Below are positions 1-64,000 of a stretch of DNA of 64,000 nt, piece by piece. Every line of letters starts with the position of its first letter. Position 1 is the first letter of the stretch. This DNA is from Longibacter salinarum (GTDB lineage: Bacteria > Bacteroidota > Rhodothermia > Rhodothermales > Salinibacteraceae), in the NCBI RefSeq assembly GCF_002554795.1, contig NZ_PDEQ01000004.1:186001-250000 (forward strand), in the 5' to 3' direction. The translations under genes were made by a program, and so were the position numbers. The notes beneath the pieces were generated by a model. The model saw only the letters and a program-made list of their open reading frames with translations. It ran no database searches and was not told where the DNA came from.

Positions 1-120
1 CACGCGTACTCAACCTGTTTAGTAACTGGATTGCAACACACTAAGAACAAGAAGTCACCTCTCCGACCGGGCCGAACGTGAACCTCTGGAACGGACGCAG
101 AAGACGCGGTGCGCGAAATC

Positions 121-253
121 GGCGATGTCGCAGCGCTTGGAGCGTAGCGAGGGCCGACCGTTGGGAGGTCAAGTGTGTTGCGAACGGCGCGAGAAACTGT
201 CTTCGGGCGGTCCGTACCGCTGGGTGGCCGGAGGCTGTCCGCCAAATAGGTTT
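121..253 (-). repeat. dispersed intergenic repeat, copy 1
   Basis: Read on the minus strand, this stretch shares blocks with the spacer at about 25555-25635: the block around TTTGGCGGNCAGCCTNCGGC, then GTACGGACC, then a GACCTCC...GGTCGG...CCTCGC.ACGCTC block. This copy has about 35-40 extra bases between the second and third blocks. The rest of positions 1-260 holds no convincing gene. A perfect 12-bp palindrome (GGTTTGCAAACC) lies at 249-260. Confidence 0.55.
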
Positions 254-260
254 GCAAACC

Positions 261-297
261 AAAAAACGCCTCACCGCCGGACGTGGCGATGAGGCGC
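261..297 (-). terminator. rho-independent terminator of serC
   Basis: On the minus strand a hairpin with arms of the form GCGCCTCA..CGCC / GGCG.TGAGGCG is followed by a run of six T. It lies about 25 bp past the serC stop codon, as expected for an intrinsic terminator. Confidence 0.85.
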
Positions 298-322
298 TCA
301 AAACCGGCCGGATCAGATTGGA

Positions 323-1444
323 CTAGCCGTGTGTGCGCTCAAATTCCTTCATGAACGCGACAAGTGTATCGACCGCCTCTTCCGGCAGCGCGTTGTAGAG
401 CGAAGCACGCATGCCGCCGACCGTGCGGTGACCGCCGAGACTAAGGAGTCCATTCTCCTTCGCCTTCTTGATGAACACCGGTTCGAGGTCTTCCTCCACG
501 AGGCGAAACGTGACGTTCATCATTGAGCGCGAGTCTTCGTCGACCGTTCCACGATAGAAGTCGCTGCCGTCAATCGCGTTGTACAGCTTCTGCGACTTGC
601 GCTGGTTGATCGCGTGGATGGCGTCCACCCCACCGAGGTCGTCGAGCCAGCGGAGAACCTTCTCGACCATGTAGATTGGGAATACGGGCGGTGTGTTGAA
701 TCGCTTCGCCGCATGCGTCCCATAGTCGAGCATCGTCGGAAGCGGCTGCTTGCGCTGCTGCAGAAAGTCGTCGTGGATCAAGACGATGGTTACACCAGCG
801 GGACCGACGTTCTTCTGAGCGCCGGCGTAGATCATGCCGTAGCCATCCAGATCCATTGGACGACTGAGCAGCTCACTGGATGCGTCGGTTACGACCGGGA
901 CGTCGAGGTTCGGGTCTTTCTGAAACTGGTTGCCGTTGACCGTTTCGTTCGTCGTGATGTGGACGTACGAAGCATCCGGGTTCAAATCCCATTCCTCGAC
1001 CGGCGGGACGTGGCTGAAGTCGTCGTCCTCACTCGATGCCGCGACGCGAACGTCCCCGACTCGGCGTGCTTCCTTGATCGCCTTGGTCCCCCAGCGCCCG
1101 GTGATGACGTAATCGGCGGAGCCGTCTTCCGGCAAAAAGTTGAGCGGCACCTGGTAGAACTGCATTGACGCACCGCCCTGAAGGAAGAGCACGTGCCAGT
1201 CGTCGCTGAGGCCAAGGAGCTTCTTCATGTGCTCCCGCGCCGATTCCTCGATCTTGTCGTACGCGGCAGAGCGGTGACTGATTTCCATCACGGACGCCCC
1301 CACGTGGTCATACACGGGAAGCTCGTTCTTGGCCTCCAAAAGTACCTCCTCAGGAAGCACGGCGGGGCCGGCGGAGAAATTAAACTGACGCTCGCTTCCG
1401 TCGGTCGGAGCGGAGGCGTTCGACGTAGGATCGGTAACTTGCAT
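323..1444 (-). CDS. serC: phosphoserine aminotransferase
   Basis: Converts 3-phosphohydroxypyruvate and glutamate to phosphoserine and 2-oxoglutarate (serine biosynthesis; the family also serves pyridoxal phosphate synthesis). It is a cytosolic PLP enzyme. The 373-residue length is typical for the family. The N-terminal FNFSAGPAVLP motif begins at about residue 21, the substrate-loop HRS at about 57-59, and the PLP lysine is K211 in GAQKNVGPAG. The extra N-terminal ~20 residues before FNFSAGP are Ser/Thr-rich. The gene stands alone: serA is not beside it, and upstream lies a repeat-filled spacer. A terminator hairpin follows at 261-297. Confidence 0.97.
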   Translation of the reverse strand: MQVTDPTSNASAPTDGSERQFNFSAGPAVLPEEVLLEAKNELPVYDHVGASVMEISHRSAAYDKIEESAREHMKKLLGLSDDWHVLFLQGGASMQFYQVPLNFLPEDGSADYVITGRWGTKAIKEARRVGDVRVAASSEDDDFSHVPPVEEWDLNPDASYVHITTNETVNGNQFQKDPNLDVPVVTDASSELLSRPMDLDGYGMIYAGAQKNVGPAGVTIVLIHDDFLQQRKQPLPTMLDYGTHAAKRFNTPPVFPIYMVEKVLRWLDDLGGVDAIHAINQRKSQKLYNAIDGSDFYRGTVDEDSRSMMNVTFRLVEEDLEPVFIKKAKENGLLSLGGHRTVGGMRASLYNALPEEAVDTLVAFMKEFERTHG

Positions 1445-1566
1445 GTCGACGTGCGAAGTTGGTGGGTCACGAAAAAGAGAACGGCGTGCCGCGCGGGCGA
1501 GGACTGCTGCCCGAGTCGATGGTACTCACGGCTAACCCAACCGTATGGTCCCGTTTGGGACGCTTC

Positions 1567-1602
1567 GAAGTGTGGAAGTATGAAAGTGTGGAAGTGTGAA
1601 GG
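1567..1602. repeat. degenerate heptad repeats (GAAGTGTG type)
   Basis: About five head-to-tail copies of a 7-8 base phrase (GAAGTGTG, GAAGTATG, AAAGTGTG, GAAGTGTG). The same phrase family, in either orientation, recurs at about 1821-1867, 29005-29046, 40179-40214 and 58642-58692. Confidence 0.8.
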
Positions 1603-1738
1603 TTTGGACTTTTGGACGTTTGGACGTTTGGACGTTTGGACGTTTGGACGTTTGGACGTTTGGACGTTTGGACGTTTGGACGTTTGGACGTTTGGACGTT
1701 TGGACGTTTGGACGTTTGGACGTTTGGACGTTTGGACG
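1603..1738. repeat. octamer tandem repeat (TTTGGACG)n
   Basis: Sixteen perfect head-to-tail copies of TTTGGACG occupy 1611-1738, preceded by one imperfect copy (TTTGGACT) at 1603-1610. Because eight is not a multiple of three and the unit makes no stop codon, every frame stays open. This explains the octapeptide-repeat reading frames on both strands. Confidence 0.97.
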
Positions 1739-1820
1739 AAAGTACCTGCCATCTCCAATCGAGTCAACCCGAACGTTGAGATTCCAACCCAATAGACAAT
1801 CCGCAACCCACAATCCACAA

Positions 1821-1867
1821 TTCGAACTTCGCACTTCGCATTTCGCACTTCGCACTTCGCATTTTGC
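1821..1867. repeat. degenerate heptad repeats (ACTTCGC type)
   Basis: About six copies of a 7-base phrase (ACTTCGC, ATTTCGC, ATTTTGC) in a row, in the spacer before the efflux operon. It is the reverse-complement form of the GAAGTGCG/GAAGTGTG phrases found elsewhere in the window. Confidence 0.8.
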
Positions 1868-2055
1868 TTCCTTCCCTTTCGTCGCTCGAATTCCACCGTT
1901 CATGACATTTCGACGGTATCGGTTGTAACGAAGCACACTGAGCGCGCATGTATAGAGAAACTAAACGAACCCACGGGGTAGGCGACGGGTATTCAACCGC
2001 GCTATTACCGGGCCTCTTCCCGCCCGCTCCTCTATTCTTTGCGGCTGCTTTTAAC

Positions 2056-3159
2056 ATGTCTGAGTCTCCTACTTCATCGACCGACGCCTCTTCGGACGAT
2101 CGCATCGGGACATCCCGCCTGGTCGTCATCGGAGCCGTTGCCATTTTGCTCGTCGGCCTTGCCATTCCACGCCTCTTTGCCTCGTCCTCTGAAGGCAATG
2201 GAAACCAGGGTGGCGGGAGCGGAGCCCCCCTCGGCGTGGACATTTTTGTCGCGCAGCCAACCCGCGTCACTGAAACTTTGCAGACGAGTGCAACGCTGCG
2301 AGCCAACGAGTCCGTTGAACTCACCTCGGAAGCCTCCGGCAAGGTCACATCGATTCGGTTCGAAGAAGGCAGTCGAGTCCGCGCCGGACAACTGCTTCTG
2401 ACAATCAACGATGCGGAACTGCAGGCCGAGCGCAAGCGACTCGAGTACCGACTCCAACTGGCCGAAGATCGTGAGGAGCGGCAGCAAAGCCTGCTTGATC
2501 GCGGCGGCGTGAGCCAGGAGGAATACGACGCGGTCGCAAACGAAGTGAGCGTTCTGCGCGCAGAGTTGGATCTCGTGGAAGCGCGCATCGAGAAGACTGA
2601 AATCCGGGCTCCCTTTGCGGGCACCATCGGACTCCGCAACGTGAGCGAAGGCAGCTACATCTCGCCCCAGACGACGATCTCGACGTTGCAGGCGCTGAAC
2701 CCAATGAAGGTCGACCTCGCCGTGCCCGAACAGTACGCGGGACGCATTCAGCCCGGACAAACGATTAGCTTTCGCACCCGCGGCACCGACCGCGCCTTTG
2801 AGGGAGACGTTTATGCCGTCGAACCGCGCATTGAGCCCTCCACTCGCACGCTTCGCCTCCGTGCTCGCGCCGACAACGGGGACGGAGCCCTCCGTCCCGG
2901 AGCGTACGCGGACGCGACAATTCGTCTCGGCACCGTTCCCGACGCACTGATGGTCCCTGCCATGGCCGTTCTCCCCACACTCGGTGGTCAGCGTCTATTT
3001 GTAAAGGAAAACGGCACCGCCCAGCCCCGGAATGTATCGCTTGGTGTCCGCACCGACTCGACGGTCCAGGTCATCAACGGCCTCGCCCCGGGAGATTCGG
3101 TGATTACCTCCGGCATCCAGAATCTGCGCGCAGGCCTCCCGGTCACACCGGACAAGTAA
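2056..3159 (+). CDS. RND efflux periplasmic adaptor (membrane fusion protein)
   Basis: Links the inner-membrane pump to the outer-membrane channel encoded just downstream. I chose the ATG at 2056 (367 residues) because it gives a short polar N-terminus followed by one hydrophobic anchor (about residues 19-38). The frame is open further upstream, but that extension looks non-coding. After the anchor come a lipoyl/barrel-sandwich half (SGKVTSIRFEEGSRVRAGQ), an alpha-hairpin (about 110-155), the second barrel half (RAPFAGTIGLRNVSEGSYIS) and a beta-barrel/C-terminal region with a PGAYADATIRLG stretch. It is about 40 bp upstream of the pump gene and cotranscribed. Substrates cannot be read from the sequence. 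Confidence 0.95.
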   Translation: MSESPTSSTDASSDDRIGTSRLVVIGAVAILLVGLAIPRLFASSSEGNGNQGGGSGAPLGVDIFVAQPTRVTETLQTSATLRANESVELTSEASGKVTSIRFEEGSRVRAGQLLLTINDAELQAERKRLEYRLQLAEDREERQQSLLDRGGVSQEEYDAVANEVSVLRAELDLVEARIEKTEIRAPFAGTIGLRNVSEGSYISPQTTISTLQALNPMKVDLAVPEQYAGRIQPGQTISFRTRGTDRAFEGDVYAVEPRIEPSTRTLRLRARADNGDGALRPGAYADATIRLGTVPDALMVPAMAVLPTLGGQRLFVKENGTAQPRNVSLGVRTDSTVQVINGLAPGDSVITSGIQNLRAGLPVTPDK

Positions 3160-3201
3160 CCCCTCCGCGCGCCCCGCTCTCCGCTTTTTCGCCTGCCCAA
3201 C

Positions 3202-6200
3202 ATGTCGCTCTATTCTCTTAGCATTCGCCGCCCGGTGCTCTCCACCGTGCTGTCGACGATGATTATCATCTTCGGCGCGGTTGGATTTTACTTCCTGGGC
3301 GTCCGCGAGTATCCCTCCGTGAGTCCGCCGGTCATCAGCGTCACCACCGAGTATCGGGGCGCAAACGCGGATGTGATCGACTCGCAGATTACCGAGCCGC
3401 TCGAGGAACAGATCAACGGCATCGACGGCATCCGGACGATCAGCTCGGTCTCCCGCGCCGGTCGCTCAACCGTCACCGTTGAATTTGATCTGGGAGCTGA
3501 CCTCGAACGGGCCGCCAATGACGTCCGTGACCGTGTTTCCCGAGCTCGACGTGTTCTCCCGACCGACGCCGAACCTCCGTCGGTTTCCAAATCGGACGCG
3601 GATGCCCCGCCGATCGTTTTTCTCAACATCAAGAGCGATCAGCGCAATTTGATGGAGCTCACGGAGATCGCGGATAAGCGGTTCAAGGAGCGATTGCAAA
3701 CGATCGAAGGTGTGAGTCGGGTCGACGTCTGGGGCGAAAAGACCTTTGCGATGCGCCTCTGGTTCGACCCCGGAAAGCTGGCGGCGTACAATCTGACGCC
3801 GCTCGATATCCGCTCCGCGCTCGACCGGTCGAACGTCGAGCTTCCATCCGGGCGTATCGAGGGCGAGTCGATCGAGCTCACCGTCCGCACGATGGGTCGC
3901 CTTGAAACCGTTGAGGACTTTGAGAGCCTGATTCTCAAACAGTCTGAGAGCGGTGAAACGGTCCGAATGAAGGATGTCGGCCGCGTTGAAATCGCCCCCC
4001 GCAACATGCGGACACTTTTGCAGCGCGACGGCATTCCGATGGTCGGCGTCGTGCTTCGACCGCTGCCCGGCGCGAACTACATCGACATCGTCGACCAGTT
4101 CTACGAGCGGCTCGAGACGATCAAGGCCGACCTGCCGACGGACCTGGAGCTCGGCATCGGGTTCGACAACACGGAACCGATCCGGCAAAGCATTGATGAG
4201 GTTCAGCAGACCATCTTCCTCGCGTTCCTGCTGGTCGTCTTTATCATCTTTGCCTTCCTTCGCGACTGGCGATCGACCGTCATACCGCTCCTCGTGATTC
4301 CCGTCGCGCTGATCGGGGCGTTCTTCATCATGTACATGGCGGGCTTCTCCATCAACGTGCTCACGCTCCTTGCCATCGTGCTCGCGATCGGCCTGGTGGT
4401 CGATGACGCGATTGTGGTGCTGGAGAATATCTACTCGAAAATCGAGGAGGGGAAACCTCCGATCGAGGCCGGCATCGAGGGGACCCGCGAGATCTTTTTT
4501 GCGGTCATCGCGACATCCATTGCGCTCGTTGTCATCTTTACGCCCATCGTCTTCATGGGCGGCCTGACGGGACAACTCTTCCAGGAATTTGGTCTCGTCA
4601 TCGCCGGGGCGGTCGCGATTTCCTCGTTTGTCGCGCTGACGCTGACGCCGATGCTTTCGTCACGCTTGCTGAAGCAACGGGAGGAGAAGCCCTGGATTTA
4701 CCGCAAGACAGAGCCGTTCTTCCAGTGGCTCACGGATGCCTACCGTCGCACGCTGCAAGCCTTCATGGAAGTGCGCTGGATCAGCGGTGTCGTGCTGATC
4801 GCTGTCATCGCTCTCACCGCGACCTACTGGTGGAGCCTGCCACAAGAGCTCGCGCCACTGGAGGATCGGAGCGGCGTCCGCCTCTTCGCCACCGCCCGCG
4901 AAGGCGCGACGTACAACTACATGGACGGCTTCGTCGACCGGCTGATTTCGACCGTCAACGATGTGGTGCCTGAGGAGGACCAGTCGGCGCTCATCACGGT
5001 CACGTCTCCTGGCTTCGGCGCGTCGACCTCCGTGAACTCGGCCTTCGGTTTCGCCCGTTTCGTCGACCCGAGCGAGCGCGAGACGTCGCAGATGGAATAC
5101 GCAGACCGGCTTCAGGCCGCCGTTTCGAAGCTTGAGGGCGCGCGAACGTTCGTGTCGCAGGAGCCAACGATCTCCGTGGGCTTCAGCAGCGGACTTCCCG
5201 TACAGTATGTGCTACAGGCCCCAAGTGTCGACCGGCTCCGGGAGGTCCTTCCGACCTTCCTGGAGCGCGCCGAGGAGCAGCCAGAGCTGGCGTTCGTGGA
5301 CGTCGATCTGAAGTTCAACAAGCCGGAACTTCAGGTCCGGATCGACCGCGAGAAGGCAGATAATGTTGGCGTCTCGCCCCTCGACGTGGCGCAGACGCTC
5401 CAGCTGGCCCTGGCCGAGCAGCGTGTCGGCTACTTCGTCCGGGACGGCGAACAGCGTGAGGTCATCGCCGCCGTAGAGAAGTCGCGAAGCAACGAGCCCG
5501 TCGACCTGACCGGCCTCTTCGTGCGCACGGCCTCGGGCGAACCGATCATGCTGGACAACCTCGTGACAGTATCTGAGGAGGCGACGCCACCGCAGATCTA
5601 TCGATTCAACCGCTACATGTCTGCGACGGTGAGCGCACGACCCGCGCCCGGCTACACGATCTCCGACGGCATCACGGCAATGGATCGCGTCGCGAATGAC
5701 GTGCTGGATCCGTCGTTTTCCACAGCCCTTGACGGGCAATCGCGCGACTTCCAGGAGACATCAAACCAGCTCCTGTACGTGTTCGGGCTGGCGATCATCC
5801 TCATCTATCTCGTCCTGGCCGCTCAGTTCGAAAGCTTCCGCGACCCGTTCATTATTCTCTTGACGGTGCCGCTTGCTATGGTCGGAGCCCTGTTCGGCCT
5901 CGCTGTCTTCGGTCAGACACTCAACATCTTCAGTCAGATCGGACTGATCATGCTTGTCGGCCTGGTTGCCAAGAATGGCATTCTGATCGTGGAGTTTGCG
6001 AACCAACGCAAAGCTGCTGGATTGTCGATTCGCGACGCCATTGAGGACGCCGCCGTCGCGCGCTTCCGGCCCATCCTGATGACCGCCCTCTCCACAACGC
6101 TCGGCGTGCTGCCGCTCGCTCTGGGGCTGGGCTCCGGAGCGCAAAGCCGCGTTCCTATGGGCGTGGCTGTGATTGGCGGGCTCGTCATCGGTACACTCAT

Positions 6201-6384
6201 GGCACTCTACATCATCCCCGCTGCGTACTCGTACCTGACCAGCGAAGACGCCGGACCCGTACTCGCGACGGTCTCGCCAGATAGTGCCACCGCCCCGACC
6301 AGCGGCGACACCGGCGACGGCATTCCCGCAGAGGACGTGGATACGCGACAACCACAGTCCGAATCGCCTGGGAGCCAGCGGTAA
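3202..6384 (+). CDS. RND efflux pump inner-membrane permease (HAE1/AcrB-like)
   Basis: Proton-driven drug/solvent-type exporter of the inner membrane, acting with the adaptor and channel encoded on either side. Its 1060 residues fit the family. The first membrane helix is at residues 10-30. The duplicated architecture shows two large periplasmic loops (after the first helix and from about residue 560) and two membrane bundles (about 335-540 and 855-1025). The proton-relay Asp pair is visible in AIGLVVDDAIVVLENIY, and the matching second-half helix carries GLVAKNGILIVEFAN. A hydrophilic Ser/Pro/Asp-rich tail of about 40 residues follows the last helix. Middle gene of a three-gene operon. Specific substrate unknown. 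Confidence 0.97.
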   Translation: MSLYSLSIRRPVLSTVLSTMIIIFGAVGFYFLGVREYPSVSPPVISVTTEYRGANADVIDSQITEPLEEQINGIDGIRTISSVSRAGRSTVTVEFDLGADLERAANDVRDRVSRARRVLPTDAEPPSVSKSDADAPPIVFLNIKSDQRNLMELTEIADKRFKERLQTIEGVSRVDVWGEKTFAMRLWFDPGKLAAYNLTPLDIRSALDRSNVELPSGRIEGESIELTVRTMGRLETVEDFESLILKQSESGETVRMKDVGRVEIAPRNMRTLLQRDGIPMVGVVLRPLPGANYIDIVDQFYERLETIKADLPTDLELGIGFDNTEPIRQSIDEVQQTIFLAFLLVVFIIFAFLRDWRSTVIPLLVIPVALIGAFFIMYMAGFSINVLTLLAIVLAIGLVVDDAIVVLENIYSKIEEGKPPIEAGIEGTREIFFAVIATSIALVVIFTPIVFMGGLTGQLFQEFGLVIAGAVAISSFVALTLTPMLSSRLLKQREEKPWIYRKTEPFFQWLTDAYRRTLQAFMEVRWISGVVLIAVIALTATYWWSLPQELAPLEDRSGVRLFATAREGATYNYMDGFVDRLISTVNDVVPEEDQSALITVTSPGFGASTSVNSAFGFARFVDPSERETSQMEYADRLQAAVSKLEGARTFVSQEPTISVGFSSGLPVQYVLQAPSVDRLREVLPTFLERAEEQPELAFVDVDLKFNKPELQVRIDREKADNVGVSPLDVAQTLQLALAEQRVGYFVRDGEQREVIAAVEKSRSNEPVDLTGLFVRTASGEPIMLDNLVTVSEEATPPQIYRFNRYMSATVSARPAPGYTISDGITAMDRVANDVLDPSFSTALDGQSRDFQETSNQLLYVFGLAIILIYLVLAAQFESFRDPFIILLTVPLAMVGALFGLAVFGQTLNIFSQIGLIMLVGLVAKNGILIVEFANQRKAAGLSIRDAIEDAAVARFRPILMTALSTTLGVLPLALGLGSGAQSRVPMGVAVIGGLVIGTLMALYIIPAAYSYLTSEDAGPVLATVSPDSATAPTSGDTGDGIPAEDVDTRQPQSESPGSQR

Positions 6385-6440
6385 CCTAAACGCCGCTGCT
6401 TTCAGTATCTGTTTTCTCTCTTCCCACACCCGTCCCCTCG

Positions 6441-7790
6441 ATGTACGGTCCCCTTCGTTTCTGCGTCACCCTGCTCTTGCTCTGCGCGACTAGCGTGATG
6501 CAACCGGTAGCGGCACAGGTTTCGTCCACAGAAGAGAGTCCGGCGGATACGTTGACCCTGGAGGCGGCCGTTCAGGAGGCGCTGGAGGCCAACTACGACG
6601 TGCAGGTTGCCCGCACCGACGCGGCCATCGCCGAGAATAACGTCACGCTGGGGAACGCGGGATATCTACCACGCGCATCAGCAAGTGGACAGGCCTCGCA
6701 GTCCATCGCCAATTCGACGGTCGAGTTTGGAGGCAGTCAGCAAACGGATAGCGGTGTGGTGTCGACAAACTACAATGCCGGGGCCGAGGCGCGTTGGACG
6801 CTCTTCGATGGCTTTCGCAGAGGCGCCACGTATGATCGTCTACAGGCCGAGCGCAGCCAGCAGCAGGCAGCCACCCGGGAGCAGGTCGAACTCGTCGTGG
6901 CGGATGTCGTCGTGGTGTACTCCGATGTCGCACGCCTGCAGCAGCAGGTCGATGTCTTCGAGGAAGCCGTGTCGATTTCAGAAGAACGTCTCCGCATCGC
7001 GCAACTGCGAAAAGATCTGGGGTCGGCGTCCGACCTGGAAGTTCGGCAGGCCGTTGTCGACCTCAACACCGACCGTGCTGACCGTCTCCGCATCCGCGCC
7101 GACCTGACCGCCGCACGTTCTCGTCTAGCGCGACTCCTCGGACGCACTGCGCCTGATGGACCACCCGTGTCCTCGGATGTCGCTCTCGACCCCAATTTGC
7201 AGGAGGCTCGCCTCCGAGACATTGCGCAGTCGCAGAGTCCGGCCCTCCGCCAGGCCGAGCAGGCCGTCGCCGTCGCTCGTGAGGAAGTCGCAGAGGAGCG
7301 AAGCGACTGGTTTCCCAGCCTCGACCTGTTCGGCGGCTATTCCTACGCCCGCACCGAAAACGGGGCCGGCGCCTTCCAATTCAACGAGGCTTCCCAGTTC
7401 GAATACGGCGCATCACTCGCCTTCACGATCTTCGACGGGTTCGAACGTGAGCGGCGCGTCGAAAACGCCGAACTCCGTGTGCAGGCCGCCAAATACCGCC
7501 AGTCCGATGCAGAGGCACGGCTCGCGGCTGAAATCACCGGAGCCTTCGAGCAGTACAGAAACCGTCTTGCCGTCGTCGAACTCGAGCAGGAGAACGTCAC
7601 GGCGGCCTCTGCCAACGTCGACATCGCCCTCGAACGGTTTCGCCTCGGCACGATCACGTCCGTCGAGCTACGAGAGGTACAACAGCAACGAATCCGGGCT
7701 GAGAGTCGGCTGCTTGACGCACGGTTCGAAGCCAAACAAGCGGAAATCGAGCTTCTTCGCCTGAGTGGACAATTGGTTGACGGTCCGTAG
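6441..7790 (+). CDS. TolC-family outer-membrane efflux channel
   Basis: Outer-membrane/periplasmic tunnel for the preceding RND pump. The protein has 449 residues with a cleavable signal peptide (hydrophobic core at about 5-20, cleavage after the VAAQ region near 26). Two OEP repeats follow, each with a long helical hairpin. These are rich in Ala/Gln/Glu, typical of the TolC coiled coils: about 40-230 (LEAAVQEALEANYDVQVA) and 250-440 (LRDIAQSQSPALRQAEQAV, then SLAFTIFDGFERERRVENAE). Third and last gene of the efflux operon, 56 bp after the pump gene. No clear terminator hairpin is visible after the stop. Confidence 0.95.
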   Translation: MYGPLRFCVTLLLLCATSVMQPVAAQVSSTEESPADTLTLEAAVQEALEANYDVQVARTDAAIAENNVTLGNAGYLPRASASGQASQSIANSTVEFGGSQQTDSGVVSTNYNAGAEARWTLFDGFRRGATYDRLQAERSQQQAATREQVELVVADVVVVYSDVARLQQQVDVFEEAVSISEERLRIAQLRKDLGSASDLEVRQAVVDLNTDRADRLRIRADLTAARSRLARLLGRTAPDGPPVSSDVALDPNLQEARLRDIAQSQSPALRQAEQAVAVAREEVAEERSDWFPSLDLFGGYSYARTENGAGAFQFNEASQFEYGASLAFTIFDGFERERRVENAELRVQAAKYRQSDAEARLAAEITGAFEQYRNRLAVVELEQENVTAASANVDIALERFRLGTITSVELREVQQQRIRAESRLLDARFEAKQAEIELLRLSGQLVDGP

Positions 7791-8267
7791 GTCATACCAC
7801 TCACATTCCCCCCGCGTGGAACGGTCTAAGCCGCTGCACCGCGGGTCCGGTGCGACGTTGACTCCCCTTTTCTGATCAACGCCATTGTCTAGCTACCGGA
7901 CCGTTTGATTTCAAACCGGGATGTCTTCGTATGTCATCGAGAAGCAGACCTCATGCGTCTCGGAAACGAGACGTCATCTTCGAACATGACGCACTCTCAC
8001 ACGCTCATACCCACATCCTCCCATGCATGCTTCTCCAGGACCGAGTTCAATAACGGCCGATTGAGGCGCCGTCTTTCGTGTCTTACATGCCGTGCAGCAT
8101 TTCACGGACACCTCCACCACCGGATGGAATGAAGGAATCGGACGAGATCCATCTACATGACCTGTCCGCCCACACTGAACCGTGTGTGATGAACAACCCC
8201 TTCGTTTCACGACCCGCTCGCCTTCACTCATCTTTTCCCATACCAAATCCAAATGAGAATGTCGGGC
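7791..8267. other. gene-free spacer after efflux operon
   Basis: About 480 bp with only short, composition-driven frames on both strands. No tRNA, clear hairpin terminator or repeat was found. It may hold promoter sequences for neighbouring genes, but nothing specific can be supported. Confidence 0.5.
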
Positions 8268-8519
8268 TCACGATCGTCTGTTGAAGTGTTTTGCACGCTT
8301 GGAAGGACCAGAAAACGTTGATTCCTGCGTCTCTTCCTCTTTTTCGATCGAATCGACCCCACAGCCGAGGCACGGCATCCGGACACGATCATTTGGATTC
8401 AGCATCAGAGTAAAACTGTGGCGGCATAGGCAGCGAATCTGCCAATCCGCTGTAAGCGCGGATTCAGATAGCGTAACGCACTTGATGAGAAAGCCATCAA
8501 GTGTGACAGACCGGTACAT
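8268..8519 (-). CDS. possible small zinc-ribbon protein
   Basis: An 83-residue frame starting at the ATG at 8519. It contains a C-x-C-x-H segment (RCLCRH, about residues 29-34), then after about 18 residues a C-x-x-C-G knuckle (PCLGCG, about 49-54), like a zinc ribbon. The C-terminus is charged and Ser/Lys-rich. No good ribosome-binding site is visible and the region around is non-coding, so it may be a chance frame. The spaced Cys pairs are the only argument for it. Function unknown. Confidence 0.35.
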
Positions 8520-8620
8520 CTGACGGGATCCGTACAATAGGCGATGCCGGTCGGGCGTATGTTCAGCGCAGTGAAGGATTGGTTCTATCCACGCTACCAC
8601 TCATTACAGTACCGATTGGC

Positions 8621-9178
8621 ATGTTTACTCGCTTTGCTTCGCGCACGCTTGCGGCACTCACTCTCCTCTTCTTCTTCGCCGTTCCCGCTCAGGCCCAGGA
8701 CATGGGAGAAGAGCCAGGAACCATCGTTGAGGTTGCCCAGAGCAACGAAAACTTCTCGACTCTCGTGTCAGCCCTGAAGGCCGCGGGACTCGTGGAGACG
8801 CTACAGGGGGAAGGTCCGTTTACGGTTTTCGCACCGACGAACGCTGCCTTCGAAAAACTACCTGAGGGTACTCTCGACAACCTGCTCAAGGAGGAAAACA
8901 AGGATCAACTAACGGCGATCCTTACCTACCACGTGGCCCCGGCGAAGGCCATGGCGAAAGATGTCGTAGGAATGGATGAGGCTCCGACCGTTCAGGGCCA
9001 ACCCGTCCAGATCATGGTCGAAGATGGGACGGTGATGCTGAAAGGCCAGAACACCGCGACAGTGACAACGACCGATATTCAGGCGTCGAACGGTGTCATT
9101 CACGTCATCGACACGGTTCTCATGCCACCTGCTTCTGACGAAATGCAGGAAGGTGACATGGGCGGTGGAGAGCGTTAA
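8621..9178 (+). CDS. secreted fasciclin (FAS1) domain protein
   Basis: A 185-residue exported protein with a single FAS1 fold. Such domains mediate adhesion or matrix contacts outside the cell. The ATG at 8621 gives an ideal signal peptide (hydrophobic stretch about 10-22, cleavage after VPAQAQ near 24). The FAS1 landmarks are visible: [17 protein letters not shown], the H1 box [17 protein letters not shown] and the C-terminal H2 box [13 protein letters not shown]. The tail is Met/Gly/Glu-rich. It is monocistronic with a strong terminator at 9240-9276. Ligand unknown. Confidence 0.92.
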
Positions 9179-9239
9179 GGTTCCCTTGTAGCGCACGGAC
9201 AGGCATTCGCGGCCGCGCGCTAACACGTTCGAACGAAGC

Positions 9240-9276
9240 AGGCGAGATGCCCTCTCTGGGTGTCTCGCCTTTTTTT
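9240..9276 (+). terminator. rho-independent terminator of fasciclin gene
   Basis: Hairpin with arms AGGCGAGA..CC / GG..TCTCGCCT followed by seven T-rich bases, about 60 bp after the fasciclin stop codon. Confidence 0.9.
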
Positions 9277-9314
9277 ACTCACGCGCACGTGCCCAGCCTC
9301 GTGGCCGCCCGTTC

Positions 9315-10394
9315 TTACGCCGCGACTTCTCTGGGCGACGTACCCGACGTTTCGGGTTGCTGATAGAGATGCTCGACGATAATCATATGTGGAAGCGTCA
9401 TTACGCTGATCAAGATGAAGAGAAGCGCGACCATTTGATCCTCAAAGCCGAACGACTGCGTCGTCGCATACAAAAGGCCCAGGCCGGCGAACGAAATGAT
9501 CGTGTAGAGGGCCGCTTTTTTATAAAATCCGGGAAGGGATGTTGGCTCGCCGGTGCGATTAAAGAAGCGAACGAGCTCGAGAATGTGACCGAGTGAATGC
9601 CAGAGTCCAAAGTAAACGGCAAAGGCAACAAGCGGGTGGACGGTCAGGAAAAGAGCGGACAGTGCGGCCGTGTTCACAAACTCGCGCCACCAGCCGTCGG
9701 GGCGCTCCGGCGTCTGTGGAAGCAGCACTGCCAGCATCACAATATGCTGCACGATCAATGCGGCGCAAACCCATGCACTCTGCGTCGCGACGTAGGGCCA
9801 GGATGAGACCTGGACGCCAGCGATCGCATCGAAGATCGGATCGACGATCCCTGGAAAGGCCGCAATGGGAAGCCCCACCAGCAACAGGCCGCGGGAGAGG
9901 TACAGCACCCGTGCTGTCACGGACGGAAGCGACCAGTACGCGAGGTCAGCCTGCCCGAAATGATACATCGTCATCACGAGAAAGGCGGCCAGGCACCAGG
10001 CCGGCACGACAAACCAGAGCGCACCGTACACCGCCATCATGGCGAGGTAAAACCCGTAGAAGCGCGCCTGGTCGCGAAGCGATGAGGACAGACCGTATAG
10101 CTGCGCCGCGACGATGTGATCGACCGCTCCATGGGGAATCCCCGTCACGACCACGGCCACCATCAGCACAGCAAATGCCGCGGGGCCAAGCGAAAGACCT
10201 CCCCACGCCCCGATCGCTGCACAGGCGAGGGTGATCCCTAATACGGTCACGTAAATGCGAGGCGATCGGAGCGTTACCTCGTGGTGATGCGCCTCAGCGT
10301 GGAAATCAGACACAGTTGGGGAAAGAAAGGAAGGCAGATAAGAACAGACAGAATCTACAATTCGGGTCTGACTCCGCCCAACCCTATTACTCAT
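9315..10394 (-). CDS. blh: Brp/Blh-family beta-carotene 15,15'-dioxygenase
   Basis: Members of this family cleave beta-carotene into two retinals, the chromophore of microbial rhodopsins. They are integral membrane iron enzymes. The 359-residue protein has about eight hydrophobic segments. The hallmark histidines are present: H88 and H93 in GIPHGAVDH, H145 in MYHFGQADL, and H266/H270 in LWHSLGH. About 30 polar residues precede the first helix, so translation might start later (a GTG lies near residue 28). No rhodopsin or carotenoid gene lies in the window, so the partner must be elsewhere. It ends close to, and convergent with, the fasciclin gene. Confidence 0.92.
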   Translation of the reverse strand: MSNRVGRSQTRIVDSVCSYLPSFLSPTVSDFHAEAHHHEVTLRSPRIYVTVLGITLACAAIGAWGGLSLGPAAFAVLMVAVVVTGIPHGAVDHIVAAQLYGLSSSLRDQARFYGFYLAMMAVYGALWFVVPAWCLAAFLVMTMYHFGQADLAYWSLPSVTARVLYLSRGLLLVGLPIAAFPGIVDPIFDAIAGVQVSSWPYVATQSAWVCAALIVQHIVMLAVLLPQTPERPDGWWREFVNTAALSALFLTVHPLVAFAVYFGLWHSLGHILELVRFFNRTGEPTSLPGFYKKAALYTIISFAGLGLLYATTQSFGFEDQMVALLFILISVMTLPHMIIVEHLYQQPETSGTSPREVAA

Positions 10395-10596
10395 GCGTTA
10401 CGAATCCGTCGCTCTCCAGGGTAGACGTGGACTTTCTTTCACAGATTCCCTTCATGTTCGCGCACGGTTTCATGCGTAGATGGCCCTCACGCGAGGGGAA
10501 GCTGGATTTACTCTGAACACTCCTTTTGATGCCGCGTTATAAATGGTCGACGTTATTGCGACACTGCGATATCTGACCAACTAACCGAGGACCATC

Positions 10597-11067
10597 GTGG
10601 CACAGGCGAAAAAAGGAGACGAAGTCCGCGTTCACTATACCGGGAAACTCGAAGACGGTACCGTATTTGACACGTCCGCCGAGGGCGAGCCGCTGAGCTT
10701 TACGATCGGTGAGAACCGCGTCATTCCGGGATTTGAGCAGGCGGTTCTTGGCATGGAGCCCGGCGATTCCAAAACGGAAGAGATCGATCCGGATCAGGCG
10801 TACGGTTCCCACCGTGAGGACATGGTGATGGAACTGGAGAAGTCGCAGATTCCGGACGAGGTCGAGCCGCAGGTTGGCCAGCAGCTGCAGCTCCGTCTCG
10901 ACAACGGCCAGACCGTTCCGGTGCTCATCACCGCGCTCGGCGAAGACACCGTCGAAATCGACGCGAACCACCCGCTCGCCGGACGGACTCTCACATTCGA
11001 GATCGAACTCATTGACATTGACGAAAACGGGGCAAGCGATGAAGGCGGCAACATAGTCACGCCGTAA
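10597..11067 (+). CDS. FKBP-type peptidyl-prolyl cis-trans isomerase (SlyD-like)
   Basis: Catalyses proline isomerisation and acts as a folding helper in the cytosol. It has 156 residues, with no signal peptide. The GTG start at 10597 is supported by a GAGGA element five bases upstream and by the fit to the family N-terminus (GDEVRVHYTGKLEDGTVFD). The FKBP core is split by the insert-in-flap domain typical of SlyD (about 70-125), with VIPGFEQAVLGMEPGD before it and NHPLAGRTLTFEIEL after it. The metal-binding His-rich tail of E. coli SlyD is absent. It is a single gene with a terminator at 11099-11133. Confidence 0.95.
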   Translation: MAQAKKGDEVRVHYTGKLEDGTVFDTSAEGEPLSFTIGENRVIPGFEQAVLGMEPGDSKTEEIDPDQAYGSHREDMVMELEKSQIPDEVEPQVGQQLQLRLDNGQTVPVLITALGEDTVEIDANHPLAGRTLTFEIELIDIDENGASDEGGNIVTP

Positions 11068-11098
11068 CCCCGGAAGCAGCAACATGCTGTTGAAAAGG

Positions 11099-11133
11099 AA
11101 ACGCCTCTGTGCTTCGGCACGGAGGCGTTTTTC
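11099..11133 (+). terminator. rho-independent terminator of FKBP gene
   Basis: A stem of about 12 bp (AACGCCTC.GTGC / GCAC.GAGGCGTT) capped by a TTCG tetraloop and followed by a short T run, about 30 bp after the FKBP stop. Confidence 0.9.
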
Positions 11134-11206
11134 TGTGCGCACGCGTTTCTTTGTACACCCGGACATTGGCCCGCGGCGGCCGCCCGTCGCAGACCGATCG
11201 GACAGA

Positions 11207-13882
<2,676 letters not shown>

Positions 13883-13983
13883 GGGCAAAGAGGGAAAAAA
13901 GAGGAGGCTATGCGGTGCCGATCCTGGGCGTTCAAGGGGAAAATGTCCCGTCGGCAGAGGGTCTACGGTTGGCCGAACGGGCT

Positions 13984-14541
13984 TTACGCGGTAAGCTGGG
14001 AAGCCAACCAGGCGCGGGCGGCTCGCCAGTCGCGGTAAACCGTAGGCTCGGAGATATCCAGAGCCGCTGCCGTTTCCGCAACGGTGAGTCCCGCGAAAAA
14101 CCGGCATTCGACGATCTGCGCCTGCCGATCGTCCATATCAGCCAGCCGATCCAACGCATCGTCCAGCGCGAGGAGCTCGATATCGTTGATCGGCTCTGAG
14201 TACAGATTATCATCGAATGAAATTGCCGTCTCCGTCCCCCCCCGTTTGTCCGCCTGGCGGCGGCGGGCTGCATCAATCAGCACTTGCCGCATCGCACGAG
14301 CAGCAACACGGAAAAAGTGCGTGCGATCTTTCCATTCGACATCCGACGGCACCAGTTTTTCGTATGCCTCGTGTACGAGCCCCGTTGTATCGATCGTGGA
14401 TGCACCGCGGTCGCTCCGCACCTTTCGTGCGAGACGTCGCAGCTCTTCGTACACGAGCGGAATTAGATCATCAAGGGCGTCGGCATCACCATCCCGCGCA
14501 GCATGGAGAAGATGGGTGACCGGGGATGAGGACGATGACAT
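13984..14541 (-). CDS. ECF-type RNA polymerase sigma factor (Sigma70_ECF family)
   Basis: An alternative sigma factor of 185 residues. Region 2 spans about residues 8-80 with the family signature TTGLVHEAYEKL and FFRVAARAMRQVLIDAARR. Region 4 spans about 125-182 with the helix-turn-helix GLTVAETAAALDISEPTVYRDW. It belongs to the group often encoded next to Ser/Thr kinases rather than classical anti-sigma factors. The kinase gene follows directly, and no anti-sigma gene is adjacent. Inference: the kinase may control this sigma factor by phosphorylation. Confidence 0.95.
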   Translation of the reverse strand: MSSSSSPVTHLLHAARDGDADALDDLIPLVYEELRRLARKVRSDRGASTIDTTGLVHEAYEKLVPSDVEWKDRTHFFRVAARAMRQVLIDAARRRQADKRGGTETAISFDDNLYSEPINDIELLALDDALDRLADMDDRQAQIVECRFFAGLTVAETAAALDISEPTVYRDWRAARAWLASQLTA

Positions 14542-14923
14542 TAAGAAACGAGTGGTTGTAAATTGATTCTGCAGCTAACACACAACAATGTGTGCACACT
14601 GACTTGCCACAACAGAGTTCTGTCGTAGCTCACTGAGAGTAATGACATGTTTTACCGGTCCATCTACCGTACATGGACGCCTGCTCTTACCGGAAGGATC
14701 CAAACGATAGAAATCCATTGGAGCATCGTTCCAATCAACAAAATGATCACGGATGATAGGTACGAAGGATGGTTTGCGTATGGTGAGATAGAACGGAAGA
14801 CAAACTCCGTCGCCTTGTCTGCAGACGGGTCTCCTCATCGTTTCTTTTTGTAGACAGTCTGAGTCGGTAGCTCCATCGACATGTCATTTCGCTCTGTCGA
14901 TAACCGACGTAGCCCCTTCGCTT
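14542..14923. other. gene-free spacer
   Basis: About 380 bp upstream of the minus-strand sigma/kinase operon and of the plus-strand gene at 14924. Short frames here have no recognisable features. The promoter of the sigma factor gene should lie near 14542-14640, but no element is clear. Confidence 0.5.
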
Positions 14924-15394
14924 ATGATGGACCCCATTTCCCCCTCATTTCGGCTCGACGCTCTATCGGCGCACCAGATCGGAGTCGCGTTTCTTACGCT
15001 TCTGTGTCTGTTGCCCGTCTTGGCCTCGGACGCCTACGCCCAAATCCGATACACGCCGCCTCGTGGGGCAACCCTGATGCCCGTCCAGGCTCCAGACTCA
15101 TCCTCACGCTCGCCAGCTACCGTATCAGCGACGAGAAATCAAGGTGCCACTCATCCAACTGCGGACACCACCCGCCCGTTATCGGAGCGGACCCCGGACG
15201 ATCCAGCCGTCAGCAGAATTGTCCCGCTCCCGGCTACAGGCGGTGCTCCGGTGGCCGTCACGCCTCACATCAGTCCGTCGCTTCTCCTCGCGCCAGCAAA
15301 GCCCTCGTTCCGACAAACGAATTTGCTGACATCCGTTATCTACGGCGCGAGGCGCACACTCGCGCCTCATTCGCTGCCATCCACTCCTAAATAA
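14924..15394 (+). CDS. hypothetical secreted protein
   Basis: A 156-residue frame with a convincing signal peptide: a polar start, a hydrophobic core at about residues 19-35, and likely cleavage after the SDAYAQ region near 40. The mature part is low complexity, rich in Pro, Ser, Thr and Ala, with no recognised domain and no cysteine. Two adjacent ATG codons (14924, 14927) could serve as start. No function can be given. It may be a small periplasmic or surface protein, or a chance frame. Confidence 0.4.
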   Translation: MMDPISPSFRLDALSAHQIGVAFLTLLCLLPVLASDAYAQIRYTPPRGATLMPVQAPDSSSRSPATVSATRNQGATHPTADTTRPLSERTPDDPAVSRIVPLPATGGAPVAVTPHISPSLLLAPAKPSFRQTNLLTSVIYGARRTLAPHSLPSTPK

Positions 15395-15497
15395 GGCGGG
15401 GGAGTTTATCCCGTGGTTTCCGGATGTCCGCATCGCTGCGCGCAATGGCCTGAGAAATATTTTTTGGCTCCAGTTGCTATTCTGATTTTTCTGATTC

Positions 15498-15514
15498 ACT
15501 TTGTGTTTTAAAGT
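15498..15514. promoter_or_regulatory. candidate operator (ACTTT-N7-AAAGT), copy 1
   Basis: A 17-bp inverted repeat with arms ACTTT/AAAGT and a 7-base spacer, 22 bp before the start of the membrane-protein gene at 15537. Its reverse complement matches the site at 16547-16563 in 15 of 17 positions. Likely bound by the winged-helix regulator encoded in the same operon (inference). Confidence 0.6.
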
Positions 15515-15536
15515 ACGCGTATCTTCCTCTTCTCTC

Positions 15537-16166
15537 ATGCGAAGCGACCGCCCCGCTGTACGTCCGACCACCGGTGACAACGAGCCGGTCCAGCCATCGA
15601 CGCCCGAGCGTGCATCCAGCGACCTTCGCTTCATCCGCTCGATGATGGAGTCCGGAGGGCAGTTTACCGCCGTCCCCGGATTTGGAAGTATCGGCATGGG
15701 AGTTACCGCGCTGGGCGCGGCGGCACTTTCGTCGATCATGCAAACGGAGACGTTGTGGCTGCTCGTCTGGGCCGGGGAGGCACTCCTTGCAACAGTCATC
15801 GGCGTCGTCGCGATGATCCGGAAGGCCCGGCGACAGGACGTCCCGCTGCAGTCGGGACCGGCCCGGAAATACGTCTTCGGACTTCTTCCGCCCCTTGCAA
15901 CCGGCATCCTGCTGACCGCTGCTCTTCTGTATCACGGACAGACCGAACTTCTACCTGGCATCTGGCTGACCTGCTACGGGGCAGCCACAATGACTGCCGG
16001 CACATTCTCCGTCCGCGTTGTCCCCATCATGGGCGCCTGCTTTATGGTCGTCGGGGCGCTGACCCTTTTCGCCCCGCCTGCCGCGCACAACCTTTTGCTC
16101 GCCGGCGGATTCGGCGGCCTCCACCTGATTTTTGGATTCATCATTGCTCGTCGCCATGGCGGATAA
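15537..16166 (+). CDS. multi-pass membrane protein of unknown function
   Basis: A 209-residue protein with a polar N-terminus (about 40 residues) and about six hydrophobic segments from residue 45 to 205 (for example LLPPLATGILLTAALLY and LLLAGGFGGLHLIFGFIIA). The ATG at 15537 was preferred to an upstream start because it lies just after the operator-like site. Its 3' end overlaps the start of the winged-helix regulator gene by 11 bp, indicating translational coupling. No catalytic motif is seen. Inference: it senses or answers the same condition as the regulator. Confidence 0.8.
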   Translation: MRSDRPAVRPTTGDNEPVQPSTPERASSDLRFIRSMMESGGQFTAVPGFGSIGMGVTALGAAALSSIMQTETLWLLVWAGEALLATVIGVVAMIRKARRQDVPLQSGPARKYVFGLLPPLATGILLTAALLYHGQTELLPGIWLTCYGAATMTAGTFSVRVVPIMGACFMVVGALTLFAPPAAHNLLLAGGFGGLHLIFGFIIARRHGG

Positions 16167-16488
16167 CCGAACATCTTCCTTCCGTGCTCAGCGCGTCCGC
16201 CCCGGCGAAATCGACCGCCTCATTCATGGCCGCGTTCGCCTCGGAATCATGAGCGCCCTCGCGACCGGTGACCGGCTGAGCTTTAACGAATTGAAGCAAC
16301 GCCTCGACACGTCCGACGGCAACCTCAGCGTGCATGCTCGCAAGCTGGAGGAAGCCGGGTATGTGGAATGCATCAAGTCATTCGACGGGCGAACGCCGAA
16401 AACCGAATACCAGATCACCAACGCCGGTACCGACGCCCTTCGGCAGTACATCGATCAGATGGAGCAACTTCTGGGATTTGGCGAGTAG
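16156..16488 (+). CDS. winged-helix DNA-binding transcriptional regulator
   Basis: A 110-residue regulator of the small winged-helix type (PF13601-like, related to MarR/ArsR regulators). It starts at the ATG at 16156 inside the end of the preceding gene. The helix-turn-helix is LSFNELKQRLDTSDGNLSVHARKLEEAGYV (about residues 36-65), followed by the wing with a KSFDGRTPKTEYQIT strand pair. Matching 17-bp inverted repeats lie before the operon (15498-15514) and between this gene and the DUF4173 gene (16547-16563), pointing to autoregulation and control of the downstream gene (inference). Confidence 0.92.
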   Translation: MADNRTSSFRAQRVRPGEIDRLIHGRVRLGIMSALATGDRLSFNELKQRLDTSDGNLSVHARKLEEAGYVECIKSFDGRTPKTEYQITNAGTDALRQYIDQMEQLLGFGE

Positions 16489-16546
16489 CCTCGCTCCACA
16501 TGCGCGACCTCTTCACCGGTGGGCCGCGCTTTCTCTTTGAGACATC

Positions 16547-16563
16547 ACTTTACAATACAAAGT
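16547..16563. promoter_or_regulatory. candidate operator (ACTTT-N7-AAAGT), copy 2
   Basis: A 17-bp inverted repeat, ACTTTACAATACAAAGT, 17 bp before the DUF4173 gene. It is nearly identical to the reverse complement of the copy at 15498-15514. Located in an AT-rich promoter-like patch in otherwise GC-rich DNA. Confidence 0.6.
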
Positions 16564-16580
16564 AATCATTTTACCAAACC

Positions 16581-18095
16581 ATGCAAACGTCATCCCGATT
16601 GATTTATGAAGCGGCAGGCTGCACGTTTTTCCTGGGTGTGCTCGGCACCCTCCTTTTCGACACACCCGTCCTCGGACTGAACGGCACGCTGTGGGTGCTC
16701 GGGCTGTGCGGCGGAGTGGCTGTGCTCACCCTTCGCTGGAGGAAAACAGCGACGCTTCGCGAGACGCTTCCTTTCGCCGGGATCGGCGTCCTTGGCATGT
16801 TGCTGCTGCTACGCGATGCACCACCGCTCACGGCAGCAATCGTCCTAGGATTGCTCGGCCTCTTTGTCCTCTTCATTCGGCAGCAGCAGGTTGCCACTCT
16901 TCATCCGGCTCTGCGCGCCGGGATTGGCCAGCTTTCGCTCGTACAGACCGTCTTCAGCGCCTGGCTCCGTCTCATTCCAGACACACTCAACTTCGATTAT
17001 CGACGCCTGAACACTCACAGATCGTCGGTGCACGCCACGGGAATTGCTCGCGGTCTCCTTCTCACCGCACCGCTTTTACTTGTGTTCGGGACGCTTCTCG
17101 CTTCAGCCGATCAGACATTCGAGCGGATCCTGCTTTCCGCGATCCAGATCGACATTGAGTCAGCGTGGTGGCACATCGTGCGCGTGGTATTCTTTGGCGG
17201 CCTGGCAGCAGGTGTCCTGCGCGGCTCGCTGTTCGTTCTGGACGTGGACGTTCGCCACGAGCCGAAGCAGACGATCGGCGCGACAGAAATACAGGTCATC
17301 CTTGGCTCAATCGCTCTACTCTTCGGCGGGTACGTCATGGTGCAGCTTCCGTACTTCTTCGGCGGCCTCGAAACGGTCCTCGGCACACGCGGTCTGACAA
17401 TCGCACAGTACGCCCGAGAAGGCTTTTTCGAACTCTCGTGGGTCGCCTCCCTTTCTTTGCTCGTACTCTTCGGCCTTCACACGCGCCTTGATGACACTGC
17501 ACGCCCTCAGACGGCCTTCCGCCAGATGGCTCTGGTTGTGCTGCTTCTTTTGACCGTGATGCTCATGTCCGCCGGACAGCGCATGCTCGTGTACGTTGGC
17601 GAATTCGGGCTGTCCGCGATGCGACTATACGTCAGCGTCTTTCTCGTCTGGGCAGCACTCGTGTTCTTCTGGTTCGGCGCCACCGTGCTTCGCTCTCAGC
17701 GTGATCGCTTCGTCCCCGGAGCGGCGATCGCGGGGTTCGTTCTGCTGATGGGACTCACACTTGCCAACCCAGAGGCCCAGGTGGTCCGCTTCAACATTGA
17801 CCGCGCGTCGCAAACGCGGACGTTTGATGTCTCCTACGCTCTGTCGCTGAGCACGGATGTGGTACCAACCCTGGCGGAGTCGGCTGAACACCTACCATCG
17901 GCCACCGATCGGTCGGCCGTGGCCGATGCTCTTCTCTGTGCGTATGACGACCCGGCCCCGCGTGGATGGAAAGGCTGGACGTGGAGCCGATCCCGGGCAT
18001 ACGCCGCCGTCCAAATGCACCAGACCGAACTGTGGTGGCACGCAAGCGATGCCGCGCTGAACTGCTCGGAGGTACGCCGCCCGTTCGTTCGGTAA
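16581..18095 (+). CDS. DUF4173 (DUF4153-like) integral membrane protein
   Basis: A 504-residue protein with about a dozen hydrophobic segments between residues 10 and 405, then a soluble C-terminal part of about 100 residues that looks periplasmic (NPEAQVVRFNIDRA... ALSLSTDVVPTLAE). The segments GLLLTAPLLLVFGTLLASAD, LTIAQYAREGFFELSWVA and NPEAQVVRFNI are typical of the DUF4173/DUF4153 family, which has no established activity. It lies 92 bp after the winged-helix regulator and has its own candidate operator, so the two are probably a regulatory pair. Substrate or role unknown. Confidence 0.85.
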   Translation: MQTSSRLIYEAAGCTFFLGVLGTLLFDTPVLGLNGTLWVLGLCGGVAVLTLRWRKTATLRETLPFAGIGVLGMLLLLRDAPPLTAAIVLGLLGLFVLFIRQQQVATLHPALRAGIGQLSLVQTVFSAWLRLIPDTLNFDYRRLNTHRSSVHATGIARGLLLTAPLLLVFGTLLASADQTFERILLSAIQIDIESAWWHIVRVVFFGGLAAGVLRGSLFVLDVDVRHEPKQTIGATEIQVILGSIALLFGGYVMVQLPYFFGGLETVLGTRGLTIAQYAREGFFELSWVASLSLLVLFGLHTRLDDTARPQTAFRQMALVVLLLLTVMLMSAGQRMLVYVGEFGLSAMRLYVSVFLVWAALVFFWFGATVLRSQRDRFVPGAAIAGFVLLMGLTLANPEAQVVRFNIDRASQTRTFDVSYALSLSTDVVPTLAESAEHLPSATDRSAVADALLCAYDDPAPRGWKGWTWSRSRAYAAVQMHQTELWWHASDAALNCSEVRRPFVR

Positions 18096-18253
18096 TGCAT
18101 ACCGCGAACGTATAAAGAGAATGGAGACGATACAAGATGGCAGACATTCGCCTCCGCATGATCACAGACGGATCGCCAATCCTGCTTGTGGAAGGCTAGG
18201 CGTTCATTGTACGTTAACAGTCCGTCTCTCCTTTCAAGTAGAACCGTCGTGCC

Positions 18254-19045
18254 ATGAACTTCCGAAACGCGTTGATCTGGATTACCGGTGCATCGTCAGG
18301 GATTGGTGAAGCCTGTGCGTATGACTTCAGCCGACGCGGCGCACGGTGCATCCTGTCAGCTCGTCGGGAGGATCGCCTGCACGAGGTCCGGGAGCATTGC
18401 GCCCGACCGGATGAGCACCTCGTTGTGCCCATAGACCTAGCGGAGCCAGAGTCGATCGACGCGGCGGCGGCCACGGTGCGTCTGGAGGGCGTCGTGGACC
18501 TCATGCTGCACAATGCTGGCATCAGTCAGCGGAGCCTTGCGCGGGAGACGGAAGATGCGGTCGTACGGCGCCTGATGGAGGTAAACTTCTTCGGCACGGT
18601 ACGACTGAATCAAGCAATTCTGCCCGGCATGCTGGCACGACAGTCCGGACACATCGCGGTGGTAACGAGCCTCGTCGGAAAGTTCGGGACGCCGCTTCGG
18701 TCGGGATATGCCGCGTCGAAGCACGCGCTCCACGGCTACTTCGACTCGCTTCGAGCGGAAGTATTTGACGATGGCATCCGCATCACGCTCGTGTGCCCGG
18801 GCTTCATACGTACGCAGGTGTCAAATAACGCGCTGACGGCCGACGGCTCGGCACAAGGGAAGATGGACCCGGCACAGGCCGAGGGCATGCCACCGGGCGA
18901 CTGCGCGAGGGCGATCGCCGACGCCGTCGTGGCCGCCAAAGACGAAGTGTACGTGGGCGGACGAGAGGTAGCCGGCGTCTACCTGAAGCGTCTATCGCCA
19001 ACGCTCTTCAACCGACTGATCCGCTCGGTCAGCGTCACACGGTAA
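18254..19045 (+). CDS. short-chain dehydrogenase/reductase (SDR)
   Basis: An NAD(P)-dependent classical SDR of 263 residues. The cofactor motif TGASSGIGEACA lies at about residues 11-22, NAG in LMLHNAGIS at about 91-93, the catalytic Ser in VVTSLVGKFG near 138, and YAASKHA with the catalytic Tyr and Lys near 151/155. The Rossmann fold is complete. It resembles the DHRS7B-like subgroup. The C-terminal segment YLKRLSPTLFNRLIRS may associate with membrane. The gene stands alone between the DUF4173 gene and a repeat-bounded cassette. Substrate unknown. Confidence 0.93.
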   Translation: MNFRNALIWITGASSGIGEACAYDFSRRGARCILSARREDRLHEVREHCARPDEHLVVPIDLAEPESIDAAAATVRLEGVVDLMLHNAGISQRSLARETEDAVVRRLMEVNFFGTVRLNQAILPGMLARQSGHIAVVTSLVGKFGTPLRSGYAASKHALHGYFDSLRAEVFDDGIRITLVCPGFIRTQVSNNALTADGSAQGKMDPAQAEGMPPGDCARAIADAVVAAKDEVYVGGREVAGVYLKRLSPTLFNRLIRSVSVTR

Positions 19046-19049
19046 AACA

Positions 19050-19126
19050 GTTCAGGGTTCACGGTTCATAGTTCACGGTTCATAGTTCACGGTTCATAGT
19101 TCACGGTTCATAGTTCACGGTTCAGA
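19050..19126 (+). repeat. 14-bp tandem repeats with terminal inverted repeat
   Basis: Five head-to-tail copies of GTTCACGGTTCATA (19057-19126; the last has two changed bases). At the left edge is GTTCAGGGTTCA (19050-19061), whose exact reverse complement lies at 19657-19668 on the other side of the four-helix-bundle gene. It begins only four bases after the SDR stop codon. Confidence 0.9.
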
Positions 19127-19202
19127 GTCCGCTCACGTTATGCGATTTATCCCGGATGTGTCTTTCGGATGAACGGACAAGTGAAATTTGTCATCCAGAG
19201 AC

Positions 19203-19598
19203 ATGGGATTCTCAAGCTATCGAGATATTGATGCATGGAAGAAGGCGCGCAAGCTGACAGGGGACGTGTATCAGGTTACGCGATCCGGTGGGTTACGACG
19301 TGACTTTGGACTCCGTGACCAGATGCAACGAAGTGCCGTTTCCGTCATGTCGAATATTGCAGAAGGGTTCGGGCGAGGTAGCAATCGCGAGTTCATTCAA
19401 TTCCTCTTGCAGGCGCGTGCCTCATCGCTCGAATTGCAAAGCCACCTCTATGTCGCCTACGATGTGCGTTACATAAGCGAGCAGCAATTTGATACGTTGT
19501 ACGATGCCTGCGGCGAAGTCATTGCACTAATTACCGGATTACTCAGCTATCTCAAATCCTCTAACCGGAAAGGATACAAGTTCAACGAACCCAAGTAG
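19203..19598 (+). CDS. four-helix-bundle protein (S23 / rRNA-intervening-sequence family)
   Basis: A 131-residue, all-helical protein of the family first seen inside 23S rRNA intervening sequences and related to the Avd protein of diversity-generating retroelements. Its biochemical role is not established. The ATG at 19203 matches the family start (YRDIDAWKKARKLT). The signature segments LRDQMQRSAVSVMSNIAEGFGR and EFIQFLLQARASSLELQSHL are present. No reverse transcriptase or rRNA gene is nearby, so this is a stand-alone copy. It sits between inverted 12-bp repeats, suggesting that the gene plus flanks form a small mobile unit (inference). Confidence 0.93.
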   Translation: MGFSSYRDIDAWKKARKLTGDVYQVTRSGGLRRDFGLRDQMQRSAVSVMSNIAEGFGRGSNREFIQFLLQARASSLELQSHLYVAYDVRYISEQQFDTLYDACGEVIALITGLLSYLKSSNRKGYKFNEPK

Positions 19599-19637
19599 CA
19601 ACAGGCGGGCTTACCAGCGTTTTATTCGTTCGGAGAG

Positions 19638-19670
19638 CACCCTGAACCCTGAATTCTGAACCCTGAACAT
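19638..19670 (-). repeat. GTTCAGGGTTCA repeats, inverted relative to left flank
   Basis: Read on the minus strand this is a run of GTTCAGGGTTCAG phrases. The 12 bases at 19657-19668 are the exact reverse complement of 19050-19061, giving inverted ends around the four-helix-bundle gene. Confidence 0.85.
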
Positions 19671-19678
19671 TTAATTTG

Positions 19679-21061
19679 TTAGTGTCGCGGTAATACATAG
19701 AGCTCCGTCTGCCGGCCGTCGAGGTATCGCACGGAGTTTCCGTCGAAGAAGGCATCTTCTTCCAGCATGATGCGGATTTTCTGATTGTCCCACTCGGGGA
19801 TGGCAACCTGCGCGTTGAGTTCGATGCTGTACGCCGTGTTGGGATACAGCGGATGATCCCCGCGTCCGGGCACGCCGCCCTGCTGATCCCAGAGTCCGAT
19901 GAGCGGTCCGGCTCCGTGTCCGTGATAACCGATCGGGTGCGTATACACCGTCGCGTCGATGCCTTCCTCTTTCGCAGCAGCAAGCGTTGCTTCGAGCACC
20001 TCGTTTCCGGTGCGCCCCGACGTCATTTCACGTGTGAGCAGATCCTGTAGACGGTTCCCCACGCGCAGAGCCTCGCTCAGTCCCTCGGGCGCCGCTGACT
20101 CCCCGGGCCGCAAAACGTAGGCGTGCTGCTGCGTGTCTGTGTTCAACCGCAGATACGTGATGCCGAAATCGACGTGGAGCAGGTCGCCTGGCTCGATCGT
20201 CGCCGTCGCCTCATCCGACGAGAAGTCGTTGTCCGCTCCCGTGCCCTGACGCTGAATCGACACGCTGGGATGGAACCATGCGGTGACTCCCAGCTCCCGG
20301 ATGCGGTCGCGGTACCACCACTGCACGTCCTCCGTCGTGGTCACACCGGGCTGGATGGCCTGTCCGCTCAGTCCATCCGCGATGATCGCGTGAGCGAGGC
20401 GCACGATCTGTGGGTACACCTGCATCTCTTCCTCCGTCCGCGTCTCCAGCCAACCGACGGCGAGCTTTTGCCCGCTTACAATCCGATCTCGATAGGTCGG
20501 AGACAACGCCTCCTGCATCTGACCGAACTCCGTATCGGTCATCCCATCGGCAAGGGCGAACATCTCGGAGCGGTTTACGGCAATTCGCTCTGGATCCCGG
20601 TCCTCGATCAGTGAGGCTAGACGCGCCCACTGGTCTGGCTGCTCGCTCTTGTCCCACGCCGTCTGGAAGAAGCGCCCGACATCGTAACGCGCGATCGCGA
20701 GACGATCCACACCTTCGTCCGGTCCACGATCGTGAAAAACCAGGATCGTACGGCGCCGGGCGGCCTGCCACGTGGCCGGGAGCATCGATCGGATGACAGG
20801 ATCTTCGTTGTACTCTCGCGCGCTGATTACCCACATGTCGATGTTCTCCCGTCGCATCAGCATCGGGACGACCTCGTCCAGTCGCGTCTCGAGCCAGCGG
20901 TTGATGATTTCGGCTCGCTCGCGCATCGGAAGCACGATGGACTCAACCGGATCCATCGGAGCAGAATGCTCAGGCGTGTAGCTATCCGGGATATCCGCGG
21001 ACTGAGCCTGAACGGAGGGGACGAAGAGAAACACGACGAGCAGCCACACAGCGAGGCGCAT
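19679..21061 (-). CDS. secreted M24-family metallopeptidase (Xaa-Pro aminopeptidase-like)
   Basis: A 460-residue exported protein of the pita-bread fold family. The ATG at 21061 gives a compact signal peptide (hydrophobic core at about 4-15, cleavage after the SVQAQ region near 20); a longer start eight codons upstream is less likely. Metal ligands of the M24 core are visible: Asp in LLHVDFG, a following Asp in LNTDTQ, His in YHGHGAGP, Glu in YSIELNAQ and Glu in IRIMLEEDAFF. The N-terminal creatinase-like half spans about residues 40-215. It lies about 240 bp downstream of the TonB receptor on the same strand but is separated from it by a terminator. Peptide substrate unknown. Confidence 0.92.
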   Translation of the reverse strand: MRLAVWLLVVFLFVPSVQAQSADIPDSYTPEHSAPMDPVESIVLPMRERAEIINRWLETRLDEVVPMLMRRENIDMWVISAREYNEDPVIRSMLPATWQAARRRTILVFHDRGPDEGVDRLAIARYDVGRFFQTAWDKSEQPDQWARLASLIEDRDPERIAVNRSEMFALADGMTDTEFGQMQEALSPTYRDRIVSGQKLAVGWLETRTEEEMQVYPQIVRLAHAIIADGLSGQAIQPGVTTTEDVQWWYRDRIRELGVTAWFHPSVSIQRQGTGADNDFSSDEATATIEPGDLLHVDFGITYLRLNTDTQQHAYVLRPGESAAPEGLSEALRVGNRLQDLLTREMTSGRTGNEVLEATLAAAKEEGIDATVYTHPIGYHGHGAGPLIGLWDQQGGVPGRGDHPLYPNTAYSIELNAQVAIPEWDNQKIRIMLEEDAFFDGNSVRYLDGRQTELYVLPRH

Positions 21062-21189
21062 GCAGCGGGCGGAAAGGCAAGGCATACTTCCTGATCAGAG
21101 CGAGGACGGGGACGCGGGTGATGCTCAATCTACCGGCTTCAGTCGTGAGGGGCAAGCCCGCTTGATAGAGATCAGGCGACCATACAATA

Positions 21190-21233
21190 GAAAACGCCGA
21201 CCCTGGAACGGCTATCCCGTCCGGATCGGCGCT
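21190..21233 (-). terminator. rho-independent terminator of TonB receptor gene
   Basis: On the minus strand, a nine-pair stem (CGCCGATCC / GGGTCGGCG, one G-U) followed by TTTT. It lies about 70-110 bp after the receptor stop codon and before the M24 peptidase gene. Confidence 0.7.
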
Positions 21234-21301
21234 TCCATACGTTACTCCACGTCGAACCGATGTTCGAGCGGACGATCGGATTCTACACTCGCGCTCCTGC
21301 G

Positions 21302-24300
21302 CTACTTCAACTCGTAGGTGACGCGACCGAGGATAAGGCGACCGATCTGCGGAGCTCCGACGAACTCTCTGTGCTCGTTGTTGAGCACGTTATCGGCTGT
21401 GACGTCGAACCGAAGTCCATTGCCGAACGCATATCCCGCCGACAGATCGACGAGGAAATACGAATCGACGTTTCCATTGTACGGTCCGCTCTGAACGGGA
21501 AAGCCGTCTACGTACTCACCGGCGACGCCAAATGCCCAACCGCTGTTGAACGAAAAGTTGGCGCCGGACTTCATTTTGAACGAAGGCGCATTGAGGGCAA
21601 CGCTCAACTGCTCGTTTGCTTCGTCCAGCTCTTCATTGGTGAAGAACTCATCGCTCATGAAGCTGAAGCTCGTGTAGAGCTCGGCCACGTCGGCGGGTGT
21701 GTAGAAGATGCTTCCCTCTACTCCCCAGTACTCGACCTCACCGAAGTTACGGTAGCTCACCAGACCACCGACCTGCTGAACGCCGTCCGGCGTGGGCGTG
21801 TCCAGCAGATTGTTGGCATTATCCGGCTGAACCACGGCTGACGGCGTGCCTCCCACGGTACCTGCGAGCAACTCGTACACCTGGCTGCGCACCGTCATGC
21901 TCGAGTTATCCAGAATGTCCTGGAGGAGCGCTTCGGCATTCGGGTCAGACTGAATGATCTGCTCGATATTCTGGTAGGCGAACTCCGGGCTCAGGTAGAC
22001 AAAGGGGGATTGCTGCCGGAGCGGCCCGATGAAGTTCTGCTTCTGCTCGAAGTACCCCGCCATCTCCAGCGAAACGCGTTCGAACTGGCCTTTGTAGCCA
22101 ACCTCAATCGTTTGCGTCATGGTCTGGCCCAGCGGCTCGATGTCTGCAGGACCGGCAACCGGCTCGTACCCCAGCGCGGCTTTGTCGTCCAGGAGGCCAA
22201 GGCGAACGCTTCCATTCGCCTCATTCGCTGTCGCCGACGGATCCGCGCTGCCCGCCACCTGCGCCAGAAGGCGCCTAAACGTTTCGATGTTGCTCTGTCC
22301 GAGCGTCTCGATGAGATCCTGCGACAAATCCCCGGTTTCGAGTTGCGACTCGAAGAAGGCGACCGTCGCTCGGTAGACCGGGGCGACCGGGTAGTTTCGT
22401 AGCGAGACCGGTTCATCGAATCCAACCCCCGTTGACGTCGTATTCGGGACGAAAAAGCGAATGGCCGGGTTCGGTGCAGTATTCTGCCGGTTCGAGCGGA
22501 ATGTATCAAACGTAAACCCGTCAACCGCCCCGATGCCGCGAAGTGAGACGTTGAACTCACCAAGCTGGTTGTTGCTGAGAATCGTCCGGTTCCGCGCTTC
22601 GATATCCAGGAAGTAATTCTTCGTCTGGGGCGCAGAGTACGAACGGTTGTAACTCACGCGCACGCTGTTGCCGGGCGCAAATCGGTACACCAGCGCACCA
22701 CGGGGCGAGCCACGAAGCTGCTCCGTCACGTTGTTATAGTCGCCACGGAGAGCCGCTGTAAAGTCGACGTTGTCACCCATCGCGAAGGTGGCCTGCGCGT
22801 AGGTCCCGTACTGATTGATGGCATCGCGATGTTCAAAACGGCCCGTCACCGTGCCGTTCGTTCGCGGACGAACAAAATCGGCATCCACACCCACGGTCAG
22901 GTCAGCGTTAAGGCCCGAAAGAATCGTGTTGTACTGAAGCTGACCATTCCACTGAAGCGACTCGTCGAAGAGCGACTCACCGCTGCCGTACACGTACGAA
23001 TTGTCGCCACTGTCGATCTCATTGTAGTAAACCTGCCCGAAGAAGCCACCCTGCCGGATGCGAAGCTGGCCGTAGCGATAGCCGTACATATCAGACTGGA
23101 TCGTTCCGATGCCTGATTGCACGACGCTCTTGGCGCCGCTGTATCCACCGTTCACAGCCACGCGCGTATCCGACGTCGGACGCCATTCAATGAGACCCGA
23201 GGTCGACATGGAACGGTGGTCTTTTTCACGGCGAAGGCGGTAGTCGCGAGACCCGTCGCCGTTGTAGTCACTCACCGAGACACGCCGGCCGTCCGGAACG
23301 TTGTAATACTCGGAGTAGATGCGATAGTCTTCGATTTCGCGGATGTCTTCAGGGTCGTCCGGGTCGAGCATCCATTCGTCTGCCCGGGCAAACCGTCCCG
23401 TGACCTTGAAGCCAAAGTCATTGAGGTGTCCGGCCGCTCGCATTTCTCCTCCTGCATACGCGCGCGATCCTCCCGTCGCGGACACCGTCACGCTGGGATC
23501 GCCGAACGGATCGCGGCTGAAGAAGTGAACAACACCATTCGCGACACCCGGGCCGTACAGCGCCGAACCCGGACCACGCACCACCTCCACGCGCTCGACG
23601 TCGACCGACGGAAGCGGCATGATGGCGAACAGGTTGGCGTCGAGAGCAGGCACGGCTGCCTCACGGTAGTCCGACAGCACATACGTGTCGCCACTGAACG
23701 CATTGTTGAATCCACGCAGGACGAGCTCCCGACTATTGATACCGGTCCGAGCCACGTCGACGCTCATGGCACGACGAACAGCGGATGCCGGCGAGGTAGA
23801 CACCGTCTGCTCTACGTCTTCCCGGGCAATCACCGAAATTGACGCCGGAGCATCGAGAATTTTCTCCTGTCGACGGGACGCCGAGACGACGACCTGCTCG
23901 AGCGACTGACTCGCCAGCTTCATCTCAATCTGAACACGATTGAGATCATCCGGCAACACGGACACTTCCCGGGTCTGCTTCTGGTAGCCGACGAATGAAA
24001 CCTCCAGGATGTACGAGCCCGTTTCGAGGTCTTCGAGGCGAAACTCTCCGTCAACGGAGGCCGTCGCTCCCGCATAAGCTGAGGCTTCCGGCCCGGTTCG
24101 AAGGACGATATTGGCCCCGGGCAGGGGCCCGCCATCGTTCGCGTCCACGACGGTACCGACAATAGCGCCCGTATCTTGAGCGGCGACCTCGAAGGGTGAG
24201 ATCGCACAGGCGATGAGGGCGAGCATGAGGATGATAAGCGAGCGCCCGAGAGCGCGACCTTTGGAAACGAGGCCGAACCGATCCTCGTGCGCCGCAGCGC

Positions 24301-24361
24301 CGGACACCGACCGCGCCTGCGCAGGGTAGTTTGAGTTTTGCATTGGAGAGAGAAGCAACAT
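21302..24361 (-). CDS. TonB-dependent outer-membrane receptor with CarboxypepD-like N-domain
   Basis: Energised outer-membrane importer of 1019 residues. An unusually long N-terminus precedes the signal anchor (hydrophobic run at about 42-60, cleavage near the VAAQ at about 61). An internal ATG at 24343 is an alternative start. Next are a carboxypeptidase-D-like beta domain (GAIVGTVVDANDGGPLPGANIVL, about 65-150), the plug (about 155-290; ILDAPASISVIAREDVEQT and VERVEVVRGPGSALYGPGVANGVV) and a 22-strand-type barrel ending in an aromatic/charged strand (ILGRVTYELK). Ligand unknown. No sigma, anti-sigma or SusD-like gene is adjacent, and no STN domain is present. Confidence 0.95.
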   Translation of the reverse strand: MLLLSPMQNSNYPAQARSVSGAAAHEDRFGLVSKGRALGRSLIILMLALIACAISPFEVAAQDTGAIVGTVVDANDGGPLPGANIVLRTGPEASAYAGATASVDGEFRLEDLETGSYILEVSFVGYQKQTREVSVLPDDLNRVQIEMKLASQSLEQVVVSASRRQEKILDAPASISVIAREDVEQTVSTSPASAVRRAMSVDVARTGINSRELVLRGFNNAFSGDTYVLSDYREAAVPALDANLFAIMPLPSVDVERVEVVRGPGSALYGPGVANGVVHFFSRDPFGDPSVTVSATGGSRAYAGGEMRAAGHLNDFGFKVTGRFARADEWMLDPDDPEDIREIEDYRIYSEYYNVPDGRRVSVSDYNGDGSRDYRLRREKDHRSMSTSGLIEWRPTSDTRVAVNGGYSGAKSVVQSGIGTIQSDMYGYRYGQLRIRQGGFFGQVYYNEIDSGDNSYVYGSGESLFDESLQWNGQLQYNTILSGLNADLTVGVDADFVRPRTNGTVTGRFEHRDAINQYGTYAQATFAMGDNVDFTAALRGDYNNVTEQLRGSPRGALVYRFAPGNSVRVSYNRSYSAPQTKNYFLDIEARNRTILSNNQLGEFNVSLRGIGAVDGFTFDTFRSNRQNTAPNPAIRFFVPNTTSTGVGFDEPVSLRNYPVAPVYRATVAFFESQLETGDLSQDLIETLGQSNIETFRRLLAQVAGSADPSATANEANGSVRLGLLDDKAALGYEPVAGPADIEPLGQTMTQTIEVGYKGQFERVSLEMAGYFEQKQNFIGPLRQQSPFVYLSPEFAYQNIEQIIQSDPNAEALLQDILDNSSMTVRSQVYELLAGTVGGTPSAVVQPDNANNLLDTPTPDGVQQVGGLVSYRNFGEVEYWGVEGSIFYTPADVAELYTSFSFMSDEFFTNEELDEANEQLSVALNAPSFKMKSGANFSFNSGWAFGVAGEYVDGFPVQSGPYNGNVDSYFLVDLSAGYAFGNGLRFDVTADNVLNNEHREFVGAPQIGRLILGRVTYELK

Positions 24362-24748
24362 GAATCGATGAACGTCCCGTTTCCCACTCCTCCCTCTTAG
24401 AGTTGCCCTCCATATGAAGCGAGGGGCGAATGGGAAACGTCTACGAACGTAGATACCTCATCCAATGGCGCACTGTCCAGTCATCCAGAATGACACGAGA
24501 CGGATTCTACGTCTCTTTATCGAAATTAATCGATCTAAACATCAACTCCACGTGGCCTCCTTACCACGTTCATTTTTGAGTATTTGAGCTTCACAATTTC
24601 ACCTGTCAAGTCCCTTCAACAAACCTTCTCCCACGATGAAAAAGCGAACTCGTCTACAAAAACGTTCTAAAAAAATCGCTACCAGGTGGGATGTTCGATT
24701 TCCTAATGCCACAACGCCGCCCCGGCGACGCGATGCTGTGGTCGGAGA
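24362..24748. other. upstream region of TonB receptor, AT-richer, gene-free
   Basis: About 390 bp. It is distinctly more AT-rich than its surroundings around 24500-24660 and probably carries the receptor promoter. A plus-strand frame starting at 24636 is Lys/Arg-rich by composition and runs antisense into the next gene, so it is not called. No specific operator was identified. Confidence 0.5.
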
Positions 24749-25192
24749 CTATTTCTCTTCTCGGGGCCAGGAAGTGTCGTCGGGAAGTGGTGCGTTTGGA
24801 TCCTGCATGACGAGCTCCTCCGGCACGTCATTGCGCTGCTTATCCGGGTTAATGACGGAAATGATAGGCAGCGCCAGCGCCGTAAAGAAGGGACCAAGGG
24901 CAGCGATCAAAAATTCTTGCTGCAACTCCACCATGTCATCATCAAACCGTCCCTCCTCGTCGAGGTGACCGTTGATGTCGAGGTAGAGCACACGCGGCCA
25001 CCCGGGGAAGCGGTCCTCCGACTCTTTCAGCAGGCCGAACACATCCTGTGCAGCCGCCACGAAGCCGTCCTCCTCGCCCACGATGTGGTAGATCGACACC
25101 GTGTTATCGAAGTTCATGTGGATGCCCGGCGCGTCCGGCTTATCGTACTCCGGCACGAAGTCCGGCATGTCTTTCTGATCGTTGGAGGCCAT
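24749..25192 (-). CDS. hypothetical acidic protein
   Basis: A 147-residue cytosolic-type protein starting at the ATG at 25192 (MASNDQKDMPDFV). The frame upstream of it looks non-coding. It is strongly acidic and contains a beta-strand-like segment (VSIYHIVGEEDGFVAAAQDVF), RVLYLDINGHLDEEGRFDDDMVE, and one hydrophobic stretch (FLIAALGPFFTALALPIISVI) that may be a buried helix or a membrane helix. The composition and codon pattern look like real coding sequence. I recognise no family. It follows the repeat-rich spacer and uvrA on the same strand. Confidence 0.75.
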   Translation of the reverse strand: MASNDQKDMPDFVPEYDKPDAPGIHMNFDNTVSIYHIVGEEDGFVAAAQDVFGLLKESEDRFPGWPRVLYLDINGHLDEEGRFDDDMVELQQEFLIAALGPFFTALALPIISVINPDKQRNDVPEELVMQDPNAPLPDDTSWPREEK

Positions 25193-25395
25193 AGCCACGA
25201 CTCGGTTAGACGTCAAAAGGGATATCACGTGCGTTGAATGACGGCCGTATCGACAGGATTCCCCCACACAGCGATTTGACACGCGCAATCACACCACGTT
25301 GGAGAGAAGGAACGAACGCGCCAGATTCTCGGGCACTTCGCCTGGGCGCAGACGCGCCATAGGAAAAAAGGACCGTTGTGTAGCCCAAAACAAGC

Positions 25396-25456
25396 CACCG
25401 TCGCACGGCCACTTTCGCTCTTTCCCAACTCACCGTCGCACGGCCGTGCGACGGTG
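25396..25456. repeat. 26-bp perfect palindrome with duplicated half-site
   Basis: Positions 25431-25456 form a perfect palindrome (half: CACCGTCGCACGG). The half plus two bases (CACCGTCGCACGGCC) also occurs at 25396-25410 in direct orientation, so the right arm can pair with either left copy. No T run follows, so it is not a classical terminator. Confidence 0.9.
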
Positions 25457-25482
25457 AGGGTTTGGATCAAACTCTGAATACC

Positions 25483-25635
25483 TTTTGGGCGGACAGCTTC
25501 GGACGCCAAAGGCTCCCGTACGTTGAACGCTGTACTCTGAACCCTGAACCTTGAAAACCTGTTTGGCGGGCAGCCTTCGGCACTCCCAACGTACGGACCT
25601 CCTGATGGTCGGTCCTCGCGACGCTCGTCACACTA
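25483..25635 (+). repeat. dispersed intergenic repeat, copies 2 and 3
   Basis: The motif TTTGGGCGGACAGCTTCGG occurs at about 25485-25503, and a longer form (AAACCTGTTTGGCGGGCAGC, then GTACGGACC and GGTCGGTCCTCGCGACGCTC) at 25555-25635. The longer form matches the minus strand of 121-253. Confidence 0.6.
25535..25555. repeat. GAACCCTGAACC phrase repeat
   Basis: CTGAACCCTGAACCTTGAA: the same phrase family as the right flank of the four-helix-bundle cassette (19638-19670). Confidence 0.75.
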
Positions 25636-25687
25636 GGCGGGGTTGATTATGCGCTCTGTGTCTGTCGCCTATCCGACAAAAAGGTTA

Positions 25688-25725
25688 TGAACGCTGAACT
25701 TTGAACCCTGAACCCCGAACTTGAA
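25688..25725. repeat. GAACCCTGAACC phrase repeat
   Basis: Five to six degenerate 7-base phrases (TGAACGC, TGAACTT, TGAACCC, TGAACCC, CGAACTT) ending seven bases before the uvrA stop codon. Same family and orientation as 25535-25555. Confidence 0.75.
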
Positions 25726-25731
25726 ACTACT

Positions 25732-28700
25732 TCACGCCGCCATCCCCATGTCTTCGGCCTCTTCCTCCGGTTCCTCGTCTAATCCATCCGTGATGTCCGA
25801 GTCATCATCGCTCATGCTATCGAGGTCAACATCCTCGTCCTCCATCTGGGCAACGAGGCGAGCCCGTTCCAGCTCCTCCCGGATGAAGGGCGACGTGTGC
25901 GTATCGGCATCGGCGAGTGCCTCCGGCGTACCGGCGAAGACAATCTCTCCACCGCCTTCGCCCCCTTCCGGCCCGAGGTCGATCACGTGATCCGCGGTTT
26001 TCACCACATCCATGTTGTGCTCGATAACGATCACGGTGTTGCCCTTCTTTACAAGCGCACGCAGCACATTCAGCAGGTGACGGATGTCCTCGAAGTGCAT
26101 CCCCGTCGTTGGCTCATCGAGAATGTAGAGCGTGTCGCCCGTTCCCGGTCGCGAGAGCTCCTTGGACAGTTTCACGCGCTGCGCTTCTCCACCGGACAGC
26201 GTCGTGGACTGCTGGCCGAGCGTGATGTAGCCAAGTCCGACCGCGTCCAGGGTCCGGAGCTTACGCATGATGCGCGGCTGGTTCTCGAAAAACTCCAGCG
26301 CCTCGCTCACGGTCATCGCCAGCACGTCCGCGATGGACTTCCCCTTGAAGCGGACCTGCAGCGTCTCCTCATTGTAGCGCTTGCCGCCGCACTCGTCGCA
26401 GGTGACCTCGACGTCCGGAAGGAAGTTCATCTCGAGCTTCACCGTTCCGGTGCCGTCGCACTTCTTGCAGCGACCGCCCTTCGTGTTGAAACTGAAGCGT
26501 CCCTTGTCGTACCCCCGGATCTTGGCCTCCGGCACCTTCGCGAAGAGATCGCGCAGGTAGTCCATCAGCTTGGTATACGTCGCCGGATTCGACCGTGGAG
26601 TCCGGCCGATGGGCTGCTGGTCGATCTCGATCACCTTGTCGATGTTGTCGATACCCTCGATTTCATCGTGCGGCAGTGGGACCATCTTCGCCCTGTGATG
26701 ATGCCGCGCAAGGATCGGATAGAGCGTCTGGTTGACGAGCGTCGACTTACCGGACCCGCTCACGCCCGTGATCGCCGTGAGCGTCCCGAGGGGAAACTCG
26801 ACGTCCTGCCCCTTCAGGTTATGGCCAGTTGCACCCTTCAGGACCATCGATTCACCGGTCCCGGGATTCCGTTTCTCCGGGATGGAGATGGCGCGATGCC
26901 CCTGCAGGTACGCCGCAGTCAGGCTCTCGAAGGTATAGTGGTCGCTCTTGTACGCCTCGGCGCGCTCGGCCACGGTGCTGGTTGCCTCTCCGTTCGCGGC
27001 CACGCCCGTGCGCTCGGTCGGGTCCACGGTCAGCGCGTCGGGCGACCCCGCCGTCATGACGTGTCCGCCGTGCGTACCGGCGCCCGGACCGAGGTCGATC
27101 ACGTAGTCGGCCGCCTCCATGATCTCGCGATCGTGCTCCACCACGAGCACCGAGTTGCCGAGATCGCGAAGGTTCTGCAGGCTCTTGATCAGGCGCGTGT
27201 TGTCGCGCGGATGCAGGCCGATGGATGGCTCATCCAAAACATACAGCACACCGGTGAGCTGCGTCCCGACCTGCGTTGCGAGGCGAATCCGCTGACTTTC
27301 ACCACCGGAGAGCGTGCGCGCCGTGCGATCGAGGGTCAGGTATCCGACGCCGACGCCAATCAGGAAGTCGAGGCGTTCCTTCACCTCTTTAATGATCGGT
27401 TCGGCGATCGTCTTCTGGCGTCCTTCCTCCAGCTCCACGTCCTCGAAGAACTGGCGGAGCTTCGTCAGGTCCATGTTGGCGAGGTCGGCAATCGTCTTGC
27501 CGGCGACCTTGTAGCTCAGACTTTCTTTCTTGAGCCGACCGCCGCCGCACTTCGGACATGGCATCTTGCGCATGAACGACTCCGCCCAGCGCCGCTGCTT
27601 CGACGAATTCGTGTTCTCGTACGTGTGCCAGATGTGCTGATACAGTCCGCCGTAGCGGTGCTTGTACCGGACTTCACGGCCCTTGTATTTGTAGACGATG
27701 TCGAACTGCTGCTCACCGGCCCCCTCGAGGATCACGTCGAGTTGCTCGTCGGTCAACTCTTCGATCGGCGTCTCGAAATCGAAGTTGTACGCCTCCGCCA
27801 CCGCCTCGAGCTGGCTGAAGATCCAGATGTCGCGCGGCTTCCCGAGAGGAACGAGGCCGCCCTGCTGGATGGTTTTCGACGGATCGGGGATCATCAGCTC
27901 CTTGTCAAGCTCGTTCGTCACCCCGAGGCCGTCGCATTCCTGACACGCGCCATACGGCGTGTTGAACGAGAACATGTTCGGCGACGCCTCATCGTAACTG
28001 AGTCCCGTCTCCGGATCCACCAGGTGGCGACTGAAGAGATGGTCGCCCTCCTCGACGCCCTCCGGCGAGCCCGACACGATGCTGGCTATGAGCGTACCGC
28101 CGCCCATGTCAAGCGCCGTGCTGACGGACTTGTTCACCCGGGCGCGAATACCGTCTTTCACGACGAGGCGATCGATCACCACCTCGATGTCGTGTGTCTT
28201 GTAGCGATCGAGCTTCATGCCCTTCTCGTACTCGCGCATCTCGCCGTCGATACGGAAGCGCTCGAAGCCCTGGCTGGCCGTCTGCTCGAACAGCTCGCGG
28301 TAATGCCCTTTCCGGGCCTTCACCACCGGAGCGAGAATCATCAGGCGGGTGCCCTCCGGCACATCCAGGATGCCGTCGATAATCTCATCGTCCGATTGCT
28401 TCCGCATCCGGTTGCCGGTCTCGTACGAATAGGCCGTCGCCGCACGAGCATAGAGCAGACGAAGAAAGTCGTACACCTCCGTGACCGTGCCAACGGTTGA
28501 CCGCGGGTTGCCCGAGACCGTCTTCTGCTCGATGGAAATGACCGGCGAGAGACCGTCGATGTAGTCGACCTCCGGCCGCTCCATCATTTCGAGAAACTGC
28601 CGGGCGTAGGCCGACAGGCTCTCCATGTAGCGCCGCTGCCCCTCGGCAAAGATCGTATCGAAAGCAAGGCTCGACTTGCCAGAGCCCGACAGGCCCGTGA

Positions 28701-28788
28701 TGACCACGAGATCGTTGCGGGGAATATCGAGGTCGACGTTCTGCAGGTTGTGCTCGCGCGCGCCGCGGATCGTGATGCGTTCGTGCAT
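25732..28788 (-). CDS. uvrA: excinuclease ABC subunit A
   Basis: The damage-recognition ATPase of nucleotide excision repair, loading UvrB onto lesions. It has 1018 residues, about 70 longer than the usual ~945. Walker A motifs are [10 protein letters not shown] (about 32-41) and [10 protein letters not shown] (about 675); the signature motifs are [13 protein letters not shown] and [13 protein letters not shown]. Zinc-binding cysteines are present in CQECDG, CPKCGGG and the C-terminal CKKCDGTG ... CDECGGKR pair. The extra length comes from an insert between the halves (around 595-650, ending near KRNPGTGES) and an acidic Asp/Glu-rich tail of about 35 residues, in keeping with a halophilic proteome. 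No damage-inducible box was identified upstream. Confidence 0.98.
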
Positions 28789-29095
28789 GCGGGGCTGGGG
28801 GAGAAGGCGGGAAATGCTCGGGCGAGGGTCCGCGTCGTTGGACCACGAACCAATTCATAGCAAACGACAGGCCCAATTTCCGATCCGAAACCGGAATCTC
28901 GGGCGTCGAAACCATCCACCTTACACGATCTTGCGGAACGCCCGTTTCAGCGTTTTCGGTCACACACATGTGTCCCGGGCGGAATTGCGGGATGTGTCAC
29001 AATTGGGAAGGGCAATGCGAAATGGGGAATGCGAAGGGCGAAACGGCATGAATAAAGCTGGCAGCGTTAACCAGCGCGTGTCCACTATCTTCCTT
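28789..29095. other. spacer between uvrA and metalloregulator
   Basis: About 300 bp without a gene. It contains a heptad-type repeat block at about 29005-29046. Confidence 0.5.
29005..29046. repeat. degenerate heptad repeats (AATGCGA type)
   Basis: Degenerate phrases GGGAAGGGC, AATGCGA, AATGGGG, AATGCGA, AGGGCGA, belonging to the same loose family as the heptads at 1567-1602 and 1821-1867. Confidence 0.6.
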
Positions 29096-29791
29096 CTACA
29101 CCCCGTCCGGCCTGCCCTGCGGCACGTCGTCGCTCACGAAAACGGCCGCGGCGACGGTGCGGCCGACAACCTCCGTCTTGGGGCCATCGGGCGTGTGCAC
29201 GGTGAGCGTGAGGGGGCCGTCGAACGGGGCGCGTTCCTCGACGTCGACGCGCGTTCGCGGCATCAGGCCTAGATCTTCGAGATGATGGAGGAGCTTCGGG
29301 TCGGCGTCTTCCAGGTGGTGGACCTGCACGCTGGTTCCCGCCTTCACGTGGACGAGCGGGCGGGCGCTGACTTCGGCCACCGTGCCGTCGCGTGACGGGA
29401 TCGGGTGGCCGTGCGGGTCGTGCGTCGGGTAGTCGAGCAGCTCTTCCAGCTTGCTCTCAAACTCCTCAGAAATGTGGTGCTCTAAGTGCTCCGCTTCCTC
29501 GTGCAACTGCTCCCACGAGTAGTCCATCACCTCCTTCAGGTACAGCTCTAAAAGACGGTGATGGCGGATAATCTCGAGCGCTACTTTCGTGCCCGCTTCC
29601 GTCAGGGTGACGCCGCGATATGACTCGTAGACGAGCATCCCGAGTTCATCCAGACGCTGCACCATATTCGTGACAGACGCGGACGATACCTCCATGGCGT
29701 CGGCAACCGCGCTGGTCGACACCGGCGGGTCGTGCCGAACCTGCAGCTTATAAATCGCCTTGAGGTAATCTTCTATGGTCGGGCTCAGCAT
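29096..29791 (-). CDS. DtxR/MntR-family metal-dependent transcriptional regulator
   Basis: A metal-sensing repressor of 231 residues (iron or manganese type). The ATG at 29791 was chosen because the family N-terminus begins with it (LSPTIEDYLKAIYKLQ); about 40 further codons upstream are open but atypical. An N-terminal winged helix (about 5-65, VSTSAVADAMEVSSASVTNMVQRL) is followed by the dimer/metal-binding domain (about 70-140, HHRLLELYLKEV and EEAEHLEHHISEEF with candidate Glu/His/Asp ligands) and an SH3-like FeoA domain (about 150-228). No transporter gene is adjacent. An inverted repeat upstream (29892-29917) may be its operator. Confidence 0.93.
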   Translation of the reverse strand: MLSPTIEDYLKAIYKLQVRHDPPVSTSAVADAMEVSSASVTNMVQRLDELGMLVYESYRGVTLTEAGTKVALEIIRHHRLLELYLKEVMDYSWEQLHEEAEHLEHHISEEFESKLEELLDYPTHDPHGHPIPSRDGTVAEVSARPLVHVKAGTSVQVHHLEDADPKLLHHLEDLGLMPRTRVDVEERAPFDGPLTLTVHTPDGPKTEVVGRTVAAAVFVSDDVPQGRPDGV

Positions 29792-29891
29792 GAACGGTAC
29801 GGCGGTAGCAGAGAGCATCGATCGTTCGACGAACCCGCACGGGTTTCCGTTTGATCCCCGCACACGGTTTCGAAATGACATCTGACCTTTT

Positions 29892-29917
29892 TGAATGTCA
29901 CTTATGCTAGACATTCA
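29892..29917. promoter_or_regulatory. candidate operator of the DtxR/MntR regulator
   Basis: A perfect inverted repeat with 7-bp arms TGAATGT/ACATTCA separated by 12 bases, about 100 bp before the chosen start of the regulator and in an AT-rich promoter-like region. Inference: an autoregulatory site. It does not match a consensus I can name. Confidence 0.4.
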
Positions 29918-30157
29918 TCAATAGACAAACCGACCCTCTATTACCCAGTCTTGCAGTTACCTAAATAGATATAGATATTACGTCTTGTTGACACGTCTAC
30001 CAACGACACGTTTAGCTCTTTTTTGTTGGCTTCTGGATACGACGTCTCTCCTGAGTCCCGCTATCGTTTTAGCATTTTTCGCCTGCCATACCGCGGGCTG
30101 TCCATTCTGGACATTCGAGAATTTGTCGATTGTCGCACGCTGAATCAGCTCTACTTC

Positions 30158-32155
30158 ATGTCTTTGTGTACCAAGCACGTTCGATACCTTCGTCCCCTTC
30201 TGATTGCGATATCCCTTCTGGGTATATCGGTCACGTCAGGTCACACCCAGCCGGTCGAACCGGGTCCCGCAGAGTGGAAAGAAATCTCGGATGCGGAACT
30301 GGACTTCACCGAATACCCCGCCGACTCAAATGCTACGGCCGTAATTCTATCCGATGTCGGTCGGCTTGAGATCTCCCGCCGTGACCGTTTCCGTCTCGAA
30401 CGCTCAACCCGCGTTAAGCTGCTCGACGAGGCCGCGTTCGACGAACACGGTACCGTGTCGCTCACCTATCGCTCCGCTCACAACCGGGAAGATGTCCGCA
30501 GCATTGAGGGCCACACGTTCGTCCGGAGCGACGACGGATCGATCCAGCTAGTCGAAATCCATGACAACGATATCTTTGAAGAGGAAATACGTGACGGCGT
30601 CCACCGCGTTACCTTCACGCTGCCCAACCTGGAGCCGGGCGCGGTGATCGAATACCGGTACGAGTCCTACTCCAAGGACGTTCTTTCCCTACCGACCTGG
30701 CACTTCCAGTCGTCAGAGCCAACCGTGTATAGCGAATACGAGACTCGCATTCCGAACTGGCTCGATTACATCATTATGACTCACGGTTCGAACGACTTCG
30801 ACGAGAAAACCGACAGGGAAGTGATGAATGAGCGTCGCAAACGCTGGGTGGCAACAAACATTCCCGCCCTCCGCGCGGAGCCGTTCATAACCACGCTCGA
30901 AAATTACAGGATGTCTCTGACCTTTCAGCTGAATCGGTACAAGAATCCTCGTACAGGACAGGAAAGGCATTTCATCACATCGTGGCCAACGCTCGCCGAG
31001 ATGCTTATTGAGGACCCGAGACTTGGGGAGCAACTCGGCCGTCACGGCAATGTCAACGATCGCGTCGAATCGATCGTCGACCACCTCAAATCGAAGGAGG
31101 AAAAGATGCAGGCAATCTATTCCTTCGTAGCGAACACCATGAACTGGGATGGTCGCAGTAGCGCGTTCGCTTCGAAAGGAGGCCTGGACGACGCTCTGGA
31201 ACGAGGGAGAGGAACGACAGGGGACATCAACCTTCTGCTCTGCTCCATGCTTCGAATCGCCGGCATTGACGCTTACCCCGTACTCATCAGCACGCGAAGC
31301 AACGGTGCGCCCATGCCTATCTACCCGTTCCTATCGCAGTTCAACTCGGTGATCGTCCAGTTAGAAATTGATGACGAGCCTATCTTTCTCGATGCCACGA
31401 GTCCTGCCCGTCCCATGGGTATGCTCCCGTACCGTGCCCTGAACGGGCAGGGGTGGAAGATTGCAGCGAAGCCAACGTGGATCCCCATTCCCCCGACGGC
31501 TACCCAGTTTCGCAGCAGCCTGATCCGCGCGAGCATTTCCCCAAGCGGCGATGTCTCGGCGAATGTCAGCGTCACGAATAAATCCATCTCTGCGGTTCGA
31601 AATCGCGAACGCCTTGCAGAAGCCGAATCTCCACAAGCCTTCATTCGAGATGCACTACTGGATTCGGAGGCAGACGTCAAGGATGTCACAACCTCCGGCC
31701 TCACGGTCGACGATCCAAATCTTCAGACGTCTGCAACCGTCACCCTTCCATCATACGCTCAGGTTGCCGGTGACACGATATACCTGAACCCGGTAATTAT
31801 CGGGCGGCCGGAAGAGAACCCGTTAAAAGCGGAGACGCGGTCCTTCCCGGTCGATTTCGGATATCCTCGCCAAAGCATCTACACGCTGTCTCTCATGATT
31901 CCGGAAGGCTGGGAGATTGCGGAAATGCCGGAAAACAAGGTTGTCGAAATGACAGACAACGTCGCCTTTCAGCGCATAGTGCAGGCAAACGACCAAGTAA
32001 TTAGCATGCGAATAATACAGGTATTAAACAGTACGCGCTTTGCTCCCGACGTGTACGATAAGCTGCGAGGCTACTTTGAAGACATCACCGCTGCTCAGAA
32101 TGAGCCGATCGTTCTGAAACGCACCACCGAAGACGGGACAAGCGAGTCTCGCTAA
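30158..32155 (+). CDS. exported DUF3857/transglutaminase-fold protein, catalytic residues missing
   Basis: A 665-residue protein with a signal peptide (hydrophobic run at about 13-25) from the ATG at 30158; the 45 open codons upstream look non-coding. The first half (about 60-260) is a DUF3857 beta domain (STRVKLLDEAAFDEHG, LPNLEPGAVIEYRYES). A transglutaminase-like core lies at about 300-420, then a C-terminal beta domain. At the catalytic Cys position the sequence is GTTGDINLLL (no Cys, near residue 354), and at the catalytic His position it is FNSVIV (Ser, near 396), while the Asp in FLDATSP is kept. It is therefore probably not a cysteine enzyme. Likely periplasmic; role unknown. Confidence 0.88.
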   Translation: MSLCTKHVRYLRPLLIAISLLGISVTSGHTQPVEPGPAEWKEISDAELDFTEYPADSNATAVILSDVGRLEISRRDRFRLERSTRVKLLDEAAFDEHGTVSLTYRSAHNREDVRSIEGHTFVRSDDGSIQLVEIHDNDIFEEEIRDGVHRVTFTLPNLEPGAVIEYRYESYSKDVLSLPTWHFQSSEPTVYSEYETRIPNWLDYIIMTHGSNDFDEKTDREVMNERRKRWVATNIPALRAEPFITTLENYRMSLTFQLNRYKNPRTGQERHFITSWPTLAEMLIEDPRLGEQLGRHGNVNDRVESIVDHLKSKEEKMQAIYSFVANTMNWDGRSSAFASKGGLDDALERGRGTTGDINLLLCSMLRIAGIDAYPVLISTRSNGAPMPIYPFLSQFNSVIVQLEIDDEPIFLDATSPARPMGMLPYRALNGQGWKIAAKPTWIPIPPTATQFRSSLIRASISPSGDVSANVSVTNKSISAVRNRERLAEAESPQAFIRDALLDSEADVKDVTTSGLTVDDPNLQTSATVTLPSYAQVAGDTIYLNPVIIGRPEENPLKAETRSFPVDFGYPRQSIYTLSLMIPEGWEIAEMPENKVVEMTDNVAFQRIVQANDQVISMRIIQVLNSTRFAPDVYDKLRGYFEDITAAQNEPIVLKRTTEDGTSESR

Positions 32156-32357
32156 CGATTGCAACGCGTCCGTCGAGAAAGAGGCTCGGCGGGCGCATGC
32201 CACGATCACCGATCATGGCGACGGCACCGTGACGTACGTCCGGCACATCGAGATGCCGCACGAAGAACTCGAGGCCAGTGCGTACCCGGCGTTTCGCGAG
32301 CTCGTTCGCGCGATGGCCCGGAACGAACGGGAGCAGATGGTCCTCGTCCAGCAGTAA
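32118..32357 (+). pseudogene. C-terminal remnant of a second DUF3857-type protein
   Basis: A stop-free stretch in a different frame from the preceding gene ends in TAA at 32355. Its last ~50 codons read VTYVRHIEMPHEELEASAYP, then AFRELVRAMARNEREQMVLV. This resembles the usual C-terminal end of DUF3857/transglutaminase-fold proteins (a YPAFRELV helix and a VL-containing last strand), comparable with DVYDKLRGYFEDITAAQ...PIVL at the end of the intact neighbour. No start codon or N-terminal part exists. Interpretation: leftover of a tandem paralogue after deletion. Confidence 0.45.
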
Positions 32358-32388
32358 GAACCAGGTCAACAGACCGGATATTTTCGAG

Positions 32389-32417
32389 CGGTCCGAGGCC
32401 AGCGTCCCGGACCGTTT
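32389..32417 (+). terminator. possible weak terminator
   Basis: A seven-pair stem CGGTCCG/CGGACCG with a 12-base loop followed by TTT, after the DUF3857 gene and remnant. The short T run makes it uncertain. Confidence 0.3.
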
Positions 32418-32523
32418 GCATTGAACCCTCCCTTCTGCACACCACAGATGACCGCGTGTTGCGCGTGAGGTCGGCGTCATGCATGTTGTAGCGGACGCAG
32501 TTATCCTCCGACTCCCCGACAGC

Positions 32524-35184
32524 ATGCCCTCCTTCCGCTCGATGGTTCGCCCGTCCGGCCGTCTTCTTTCGCTGGCCCTTGCCCTTCTGCTCGCCATCTC
32601 CAGCGGTACGGCCCTCCCGACCGCCCACGCACAGGTCAAGCCCGGCGACATACCCGAGAACTACTATTTCCCGGCCACAACGGCCTTCGACGAAGCGATT
32701 CCCTCCCCCTCCGACTTTCTCGGATACGACATCGGGACGTACCACACGCGCCATGCTCGCATCGTGGCGTACTTCCGTGAGCTGGCTCGCGCCTCCGACC
32801 GCGTCGAAATCCGCGACGTGGGCCGGACGAACGAGTTTCGACCGATGATCTACGCTGTCATCACCTCGCCGGAGAATCACGCGAACCTGGAGTCGCTCCG
32901 TCAGCAGCACCTCGCCATCAGCGACCCGGCGGCCGATGCTCCGGACCTCGCCGAGCAGCCGATTGTCGTTCAGCTGGGGTACGGCGTGCACGGCAACGAG
33001 ACGTCGTCCAGCGAGGTCGCGATGCTACAGGCGTACGCGCTTGCCGCTGAGCAGGGATCCGAGGCGGAGGAGCGGCTGGAGAAGGGCATTTTTCTCGTCG
33101 AACCGGTGCTCAACCCGGACGGGCGCGACCGGCATACGAACTGGGCGAACATGCACCGCGGCGATCCGCTGGTCGCCGACCCGCTCGACCGGGAGCACAA
33201 CGAGGTGTGGCCGAGCGGGCGCACGAACCACTACTGGTTCGACCTCAACCGGGACTGGCTCCCGCTCACGCAGATCGAGAGCCGCAACCGCGTCGCCTTC
33301 TACCACCGCTGGCGCCCGAACCTCGTGACGGACGTCCACGAGATGGGCACAGACAACACATACTTTTTCGAGCCGACGGAGCCGGTCGACTCCTGGAATC
33401 CGCTGGTTCCGGACCGGGTCTACACGGAGCTTACTGCTCCGTTTGCCGATGCTTACGCTGAAGCGCTCGACGATATCGGCACCTTGTATTTCACGAAGGA
33501 GATTTTCGACAACTCCTACCCGGGCTACGGATCGACGTATCCGAACATGCAGGGCGGACTGGGATTCGTCTTCGAGCAGGCCAGCGCCCGCGGCCACATT
33601 CAGCAGAGTGACAGCCGGCTCGTCACCTTTCCCTATACGATCCGCAACCAGCTTCGCACGTCGCTCGCTACGGTGGAAACCGCGATCGAGCAGCGTGAAC
33701 GCCTCCTCCGGCACCAGCGCACCTTCTTCACCTCTGCGCTGGACGAGGCCGAGGATTTTCCGGTTTCTGCCTACGTCTTCGGGAACGATGAGAATCAGAG
33801 TCGGACGAGGGCTTTCCTCGACCTTCTTCTCCAGCATCAGATTGAGGTCTACGAACTAAATGAGACGGCCGAATATGACGGCCAGACCTTCTCCCCGGGC
33901 TCGGCCTACGTCGTTCCGACCCGGCAGGCCCAACACCGGATGGTCCGGACAATGTTCGAAAAGGTGACGTCGTTTGCGGATAGCGTCTTCTACGACACCT
34001 CCGCGTGGTCGATGGCACTCTCCTACGGCCTGCCGCATCACGGAGTGGAGCGAGGCTCCGTGCCCCGCGGCGAGCGAGTAACCACGGTGCCATCCCCCGA
34101 CGGAATCGGACGTGTCCCAGAGAGCTCGTATGCATATCTCGTCGACTGGACGGAAGACCCAGCCGCCCAGGTGCTGAATGCGCTACTCGAGCACGGACTC
34201 ACCGTGAAAGCGGCATTCGAACCCTTCGAAATACAGACGGATCGAGGCCCGGTCTCCTATCCGCGCGGCTCTGTGCTTCTCCCCGTCCAGCCGCAGTCGA
34301 TTTCCGCAGATAGCCTGCACCGCGTCGTCGAGGCCGTCGAGAAAGAGGCCGGAATGAACATCGACGCCGTACCGAGCGGATTTGCTCGCAGCGGGATCGA
34401 CCTCGGTAGCCCGGCCTTTCAGCCGATCGAAAAGCCCAACGCGCTCATGATCGTTGGAAACGGCGTGTCGGGGTACGAAGCCGGGCAGGTCTGGTACGTA
34501 CTCGACACGCGCGTCGATATGCCCATCACGAAGGTGGCTCGTGCGGATCTGGATCGTGTCCACCTGCCGGATTACAATGCACTCGTCATGGTCTCCGGCC
34601 GATACGATGACCTGCCCCAGCGCTTCATGGATGACCTCCAGCGGTGGATCGAGGCCGGGAATACGCTAATAACGATTCGGGGCGCGACGCCGTGGGCGAT
34701 TCGCTCGGGCCTCGCCAACGACTCAACACTCATCGATGGCATGGATTCCGTCCCAACGGCCTCAATCGGGGAGAGCGACGATATGCCGGCCCGTTTCGAC
34801 TACGAAACCGCAGCGGACCGTCGGGGCGCGCAGCGCATCGGCGGCGCTATTTTCGAAGCCGACCTCGACCTGACACACCCGCTCGGATTCGGCTACACGC
34901 CGCGCAGCCTGCCGGTCTACCGGGACCACGACATCCTGCTTCCGCCCGCTGCGAATCCGTTCAGCACCGTCGCCCAGTACGTCGATGCCCCTCGCCTGAG
35001 CGGATACGTCTCCGAAGCGAATCGGGACACGCTCGGAGGCACCGCGTCTCTCGTCGTCGACCAGGTCGGCCGGGGACGCATCGTTCTCTTCGCGGACAAC
35101 CCGAACTTCCGCGGCATGTGGCTCGGAACCGGACGCCTCTTCTTCAACGCCCTGTTTTTCGGCTCTCACATCTACACTCCCTAG
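32524..35184 (+). CDS. secreted M14-family zinc carboxypeptidase
   Basis: An exported metallopeptidase of 886 residues. The ATG at 32524 gives a clear signal peptide (hydrophobic run at about 13-28, cleavage after TAHAQ near 37). The peptidase domain covers about 60-380. The zinc pair is HGNE (about 159-162) and the third ligand is the His of VTDVHEMG (about 280). NPDGRDRHTNW and FDLNRDW are the usual M14 substrate-pocket segments. The C-terminal half (about 640-880) has a GATase1-like fold (ALMIVGNGVSGYEAGQVW, RWIEAGNTLITIRGATPWAI) seen in this subfamily. Probably acts in the periplasm or outside the cell in peptide degradation. It forms a convergent pair with the next gene over a shared terminator. 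Confidence 0.93.
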   Translation: MPSFRSMVRPSGRLLSLALALLLAISSGTALPTAHAQVKPGDIPENYYFPATTAFDEAIPSPSDFLGYDIGTYHTRHARIVAYFRELARASDRVEIRDVGRTNEFRPMIYAVITSPENHANLESLRQQHLAISDPAADAPDLAEQPIVVQLGYGVHGNETSSSEVAMLQAYALAAEQGSEAEERLEKGIFLVEPVLNPDGRDRHTNWANMHRGDPLVADPLDREHNEVWPSGRTNHYWFDLNRDWLPLTQIESRNRVAFYHRWRPNLVTDVHEMGTDNTYFFEPTEPVDSWNPLVPDRVYTELTAPFADAYAEALDDIGTLYFTKEIFDNSYPGYGSTYPNMQGGLGFVFEQASARGHIQQSDSRLVTFPYTIRNQLRTSLATVETAIEQRERLLRHQRTFFTSALDEAEDFPVSAYVFGNDENQSRTRAFLDLLLQHQIEVYELNETAEYDGQTFSPGSAYVVPTRQAQHRMVRTMFEKVTSFADSVFYDTSAWSMALSYGLPHHGVERGSVPRGERVTTVPSPDGIGRVPESSYAYLVDWTEDPAAQVLNALLEHGLTVKAAFEPFEIQTDRGPVSYPRGSVLLPVQPQSISADSLHRVVEAVEKEAGMNIDAVPSGFARSGIDLGSPAFQPIEKPNALMIVGNGVSGYEAGQVWYVLDTRVDMPITKVARADLDRVHLPDYNALVMVSGRYDDLPQRFMDDLQRWIEAGNTLITIRGATPWAIRSGLANDSTLIDGMDSVPTASIGESDDMPARFDYETAADRRGAQRIGGAIFEADLDLTHPLGFGYTPRSLPVYRDHDILLPPAANPFSTVAQYVDAPRLSGYVSEANRDTLGGTASLVVDQVGRGRIVLFADNPNFRGMWLGTGRLFFNALFFGSHIYTP

Positions 35185-35210
35185 TCCGGCGACAAATGGT
35201 CATCGCATAG

Positions 35211-35250
35211 AAAACGGGCTCCCTCCGATTGCCGGAAGGAGCCCGTTTCT
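35211..35250. terminator. bidirectional terminator
   Basis: A near-perfect stem of about 15 bp (AAACGGGCTCC.TCCG / CGGA.GGAGCCCGTTT), with T-rich ends on both strands, between the convergent carboxypeptidase and DUF4397 genes. Confidence 0.92.
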
Positions 35251-35294
35251 CATCGTGCGTCTAAATCATCAGACGCAAGCCAAATCCATCAGGA

Positions 35295-36122
35295 CTAGTT
35301 GTCCGACGGAGCGTCTTCGATGATTGCCTGCGCACCGACAGCCAAACCACCTTCTGCGGTGGGTATGTCAGCTGCGATACCGGTGACGTAGGCGCCTTCT
35401 GTGATCGGCAGCTCACCCGTCCCCTGACCAATCGGGACCTCGAGCGCTGGCTGCGTGCCGCCAGCCGCTGTGACGTATACGGACTGCTGCGGCCCCGAAC
35501 TTAGTTCGCGCGTCGCAAACGCACCGGACGTGCCGAGGAGACGGCTACCCGTATCTTGCGTAAACGTGAAGTCGGCAACAAGAGGGGTCAAACCGCTCAG
35601 GTCGTCCTGACCGGCTTCCGCAATGTATACATCGACGCCGTTCGCAAAGTTATCCTCGGCAAGCGCTGAACCGTGGACGAGGCGAAGGCCGATCTGTCCC
35701 GCACCAAGATCTGGGAACTGGTCGCGAAGGAGAATGGCTTCTGGCGCCTCCGTCGTGGCCGCAACCGCACCGGCGACGATCACCGTATACCGGGCGTCGG
35801 CTGCCAGATTGGCCTGGTCGACACTCACCGAATTAACGACCGTACCGTCTTGCGCGCGAACCTCAATCGTCGCATCGGTACCGACCGGGACGTCGAGGTA
35901 ATCCGATGCGTTGACCGGAGACGCGGAGTATGCGAAGTCTCCCGCTACCTCCTGATCATCCAGGAAAACATCGACCGGGCCCGCATCCGGAGAGGAGTGA
36001 ACAAACCGGACCTGGGCGGTCTGGGTCGTGTCATCTCCGTTGTCGTCGTCATCGTTGCTGTCGCAACCGACCAGCGTTACGACGAGCAGCATGCTGAAGA
36101 GGACTGCAAGTACATTCTTCAT
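35295..36122 (-). CDS. DUF4397-domain lipoprotein
   Basis: A 275-residue lipoprotein: a signal peptide with lipobox LVGC (Cys near residue 20), then an Asp-rich linker (DSNDDDDNGDD) and two DUF4397 immunoglobulin-like segments. The first begins with VRFVHSSPDAGPVDVFLDD (about 38 on) and the second around LRLVHGSALAEDNFANGVDV (about 145 on). DUF4397 proteins are surface or periplasmic proteins of unknown role. The +2 residue after Cys is Asp then Ser. The gene stands alone; a terminator lies downstream and a gene-poor region upstream. Confidence 0.93.
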   Translation of the reverse strand: MKNVLAVLFSMLLVVTLVGCDSNDDDDNGDDTTQTAQVRFVHSSPDAGPVDVFLDDQEVAGDFAYSASPVNASDYLDVPVGTDATIEVRAQDGTVVNSVSVDQANLAADARYTVIVAGAVAATTEAPEAILLRDQFPDLGAGQIGLRLVHGSALAEDNFANGVDVYIAEAGQDDLSGLTPLVADFTFTQDTGSRLLGTSGAFATRELSSGPQQSVYVTAAGGTQPALEVPIGQGTGELPITEGAYVTGIAADIPTAEGGLAVGAQAIIEDAPSDN

Positions 36123-36557
36123 AGATCAGAGAAAGCCTGTGGTAAAGAATAGGTGTTGAGTCGTTGGAGGCACGTTCCGAACCCATCGCCACGGTGGCGA
36201 CGTGAGCGGAAGCGCTCCCGGCCATACTATGCTTCCTGCATGATCGCAGGGAGCACCCTCTGGGGTACAAATGCGAATGCGTCATATCTCATGAGGGACC
36301 AGATGATCCTTTCGGTCCCGCCATGGCATTGACAACGAGGTAACGTTGTCGCCAGACTCATCGCCGAGCCCGATACAGCCGGGCGATTCATCGTTGGTAG
36401 TACACGGATGTGCATGAGAACACCCACGTGCCGCTGCGCCCGAGTAGCAAAGAAGTCGATACGAACACGGAGCGATCCGTCACTGATCACGGTCGATTGC
36501 CTGCCTCCGCCCTGCGCGATGCAATAAGATACGCGCTACCCATCGCGATCGGGCGGG
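36123..36557. other. gene-free spacer
   Basis: About 435 bp between the two minus-strand genes. It contains only short frames without features. Presumably it carries the promoter of the DUF4397 lipoprotein gene. Confidence 0.5.
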
Positions 36558-37358
36558 TCACGACGGCACGTGCGCGGCATAATGCTGGGCGAGCGGCTTC
36601 AGCGCCTCGGGGTACGTCTCGCGAATAAGTACGCGAGCAAGAATCTCTGCTGGATCGACCAGGAGAACGTCACTTCGCTCCTCCACCATCGGTGCCAACG
36701 GAAGTTCGGTGCATCCGAGTACGACAGCGTCTGCCCCCTTCTCTACCAGGTGATCGATGGCAATCACGAGGTTCTGGCGCGCCTTGTCTGTGACCGGATT
36801 GGTCTGCGCCTTAATGCCGAACTCGGTATCGAAAATCGTGCGATTGACAACCTCCTCCTTGATATCATCGTCCGGGACGACCACGTCAAAACCGGCCGCC
36901 TCAAGCGGCTTCCGGTGCAGTCCGAGGTCGTACACCGCCAGCGTCGACAACGTACCGACGGTCTCGACCTGCGGCATGTGCAACTTCATAAAAGCTGCCG
37001 TCTCCTCAATCATATGAATCACGCGGATCGAATGCCCTGTGCGGTCGAGTTCGTCCTGCACCACGTCGAGAATAGCCGGCGCGTGGGCGGTATTGCATGG
37101 AATGCCCGCGACGACCGCCCCGACGCTCTCCAGCTGCCGGAGGATCTCCGTCATCGCGAACGCTGGATTCAGATCCGTCTGATCGAACAGAAACGTGCTG
37201 CGGTCGATGATGCGCTCCGGATAGTTGAGCAGCGCCACCGGGAGGTGCTCGTGATCGCTTCGCGCGTCCGTCTGATCAATGATCTTGCTGACGAGATCAA
37301 CGCCGGCGGCGGGGCCCATGCCCCCGAGCACACCGATGACATTATCTTTAACCTCCAT
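36558..37358 (-). CDS. aspartate/glutamate racemase family protein
   Basis: A cofactor-independent amino-acid racemase of 266 residues. The two catalytic cysteines are visible in IPCNTAH (about residue 88) and LGCTELPL (about 212), and the N-terminal GVLGGMGPAAGVDLVSKI motif is typical of aspartate racemases (YgeA/RacX type) rather than MurI. It should interconvert the L and D forms of Asp, Glu or another amino acid; the substrate is not decidable here. It stands alone, and divergent from it lies the tRNA-Gln region. Confidence 0.93.
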   Translation of the reverse strand: MEVKDNVIGVLGGMGPAAGVDLVSKIIDQTDARSDHEHLPVALLNYPERIIDRSTFLFDQTDLNPAFAMTEILRQLESVGAVVAGIPCNTAHAPAILDVVQDELDRTGHSIRVIHMIEETAAFMKLHMPQVETVGTLSTLAVYDLGLHRKPLEAAGFDVVVPDDDIKEEVVNRTIFDTEFGIKAQTNPVTDKARQNLVIAIDHLVEKGADAVVLGCTELPLAPMVEERSDVLLVDPAEILARVLIRETYPEALKPLAQHYAAHVPS

Positions 37359-37726
37359 GCTAAAATATTGGGACGAAAGAAGGGAGCGCTATGAACGACG
37401 ATCGACCAAACGAGCGCCGGCGGTCAGACCTGCCTCAAAAACCGTTCTTTGAACGTAGAGGTCCCCGAAAACCACATCAAATGAAGAGACGGTTCACTCT
37501 TCCGGCACAAACCGTGTCTTTTTTCCATCCGATAAATCGCTTTGCCACCGTCACGGGTCGTTTATGATAAGACTGTGGAGATGCTCGAAGCCGGGGAAAG
37601 TCAGCATCTCTTCATGAACCCGATAGGGGGTCCGCCGTTGACACGCGGTGTAGATTTTATTACTGTAAACACAGTCGTGCGATACGCTGCGGGACAGTCG
37701 TCTTCCCCGCTCGTCGTGCAAATCCT
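37359..37726. other. spacer upstream of tRNA-Gln
   Basis: About 370 bp with no protein gene. A long plus-strand frame runs from here through the tRNA into prs, but it is an artefact. Promoters for the racemase (minus) and for the tRNA/prs unit (plus) are expected; a TTTG...TATGATAAG-like pair at about 37540-37570 is a weak candidate. Confidence 0.5.
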
Positions 37727-37797
37727 TGCCCGATGGTCTAATGGCAGGACAGCGGCCTTTGGAGCCGTTAGTGGTGGTTCGAATCCACCTCGGGCAA
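37727..37797 (+). tRNA. tRNA-Gln (anticodon UUG)
   Basis: A complete cloverleaf. The acceptor arms are TGCCCGA/TCGGGCA with discriminator A, the D arm is GTCTAATGGCAGGAC, and the anticodon stem GCGGC/GCCGT encloses the loop CTTTGGA with anticodon TTG. The T arm has GGTTCGAATCC. The CCA end is not encoded (ACAT follows). Located about 320 bp before prs, same strand. Confidence 0.96.
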
Positions 37798-38114
37798 CAT
37801 CTGACGCGTACATCGACGGCGGCTCGCACCTCTACGGTAGCCGTCGCTCTGGTCCCAGAGGAGGAACGCACTCCGTTTGGGTTGACGATGACGTAGGGAC
37901 TTGTACTCTAATACAGGCGGGACGCTCGCCTCACGAGTACTCCCGGTGTTTGCTTTGCTTCTGTGGACGCGGAGCCCGACTGGGTTTCGCATCCACGTTG
38001 CATGCTTTTAGTGGCTCGTTTGCCCCTTTGTCGCGGAAGCCGTCCGGCTGCTGCGGCGCCCTGCCTCGTCCACCCACCCGCCCCCACCGAGCGACCGCTC
38101 GTCGTCAGAAGCTC
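37798..38114. other. spacer between tRNA-Gln and prs
   Basis: About 317 bp. The reading frame of prs stays open upstream through this stretch, but the encoded residues (Arg/Pro/His-rich) do not resemble any part of a PRPP synthetase and the frame runs through the tRNA, so no coding sequence is assigned. Confidence 0.6.
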
Positions 38115-39062
38115 ATGCGCACGTCCCGCAAGGACAGTCCCGTCGCCATTTTCGGAGGCCGCTCCAATCCGGCCCTCGCCCGCAAGATCGCCGAATCGTA
38201 CGGCACCACCCTCGGAGAGGTCACGATTCGTGACTTTGCCGACGGTGAGATCTACGTCCGCTTCGAAGAGTCCATTCGCGGTGCGGATCTCTTCATCATC
38301 CAGAGCACGCATCCGAGTGCAGATAACTGGATGGAGCTGCTGCTCATGATTGATGCCGCCAAGCGCGCCTCCGCAGCCCGCGTCACGGCTGTCATGCCGT
38401 ACTTTGGCTATGCTCGCCAGGAGCGGAAAGATCAGCCCCGTGTGTCCATTGCCGCGAAGCTAACGGCAAACATGCTGACGACCGCGGGTGTCGACCGAAT
38501 CCTTACGATGGAGCTCCACGCCCCGCAGATCCAGGGGTTCTTCGACGTTCCCGTTGATCACCTCTATGGCTCAGGCGTCCTGATCGACTATCTGAAGCAG
38601 TTTGACCTCGACAACTTTGTCGTGGTCGCTCCAGACGTCGGCGCGCTGAAGATGGCCCGCGCCTACGCTCAGAAGCTGGGCGTGAACCTCGCGCTGATCG
38701 ACAAGCGTCGCCCGCGACAGAACGAAGCGCGCGTGATGAACATCATCGGTGACGTGGAGGGAAAGAACGTCGTCATCATCGACGACATCGTGGACACCGC
38801 CGGGACGCTCACGCGTGCGGCTCGGGCACTTCGCGAGAAAGGTGCCCTTGAGATTATGGCCGCCTGCACGCACGGACTGCTCTCCGGTCCAGCATACGAC
38901 CGCATCGAAGCCTCCCCGATGGAGCGCCTCATTATCACCGACACCATCCCGCTGAAGCGGCCGTCGGAATCGATCGAGGTCGTCTCAGTCGCCGGACTCT
39001 TTTCCAAAGCCATCCGGCACATTTACACGGACCGCTCGGTGTCGACGCTCTTTAAAGACTGA
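38115..39062 (+). CDS. prs: ribose-phosphate pyrophosphokinase (PRPP synthetase)
   Basis: Makes phosphoribosyl pyrophosphate from ribose 5-phosphate and ATP, feeding nucleotide, His and Trp synthesis. The ATG at 38115 gives 315 residues, the normal family length; the upstream open extension is spurious. Visible motifs are the N-terminal VAIFGGRSNPALARKIA, DGEIYVRFEESIRG, YFGYARQERK (ATP site), MELHAPQIQGFF with the catalytic His region, and the PRPP loop VVIIDDIVDTAGTL (about 218-231). It forms the common cluster prs-rplY-pth with the next two genes. Confidence 0.98.
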   Translation: MRTSRKDSPVAIFGGRSNPALARKIAESYGTTLGEVTIRDFADGEIYVRFEESIRGADLFIIQSTHPSADNWMELLLMIDAAKRASAARVTAVMPYFGYARQERKDQPRVSIAAKLTANMLTTAGVDRILTMELHAPQIQGFFDVPVDHLYGSGVLIDYLKQFDLDNFVVVAPDVGALKMARAYAQKLGVNLALIDKRRPRQNEARVMNIIGDVEGKNVVIIDDIVDTAGTLTRAARALREKGALEIMAACTHGLLSGPAYDRIEASPMERLIITDTIPLKRPSESIEVVSVAGLFSKAIRHIYTDRSVSTLFKD

Positions 39063-39312
39063 GCGACGCCCCAAACGATCTACCAACGGAGGCATGTACC
39101 CGCGTTAACGCACACTTCGCGGAACTTGCCCCCGGCATAATGGCTACGACGTATTCTGCACACCCGCTCTCCGCCTGCCGGAATGTGCGGTCGCGAGCGT
39201 TCAGGGTACGGCCCGACGCCCGGCTGCAAGCCGCGGAGTGCGTTCGCGCATTGCGCTGCGTGTGGCCCATCCGTCCTGCTGCGAGTTGATAAAGATTGAT
39301 TGTCTTACAAAC

Positions 39313-39981
39313 ATGGAAGCTAAAACTATCGAGGCCCAGCCGCGAGAAACCGGTTCAAAGGCCGCCCGCGACCTCCGCTCCAACAACCAGGTACCGTGCG
39401 TACTTTACGGCCCGGAAACCGACCCGGTGTCCTTCGCCGTAACCGTACCGGCCCTGAACAAACTCATCTACAGCCGTTCGGCTAATGTCGTCGAAATTCA
39501 GATGGACGGGGACACCTGGCCCTGCATCCTGAAGGACTACGACCTCCACCCGATTACGGACCGTCCACAGCACGCGGATTTCCAGGTCCTCCGCGAGGGC
39601 CGGAAAATCACGCTCACGGTTCCGATCAACTACCAGGGTGTGCCGCAGGGTCAGAAAGACGGCGGTGACACGCAGATCGTCGTTCGCGAGATGACGATTT
39701 CGGTCAAGCCGGAGAATATTCCGTCGATGATCGAGATCGACATCAGCGAGCTCGAGATTGGCGATGCCATCCACGTCTACGACCTCGACGCGGACTACGA
39801 TATCAAAATGGCCGAGGGCCAGACCCTCGTTACCGTCGTTGCCCCGCGTCTCGAAGCCGTGGCAACCGAGGAAGAAGAAGAGCTCGAGGAAGGCGAAGAG
39901 CTCGAAGAAGGCGAAGAGCTTCCGGAAGGCGAAGAAGCCGAGGAAGGTGCCGAAGAAGGCGAGGAGACCGAAGAAGCGTAA
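39313..39981 (+). CDS. rplY: 50S ribosomal protein L25 / general stress protein Ctc
   Basis: Binds 5S rRNA in the large ribosomal subunit. The ATG at 39313 gives 222 residues of the long Ctc type. The N-terminal L25 domain (about 5-92; [22 protein letters not shown]) is followed by the TL5/Ctc beta domain (about 95-185; [20 protein letters not shown]). The last ~35 residues are an extremely acidic tail built from repeats such as [12 protein letters not shown], seen in halophile-adapted and Bacteroidota homologues. Between prs and pth, as in many bacteria. Two hairpins follow the gene. Confidence 0.96.
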
Positions 39982-40016
39982 ATCTCTTTCTCTGCGCCGG
40001 TACAGACCGGCCCGCC

Positions 40017-40043
40017 CGGATCTCCCTCTGACGGTGAGATCCG
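40017..40043 (+). other. hairpin between rplY and pth
   Basis: Inverted repeat CGGATCTC / GAGATCCG with an 11-base loop, about 35 bp after the rplY stop and without a T run. Possible RNA processing or attenuation structure. Confidence 0.5.
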
Positions 40044-40057
40044 ATCACAACATGCCC

Positions 40058-40090
40058 CGTGGGGACGTAGCTTCGTGCTGCGTCCCCACG
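40058..40090 (+). other. strong hairpin between rplY and pth
   Basis: A stem of about 13 bp (CGTGGGGACG.AGC / GCT.CGTCCCCACG) with a TTCGT loop. No T run follows, so it may be an imperfect or factor-dependent terminator. Confidence 0.6.
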
Positions 40091-40178
40091 CGTGCGTCTA
40101 GGGACTGCTTGAGCATTTCGGGTTCTGGACGAGAGATTCCGCATTCAGGCCTGCCCCGAATGAGGGACTCAAGTCTGC

Positions 40179-40214
40179 ACGTTCACACTTCCATACTTCC
40201 ATACCTTCACACTT
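40179..40214. repeat. degenerate heptad repeats before pth
   Basis: Phrases CACACTT, CCATACTT, CCATACCTT, CACACTT, the reverse complement of the 1567-1602 block. It ends two bases before the pth start codon, occupying the place where a ribosome-binding site would be. Confidence 0.8.
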
Positions 40215-40216
40215 AA

Positions 40217-40780
40217 ATGTCTTCTAAGCATCTCATCGTCGGGCTCGGAAATCCCGGCCCGAAGTACGCCGGCACCCGTCACAACGTTGGTTTCCGTGTC
40301 ATTGACGTCCTCGCCGAGCGACTCAACGTCGATCTCCGGGCGAAGAACGACGCCGAGCGCGGCGAGACACGATACGGAGACGCCCCCCTTCTTCTGGTCA
40401 AGCCGCTCACCTTCATGAACCGAAGTGGTGACGCCGTACGACCGATTGCACGGTACAACAACATCGCCCCCGACAACATCCTCGTCATTTACGACGACTT
40501 GCACCTCGACGTCGGGCAAATCCGGCTTCGTCCCGGCGGCTCCAGCGCAGGGCACAATGGTATCGAATCCGTCTGCAATCAGCTCGGCACCACCGACATT
40601 CCACGCCTGCGCATCGGGATCGGCAATGACTTCGCGCCCGGACGACAGTCCAACTACGTGTTGTCGACCTTCACCCCCCAGCAGAAGGCGGAGCTCGAAG
40701 ACACACTCATCACGGCCTGCAATGCTACTCTCGCATTCGTTGAGGACGGCATTGACGAAGCGATGAACCGATATAATTGA
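40217..40780 (+). CDS. pth: peptidyl-tRNA hydrolase
   Basis: Recycles peptidyl-tRNAs released from stalled ribosomes. It has 187 residues, the normal size. The signature GLGNPGPKYAGTRHNVGF includes the catalytic His (about residue 23), TFMNRSGDAV carries the conserved Asn, and DDLHLDVGQIRLRPGGSSAGHNG contains the Asp and the second conserved block. The start at 40217 follows directly on a heptad-repeat block, so no Shine-Dalgarno sequence is present. Third gene of the prs-rplY-pth cluster. Confidence 0.97.
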   Translation: MSSKHLIVGLGNPGPKYAGTRHNVGFRVIDVLAERLNVDLRAKNDAERGETRYGDAPLLLVKPLTFMNRSGDAVRPIARYNNIAPDNILVIYDDLHLDVGQIRLRPGGSSAGHNGIESVCNQLGTTDIPRLRIGIGNDFAPGRQSNYVLSTFTPQQKAELEDTLITACNATLAFVEDGIDEAMNRYN

Positions 40781-41002
40781 GGTTTGGGGAGTGGAGGGTG
40801 GGACGTCCGGCCTCGCGCTTCTGTTGCAGGGGTTTTCATGCTGAATTACCGGTGAATCGCTGTCAACCCAGATTGTTGCCCTGTACTTTGACTCCGCTCT
40901 GCGGCGAACTCATCGACCCTATTTTCCGCCGTAGCTCCGCGACCCAATACCCCACCGCGGCGCACGACTCTTTCTTCACCCTCTGATTTACGTTTCGCAC
41001 TC

Positions 41003-43105
41003 ATGGACACAACGTCACTAATCACATATTTAGCTCCCGCGACTGGCGTCGTGGCGCTGCTCTATGCCTTTATCCGCACGCAGTGGATTAATAAGCAGGA
41101 TACGGGTACAGAGCTGATGTCAGACCTCGCGGACAGCATTGCTGAAGGGGCTCGCGCCTTCCTGAACCGCGAATACCGCATCCTCGCTATTTTCGTCGTC
41201 GTGGTTGGAGCCATCCTCGCCGTGGCCAACATGGGACAGGCCAACTCGTCCTGGCTCATCTCGATCTCGTTCGTCGTCGGCGCCTTCGCATCCGGCCTTG
41301 CTGGCTTCATCGGCATGAACGTGGCGACAAAAGCCAATGTCCGCACGACGCAGGCAGCCCGGACCGGCCTCAGCCCGGCCATGAACGTCGCCTTCTCCGG
41401 TGGACTCGTCATGGGGCTCTCCGTCGTCGGCCTCGGCATCATCGGCCTCGGCGTCCTCTGGCTCGTCTACAGCAATCTCGGCTGGAGCACGATCAAAATT
41501 ATCAACGTGATCACCGGCTTCTCCATGGGCGCCTCGTCAATCGCGCTCTTCGCACGTGTCGGGGGCGGTATTTACACGAAGGCCGCCGATGTGGGCGCTG
41601 ACCTCGCCGGAAAAGTCTACGCCGGCATCCCAGAAGATGACCCGCGCAACCCGGCAACAATCGCCGATAACGTGGGCGACAACGTTGGTGACGTCGCCGG
41701 CATGGGCGCGGACCTCTTCGAGAGTTACGTCGGATCGATCATCGGTACGATGGTTCTCGGAACGGCCTTCACCGGCGTATTTCAGACTGCGGATGGTACG
41801 ATTGAACTGGCCGCGGTCTTCCTTCCGCTCGTTATCGCCGCGGTCGGCATTCTCGTCGCGATCATCGGCTCCTTCTTCGTAAAAGTAAAAGAAGGCGGCA
41901 ACCCGCAGACGGGTCTCAACATCGGTGAGTTTGGTGCCGTCGGCATCATGATCATCGCGTCGTACTTCATTATCACGTGGCTCCTGCCCGAAACGTGGAC
42001 GGCAAACAACCCGATCACGGGTAACGCCTTTACGTACACCAGCACCGGCATCTTCGTCGCCGTCGTGATCGGACTGCTGGCCGGAACGTTCATCGGCCTC
42101 ATCACCGAGTACTACACGGCCACCGACAAGCGCCCCGTCATCGGCATCGCCGAGCAGAGCGTCACCGGTACCGCCACGAACATCATCAGCGGCCTCGGCG
42201 TCGGCATGTACTCCGCCGGCATCCCGGCCCTGATCATCGCCGCCAGCATCATCGGCGCTAACCAGTACGCCAGCCTCTACGGCATCGCTATCGCCGCCGT
42301 CGGCATGCTCAGCGTCACGGGTATTCAGCTCGCCGTCGACGCCTACGGCCCGATTTCGGACAACGCAGGTGGAATCGCCGAAATGGCCGAGCTTCCGCCG
42401 GAAGTTCGCGAGCGCACCGACAAGCTCGACGCTGTCGGCAACACCACGGCCGCCATCGGAAAAGGCTTTGCTATTGGTTCCGCCGCGCTCACCGCGCTGG
42501 CGCTCTTCGCTGCCTTCATGCAGCAGGCCGAAGTCCCGAACATTGACGTTGCCGAGCCGAAGATCCTCGCAGGTCTTCTCGTCGGTGCCGTCCTCCCGTA
42601 CGTCTTCAGCGCCATGGCCATGGGCGCCGTGGGTCGGGCCGCCGGTGACATGATCACCGAGGTCGGCCGTCAGCTGAACGACATTCCGGGCATCATGGAG
42701 GGCACAGCGAAACCAGATTACACGACCTGCGTCGACATTTCGACGAAGGCTGCGCTCCGCGAAATGGTCGCCCCGGGCGTCCTCGCTGTTCTCGTGCCGG
42801 TCATCGTTGGTTTCGTTGACAAGAGCATGCTCGGCGGTCTCCTCGCCGGCGTGACCGTGTCCGGTGTTCTGTTCGCCATCTTCCAGAGCAACGCGGGTGG
42901 CGCATGGGACAACGCCAAGAAGCGCATCGAGTCAACCATCACGGTTGATGGCGTCGAGCACGGCAAAGGCTCCGACGCGCACAAAGCCTCGGTCGTGGGT
43001 GACACGGTCGGTGACCCGCTCAAGGATACGAGCGGCCCGAGCCTTAACATCCTGATCAAGCTGATCGCCGTCGTCTCGCTCGTGATCGCACCGCTGATCG
43101 CGTAA
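41003..43105 (+). CDS. hppA: membrane-bound ion-pumping pyrophosphatase
   Basis: Hydrolyses pyrophosphate and pumps H+ or Na+ across the inner membrane. It has 700 residues and about 16 membrane helices. The substrate-site motifs are [20 protein letters not shown] and [18 protein letters not shown] (about 195-235), [10 protein letters not shown] (about 452-462), and the C-terminal [20 protein letters not shown]. The [10 protein letters not shown] segment (about 478) has Ala where K+-independent enzymes have Lys, so it should be of the K+-dependent class (established rule for the family). Whether the pumped ion is Na+ or H+ is not resolved here. Followed by a strong terminator. Confidence 0.97.
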
Positions 43106-43171
43106 GCCGAGCGACGACGCATCTGCAAAATGATGCAACCCGGCTGCTGAGGCCGGGTATTCTGCCGAAGG

Positions 43172-43225
43172 AAACCGGGGCAGGCTGGAGGGCTCAGGCC
43201 GCTCCACCTGCCCCGTTTCTTTTTG
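43172..43225 (+). terminator. rho-independent terminator of hppA
   Basis: A long stem (GGGGCAGG.TGGAG / CTCCA.CTGCCCC) with an 11-base loop followed by GTTTCTTTTT, about 70 bp after the hppA stop. Confidence 0.9.
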
Positions 43226-43496
43226 CCCATCTCAGTATGTACCTTATTACTCCGGGCGTGGCTTTCGTCCACGGTTGGGAGCGCTTCCTGCCTCCCTCCT
43301 TTCCGCCTGATCGACATTATGTGCTGTTTCACAGAACCGTGGCACCACGGCGCGACCCGTCCGTAAGAGCCCGGCGCACGTCCGGCACGTCGTTCGTCCT
43401 TGCATGCACCGCGACGCGACGAGCGACCTACTTCTGCAGCATCGCGATTTCGCATTCCCGTACCACCTTATTGACGCTTCACAAGCGAACCCCACT

Positions 43497-45275
43497 ATGG
43501 CGAAGGTTGACGTCGAAATGCCCAAAATGGGCGAAAGCATCACCGAAGGCACTGTCATCGTCTGGCATAAGCAGCCAGGAGATGAAGTGGAGCAGGACGA
43601 GACGCTCCTGGAAATCGGCACGGACAAGGTCGACACGGAAGTCCCCTCTCCGGAGGCCGGCACGCTGACCGACATCCTCGTCGAGGAAGGCGACACGGTC
43701 GAAGTGGGCACGATCATCGCCCGCATCGAAACCGAAGCCGATGCCGCTGTCGATGCGAAACCGTCCGACGCACCGGAAGACTCCGCCGGTGAAGACCAAG
43801 AGGCGGCCGTGGATGACCAGGAAGCAACCGAGGTTGCCAAAGAGCAGGCCGACGCTGACTCTGCCGGCGCATCGGGAGGCGAAGACCACGAGATCGTGAT
43901 GCCCAAAATGGGCGAATCGATCACCGAGGGAACGATTATCGCCTGGCACAAAGAGATCGGCGACGAGGTCGATCTTGATGAGACGATCCTCGAGATCGGT
44001 ACCGACAAGGTAGACACGGAAGTGCCCAGCCCGGCCGCTGGCGTTCTAAAAGAGCGTCTCGTGGAGGAAGGTGAAACTGTGGAAGTCGGCACCCCGATCG
44101 CCGTCATCGGAGCCGAAGCGGGCTCCGCTGCTCCACAGCCGAGCACACCAGCTCCCGACACGTCGGACGAGTCGCAGCAAGAAGCCACACAGGAAGCTGC
44201 AAGCGCTCCGACCTCCGGAGACGGTGCCGTAGCCTCAGGCGAACCGATCGAACGTCGTGGGCCGGATGGCAGCTTCTACTCGCCTCTCGTCCGCTCTATC
44301 GCGGAGGAAGAAGGTCTGTCCATGAGCGAGCTGCAGTCCATCGAAGGTTCGGGCCGCGAAGGTCGCGTCACGAAGGAAGATGTGCTCGACTACCTTGAAA
44401 CCCGCGAGGCCGGCGGCACACAGACGGCAACGGAGACCGCTGCCCCGGCGACGGCCCCGAGCCGCCCACCGCGCCCCAGCCGTCCGGCGCCGAGCGGCGG
44501 AAGCGGCTACAAGGTGGAGGAAGGCCCCAGCGCCGACGAACTCCGCCAGCGGTACGACGAACGCGTCGAGATCGTCGAGATGGACCGGATGCGCAAGATC
44601 ACGGCCGAGCACATGGTCCGCTCCAAAGCGACCTCGGCCCACGTCACCAGCTTCGCCGAAGCCGATGTGACGGGCCTCGTCAAGTTCCGCGAGAAGAATA
44701 AGCAGGCCTTCCAAGAGCGCGAAGGCATCAAACTCACCTTCACACCCTTCTTCGTGAAGGCCGCCGTCGAAGCCCTGCGTAAGCACCCGGTCCTGAATGC
44801 GTCGGTCGAAGGCGACAAGATCGTCATGAAGAAGGACTACCACGTCGGAATCGCCGTGGCCATCGGCAAGAAAGGGCTCATGGCTCCGGTTATCCGCGAC
44901 GCCGGCAACCTGAACCTGACCGGCCTGGCGAGCAAGGCTGCGAACATCGCTGACCGGGCCCGTAACAAGCAGCTTCAGCCGGACGAACTGCAGGGCGGTA
45001 CGTTCACCGTGACGAACATCGGCTCCCTCGGCTCGCTGATGGGCACGCCGATCATCAACCAGCCGCAGGTCGGTATCCTCGCCACCGGCGCCATCAAGAA
45101 GCGCCCGGTTGTCGTGGAGGATCCGGACATGGGCGACGTGATCGCGGTCCGTCACATGATGTACCTCTCGCTGAGCTACGACCACCGCATCATCGACGGC
45201 TCGATGGGGTCGAGCTTCCTCCACACGGTCGTGGACGAACTCGAGTCGATTTCGCCGGACGACAACCTTCTCTAA
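43497..45275 (+). CDS. 2-oxo-acid dehydrogenase E2 (dihydrolipoamide acyltransferase)
   Basis: Core acyltransferase of a 2-oxo-acid dehydrogenase complex in the cytosol. The ATG at 43497 begins the first lipoyl domain (592 residues). There are two lipoyl domains (about 1-80 and 130-210), both with the lipoylated Lys in GTDKVDTEVPSP. The peripheral-subunit-binding domain is at about 258-302 (YSPLVRSIAEEEGLSMSELQ), then a Pro/Ala-rich linker and the catalytic domain (about 350-590) with YDHRIIDG. Acidic linkers are prominent. It could serve 2-oxoglutarate, pyruvate or branched-chain substrates; two lipoyl domains with KMGESITEG favour the succinyl or branched-chain types. No E1 or E3 gene is adjacent. 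Confidence 0.95.
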   Translation: MAKVDVEMPKMGESITEGTVIVWHKQPGDEVEQDETLLEIGTDKVDTEVPSPEAGTLTDILVEEGDTVEVGTIIARIETEADAAVDAKPSDAPEDSAGEDQEAAVDDQEATEVAKEQADADSAGASGGEDHEIVMPKMGESITEGTIIAWHKEIGDEVDLDETILEIGTDKVDTEVPSPAAGVLKERLVEEGETVEVGTPIAVIGAEAGSAAPQPSTPAPDTSDESQQEATQEAASAPTSGDGAVASGEPIERRGPDGSFYSPLVRSIAEEEGLSMSELQSIEGSGREGRVTKEDVLDYLETREAGGTQTATETAAPATAPSRPPRPSRPAPSGGSGYKVEEGPSADELRQRYDERVEIVEMDRMRKITAEHMVRSKATSAHVTSFAEADVTGLVKFREKNKQAFQEREGIKLTFTPFFVKAAVEALRKHPVLNASVEGDKIVMKKDYHVGIAVAIGKKGLMAPVIRDAGNLNLTGLASKAANIADRARNKQLQPDELQGGTFTVTNIGSLGSLMGTPIINQPQVGILATGAIKKRPVVVEDPDMGDVIAVRHMMYLSLSYDHRIIDGSMGSSFLHTVVDELESISPDDNLL

Positions 45276-45316
45276 ACCTCGCTTGATCGCAGAGAGATAA
45301 ATTTGAGCAGTACGGC

Positions 45317-45350
45317 ACAGGCCGATGGGATTCCCTCCCGTCGGCCTGTT
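45317..45350. terminator. shared terminator between convergent genes
   Basis: A 14-bp stem (ACAGGCCGATGGGA / TCCCGTCGGCCTGT, one mismatch) between the E2 gene (plus) and the sensor kinase gene (minus). T runs are short. Confidence 0.7.
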
Positions 45351-45377
45351 TGCATGACCCCGTGTGGCGGGTCCGGT

Positions 45378-48300
45378 TTATTCCCTCGGAAGCATGAGCG
45401 TAAACCGCGTCCCCATGCCGGGCGTGGACTCGACCTCCAGCGTGGACCCGATCAGCTCCGTCAGCTTTCGAACGATGGTCAGCCCGAGCCCGACACCTTC
45501 GAACTGCCGTGCATGTCCTGCACTCTCCTGCGAGAACGGATCGAACATTCGTCGCTGAAAATCGAGGCTCATGCCAATACCGGTATCCTCGATATCGACC
45601 ATACAACCACGTGGCCCCCGGATGCAGCGTATCGTGACGGTCCCTCCTTCCGGCGTGTACTTGATGGCATTGCCCACCAGATTGCGCAGGATTCGCTGCA
45701 ATGCTCCACCGTCGGTCTGGCACACCAGAGTCTCTCCCACCTCCTCCATATCGAGCCGAAGTTCTACCCCTTGCTTCCCCGCCCGGCCCCGCTGCTCCAA
45801 ATAAATGCCGCGGACTTCGTCCAGCAGGTCGACCTCCTGACGCTCAATCGACTCTTTTCCGGCATCCAACCTGGAAAAGTGAAGGACCGACTCCAGTGTT
45901 TTCTGAAGCCGGACCGTACTGTTGTAAATAACCTCACTGAACCGACGAGCATCTGGAGACTGTGCTTCCTCCCGCAGGGCATCGGAGAATCCGAGTAGGG
46001 CGGTGATCGGAGTTCGAACCTCGTGGCTGAGGTTTGCAATCATCTGCGACTTCAGCGCGCTGGTCTCATGCGCCTCATCACGCTCAGCTCGCAATTCAAC
46101 GCGGTCTGTGATATTGACAAAGGTCATCACCACACCGTCAATCCGATCATCCGGTGTGCGGTAGGGATGCACGCTCATGAGGTAGGTGGCCTTTCCCGCC
46201 ATAACCTCGCGACGCTGGGGCTGCAACGATTCAAAGACTCGACGAACCATTGCTGGAATGTCGACGCCCGTGACGACGTGCGAAACCCGGTCGATCGGCG
46301 TGGCGTGGCCATTCACCTGAATGTCGAAAAGGTCCAACGCCTGCGGGGTGTAACGCTTGACACGGAGATCGCGATCCAGGAAAATCGTGGCGATGTTCGT
46401 GGCTGCCATCAGATTTTCGAGGTCTGAGTTCACTCGCTTAACCTCCTCGATTTTACTGCTCAGCTCTTCGTTAACGGTCAATAGCTCCTCGTTTGCCGAC
46501 TGCAGTTCCTCCTTTCGAACCTGGAGCTCCTCGGTCGCGGACCGCAGCTCTTCGTTCATCGACTGCAGTTCTTCGTTCGAGGTCTGCAATTCTTCTGTGG
46601 ACGTCTCGTATTCCTCGAGAAGCGTACGCATACGCTGCTGCGTCTCCCGCAACTCCTCGTCCATCGACTCAAAGAGGCTCTGGTCGCCGAGCTCGCGATG
46701 CCCGATCCGCCAGTCCGGTTTCGGGGAGTCCGACGGCGGCTTCGTCGAAAACACCACCAGCACATACCCCTTGTTCGACTTCCGTTCTCTAACCGGTTCA
46801 ACGGTAATGGCGAGTCGCGTGACGGCTTTCCCGTTGTCATTCTTGTCATTCTCATCATTCTCTTCGTTCGCCTCGGCCGCCTCCTCAAGGCGCGCGAACT
46901 GCTCCAGCGTCGCTTGCTTCAACCGTTCAACGTCCGACTCCAACGCCTGCTTGATCATCGACAGCGACTGGAGAACCGAGGCCGGTGGCTCTTCCGGTGC
47001 ATCGGCATCCGGGGCCGACGGTCGATCGGAACGATCGACGGGCTCCAGCCGACGACCTTCGGGCTCGGCAGCGTGCTCTTCTAACGCCCCCTCCCACATA
47101 ATGGATGTCCGGCGTCCCTGCGTCGCGCGGAACAGAGCCGGGCGAATGACGAGCCGCAACCCGGGCACGATAATGTCTAGAAGGTTGAACGACGCCAGGC
47201 CTGTTCGAAGACGTACGTAGGGGCTGATGTCCCCCGTGACGTGAACAACATGTCCGTGTTCGTCCACCAGCACGGACGGCGGAGCATGCTCGTTGATCAC
47301 CAGAGAACGATGCATGGCTGCCAACCCACGCACGCCTGTTGCTGGCTCCTCCGATTCTGACCGCTTAGGAAATTCCGCCTGTCGATGCTTGATCGGGAAA
47401 CTGGTGGTCGCGGATACCGGGACATCCAGCGGCTGGTAGATGTGCTGACGCGTATCGAACGCCCGGAAGAGTTTGGAGGAAGCGTCGGGCGACTCGGACG
47501 GACCGAGAAACAAAAAACCGGTATCTTGTAGCGCGTAGTGGATCCGTGCGAACACGTCTTCCTGCAGCGCTCGGCCCATGTAGATCAGCACGTTCCGACA
47601 GCTGACAAGGTCGAGCTTCGAGAACGGTGGATCGGACGCCAGGTTATGTTCTGCGAAGAGCAGGATGTCCATCAGCTCTTGCTTTACCGCATACCCGTTG
47701 CGCTCCATCGAGAAGAAGCGCTGGAGTCGCTCGGCAGACACGTCCGATGCAATCGACCCGGGGAAATGACCCGTTCGGGCGAAGGACAGAGCATCGGTGT
47801 CAACGTCGGTGGCAAAAACTTGAATGGCTTGCCCACCGCCCAGACGCTCTCGTTGCTCCAAAAGCAGCATGCCGATAGAAAAGGCCTCCTCGCCCGTAGC
47901 ACATCCGGGGACCCAGACGCGAATGGGATCAGAGGAGACTCGATCCTCGAAAATCTCCGGGATGACCCGACGCTCGAGTTCATGAAACGCTTCCTCCCCC
48001 CGGAAAAAGCTCGTGACGGAAATCAGGAGATCTCTGAAAAGCGCGTGGACCTCGCCCGGGTGATGCTGAAGATGGTCAACATAGTCACGCAGATCGTCAA
48101 TTTCGGCGACCTGCATCCTCCGAGCCAGACGTCTCAGAATGGTGGCTCGCTTGTATCCTCCGAATGAGTGTCCCGTTTGCCGCTTCAGCTCGATGATCAC
48201 GGACTGGAGCGTCTCCTCGTGTTCTCCGTCGAGCGTGACGGACCCCGACGCCATGCGTGCCGGACCCTGACGACGTACGATTGACGTGACCCGGCGAGCG

Positions 48301-48857
48301 AGCCCACGAACAGAATCGACCACATCCACCAGACCCGTCCCCACAGCACTTCGTGGCATTCCGTCGTATTCGGCTTCGTTCGGGTCCTGTACGAGACATA
48401 GACCCGCGACCTCCTTAACGGCCTTCAATCCGAGGGTCCCATCCGTCCCCGTCCCAGAGAAAATGATGCACACCGAGTCCTCTCCCTGCACCTCTGCGAG
48501 CGAACGGAAAAACCGATCGATCGGAAAGCGACGCTGACGATCTTCCATGCGCTCGGAGACGAGAAGTCGCACGCCCTCCGACGTTTCCTCCATCGTCAGC
48601 AATCGACCGGGCGGGATGACGTACACGTGATCGGGCGCCAGCTCGATGCTCCCGTGCACCTGATTGACAGACATGGATGTGTGAGAACGCAGGAGCCGGT
48701 GCAACTCGCTGACATGATCAGGAGCGAGATGTTGCACCAAAACGAAAGCCATCCCAAGATCAGACGGCAGAGCAGCCAGAAATGCCGTAAGGGCTTTTAA
48801 TCCGCCAGCAGAGGCTCCCAAGCCCACGACAGGAAATGAGACACGACGTTCGGACAT
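45378..48857 (-). CDS. CheB-CheR-PAS-histidine kinase fusion
   Basis: A single 1159-residue signalling protein, started at the ATG at 48857 (an ATG 12 codons upstream is possible). The CheB methylesterase domain (about 5-190) has the Ser-His-Asp triad in GLGASAGG, LVQHLAPDH and FSGTGTDGTLGL. The CheR methyltransferase (about 215-480) has the SAM motif VWVPGCATGEEAFS. A linker and a long coiled coil follow (about 735-800; repeated TSTEELQTSNEELQSMNEEL pattern), then a PAS domain (about 805-915), HisKA with SHEVRTPITALLGFSDAL (about 935-1000) and a HATPase (about 1040-1155, DTGIGM, GVGLGLTIVRKL). It has no membrane segment and no receiver. No chemoreceptor or response regulator gene is nearby. 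Confidence 0.95.
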   Translation of the reverse strand: MSERRVSFPVVGLGASAGGLKALTAFLAALPSDLGMAFVLVQHLAPDHVSELHRLLRSHTSMSVNQVHGSIELAPDHVYVIPPGRLLTMEETSEGVRLLVSERMEDRQRRFPIDRFFRSLAEVQGEDSVCIIFSGTGTDGTLGLKAVKEVAGLCLVQDPNEAEYDGMPRSAVGTGLVDVVDSVRGLARRVTSIVRRQGPARMASGSVTLDGEHEETLQSVIIELKRQTGHSFGGYKRATILRRLARRMQVAEIDDLRDYVDHLQHHPGEVHALFRDLLISVTSFFRGEEAFHELERRVIPEIFEDRVSSDPIRVWVPGCATGEEAFSIGMLLLEQRERLGGGQAIQVFATDVDTDALSFARTGHFPGSIASDVSAERLQRFFSMERNGYAVKQELMDILLFAEHNLASDPPFSKLDLVSCRNVLIYMGRALQEDVFARIHYALQDTGFLFLGPSESPDASSKLFRAFDTRQHIYQPLDVPVSATTSFPIKHRQAEFPKRSESEEPATGVRGLAAMHRSLVINEHAPPSVLVDEHGHVVHVTGDISPYVRLRTGLASFNLLDIIVPGLRLVIRPALFRATQGRRTSIMWEGALEEHAAEPEGRRLEPVDRSDRPSAPDADAPEEPPASVLQSLSMIKQALESDVERLKQATLEQFARLEEAAEANEENDENDKNDNGKAVTRLAITVEPVRERKSNKGYVLVVFSTKPPSDSPKPDWRIGHRELGDQSLFESMDEELRETQQRMRTLLEEYETSTEELQTSNEELQSMNEELRSATEELQVRKEELQSANEELLTVNEELSSKIEEVKRVNSDLENLMAATNIATIFLDRDLRVKRYTPQALDLFDIQVNGHATPIDRVSHVVTGVDIPAMVRRVFESLQPQRREVMAGKATYLMSVHPYRTPDDRIDGVVMTFVNITDRVELRAERDEAHETSALKSQMIANLSHEVRTPITALLGFSDALREEAQSPDARRFSEVIYNSTVRLQKTLESVLHFSRLDAGKESIERQEVDLLDEVRGIYLEQRGRAGKQGVELRLDMEEVGETLVCQTDGGALQRILRNLVGNAIKYTPEGGTVTIRCIRGPRGCMVDIEDTGIGMSLDFQRRMFDPFSQESAGHARQFEGVGLGLTIVRKLTELIGSTLEVESTPGMGTRFTLMLPRE

Positions 48858-49236
48858 AATCGACGCTGAAGGGTGGTGGATGTCCCTTTCCAACGGCAGC
48901 GACGAGAAAATGAATCACGTCGAATAAGAAAAGCGGACCTGATGATCGATAGTACGTAAGAGTGGATTAGGGAAAAAGGTACCCGTTTCGACATACGCCG
49001 GAAAACCTGCAGGAACAAGCCAAACCGGAAGACCTGCATCATCCACCCTGTAAAGTGCTTACGACGATCTCCGAAAAGTGTCCGGCAATGCCTGTAGTTT
49101 GCATGCTGCCGGGTACGACGTCGGAGTCAGGTTTCCCCGTGCAGGACGATTTATTCTCCCTCGTATTGGGTTCGGCGACCGTACAAACAACCAGAGCATG
49201 TCTAAAATTCGTTCGGCGTATAATATTAAAACCGTT
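48858..49236. other. gene-free spacer
   Basis: About 380 bp upstream of the sensor kinase and downstream of the membrane-protein gene. Only short frames without features; no terminator or repeat noted. Confidence 0.5.
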
Positions 49237-50817
49237 CTACCCGGACAAATGCTCCCGAACGGCTTCCTCAATTCTCGCGGCAAGGGCGTCTGCTTCTTTC
49301 CGAGTCTCGAAGGCCAAATACAATGGCGGATGAAGGCGAGGATCTGGAGCGTCCGGGGTCGTGCTGAAATCATCGAGTTCCTGGCCGATGGAAGCCAGAG
49401 CATCACTCAAGCCGCCGAGCGAAATCGGTTCGTCCAGGTCGACGCGGATGTCGTATCCGAGTCGGGGCCGATCCATATCCGCAACTGCAACCGTAATGCC
49501 CTTCACTTGCTCGGCCGGTACATCGATAAACGTTTTGCCTGACATAGCTGCTCGCACCCGCCCCTCCGCCACCTGTACGCTGATTACATCGCCCTTCGGG
49601 TAGAGAGTCTTATACAGGAAAAACGCGGTAAACAGCCCCACCACACCGTGCGCGATCCACATTCCAAGCATCTCATCGGAGGAGATCGCGCTGAGGGACT
49701 GCATGTACCCGATATAACTGTGGATGGCGACGAGAACGAGAAGCACGATAACGGACATGGTACGTGCGCCTCGATAGCGGACACTTGATCCTCGGATGAC
49801 CGCCTCGAACGCTCCGTTCTGTGTGATGTCGACATCGTCAAGGTGATCGATCTCAACCGCACGATGGGTTTGATCGAACTGCAGCGGAGACGCACGTTGC
49901 GCTGTGCCCGATCGACCGGATGCATCAATGCTCGATGCGTCAGCACCTCCATCGGATTGCGTGAAAACGGGCAGCTGGAACGTGACGGCGCCGTTCCAGC
50001 CGTCATCATGGACCTGCAGACGCCAGTCCACGCGGGGGCGTCCCTCCGGATCGGGGGTTGCCGGTGGTTGGTCGACCGGAAGGGTAAAGCTGAACCGAAT
50101 CAGGTTCCCGCTACTTCCGTGGGGTTGCACTTGGACATCCGCTTCATCTCGCCATGGCGTGCGTACGTCCCCGGACGCCGTTCGGACACGGCAACTGATG
50201 TTCACGCGAACGGTCTCGCCGGACTCCAGGTCGAGATCCGGTCCCGTGATTTGCCCTCTAATTGCATCTCCGGTCACGGCCGGTACCGCATCCAGCCGAA
50301 CCGTCGCGGTATCCCCGGCGGCTTCCACCTCTCCTCGGGCCCAGTCGTCGCGCACAGCCCACGGACGATCCGGTGCCTGATCAAGTTGGCGAGCACGCGC
50401 GGACCGGCGTCGATAGACGCTCCAGGCCGAGACGCCCAGCCAGATGCAGATACCGACCATCAGCGCCGCGATACTTCCAAGAATGTAGATCCCGGGATGC
50501 AGACCTGTCTTCTGATAAACGGCCCAGGCCCCGAACAGGGCACCTCCGCCCATGCTCCCGCAGGCCAGAGCCCCGAAAAGTCCGTAAGCAAATTGCCCGG
50601 TGATTCCCGAGTCGTTGGCCGACCAAGTATACGCTGGCATTCGGGTATCTGGTGTCATCGAGGTACCATCCGATAATTGCACGTCCGACGGATAAGTGGC
50701 AAGTTCCCAATTGCCATTATGAACATCAATATACAACGATCGTCCGCGACACCGGGCACAACGAGTCTGTAGATCCGTTATTGATTCGTATCTGGATCTG
50801 AACGTCAACCCACACAA
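49237..50817 (-). CDS. unknown membrane protein with possible N-terminal zinc-binding segment
   Basis: A frame of 526 residues from a TTG at 50817; the first ATG is at 50658 (473 residues). The upstream part keeps Cys at residues 2, 20 and 23 (CARCRG), like part of a zinc ribbon, so the longer version may be real. Two hydrophobic segments (about 75-100 and 108-132) are followed by a soluble domain (about 155-310) with beta-rich segments such as GDAIRGQITGPDLDLESG and VDWRLQVHDDGWNG. A second hydrophobic pair lies at about 358-410, and a C-terminal cytosolic part with FIDVPAEQVKGITVAVADMD. I recognise no family with certainty; the middle domain resembles DUF3592-type membrane proteins. Confidence 0.75.
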   Translation of the reverse strand: MCGLTFRSRYESITDLQTRCARCRGRSLYIDVHNGNWELATYPSDVQLSDGTSMTPDTRMPAYTWSANDSGITGQFAYGLFGALACGSMGGGALFGAWAVYQKTGLHPGIYILGSIAALMVGICIWLGVSAWSVYRRRSARARQLDQAPDRPWAVRDDWARGEVEAAGDTATVRLDAVPAVTGDAIRGQITGPDLDLESGETVRVNISCRVRTASGDVRTPWRDEADVQVQPHGSSGNLIRFSFTLPVDQPPATPDPEGRPRVDWRLQVHDDGWNGAVTFQLPVFTQSDGGADASSIDASGRSGTAQRASPLQFDQTHRAVEIDHLDDVDITQNGAFEAVIRGSSVRYRGARTMSVIVLLVLVAIHSYIGYMQSLSAISSDEMLGMWIAHGVVGLFTAFFLYKTLYPKGDVISVQVAEGRVRAAMSGKTFIDVPAEQVKGITVAVADMDRPRLGYDIRVDLDEPISLGGLSDALASIGQELDDFSTTPDAPDPRLHPPLYLAFETRKEADALAARIEEAVREHLSG

Positions 50818-50905
50818 CCCGACCCAGGTAACCTCCGGGTAAACGGTTCAAACGAGATCTACTCATCGGCTTTCGCTGAACTCGCCCTTATTGCACCCAA
50901 GGCTT

Positions 50906-51862
50906 ATGTCTGATGCCACACGTTCTTCTTCGAATGGTGCGGGCCTGGAGCTGTCGCTCCGGAACCTGAGAGACCATCTCAAGGAGTTTCTCACCGACTA
51001 CCTGAAGGATAAAAGCAAGGAAACGGTCGGCACGTATCGCCGCTCGCTCAACACCTTCGAGAAGTGGTTTATCACGACCCAGGGTAAATTCCGGTTTACG
51101 GAAGACGACATCCGGAACTACAAGACGTACCTGATGGAAGAGCGCGAGCTCAGCCAGGTCTCGGTTTCGACATACCTGACGGCCCTCCGCCGCTTCTGCC
51201 AGTACCTGACCGATATCGGCAAGCTAGAGGAGAACCCCGCGAAGGCCGTCAAGGGCAACCGCCGCCCGGACTCCCACTCGCGTGAGGTGCTAACAGAAGC
51301 TGATATCGAAGCACTAAAGGAGGCGCTCGACGAGGAATCACAGATCGACAAGCGGGACGTCGCCATCGTCTACCTGATGCTGTACGCAGGTCTCAGCGAA
51401 ATCGAAATCGTTCGCGCGGACGTCGAGGACCTGGAGCACACGCTCATGGGCCCGGTCCTCAGAGTGCAGGGGAAGGGCCGAACGGTCAAAGACCAGCAGG
51501 TCCCTCTGGATGCTCCCGTCGTCGGAAAAGTGGAACAGTACCTGGATACCCGAAGCGGGCTACATCCAGACTCGCCGCTATTCGTCAGCCATGGGCACCG
51601 CTCGGAAGGCAAACGCCTGAACACACGCTCCGTCCGGAGTCGGATCAACGGCTACCTTAAGGCGTCAGGCGTGAAGCGTCGAGGCGTCACGCCGCACAGC
51701 CTCACGCACACCGCGGCCCTGATCTGGCTGAACAACGACATGCCGCTGGAAGAGGTGAAGCAGCGTATGCGGCACGGGACGCTCGACACAACGATGATCT
51801 ACTACAAAAAGCAGGGACTTCTAAAACGCGACCCGGAGGAGCTTGCTTCGGAATCCGAATAA
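50906..51862 (+). CDS. tyrosine recombinase-fold protein lacking both catalytic arginines
   Basis: A 318-residue protein of the phage-integrase/XerC-D fold, started at the ATG at 50906. The N-terminal SAM-like core-binding domain (about 20-115; EFLTDYLKDKSKETVGTYRR) and C-terminal catalytic domain (about 130-310) are complete. The lysine hairpin GKGRTVKDQQVPL, His264 in PHSLTH, His290 in MRHGTLDTT and the nucleophile Tyr299 are in place. However, the first Arg (GLR box) is Ser164 in YAGLSEIE, and the second Arg (HxLRH box) is Thr267 in HSLTH. Both arginines activate the phosphate in known members, so this protein is probably unable to recombine DNA normally. No attachment site or phage gene is near. 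Confidence 0.92.
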   Translation: MSDATRSSSNGAGLELSLRNLRDHLKEFLTDYLKDKSKETVGTYRRSLNTFEKWFITTQGKFRFTEDDIRNYKTYLMEERELSQVSVSTYLTALRRFCQYLTDIGKLEENPAKAVKGNRRPDSHSREVLTEADIEALKEALDEESQIDKRDVAIVYLMLYAGLSEIEIVRADVEDLEHTLMGPVLRVQGKGRTVKDQQVPLDAPVVGKVEQYLDTRSGLHPDSPLFVSHGHRSEGKRLNTRSVRSRINGYLKASGVKRRGVTPHSLTHTAALIWLNNDMPLEEVKQRMRHGTLDTTMIYYKKQGLLKRDPEELASESE

Positions 51863-51928
51863 CGAGACGGAGGTAACCAGGAGCGTACGCGGTCTTCTTT
51901 TCCATCCCGCCCGACGGTTCTTGGTCTC

Positions 51929-52841
51929 ATGCCCTCTTCCCGCAGTGCTCTCGCACGGTACAGGCGACACGTACGTGGGAGCTGTTCTCCGTCGCACGTC
52001 CTGGCGACACCGCTAGCCTGCTGGTTGATGATTTCATCATCGGCCTGATCCTGCTGAATGTCGTCGCCGTCATCATCGAGACAGTGCCGTCAATTCAACG
52101 GAGCTATAGATCTGCACTGTACATCTTTGAGATTTTCAGTGTCGTCGTCTTTACGATAGAATACGCGGTGCGAGTGTGGTCGTGCACGGAAAGCCCCGCC
52201 TACGACCGCCTCGTTCGCGGGCGCCTTCGGTTTATGCGAACCCCACTCGCTGTTATCGATGTCCTCGCCGTCGCCCCGTTCTACCTTCCACTCATCGGCA
52301 TCTCGCTCGTTGGGGACCTTCGTGTCCTCCGCGCCCTGCGCCTGCTCCGGATTGTCTGCGTAGCGACACTCGGTCGCTACTTGCCAGCGTTCCTTTCACT
52401 GACGCGCGTCGTCAAACGGAACAAAGAGGAGTCGTGTTGAGCATTTCGGTTTTGGCGATTTTGCTCGTGATTGCCGCATCGCTCATGTTCTACGCGGAGC
52501 ACGAGGCCCAACCGGACGTCTTCTCTTCCATCCCGGCAACCATGTGGTGGGCGGTGGCGACCCTTACAACCGTCGGATATGGGGATGTCTATCCCGTGAC
52601 GGTCGTCGGAAAAATTTTAGCCTCGATTGTAGCGATTCTCGGTATCGGGCTGTTCGCTCTCCCTGCCGGAATCCTTGCCTCTGGACTACAGGAGGAGTGG
52701 TCTGACATGACCCGTAGTGAGCAACGCACAACGTCGACCGCGCTATCTAGCTCGCAGCATGGAGAGAACCGATCGTCCTCTCGAAATGATGTGTGTCCGC
52801 ACTGCGGTCTACCCCTCGATCAATCGGTGGCCGAAGGATAG
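51929..52841 (+). pseudogene. voltage-gated K+ channel gene broken by two frameshifts
   Basis: The parts of a Kv-type channel are present in three frames. The start (MPSSRSALARYRRH, ATG at 51929) is in one. From about 51973 the next frame reads TWELFSVARPGDTASLLVDD and includes membrane segments S1-S5 with the voltage-sensor helix RVLRALRLLRI, until a stop at 52438-52440. From about 52430 a further frame continues with VLSISVLAILLVIAASL, the selectivity filter TTVGYGD, S6 and a C-terminal zinc knuckle CPHCGLPL. One lost base near 52430 (KEE then VLS) and another shift near 51966-51975 explain it. Sequencing error cannot be excluded. Confidence 0.75.
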
Positions 52842-53233
52842 GATACGATCTGCGCAGCGTTGATTGCTAGCTGGCCCCGTCCATCCGAGCCATCCCCTCG
52901 GTCCTCAAGAGGCCATTCGGACTCGCTCGAGTAGGCCGTAAGGATGCTTTTTGCCACATCCTCGGGTGACGTGCCCTGAGCCTCCCACCCGGTCCAGCGA
53001 TCGCGGACCACGACAATGGTCTCGCGCTCAATCCGGCCCGTCTCTTGGACCTGAGGGGCAGCTTTTCCCCGCGACACGCGCCGAATGCGTTCTTCCGTCG
53101 TAACCAACCATCGGTTTTGCGACACGTCTGACTGCGTTTCACGGATCGCGTCCACAATCTGCCACTGGTGATCGGGGCAGCCACGAATCAAGCCGCGGAA
53201 GTCAATGGAAGTGCGGATATCAGCTCGACGCAT
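52820..53233 (-). CDS. hypothetical protein
   Basis: A 137-residue frame starting at the ATG at 53233, with a normal-looking, charged, soluble composition (RADIRTSIDFRGLIRGC, ERETIVVVRDRWTGWEAQGT). No signal peptide, membrane segment or known motif. Its 3' end overlaps the end of the broken channel gene by 22 bp in convergent orientation. No function can be proposed. Confidence 0.55.
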   Translation of the reverse strand: MRRADIRTSIDFRGLIRGCPDHQWQIVDAIRETQSDVSQNRWLVTTEERIRRVSRGKAAPQVQETGRIERETIVVVRDRWTGWEAQGTSPEDVAKSILTAYSSESEWPLEDRGDGSDGRGQLAINAAQIVSYPSATD

Positions 53234-53564
53234 GTTATCGAGAAGCTAAGTCGCAGAGGCGAGGATCGACGGGAAACTGAGGGAGAGAGCACGTCGCACG
53301 GTACACACGGCTGTTAATGATGTAATGATCATACCCAACGAACGTGTGCCTCGTCTGAAATACGCGAAGTCTGTGCCGCGATTAAACAAAAATGCTAATT
53401 TGCGACTAAGACGAATCCAGCAAACCAGTTCTTGTCAGGTCCACCCGCTCGCGTCCTCTTTCTTTCTCACGTCGATCCGTTCCACCGCTCTCGGCACAAC
53501 TCGGTGCCCTGCTTTACATCACAGGGTGAATTCGTCTGCTGACTCATTCGAAAGGTGACGCGTC
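53234..53564. other. gene-free spacer
   Basis: About 330 bp with only short frames. No hairpin terminator was found for the TonB gene ending at 53565. Somewhat AT-rich around 53320-53420. Confidence 0.5.
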
Positions 53565-56198
53565 TCAAAATGCGACATGGATAGCGACAGACGGCTGAAA
53601 CCCTAAATCGTAGGTATCAAGAATAGCGTAGCTCGACTCCAGACGCGTTGCGCGGCCTCCCGGACGAGTCCAGAATAGGGCCGGCGTTCGGTACCACGGA
53701 TTATTCGCGTCTAACAGATTGTACACAGCGCCCCGAACCCGGACGTTGACACTTCCCACTGCCCGCTCGTACTGAACCGTAGCGTCCATTCGTACCGTTT
53801 CCCCGATTCGCTTTGGCTCCTGATCGACAATGCGAGCGTAGTCACTTGGCGTACCCGTCGCATACGTACCCGTCAGCGCGGCCGACCATCCATCCATGGA
53901 GAGGTCGATTCTGGACGTCAGTTGATGACGTCGATCCCACGGTGCAGGCTGCGCCTCTCGTCCTAGCCGATCGATGTCAACGCGCGACCACGTGTAGCCA
54001 GCCGCAACCGAGACCGGTCCGAGACGCTGTCGTGCAAGTACCTCCAGCCCGCGAGCTCTGGATGTGTTTTTTACCGTCCACGGTGCAAACAGCACCGTTT
54101 GATCCCCTGGGCGAAGGCGTGCAATCGTTTCGTGGATCCGTACATTTTCGTGCGCCTTAATGTACGCCTCGACCTGAATCGCAGGACCGGCCGATGGTGA
54201 GATGTACATGCCTGTCGAAAGATGGTCTACCCGGCCCGGAGGTTGCCCCTTCGTACTGGGCACCCAGATGGCACTACTGGTTTCTCCAACAATGTCGATT
54301 CGATGGAGAAATTGATGGCTCCGTGTGTACCCCGCACCGAAGGAAACTGTCCGTTCCGGAAAGACGCGCACCTGCATTCGGGGAGAGATGCGCACGATAT
54401 TGCCCAGGGAATACGCGTGTGCCCGCAAGCCCAGCGACACGTGCACCGGCTCTGGCGACGCCTCAAGATGTGCATATAGATCGAGCCGGGTCGCCTGACG
54501 ACTTAACTCAAACCTGGGGGCGAGCGCACTACTCTCCTCGTACTCTACGTCGTAAAGGTATGCTGCCGCCCCGACGGACGCGATGCCATTATTCGGTAGA
54601 GCCAGATCCACACGCGGCTCCACAGTCCACTCGTAGAGCGTGTTTTCATTGGCATACGCATCCAGAAAAAACTGATTCTCTCCGTTCGGTCTGCGCCGAC
54701 TGTAAAAGAAGTCGTCTTTCTGATACCGGCTGAAGTAGCGACTTCCAGCCACCGTCAGGCGTCCGTATGCTCGCTCAGAGAGCGGTTCATCGAGCTGCAC
54801 GCTCCCGCTCGTATTGCCCCAGCGATCGCTCGTCCGGGTCGTGTCAATCGCAAACCGGCTGGCATCGGACGGATTTCGCACCAGACGAAGCAGTCCCTGG
54901 TCCGCATTATCACGTCCAGCATACAGGCTCATCGACACGCGCCGACCGGACGCTCGCTCGTTATGAGCATTGATGTGCACATCGTAAAACGACGCCGATG
55001 GATCGAGCGACCGACGCGTTCGCGCCCCAATTTCTCCCAGAGCCTCGGACGGTAACGGCTCTCGAGGACGATCCACATCCAGTCCAATCTCGATCAATCG
55101 CTCGTTGTCGAACCACTCCAGCGCGTCGAGTGTCGAACGCCGCGCCGAAACCAGCACACTGCCTCGCCCTTGATCCCATGGCACTTCGACCGTCCCGGAC
55201 ACAGCAGACGTGCTCGCATTCAGCGTCGTCCGGACATCCGTCTGAGAACCCGTTCGCGTGCGAAAGGCCAGCGTCCCCCCCGGCGGTGCTGCATACGTTG
55301 CCGGCGCCACGTCGTAGAACAGCGCGACGGTTTGCAGGGCATCGGCGTTGAACGCGTCGTACATCCCGAAAAGGTGGTGGGCATTGTAAACGGGAGCGCC
55401 GTCTAGCAACACGCGGAAGCCATCGGGACGCGAGCCTCGAACGACAAGCCCACCGGTAATTGCGCCAGACGTACCGATCGACGGAAGCGGCTGTAGCGCG
55501 CGGAGCACATTGGATTCACCCAACGGCGCATATCGCTCGGCACGCACCAGATCCTGCCACGTCGTGTCGAGTCCGGCAACGATGGACTTCGTCTGGACGA
55601 TGACCTCCGGCGCCTGCGTCTGCCGTGGCGTGAGACGAATGGGGAGTTCGTCCGGCGCCGGTGATAGCGGGATGTGAACGGTCCGCGGCGAATATCCAAC
55701 GTACGACACGCGGACGACGAGCGTGTCCAAAGATGACCGGTTGTCGCCCAGGCGGATGCGAAACCGGCCGTCTGCGTCCGTTGCCGTTCCCTGACGCCCG
55801 TCGTTCCCCCTCCACAGCACGGTCGCCAGCGGCAATCGTGTCCCCGTGCGTCCATCCAAGACGTACCCCTCGACGGAGGTTGCCCGTCTCGTTCGTTCCG
55901 ACGTTATGATTACTTGCTGCCGGTCATGGTCAATGCGAAGGTTCAGCCCGGCAGACCGGACAGCCTGTGCCAGAGCCTCAACGTTTCCCTCAGCGCTCGC
56001 ACCGTCGAGATCTACCGTCACCTGATGACCTGCAACGACGGCGTCTCGATACAAAAATCGGTAGGCTGTCGTGGCCTCCAGCGTCTCAATCGCATCGCGG
56101 ACGGATGTCGTCTGCGCATGAGCAGATTGGACCGTACCGAGGACGCCAAGAAGAATCACCCACGTCCAGAGGCAGAACCATCGGGGATATCCGACCAT
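53565..56198 (-). CDS. TonB-dependent transducer with STN domain
   Basis: An outer-membrane receptor of 877 residues that can also signal inward. The ATG at 56198 gives a signal peptide (hydrophobic core at about 8-22, cleavage after SAHAQ near 29). Next are an STN/secretin-TonB short domain (about 30-105; VRDAIETLEATTAYRFLYRD), which in FecA-like receptors contacts the FecR anti-sigma, a CarboxypepD-like beta domain (about 110-200; GYVLDGRTGTRLPLATVLW), the plug (about 215-325) and a barrel. Last gene of a sigma/lipoprotein/FecR/receptor set on this strand. Ligand unknown; it could be a siderophore, glycan or peptide. Confidence 0.94.
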   Translation of the reverse strand: MVGYPRWFCLWTWVILLGVLGTVQSAHAQTTSVRDAIETLEATTAYRFLYRDAVVAGHQVTVDLDGASAEGNVEALAQAVRSAGLNLRIDHDRQQVIITSERTRRATSVEGYVLDGRTGTRLPLATVLWRGNDGRQGTATDADGRFRIRLGDNRSSLDTLVVRVSYVGYSPRTVHIPLSPAPDELPIRLTPRQTQAPEVIVQTKSIVAGLDTTWQDLVRAERYAPLGESNVLRALQPLPSIGTSGAITGGLVVRGSRPDGFRVLLDGAPVYNAHHLFGMYDAFNADALQTVALFYDVAPATYAAPPGGTLAFRTRTGSQTDVRTTLNASTSAVSGTVEVPWDQGRGSVLVSARRSTLDALEWFDNERLIEIGLDVDRPREPLPSEALGEIGARTRRSLDPSASFYDVHINAHNERASGRRVSMSLYAGRDNADQGLLRLVRNPSDASRFAIDTTRTSDRWGNTSGSVQLDEPLSERAYGRLTVAGSRYFSRYQKDDFFYSRRRPNGENQFFLDAYANENTLYEWTVEPRVDLALPNNGIASVGAAAYLYDVEYEESSALAPRFELSRQATRLDLYAHLEASPEPVHVSLGLRAHAYSLGNIVRISPRMQVRVFPERTVSFGAGYTRSHQFLHRIDIVGETSSAIWVPSTKGQPPGRVDHLSTGMYISPSAGPAIQVEAYIKAHENVRIHETIARLRPGDQTVLFAPWTVKNTSRARGLEVLARQRLGPVSVAAGYTWSRVDIDRLGREAQPAPWDRRHQLTSRIDLSMDGWSAALTGTYATGTPSDYARIVDQEPKRIGETVRMDATVQYERAVGSVNVRVRGAVYNLLDANNPWYRTPALFWTRPGGRATRLESSYAILDTYDLGFQPSVAIHVAF

Positions 56199-56319
56199 GA
56201 GTCGACTGTAGCAGAAAGAAACGGTAGCAGAAAAAAGGGTAGTAAGCGATGGGCCCGCATCCTGCAAGAGCGGACGAACATTCTTGGCTTGCTACCGCCA
56301 ACCCACATTGCGGTAGGGA

Positions 56320-57354
56320 CTACGGACGTGAGGCGTCCGATGAAAACTGATATGTTTCGTCTTGTCCGCGATCGAATGAACCTCCGAGGACCGCCGCAAA
56401 GTCCGCCAATGTCTGCTCACGACCTTCGAGGATCAACTCCCCAGATATCGTTTCAGCGCGGATCGACTGTGGCAACACGATGTCGACGGCATACTGCTGT
56501 TCGAGCTCACGAGCGACGGATTCTGCTGAACGCCGGGTGAAGCTCAGGCGTTGTTCGATCCAGCCCACGAACGAGGCCGGATCTGCCTCCTCGACCGTAA
56601 TCGAACGACCCGAGATGGCAGCCTGCTGTCCCGGCCGAAGCGTGTCGGCGCGAGACGACGGCACGTGGGAAACGGCAACTGTGCCTTCAGAAAGGTAGAC
56701 CTGTGGCTCTCGTGTCCACGTCCGGACGGTAAATTCCGTCCCGAGAACGGTTACCCGTGCCTCACCGGCCTGAACCTCAAACGGAATCGTCGAGCGAGAC
56801 GGGACAGAAAACTGTGCTTCTCCCTCGAGGCGGTACCGATCGGCTCCCGTCACTTCTACGCGATGAAGCGTCGAGTTGGGTCGCAGGCGAATGGTCGAGC
56901 CGTCGGCGGTCGTCAGCGTCTGCACCTGCTCTCCGGACTGGGCAACCAGAATCTCGCGCAGCGGATCAGGCTGAAGCACGAACCAGGTGACACCGATCGC
57001 TCCGACCACGAGCAGAGCAAATGCCGCCCATTGCACGCGCCCCGGCACGGTTGATCGAGAGCGGCGTGGCGCTCGATCCTCACGAGGCGCGTCGGGGCTC
57101 GATGCACGAGATGGTTCCTCCATCTCTCGCTCAATCCCCGCCCAGATCCGCTCCGTCTGCTCTGGACGTGGAGACGGCCGGGCGTCCAGCGTCTCTCGCC
57201 GATACTGTAGGAGAGCCTGTGCGAAGGGCGCATCCTGCGAGGAAGCAACCTCCAGATCTGTGACATCAAGATCGCGAAGCCGCATCCGATCGTCATCCAG
57301 CAATACGCCGAGACGTCGCGCGAGGAAGCGATCCGATTCAGAGGGGGCAGACAT
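56320..57354 (-). CDS. FecR-family anti-sigma factor
   Basis: A membrane regulator of 344 residues that holds the ECF sigma factor and relays the receptor's signal. The cytosolic N-terminus (about 1-105) precedes one membrane helix (about 106-122; VQWAAFALLVVGAIGVTWFV). The periplasmic FecR domain (about 130-235; TLTTADGSTIRLRPNSTL, VTVLGTEFTVRTW) is followed by a C-terminal STN-like/DUF4974 domain (about 262-335; SFTRRSAESVARELEQQYAV). It lies 121 bp upstream of the STN receptor gene and 188 bp downstream of the lipoprotein gene. Confidence 0.95.
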   Translation of the reverse strand: MSAPSESDRFLARRLGVLLDDDRMRLRDLDVTDLEVASSQDAPFAQALLQYRRETLDARPSPRPEQTERIWAGIEREMEEPSRASSPDAPREDRAPRRSRSTVPGRVQWAAFALLVVGAIGVTWFVLQPDPLREILVAQSGEQVQTLTTADGSTIRLRPNSTLHRVEVTGADRYRLEGEAQFSVPSRSTIPFEVQAGEARVTVLGTEFTVRTWTREPQVYLSEGTVAVSHVPSSRADTLRPGQQAAISGRSITVEEADPASFVGWIEQRLSFTRRSAESVARELEQQYAVDIVLPQSIRAETISGELILEGREQTLADFAAVLGGSFDRGQDETYQFSSDASRP

Positions 57355-57542
57355 GAGACCGTGCGGTCAGATAAGAACGATGTTCGGGTGGAGCGATGTG
57401 CAGCGTGAGGGTTTCGCGACGACGGTGCCAGCCTTTTTGTGGGGCGAAAACGATGCGGCCTCCGAGACAACTGCACGGAACGCGCCGGCCCGGAGATGAT
57501 CCGACGACGGCGCGTTCCATACAGCAGATCGTGATGTAACGG

Positions 57543-58418
57543 TTAGACGGGCTCACCGGTCACAGAACTGAATTCGAAGGTCCGACCGTTGAAACGCTCA
57601 CCTCCTCCTGTAAATGTCACCTCGACCACACCGTTCGAGAATGTCGCCTCGTATTCGACGCTCACGCTGCGGGAGACTTCATCGCCTTCGTCGTTGGCGA
57701 GAATCACCTCTGCGTCGTAGGTCCCCGTGATCGTGCCGCTCTGGATGCCGTTTCCGCGCTCGAGGATGACATCGGTCGCCTGCGTCGTGACGATCGCCGA
57801 ACGGGTTCGCGAGCCGCGCCGACCGCTGCGCGAGGCGTCCACGGTGCGACTGCCGGCGCCATTGATGGTTAGACGTCCGGTGCCGGGATTGTCGATCGTC
57901 CAGCTAGAAGCAGACTCCCCGGGTGCAGGCAACCCATACTGACTGCTAACGCGCGGACCGTCGAATGACCCGGATCCATCGACAATCGTGTAGCTCAGAG
58001 AAGCCGCGTCGTTGCCATCAACGGAATAGTTCCTCTGTGGCTGATCGCTAGAATCGAGAAATTGAACCTCAACCGTTCGGCTGAACGACGCATCGGACCG
58101 ATCGGTCGTTAGAGAGGCAGAAACATCGCATTGCCAGAGCTGCGTAGCGTCACTGTACGAGCAGTCTCGACTAAAAGAACCGGAGAGCGCCTTCTGAGAA
58201 CTGAGGTTTGACATAAACGACTGGTCGATGCTCACGAAGTCGGCCGTCGTGCCACCTGCATCCTCTGCAAGAGTCACGGCAATCATCTCGGCGGTTTCAT
58301 CCGCCGTCACCGTTGGGGCATCGGTGGAGGGACCGGCACTATCACAGCCAGTGAGTATGAGAAAGAGAACGACAGAAGCAACGAGCGCGGGGTGAAGTAC
58401 CGACCGAAAGGAGATCAT
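57543..58418 (-). CDS. hypothetical lipoprotein in a FecI/FecR locus
   Basis: A 291-residue lipoprotein: signal peptide with lipobox LTGC (Cys near residue 25) followed by DSAGPS. The mature part is Ser/Thr/Asp-rich and beta-type, with a repeated Ser-Arg stretch (RSGRRGSRTRSAIVTT) near the middle and C-terminal GVVEVTFTGGGERFNGRTFEF. No known domain is recognised. It lies between the sigma-factor gene and the FecR gene in the same direction, so it may be a target or an accessory of this signalling system (inference). Confidence 0.82.
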   Translation of the reverse strand: MISFRSVLHPALVASVVLFLILTGCDSAGPSTDAPTVTADETAEMIAVTLAEDAGGTTADFVSIDQSFMSNLSSQKALSGSFSRDCSYSDATQLWQCDVSASLTTDRSDASFSRTVEVQFLDSSDQPQRNYSVDGNDAASLSYTIVDGSGSFDGPRVSSQYGLPAPGESASSWTIDNPGTGRLTINGAGSRTVDASRSGRRGSRTRSAIVTTQATDVILERGNGIQSGTITGTYDAEVILANDEGDEVSRSVSVEYEATFSNGVVEVTFTGGGERFNGRTFEFSSVTGEPV

Positions 58419-58641
58419 GGGAGATCAAATGGTGTTTGGATGGATGAATCGGGACGACCGGTAGCAAGCGCGCCACCGCATCGTCGTTCACCCCGCATAC
58501 ACGAGCGACCCGGGACTCCCCCTAACCACTCATGTTATCGTAATGTTAAGAGTCAAAATGTCGTCCAGCGCACGAGCGCGTCCCGTGAATTGGCCCTGCT
58601 CCGCCCCTCGCCACGCACTCCCATTCACAGTTAGCATCTCG

Positions 58642-58692
58642 CATTACACACTTCGCACTTCGTATTTCACACTTCCCCACCTTCACATCTCG
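58642..58692. repeat. degenerate heptad repeats at the end of the sigma gene
   Basis: Phrases CACACTT, CGCACTT, CGTATTT, CACACTT, CCCCACC, TTCACAT, of the same family as at 1821-1867 and 40179-40214. The block overlaps the last codons of the sigma-factor gene. Confidence 0.75.
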
Positions 58693-59273
58693 AATCCGTC
58701 GAGCGCCTCGCGCAGGTCTCGCAGCGCGTGTGAGACGTGATTCTCGATCGTCTTCCGCGTCACGTCCAGGGCCTCAGCCGCTTCCCGGTAACTCAGGCCT
58801 TCAAGAAAGCAGAGGCGGAAGGCAGCACGACGGCGTTCCGGTAGCGTCTCGATCGCCGCGTCCACGGTTTCCCGTAGCAGCGAAACTTGCGTTTCGGCCT
58901 CCGGCGAACGCGTAGAGCTGTCAGGCTGAAGGTCCAGGTCCACGTCTGGTGTCTCGTCCCGGTCCCGGAAAAAGTTGAGTGTCCGCGTGTAGCCGATGCG
59001 GAACAGGTAGGACCGAAGCGAACGGTCTGGATCAATCTTGCTGCGATGGGTCCAAACGTACACGAACGCATTCTGGACGATATCCGCCGCATCGCTCTCG
59101 GGTACGCCGCGACTGCAGATGTAGCCAAACAGACGTCCGTGGTGTCGGTCGAAAAACGCCCGAAAGGCCTCTTGATCTCCCTCGCGGATCTGGCGAGCCA
59201 GCTCTTGCGCTTCCGGTCCATCACGAAGTGCGAGACCGAGAAGGACGAGACCGAGAGCCGTCGTTGGCGACAT
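58683..59273 (-). CDS. FecI/RpoE-like ECF sigma factor
   Basis: An ECF sigma factor of 196 residues. Region 2 covers about 28-95 (EGDQEAFRAFFDRHHGRLFGYI, DAADIVQNAFVYVW) and region 4 about 135-190 (LPERRRAAFRLCFLEGLSYR, EAAEALDVTRKTIENHVSHA). The first 20 residues are unusually hydrophobic (LGLVLLGLAL), so the true start may be internal. It heads the signalling set with the lipoprotein, FecR and STN receptor. Expected model: ligand binding to the receptor releases the sigma through FecR (established for FecA/FecR/FecI). Confidence 0.94.
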   Translation of the reverse strand: MSPTTALGLVLLGLALRDGPEAQELARQIREGDQEAFRAFFDRHHGRLFGYICSRGVPESDAADIVQNAFVYVWTHRSKIDPDRSLRSYLFRIGYTRTLNFFRDRDETPDVDLDLQPDSSTRSPEAETQVSLLRETVDAAIETLPERRRAAFRLCFLEGLSYREAAEALDVTRKTIENHVSHALRDLREALDGFEM

Positions 59274-59335
59274 ACGTAGGGTTCAAACGCGAGGAATAGG
59301 GCGACCGAACGGTTAGGTGTCCGGCAGAGGGGAGC

Positions 59336-60883
59336 TTACGCCGACTCCAACCAGCGATCTACAGCGCCTTCGATAGAAAACGTGTCGTCGGGATCGAAGG
59401 AAAACTCGCGATGGACCCAATCGCCACTTCCGTCGCCGACCGGCTCGTACATGTTGCGAAATTCGTCGGCTCTGTCGATGATGCTCCGAAGAGCATCGGC
59501 CGCGCGGTCCACGTCCTCTTTCGTATTGTAGAGGCCAAACGAGATGCGCACCATGCCCGGCTGCTCACGCGGCGGCGCGCCATCTCCTGCCGCAGCATCC
59601 TCCGGGCCGCATGTATCGGTACAGTCCGCCGGCGCCACACCGCGCTCGTCGCTGATGCCAAGCAATTGTCGCACAAACGGCTGTGCACAGAAGCACTCGT
59701 TGCGGACGGCGATGCCGTAGTAGTCGTTGAGAATCGCCGTGACGAGTCCGTGCGGAAGGCCCTCCAGGTTGAACGTGACGACGCCGATGCGCTCCGCCAC
59801 CTCGAGCCGATGCGAGCCGTAGATATGCAGGCCTTCAATCGCCTCGAATTTCGTCAACGCATATTGCGTGAGTTCGCGCTCGTCCTCGGCCACGAGGTCC
59901 ATCCCGATCCGTCCGAGGAGGTACAGCGTCGCAGCCAGCAAGAAGGCACCGGGCAAGTTTGGCGTTCCGGTTTCCTCTCGTTCCGGTAGGTCATCCGTGA
60001 CGACGTAGCGCTCCGTATCGACGAACTCCACGATGCCTCCGCCCACCTCCTGAGGCTCAAGTCCAGCAAACAGATCCTTCCGCGCGACAATAACGCCCGG
60101 ACTTCCCGGCGCGTAAATCTTGTGTCCGCTCATGCAGAGCACGTCGATCCGTTCTTCAGGATCGTTGCCCTGCATCGAGAGCGGGACGTGAGCGGCCGAC
60201 TGCGCGGCGTCCACCACGCAGAGCGCGCCGACAGCGTGCGCCATTCGAGCGATGTTGTGAATCGGATTCACGATCCCGGTCACGTTCGACGCAGCAGTTA
60301 CCGCGACGTAGTTCAGCCGATCCGCGTGGGCATCGATGGCCTCCTGCAGGGCGTCCATGTCGACGCGGCCCGCCTCCCCATTGGTGTCGTGCTCCAGCGG
60401 CACGTGAACGACCTCGCCCGCGTGCTTTCGGTGCGGTAGGTCGTTTGCGTGATGCTCCATCATCGTCGTGATCACCACGTCGCGATCCGGACGCTGTTCG
60501 GTCAGTACGCGCGCCATGCGGTTCAACCCACCGGTGACACCGTTCCCGCAGAAAATGACCGTGTCATCGTCGTCCGCCCCGACGAAATCAGCCACGATGT
60601 CATGACTTCGGTGGTAAACCTCCGTCATAATTCGCGCACCGAAGTGAAGCTGCGAATGCGTATTCGCGTAGTGGGCCATCGCCTGCTGCACGATGTCCTC
60701 GGCGACCGACAGCCGCAGATTCGACGCGGCGCTGTCGAGATACGTGCGTTTCGATGTCGAGCCATCCGCCAATGGGTAGGTCGTGTTGAGCCCGGAAAAG
60801 GCCGTACGGAGAGCCTCCAGACGGCGGTGGCGCTCGGCCAGTGTCCCGAGCGGGTCGATGTGCGTTCGGACCGTGGAATCCAT
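59336..60883 (-). CDS. class V aminotransferase, cysteine desulfurase-like
   Basis: A PLP enzyme of the NifS/SufS/CsdA fold, 515 residues from the ATG at 60883 (an ATG 13 codons upstream is possible). This is about 100 residues longer than SufS. PLP-site features are TMMEHHANDLPHR, VDAAQSAAHVPL and the Schiff-base Lys in MSGHKIYAPG (about 254). The active-site Cys of SufS (RTGHHCA loop) aligns with the second Cys of RNECFCAQP (about 395). Just after it there is a Cys-containing insert (ADCTDTCGPED, about 412-430). It could be a desulfurase or another sulfur- or amine-handling class V enzyme. No suf or isc genes are near. Confidence 0.88.
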   Translation of the reverse strand: MDSTVRTHIDPLGTLAERHRRLEALRTAFSGLNTTYPLADGSTSKRTYLDSAASNLRLSVAEDIVQQAMAHYANTHSQLHFGARIMTEVYHRSHDIVADFVGADDDDTVIFCGNGVTGGLNRMARVLTEQRPDRDVVITTMMEHHANDLPHRKHAGEVVHVPLEHDTNGEAGRVDMDALQEAIDAHADRLNYVAVTAASNVTGIVNPIHNIARMAHAVGALCVVDAAQSAAHVPLSMQGNDPEERIDVLCMSGHKIYAPGSPGVIVARKDLFAGLEPQEVGGGIVEFVDTERYVVTDDLPEREETGTPNLPGAFLLAATLYLLGRIGMDLVAEDERELTQYALTKFEAIEGLHIYGSHRLEVAERIGVVTFNLEGLPHGLVTAILNDYYGIAVRNECFCAQPFVRQLLGISDERGVAPADCTDTCGPEDAAAGDGAPPREQPGMVRISFGLYNTKEDVDRAADALRSIIDRADEFRNMYEPVGDGSGDWVHREFSFDPDDTFSIEGAVDRWLESA

Positions 60884-61261
60884 ATCGAAAAAGGGAACCG
60901 GTGCGAGAAAACGGTGAGTCAACGGGCTTCACGTTCTGCCGGGAGCGGGTGCCTGCACTACAGATTACAGCACATCCTGTCGCAACAGGTACGAACTTCG
61001 CGAATCAGAGAGCAGGGCATGCGCCGGGAATCTCGTTGAATTGTGACGAATAACGTACGAGAGAGCGCCGAAAGAAGCATCCGCACATCAAGCAATTTGC
61101 ATCAAGGTCGTGCGAGTCTGAGTATGACCGACGCGCGTGCTCGGATCGCGGGGACGCGCACATCTGTCCTGCAATTCCACTCGTCGACTCTCATGCGTAC
61201 GGATTCGCTATCTGAGATCCTCCGTTCTCTGCACATTCCCTGCTGCTCGCCGGGTACACGG

Positions 61262-62068
61262 ATGCACGTGCAAATGGCCTGGCTTATACTCATCGTAGCT
61301 GCCTCCGCCCTTCCCGCGACGGGACAAACCCTTTTTACGCGTCCGTACCTGCCGTCCACCCTATCGGTTGAGGCGGTGCGTCCGGCGTACGAAAATGGTC
61401 AACTCAGTTCAACAACCGGCGCTCTGTTTTTCACGGGCTCGTATACGCTCGACAAAAACATCGAACTCATTGGGGAGCTTCCGGTCGCGCACGCAGACGG
61501 CGAAACCATCTCGTCCACTACCGCGCTGGGAAACCCGTTGCTCGGCCTCGGACTCAGCAGTACCCGGATTCCCTTTCTGGTTGAGATCGGCGTCCGTTTT
61601 CCGGTATCGAGCGGTGATGTCGCGACGCAGCTCGCGCAAGCTGCCGATTACGGGCGAGGGGCAGCTTTTCTGGAGAAGGAGAAGCAGGCGTACCTCCTAG
61701 CAAACACGCGCTTTATGCTCGGGCGCAAGACCTCCATACGGCTTCGAAGTGGATTGGCGTTTGGCATCTTCGAAGAGGCGGATACGTCAGGTACCGACGT
61801 CACCCAACGCGATCTGCGACTCCGATATGCCGTGCAGGTCTGGCGAGAGGGCGACAGGCTCATCACGGGCGCCTCGTTCACCGGCCGCGGAATCACTACT
61901 GCCCCCGGCAGCTATAGCGACAAAAGCCGTCATCACTTCGCGTTTTCCGCCCTGCTTGACTTCGAGCGCATCGCTCCGGGCATTACCATCGGGATTCCGC
62001 TAAATGCTGAAGATCGAGAATTGGCTTCATTCATCTTCGGGGCCAGCCTGGATTTACGGCTCTGGTAA
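61262..62068 (+). CDS. putative outer-membrane beta-barrel protein A
   Basis: A 268-residue protein from the ATG at 61262, which gives a signal peptide (hydrophobic core at about 5-17, cleavage near the ATGQ at about 22). The frame is open for 73 more codons upstream, but these look non-coding. The mature part alternates hydrophobic and polar residues as in a small barrel (FLVEIGVRFPV, TSIRLRSGLAFGIFEE, ITIGIPL) and ends with SFIFGASLDLRLW, a barrel-like last strand. It shares the pattern LGNP..G...(S/E).GVR.P(V/I) with the next gene and is probably its paralogue. Function unknown. Confidence 0.8.
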   Translation: MHVQMAWLILIVAASALPATGQTLFTRPYLPSTLSVEAVRPAYENGQLSSTTGALFFTGSYTLDKNIELIGELPVAHADGETISSTTALGNPLLGLGLSSTRIPFLVEIGVRFPVSSGDVATQLAQAADYGRGAAFLEKEKQAYLLANTRFMLGRKTSIRLRSGLAFGIFEEADTSGTDVTQRDLRLRYAVQVWREGDRLITGASFTGRGITTAPGSYSDKSRHHFAFSALLDFERIAPGITIGIPLNAEDRELASFIFGASLDLRLW

Positions 62069-62199
62069 GAACAGAGTGTCGGTCTAACGCCGAACAAAAA
62101 TAAAAAAGTATGGTATCAATTATGTAAGTTTACATTTTAATACATACATTTATAGCCGTGTCTATCTGATCGTCTCTCATTTAGCTATCTCATCTTGAC
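62069..62199. promoter_or_regulatory. AT-rich promoter region of barrel protein B
   Basis: This 131-bp spacer is the most AT-rich patch in the window. It holds the near-palindrome TGTAAGTTTACA (62123-62134) and TACATACATTTATAG, about 35-75 bp before the next start. It is probably a separately regulated promoter; no regulator can be named. Confidence 0.45.
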
Positions 62200-63015
62200 A
62201 TGAGATCTCTTCAGACCGGCTTCCTCTCCCTTCTGTTCGTTCTTCTCATCTCTGGGTCCACCGCGGCCCAGCCTGTCACGCAAGCACCCGCGCGGTCGGG
62301 CGATTATGTCGCCGTCGACTGGAATAAGCCCGTATTTAGCGTGCCGACGGTTTTCGAATCCTTGTCTTCCGCCGCTTTTGTATCCGGACGAGTAAGCATC
62401 AATAAGACCGTCCGACTCGTCGCTGATCTTCCTTTTGGATACGGCGCTATTGATGCAAACTATGTTTCTTCGGATCAATACATATCGGACGTGGGACTCG
62501 GCAATCCGTACATCGGCATCGAATACGCAAGCGGACATCATTTCCTGCTTGAATCTGGTGTTCGACTGCCGATCAACACTGTCGACAAAGCCCCTCTAGC
62601 CTCGGTGATCGGCCAAATTGCCGTCACGAATCGAGTGATGGCTTTCGTTCCGGACTACCTGACGATGTATGCCGTCGGCAATTACGTGCACACGCTCGAG
62701 GATTCACCCATTGAGTTTCGACTTCGAGGAGGTCCGGCCTTTGCCCTCTTCACCGGCGACGCCAGCGGGAGCAACGAGATGCTTGCCATCATCGACCTGG
62801 GAGGCTGGTACGTCGGAGAAACGTACGAACTCGGTGTTGGATATTCGTCACGCGTCGTCCTTGGAGAAGATGCCCAGTCCGAACTCGGGGTCTCCGGGTT
62901 CGCACGCGTGAAGGGCGTGTATCCGGGTCTTACCCTCGGTGTACCGGTAGGCGACGGCCTCCGTGACAGCGTGAGCTTTATTCTAGGCGCCACCATCCGT
63001 GTGCCGATCAACTAA
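62200..63015 (+). CDS. putative outer-membrane beta-barrel protein B
   Basis: A 271-residue protein with a clear signal peptide (hydrophobic core at about 7-19, cleavage after STAAQ near 24). The mature part looks like a small outer-membrane barrel, rich in Gly/Ser and aromatic residues in alternating strands (VRLVADLPFGYGAI, HFLLESGVRLPI, YELGVGYSSRVVLG), ending SFILGATIRVPIN. It resembles the preceding gene in layout and in its DVGLGNPYIGIEY segment, suggesting a tandem duplication. Ligand or role unknown. Confidence 0.82.
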   Translation: MRSLQTGFLSLLFVLLISGSTAAQPVTQAPARSGDYVAVDWNKPVFSVPTVFESLSSAAFVSGRVSINKTVRLVADLPFGYGAIDANYVSSDQYISDVGLGNPYIGIEYASGHHFLLESGVRLPINTVDKAPLASVIGQIAVTNRVMAFVPDYLTMYAVGNYVHTLEDSPIEFRLRGGPAFALFTGDASGSNEMLAIIDLGGWYVGETYELGVGYSSRVVLGEDAQSELGVSGFARVKGVYPGLTLGVPVGDGLRDSVSFILGATIRVPIN

Positions 63016-63342
63016 CTGAGATCGGTCGCTCTCACGAAATAGTGAGTGACTTGGGAGTACTTCAATAAGCGGCTCGCTGGCCGACGCCTCTCAGACCGAG
63101 CTTGGCGCATCTACCGTCGCAACGTTCGGCAGTTTCTCGCCAGGCGTCATCTTCGTCGTCCTCGCAGATGCAGGTCGGGATGAGCGGTCGGGTCCCGCGG
63201 GATTAAATCGGTCCGTTCGCGTCCGTGCCCCCTCCAGGCAAACGACAAACGGCTCGGTGTCCGCGAAAACTGGACACTGAGCCGCTTTTTTGCCTACGAA
63301 CTTGATCCCACATTTCTATCGTAGCGAGATCGATATCACGCG
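63016..63342. other. gene-free spacer between barrel protein B and rpoN
   Basis: About 330 bp with no credible frame. The only feature found is the terminator hairpin at 63248-63291. Confidence 0.55.
63248..63291 (+). terminator. rho-independent terminator
   Basis: A 13-bp stem (CGGCTC.GTGTCC / GGACAC.GAGCCG) followed by C and a run of six T. Lies between the convergent barrel gene and rpoN; 230 bp separate it from the barrel stop codon. Confidence 0.88.
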
Positions 63343-64000
63343 CTACGCCTCAACTCCCTCTGGCTCTTGCTCCGGCTCCTGTTCCCCGTCCTCATCGAGC
63401 ACGATCTGCTTCCGGAGGCGCGCTACCGGGATGCTCAAATGCTTGCGGTACTTCGACACCGTACGGCGAGCGATTTTGAAACCTTTCTCTTCCAGCTTGT
63501 CGGCGAGCTTCTGGTCGGAGTATGGGGACGTCTTGTCCTCCGCGTCGACAATTTGCTGTAGCACCGCCTTCACCTCCTTGTTCGACACCTCATCTCCGTC
63601 AACCGTCTCCAGACCTTCCGAGAAAAAGTACTTGAGTTCGTAGACTCCGAACTCCGACTGCACGTACTTGCCGTTCACGACACGGCTGACGGTCGAAATG
63701 TCCATGTCGATGATCTCCGCAATGTCCTGCAGAATCATCGGCTTCAGGTTGCCCTCGCCATACCTGAAGAAGTCCTCTTGCAGTTGGACAATGGCATCCA
63801 TCACCAGCGTCATCGTGTGCCGGCGCTGGTTAATCGAATTGATGAACCAACGAGCGGAGTCGAACTTGTTCTTCAGAAACTGCTTCGTCTCCTTGTCGAT
63901 GTCTTTTTTGTTGCCGCTGGCCTTCGCCTTCTTCTTTTTCTTCTTCTCCCGCTTCTTCTGAGCCCGAAGCTTCTCCAGCATCTTGCGGTAATGACGCGAG
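63343..64000 (-). CDS. rpoN: RNA polymerase sigma-54 factor, C-terminal part (cut by window end)
   Basis: The frame stays open to the window edge (reading SRHYRK before the internal Met at 63981), so this is the C-terminal ~218 residues of a longer protein. Present are a core-binding-region end with a Lys-rich stretch (REKKKKKKAKASG), the helix-turn-helix-containing DNA-binding domain (LQDIAEIIDMDISTVSRVV) and the RpoN box (ARRTVSKYRKHL). The C-terminus is an acidic tail (DEDGEQEPEQEPEG) absent from most RpoN proteins. Sigma-54 directs transcription from -24/-12 promoters with AAA+ activators. None is encoded in this window. Confidence 0.96.
   Translation of the reverse strand, partial: SRHYRKMLEKLRAQKKREKKKKKKAKASGNKKDIDKETKQFLKNKFDSARWFINSINQRRHTMTLVMDAIVQLQEDFFRYGEGNLKPMILQDIAEIIDMDISTVSRVVNGKYVQSEFGVYELKYFFSEGLETVDGDEVSNKEVKAVLQQIVDAEDKTSPYSDQKLADKLEEKGFKIARRTVSKYRKHLSIPVARLRKQIVLDEDGEQEPEQEPEGVEA

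Follow-up and report, generated by a model that had tools for sequence, protein, structure and literature searches.

A tyrosine-recombinase-like protein lacking both catalytic arginines is conserved across the Rhodothermales and is probably a DNA-binding protein

Why does a bacterial chromosome keep a full-length tyrosine recombinase gene whose product has lost both catalytic arginines? The question is raised by a frame in the window (the whole stretch of 64,000 nucleotides of Longibacter salinarum DNA that was analysed here), which runs from ATG to TAA without any internal stop (Table 1). Its product, called here the R-less protein, matches the Pfam domain Phage_integrase at residues 128-302 (2.6e-20), and a SAM-like N-domain is also matched. 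In an HMM alignment to E. coli XerD (1a0p), S164 falls on the Arg of the GLR box and T267 on the Arg of the HxLRH box, and K190, H264, H290 and Y299 fall on the catalytic Lys/His/His/Tyr. The earlier note had described a full-length frame that keeps these four residues and lacks both catalytic arginines; the frame and the alignment bear this out, and the loss proved to be a property of the whole order rather than of one copy. The set R-K-H-R-H/W-Y of active recombinases is thus absent from the R-less protein, with S164 and T267 in place of both arginines order-wide.

By fold, the protein belongs to the tyrosine recombinase superfamily, on the basis of its Pfam domains and of the PDB matches of its AlphaFold2 model. 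The model, built from 35 sequences (pLDDT 82, pTM 0.64), has the complete tyrosine-recombinase fold. Its best PDB match is XerH 5jjv (Z 19.1, rmsd 3.5, 280 residues aligned), followed by XerA, Cre and Tn1549 Int, and two recombinase-fold regulators are also among the matches: SroF (Z 15.7) and YopR/MrpR (Z 12-13).

Table 1. Features of the R-less gene and its surroundings, in positions of the window
Feature	Position	Strand	Basis
2-oxoglutarate dehydrogenase E2 (part read), ancestral upstream neighbour	44001..45272	+	synteny in related loci; Pfam 2-oxoacid_dh (L058 orthologue)
Conserved upstream element CCGTTATTGA(C) over -35-like TTGACA, candidate operator	50775..50784	+	conservation in Tyr-retaining orthologues
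R-less tyrosine-recombinase-like protein, 318 aa	50906..51862	+	ORF; PF00589 and SAM-like domain; order-wide orthologues; AlphaFold2 model
N-terminal core-binding (SAM-like) domain and linker, residues 18-127	50957..51286	+	per-region conservation
Ser164 (codon AGC), replaces catalytic Arg I	51395..51397	+	HMM alignment to XerD
Lys190, beta-hairpin lysine, kept	51473..51475	+	HMM alignment to XerD
HxxR box as His264-Ser-Leu-Thr267, Thr for catalytic Arg II	51695..51706	+	HMM alignment
Thr267 (codon ACG)	51704..51706	+	
Arg287, clade-specific Arg/Lys, one helical turn before His290	51764..51766	+	comparison with outgroup
His290 and Tyr299 (nucleophile position), both kept	51773..51802	+	HMM alignment to XerD
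Tyr299 (codon TAC)	51800..51802	+	

Based on a class-wide search, orthologues of the R-less protein were recognized, one per genome, in 104 of the 114 genomes of the order (Rhodothermales-type), and the ten genomes without one include several incomplete ones. The close set contains it in 36 of 41 genomes (its own genome counted), mostly at identities of 59-94%, the most diverged being 38%; named records with an orthologue are Salinibacter, Salinivenus, Longimonas and Rhodothermales. The earlier note had proposed aligning homologues to learn whether the Ser and Thr are conserved, and they are: among 44 non-redundant members of the order, position 267 is Thr in all 44, and position 164 is Ser in 41, Ala in two, Thr in one and Arg in none. 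K190, H264 and H290 are invariant in the same 44 members, and position 299 is Tyr in 43 and His in one. All 18 intact outgroup recombinases have Arg at both 164 and 267. The frames are open in nearly all orthologues, and pairwise dN/dS, taken from pairs with dS of 0.06 to 0.54, is 0.03-0.18, so that relaxed selection, which according to the earlier note would speak against a retained role, was not detected. Over the same nine genomes, the mean identity of the R-less protein is 70.6%, compared with 58.7% for an intact recombinase (family B, below), and it is the higher of the two in 34 of the 36 pairs. The substitution of both arginines is therefore fixed across the order, and the protein is under purifying selection.

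When the search was widened to the phylum, 83 of 394 sampled genomes (the own class included) had a homologue, with several further Bacteroidota-type classes represented; this persistence beyond the order is less regular and patchy. In a tree, the 69 members group together as a single clade with support of 100/99.9. Its sister group includes plasmid recombinases with an intact RKHRHY set, from Limosilactobacillus, Streptococcus and Staphylococcus, and also G522, a genome of the phylum. Outside the class, Arg I is missing and Arg II present in most homologues, and many of them have Phe or Tyr for His264 and Ile or Leu for His290. Arg II is Thr in the order and Val in G169 and G170, which belong to another order of the same class. 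One family within the order (G038 and G172-G184), referred to here as the fully dead family, has also lost His264, His290 and mostly Tyr299, and its dN/dS is 0.12-0.17. By parsimony, Arg I changed twice (loss at the base and regain in one subclade), Arg II five times and Tyr299 four times. The R-less clade thus descends from intact recombinases, and further residues were lost stepwise in sister lineages. The earlier note had counted homologues with normal arginines, combined with relaxed selection on this copy, as evidence against a retained role; homologues with both arginines were found only outside the order, in G460 (another class) and in the plasmid sister group, and they are not accompanied by relaxed selection. 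A separate observation concerns a subclade with Arg at 164 (L247 from G460, L249, L251 and L252), which is nested among Ser-bearing relatives; G460 carries the full RKHRHY set, and a regain of the catalytic arginine in this subclade is possible.

The gene order around the R-less gene is kept order-wide: HppA (a pyrophosphatase pump), 2-oxoglutarate dehydrogenase E2, the R-less gene, an outer-membrane-type gene on the other strand, and secA. Here HppA, SecA and the outer-membrane type were named by reading the sequences, and E2 was tested with Pfam. In the window, two genes, one for a CheB/CheR/histidine-kinase protein and one for a protein of 526 aa, are inserted between E2 and the R-less gene. 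This synteny is unchanged even in the lineage without Tyr299, and it is lost in the Rhodothermus-like G026, where the R-less gene lies at another locus. The neighbours (HppA, OdhB, PorQ-like and SecA, with leuS in other families) are stable but uninformative on function. The R-less gene is chromosomal and vertically inherited. A reading as a mobile element was also considered, and is ruled out by the fixed locus, the single copy, the lack of any confirmed relative on viral contigs, and the distance of the plasmid (about 33-34% identity) and phage (26-32%) proteins that are related to it. Downstream in the window (51990-52841, plus strand) lies a gene of a voltage-gated-type potassium channel that is split by a frameshift near 52425, with S1-S4 and S5-pore-S6 in separate frames; this may represent a pseudogene, a sequencing error or a programmed shift.

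Upstream of the gene, 36 of 43 distinct Tyr-retaining loci have an 11-mer, CCGTTATTGAC, no more than 250 bp from the start and with one mismatch allowed (30 of them exact), against 0.06 in shuffled sequences. It stands 33-212 bp from the start codon, in a single orientation throughout, and overlaps a TTGACA-like -35 hexamer; in half of the loci it has TTGATT 17 nt further on. The element stays with the R-less gene in G026 despite the lost synteny, and the exact 12-mer TCCGTTATTGAC occurs only once, upstream of the R-less gene, in the complete Salinibacter genomes G008 and G012. Under the same limits (250 bp, at most one mismatch), the 11-mer was found in 0 of 14 loci of the fully dead family and in neither of two outgroup genomes, and homologues in other classes lack the upstream element; the correlated losses of the element and of Tyr299 are one evolutionary event. 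The conservation of CCGTTATTGAC may come in part from the promoter alone, through the -35-like hexamer, and another regulator could bind it. A wider regulon was also considered and rejected, the exact matches examined elsewhere in relatives being mostly inside coding genes. In the Salinibacter-type G008, TCCGTTTTTGAC is present several times and is possibly part of a repeated element.

The reading that we prefer, with a probability of roughly 0.6, is that the R-less gene is a domesticated recombinase that no longer cleaves strands and persists because its product binds specific DNA sequences, most likely as a transcriptional regulator that acts at least on its own gene. Without the two arginines the scissile phosphate would not be held, and the DNA would not be cleaved. 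The conserved N-domain and linker would bind DNA, and CCGTTATTGAC would be the binding site, so that the bound protein would cover the -35 region and repress its own promoter. We infer such an autorepressor because of the analogy with MrpR, a phage repressor compared below, and because the helices thought to face the DNA are conserved together with the linker: in the order, conservation is high in helix B, in helix D (14 of 20 positions invariant) and in the NPAxxVKGNRRP linker (14 of 24), and from the fold both helices are presumed to contact DNA. Tyr299 and Lys190 may have been retained for DNA binding or structure, as has been reported of Tyr304 in MrpR. The near invariance of His264, His290 and Tyr299 in Tyr-retaining members is, however, unusual if the active site is useless.

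An alternative is that the R-less protein binds one half of a dif-like site as a non-catalytic partner, so as to activate or position an intact recombinase, as in an XerC/XerD-like heterotetramer; we regard it as unlikely. It draws on the state of the Xer system in these genomes, where an FtsK gamma domain is present in 38 of the 41 relatives, yet none of the 41 passes the NCBIfam cut-off for XerD. Ten Phage_integrase matches were counted in the own genome, which is 99.8% complete, and none of them passes the cut-off for XerC or XerD; the canonical pair that the earlier note suggested looking for was accordingly not recovered there, although intact Xer-type recombinases are present. The best XerC match of that entire genome is the R-less protein itself, for which XerC is in turn the best NCBIfam match, at 133.1 bits against a cut-off of 335.15 (XerD, 111.2 against 329.6). 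A possible intact partner also exists, since the genomes examined for them contain intact recombinases of family B and/or C, and the sites of XerS and XerH adjoin their own recombinase genes (PMC5357621), like the conserved element here. However, the element is without a clear two-arm dif architecture, and the canonical dif pattern, with up to one mismatch, is absent from the own genome and from 39 of 40 relatives, the 41 genomes giving a single match with one mismatch, though a divergent dif may be present. The intact partner would moreover have to vary: family B is intact in Rhodothermus-like genomes and most other families and degenerate in Salinibacteraceae, where it adjoins family C, which is intact. 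The gene also persists in one family with most of its catalytic residues changed. Because an active recombinase is available in B or C, the R-less protein need not resolve dimers itself.

Two other recombinase genes deserve a note. In Salinibacteraceae, catalytic His and some further residues have also disappeared from the family B gene (L009, G000:C1:470270-471082, minus strand; next to the intact family C gene L006, C1:469149-470030, plus strand), which makes it a second, apparently independent dead recombinase. An integrase-like frame of the own genome (L010, G000:C3:143596-143955, plus strand) has Asp where the GLR box has its arginine, and its C-terminal tail is long and of low complexity.

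The earlier note also raised a divergent chemistry, in which the R-less protein would be an active recombinase or topoisomerase with Arg287 (and Arg246) standing in for the missing arginines, and this we consider very unlikely. Position 287 is Arg or Lys in 100, 93 and 94 percent of the three groups of the clade and in 0 of 18 intact outgroup recombinases, the Lys, His, His and Tyr are intact in the order, and IntCTnDOT offers a precedent (PMC8138268). Arg287 could in principle substitute, but both it and Arg246 are still present in the lineage that has lost His264, His290 and mostly Tyr299, and because it is retained in this fully dead family it was set aside as a catalytic replacement. Two arginines rather than one would have to be replaced, and the residue-by-residue loss in sister lineages also speaks against a rearranged active site. 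Finally, an integrase that was functional until recently and is now decaying would explain the loss of essential catalytic residues, but hardly any credence is left for it, because fixed substitutions, near-universal open frames, dN/dS well below 1 and single-copy orthologues throughout the order, with persistence at the level of the phylum, rule out a pseudogene. The suggestion of the earlier note that the gene is selected for another role rather than decaying thus holds.

More broadly, and only tentatively, an ancient domestication of a plasmid-type recombinase may have given rise to a chromosomal Bacteroidota-Rhodothermota family of proteins that bind DNA site-specifically without cutting it. 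They would have one chromosomal site, at their own promoter, and would serve as a core regulator or as a half-dead partner of Xer, while the active site erodes one residue at a time in the various lineages and Arg I is regained in one. Dead tyrosine recombinases are already known as phage repressors (MrpR) and as Crypton-derived genes of animals. In the literature searched, nothing relevant was found on Xer or tyrosine-recombinase pseudoenzymes of Rhodothermales, nor any description of an order-wide dead-recombinase family on bacterial chromosomes with graded loss and its own candidate operator. The R-less family offers a natural series in which the active site is lost in steps while selection continues, and the candidate operator at its promoter is suited to a binding assay. 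Genes annotated as XerC or integrase in these genomes may recombine nothing. As the order has FtsK gamma and lacks a protein passing as XerD, the question also arises of which recombinase resolves its chromosome dimers.

Among known systems, the closest intact relatives found are the tyrosine recombinases of small Bacillota plasmids (WP_016497258.1 and WP_011161220.1), which lie in the sister group at 33-34% identity; unlike the R-less protein, they are plasmid-borne and have the full RKHRHY. XerC/XerD, XerA and XerH share its fold and domain order, whereas it differs from XerC/XerD in scoring far under the equivalog cut-offs, in missing both arginines and in that canonical dif was not found. 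IntDOT, the integrase of CTnDOT, is likewise linked to Bacteroidota and lacks Arg I at the usual place, and it is active, with another, downstream Arg standing in (PMC8138268); the R-less protein is without Arg II as well. In animals, Crypton-derived DUF3504 proteins (ZMYM, QRICH1 and KIAA1958) are also tyrosine recombinases that have been domesticated and have no catalytic site (PMC3212892); they differ in being eukaryotic, in having lost Tyr and Arg II, and in being fused to other domains.

The most similar case is MrpR (YopR), the master repressor of the Bacillus prophage SPbeta, which has the same fold, replaced arginines, and the Lys and Tyr kept. Its catalytic Arg and His residues are changed to Ser, Val and Asn, recombination activity is absent, a 15-bp element mediates repression, and Tyr304 is important for binding to DNA (PMC10516654). 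SroF of phage phi3T, known here by its PDB title alone, is another recombinase-fold match, and the R-less protein resembles both in structure at a sequence identity of 12-14%. Unlike MrpR, the R-less protein keeps both catalytic His, and whereas MrpR and SroF are phage proteins with a prophage regulon, the R-less gene is chromosomal and single-copy, at an ancestral housekeeping locus, with one candidate site at its own promoter. It is likely of independent origin.
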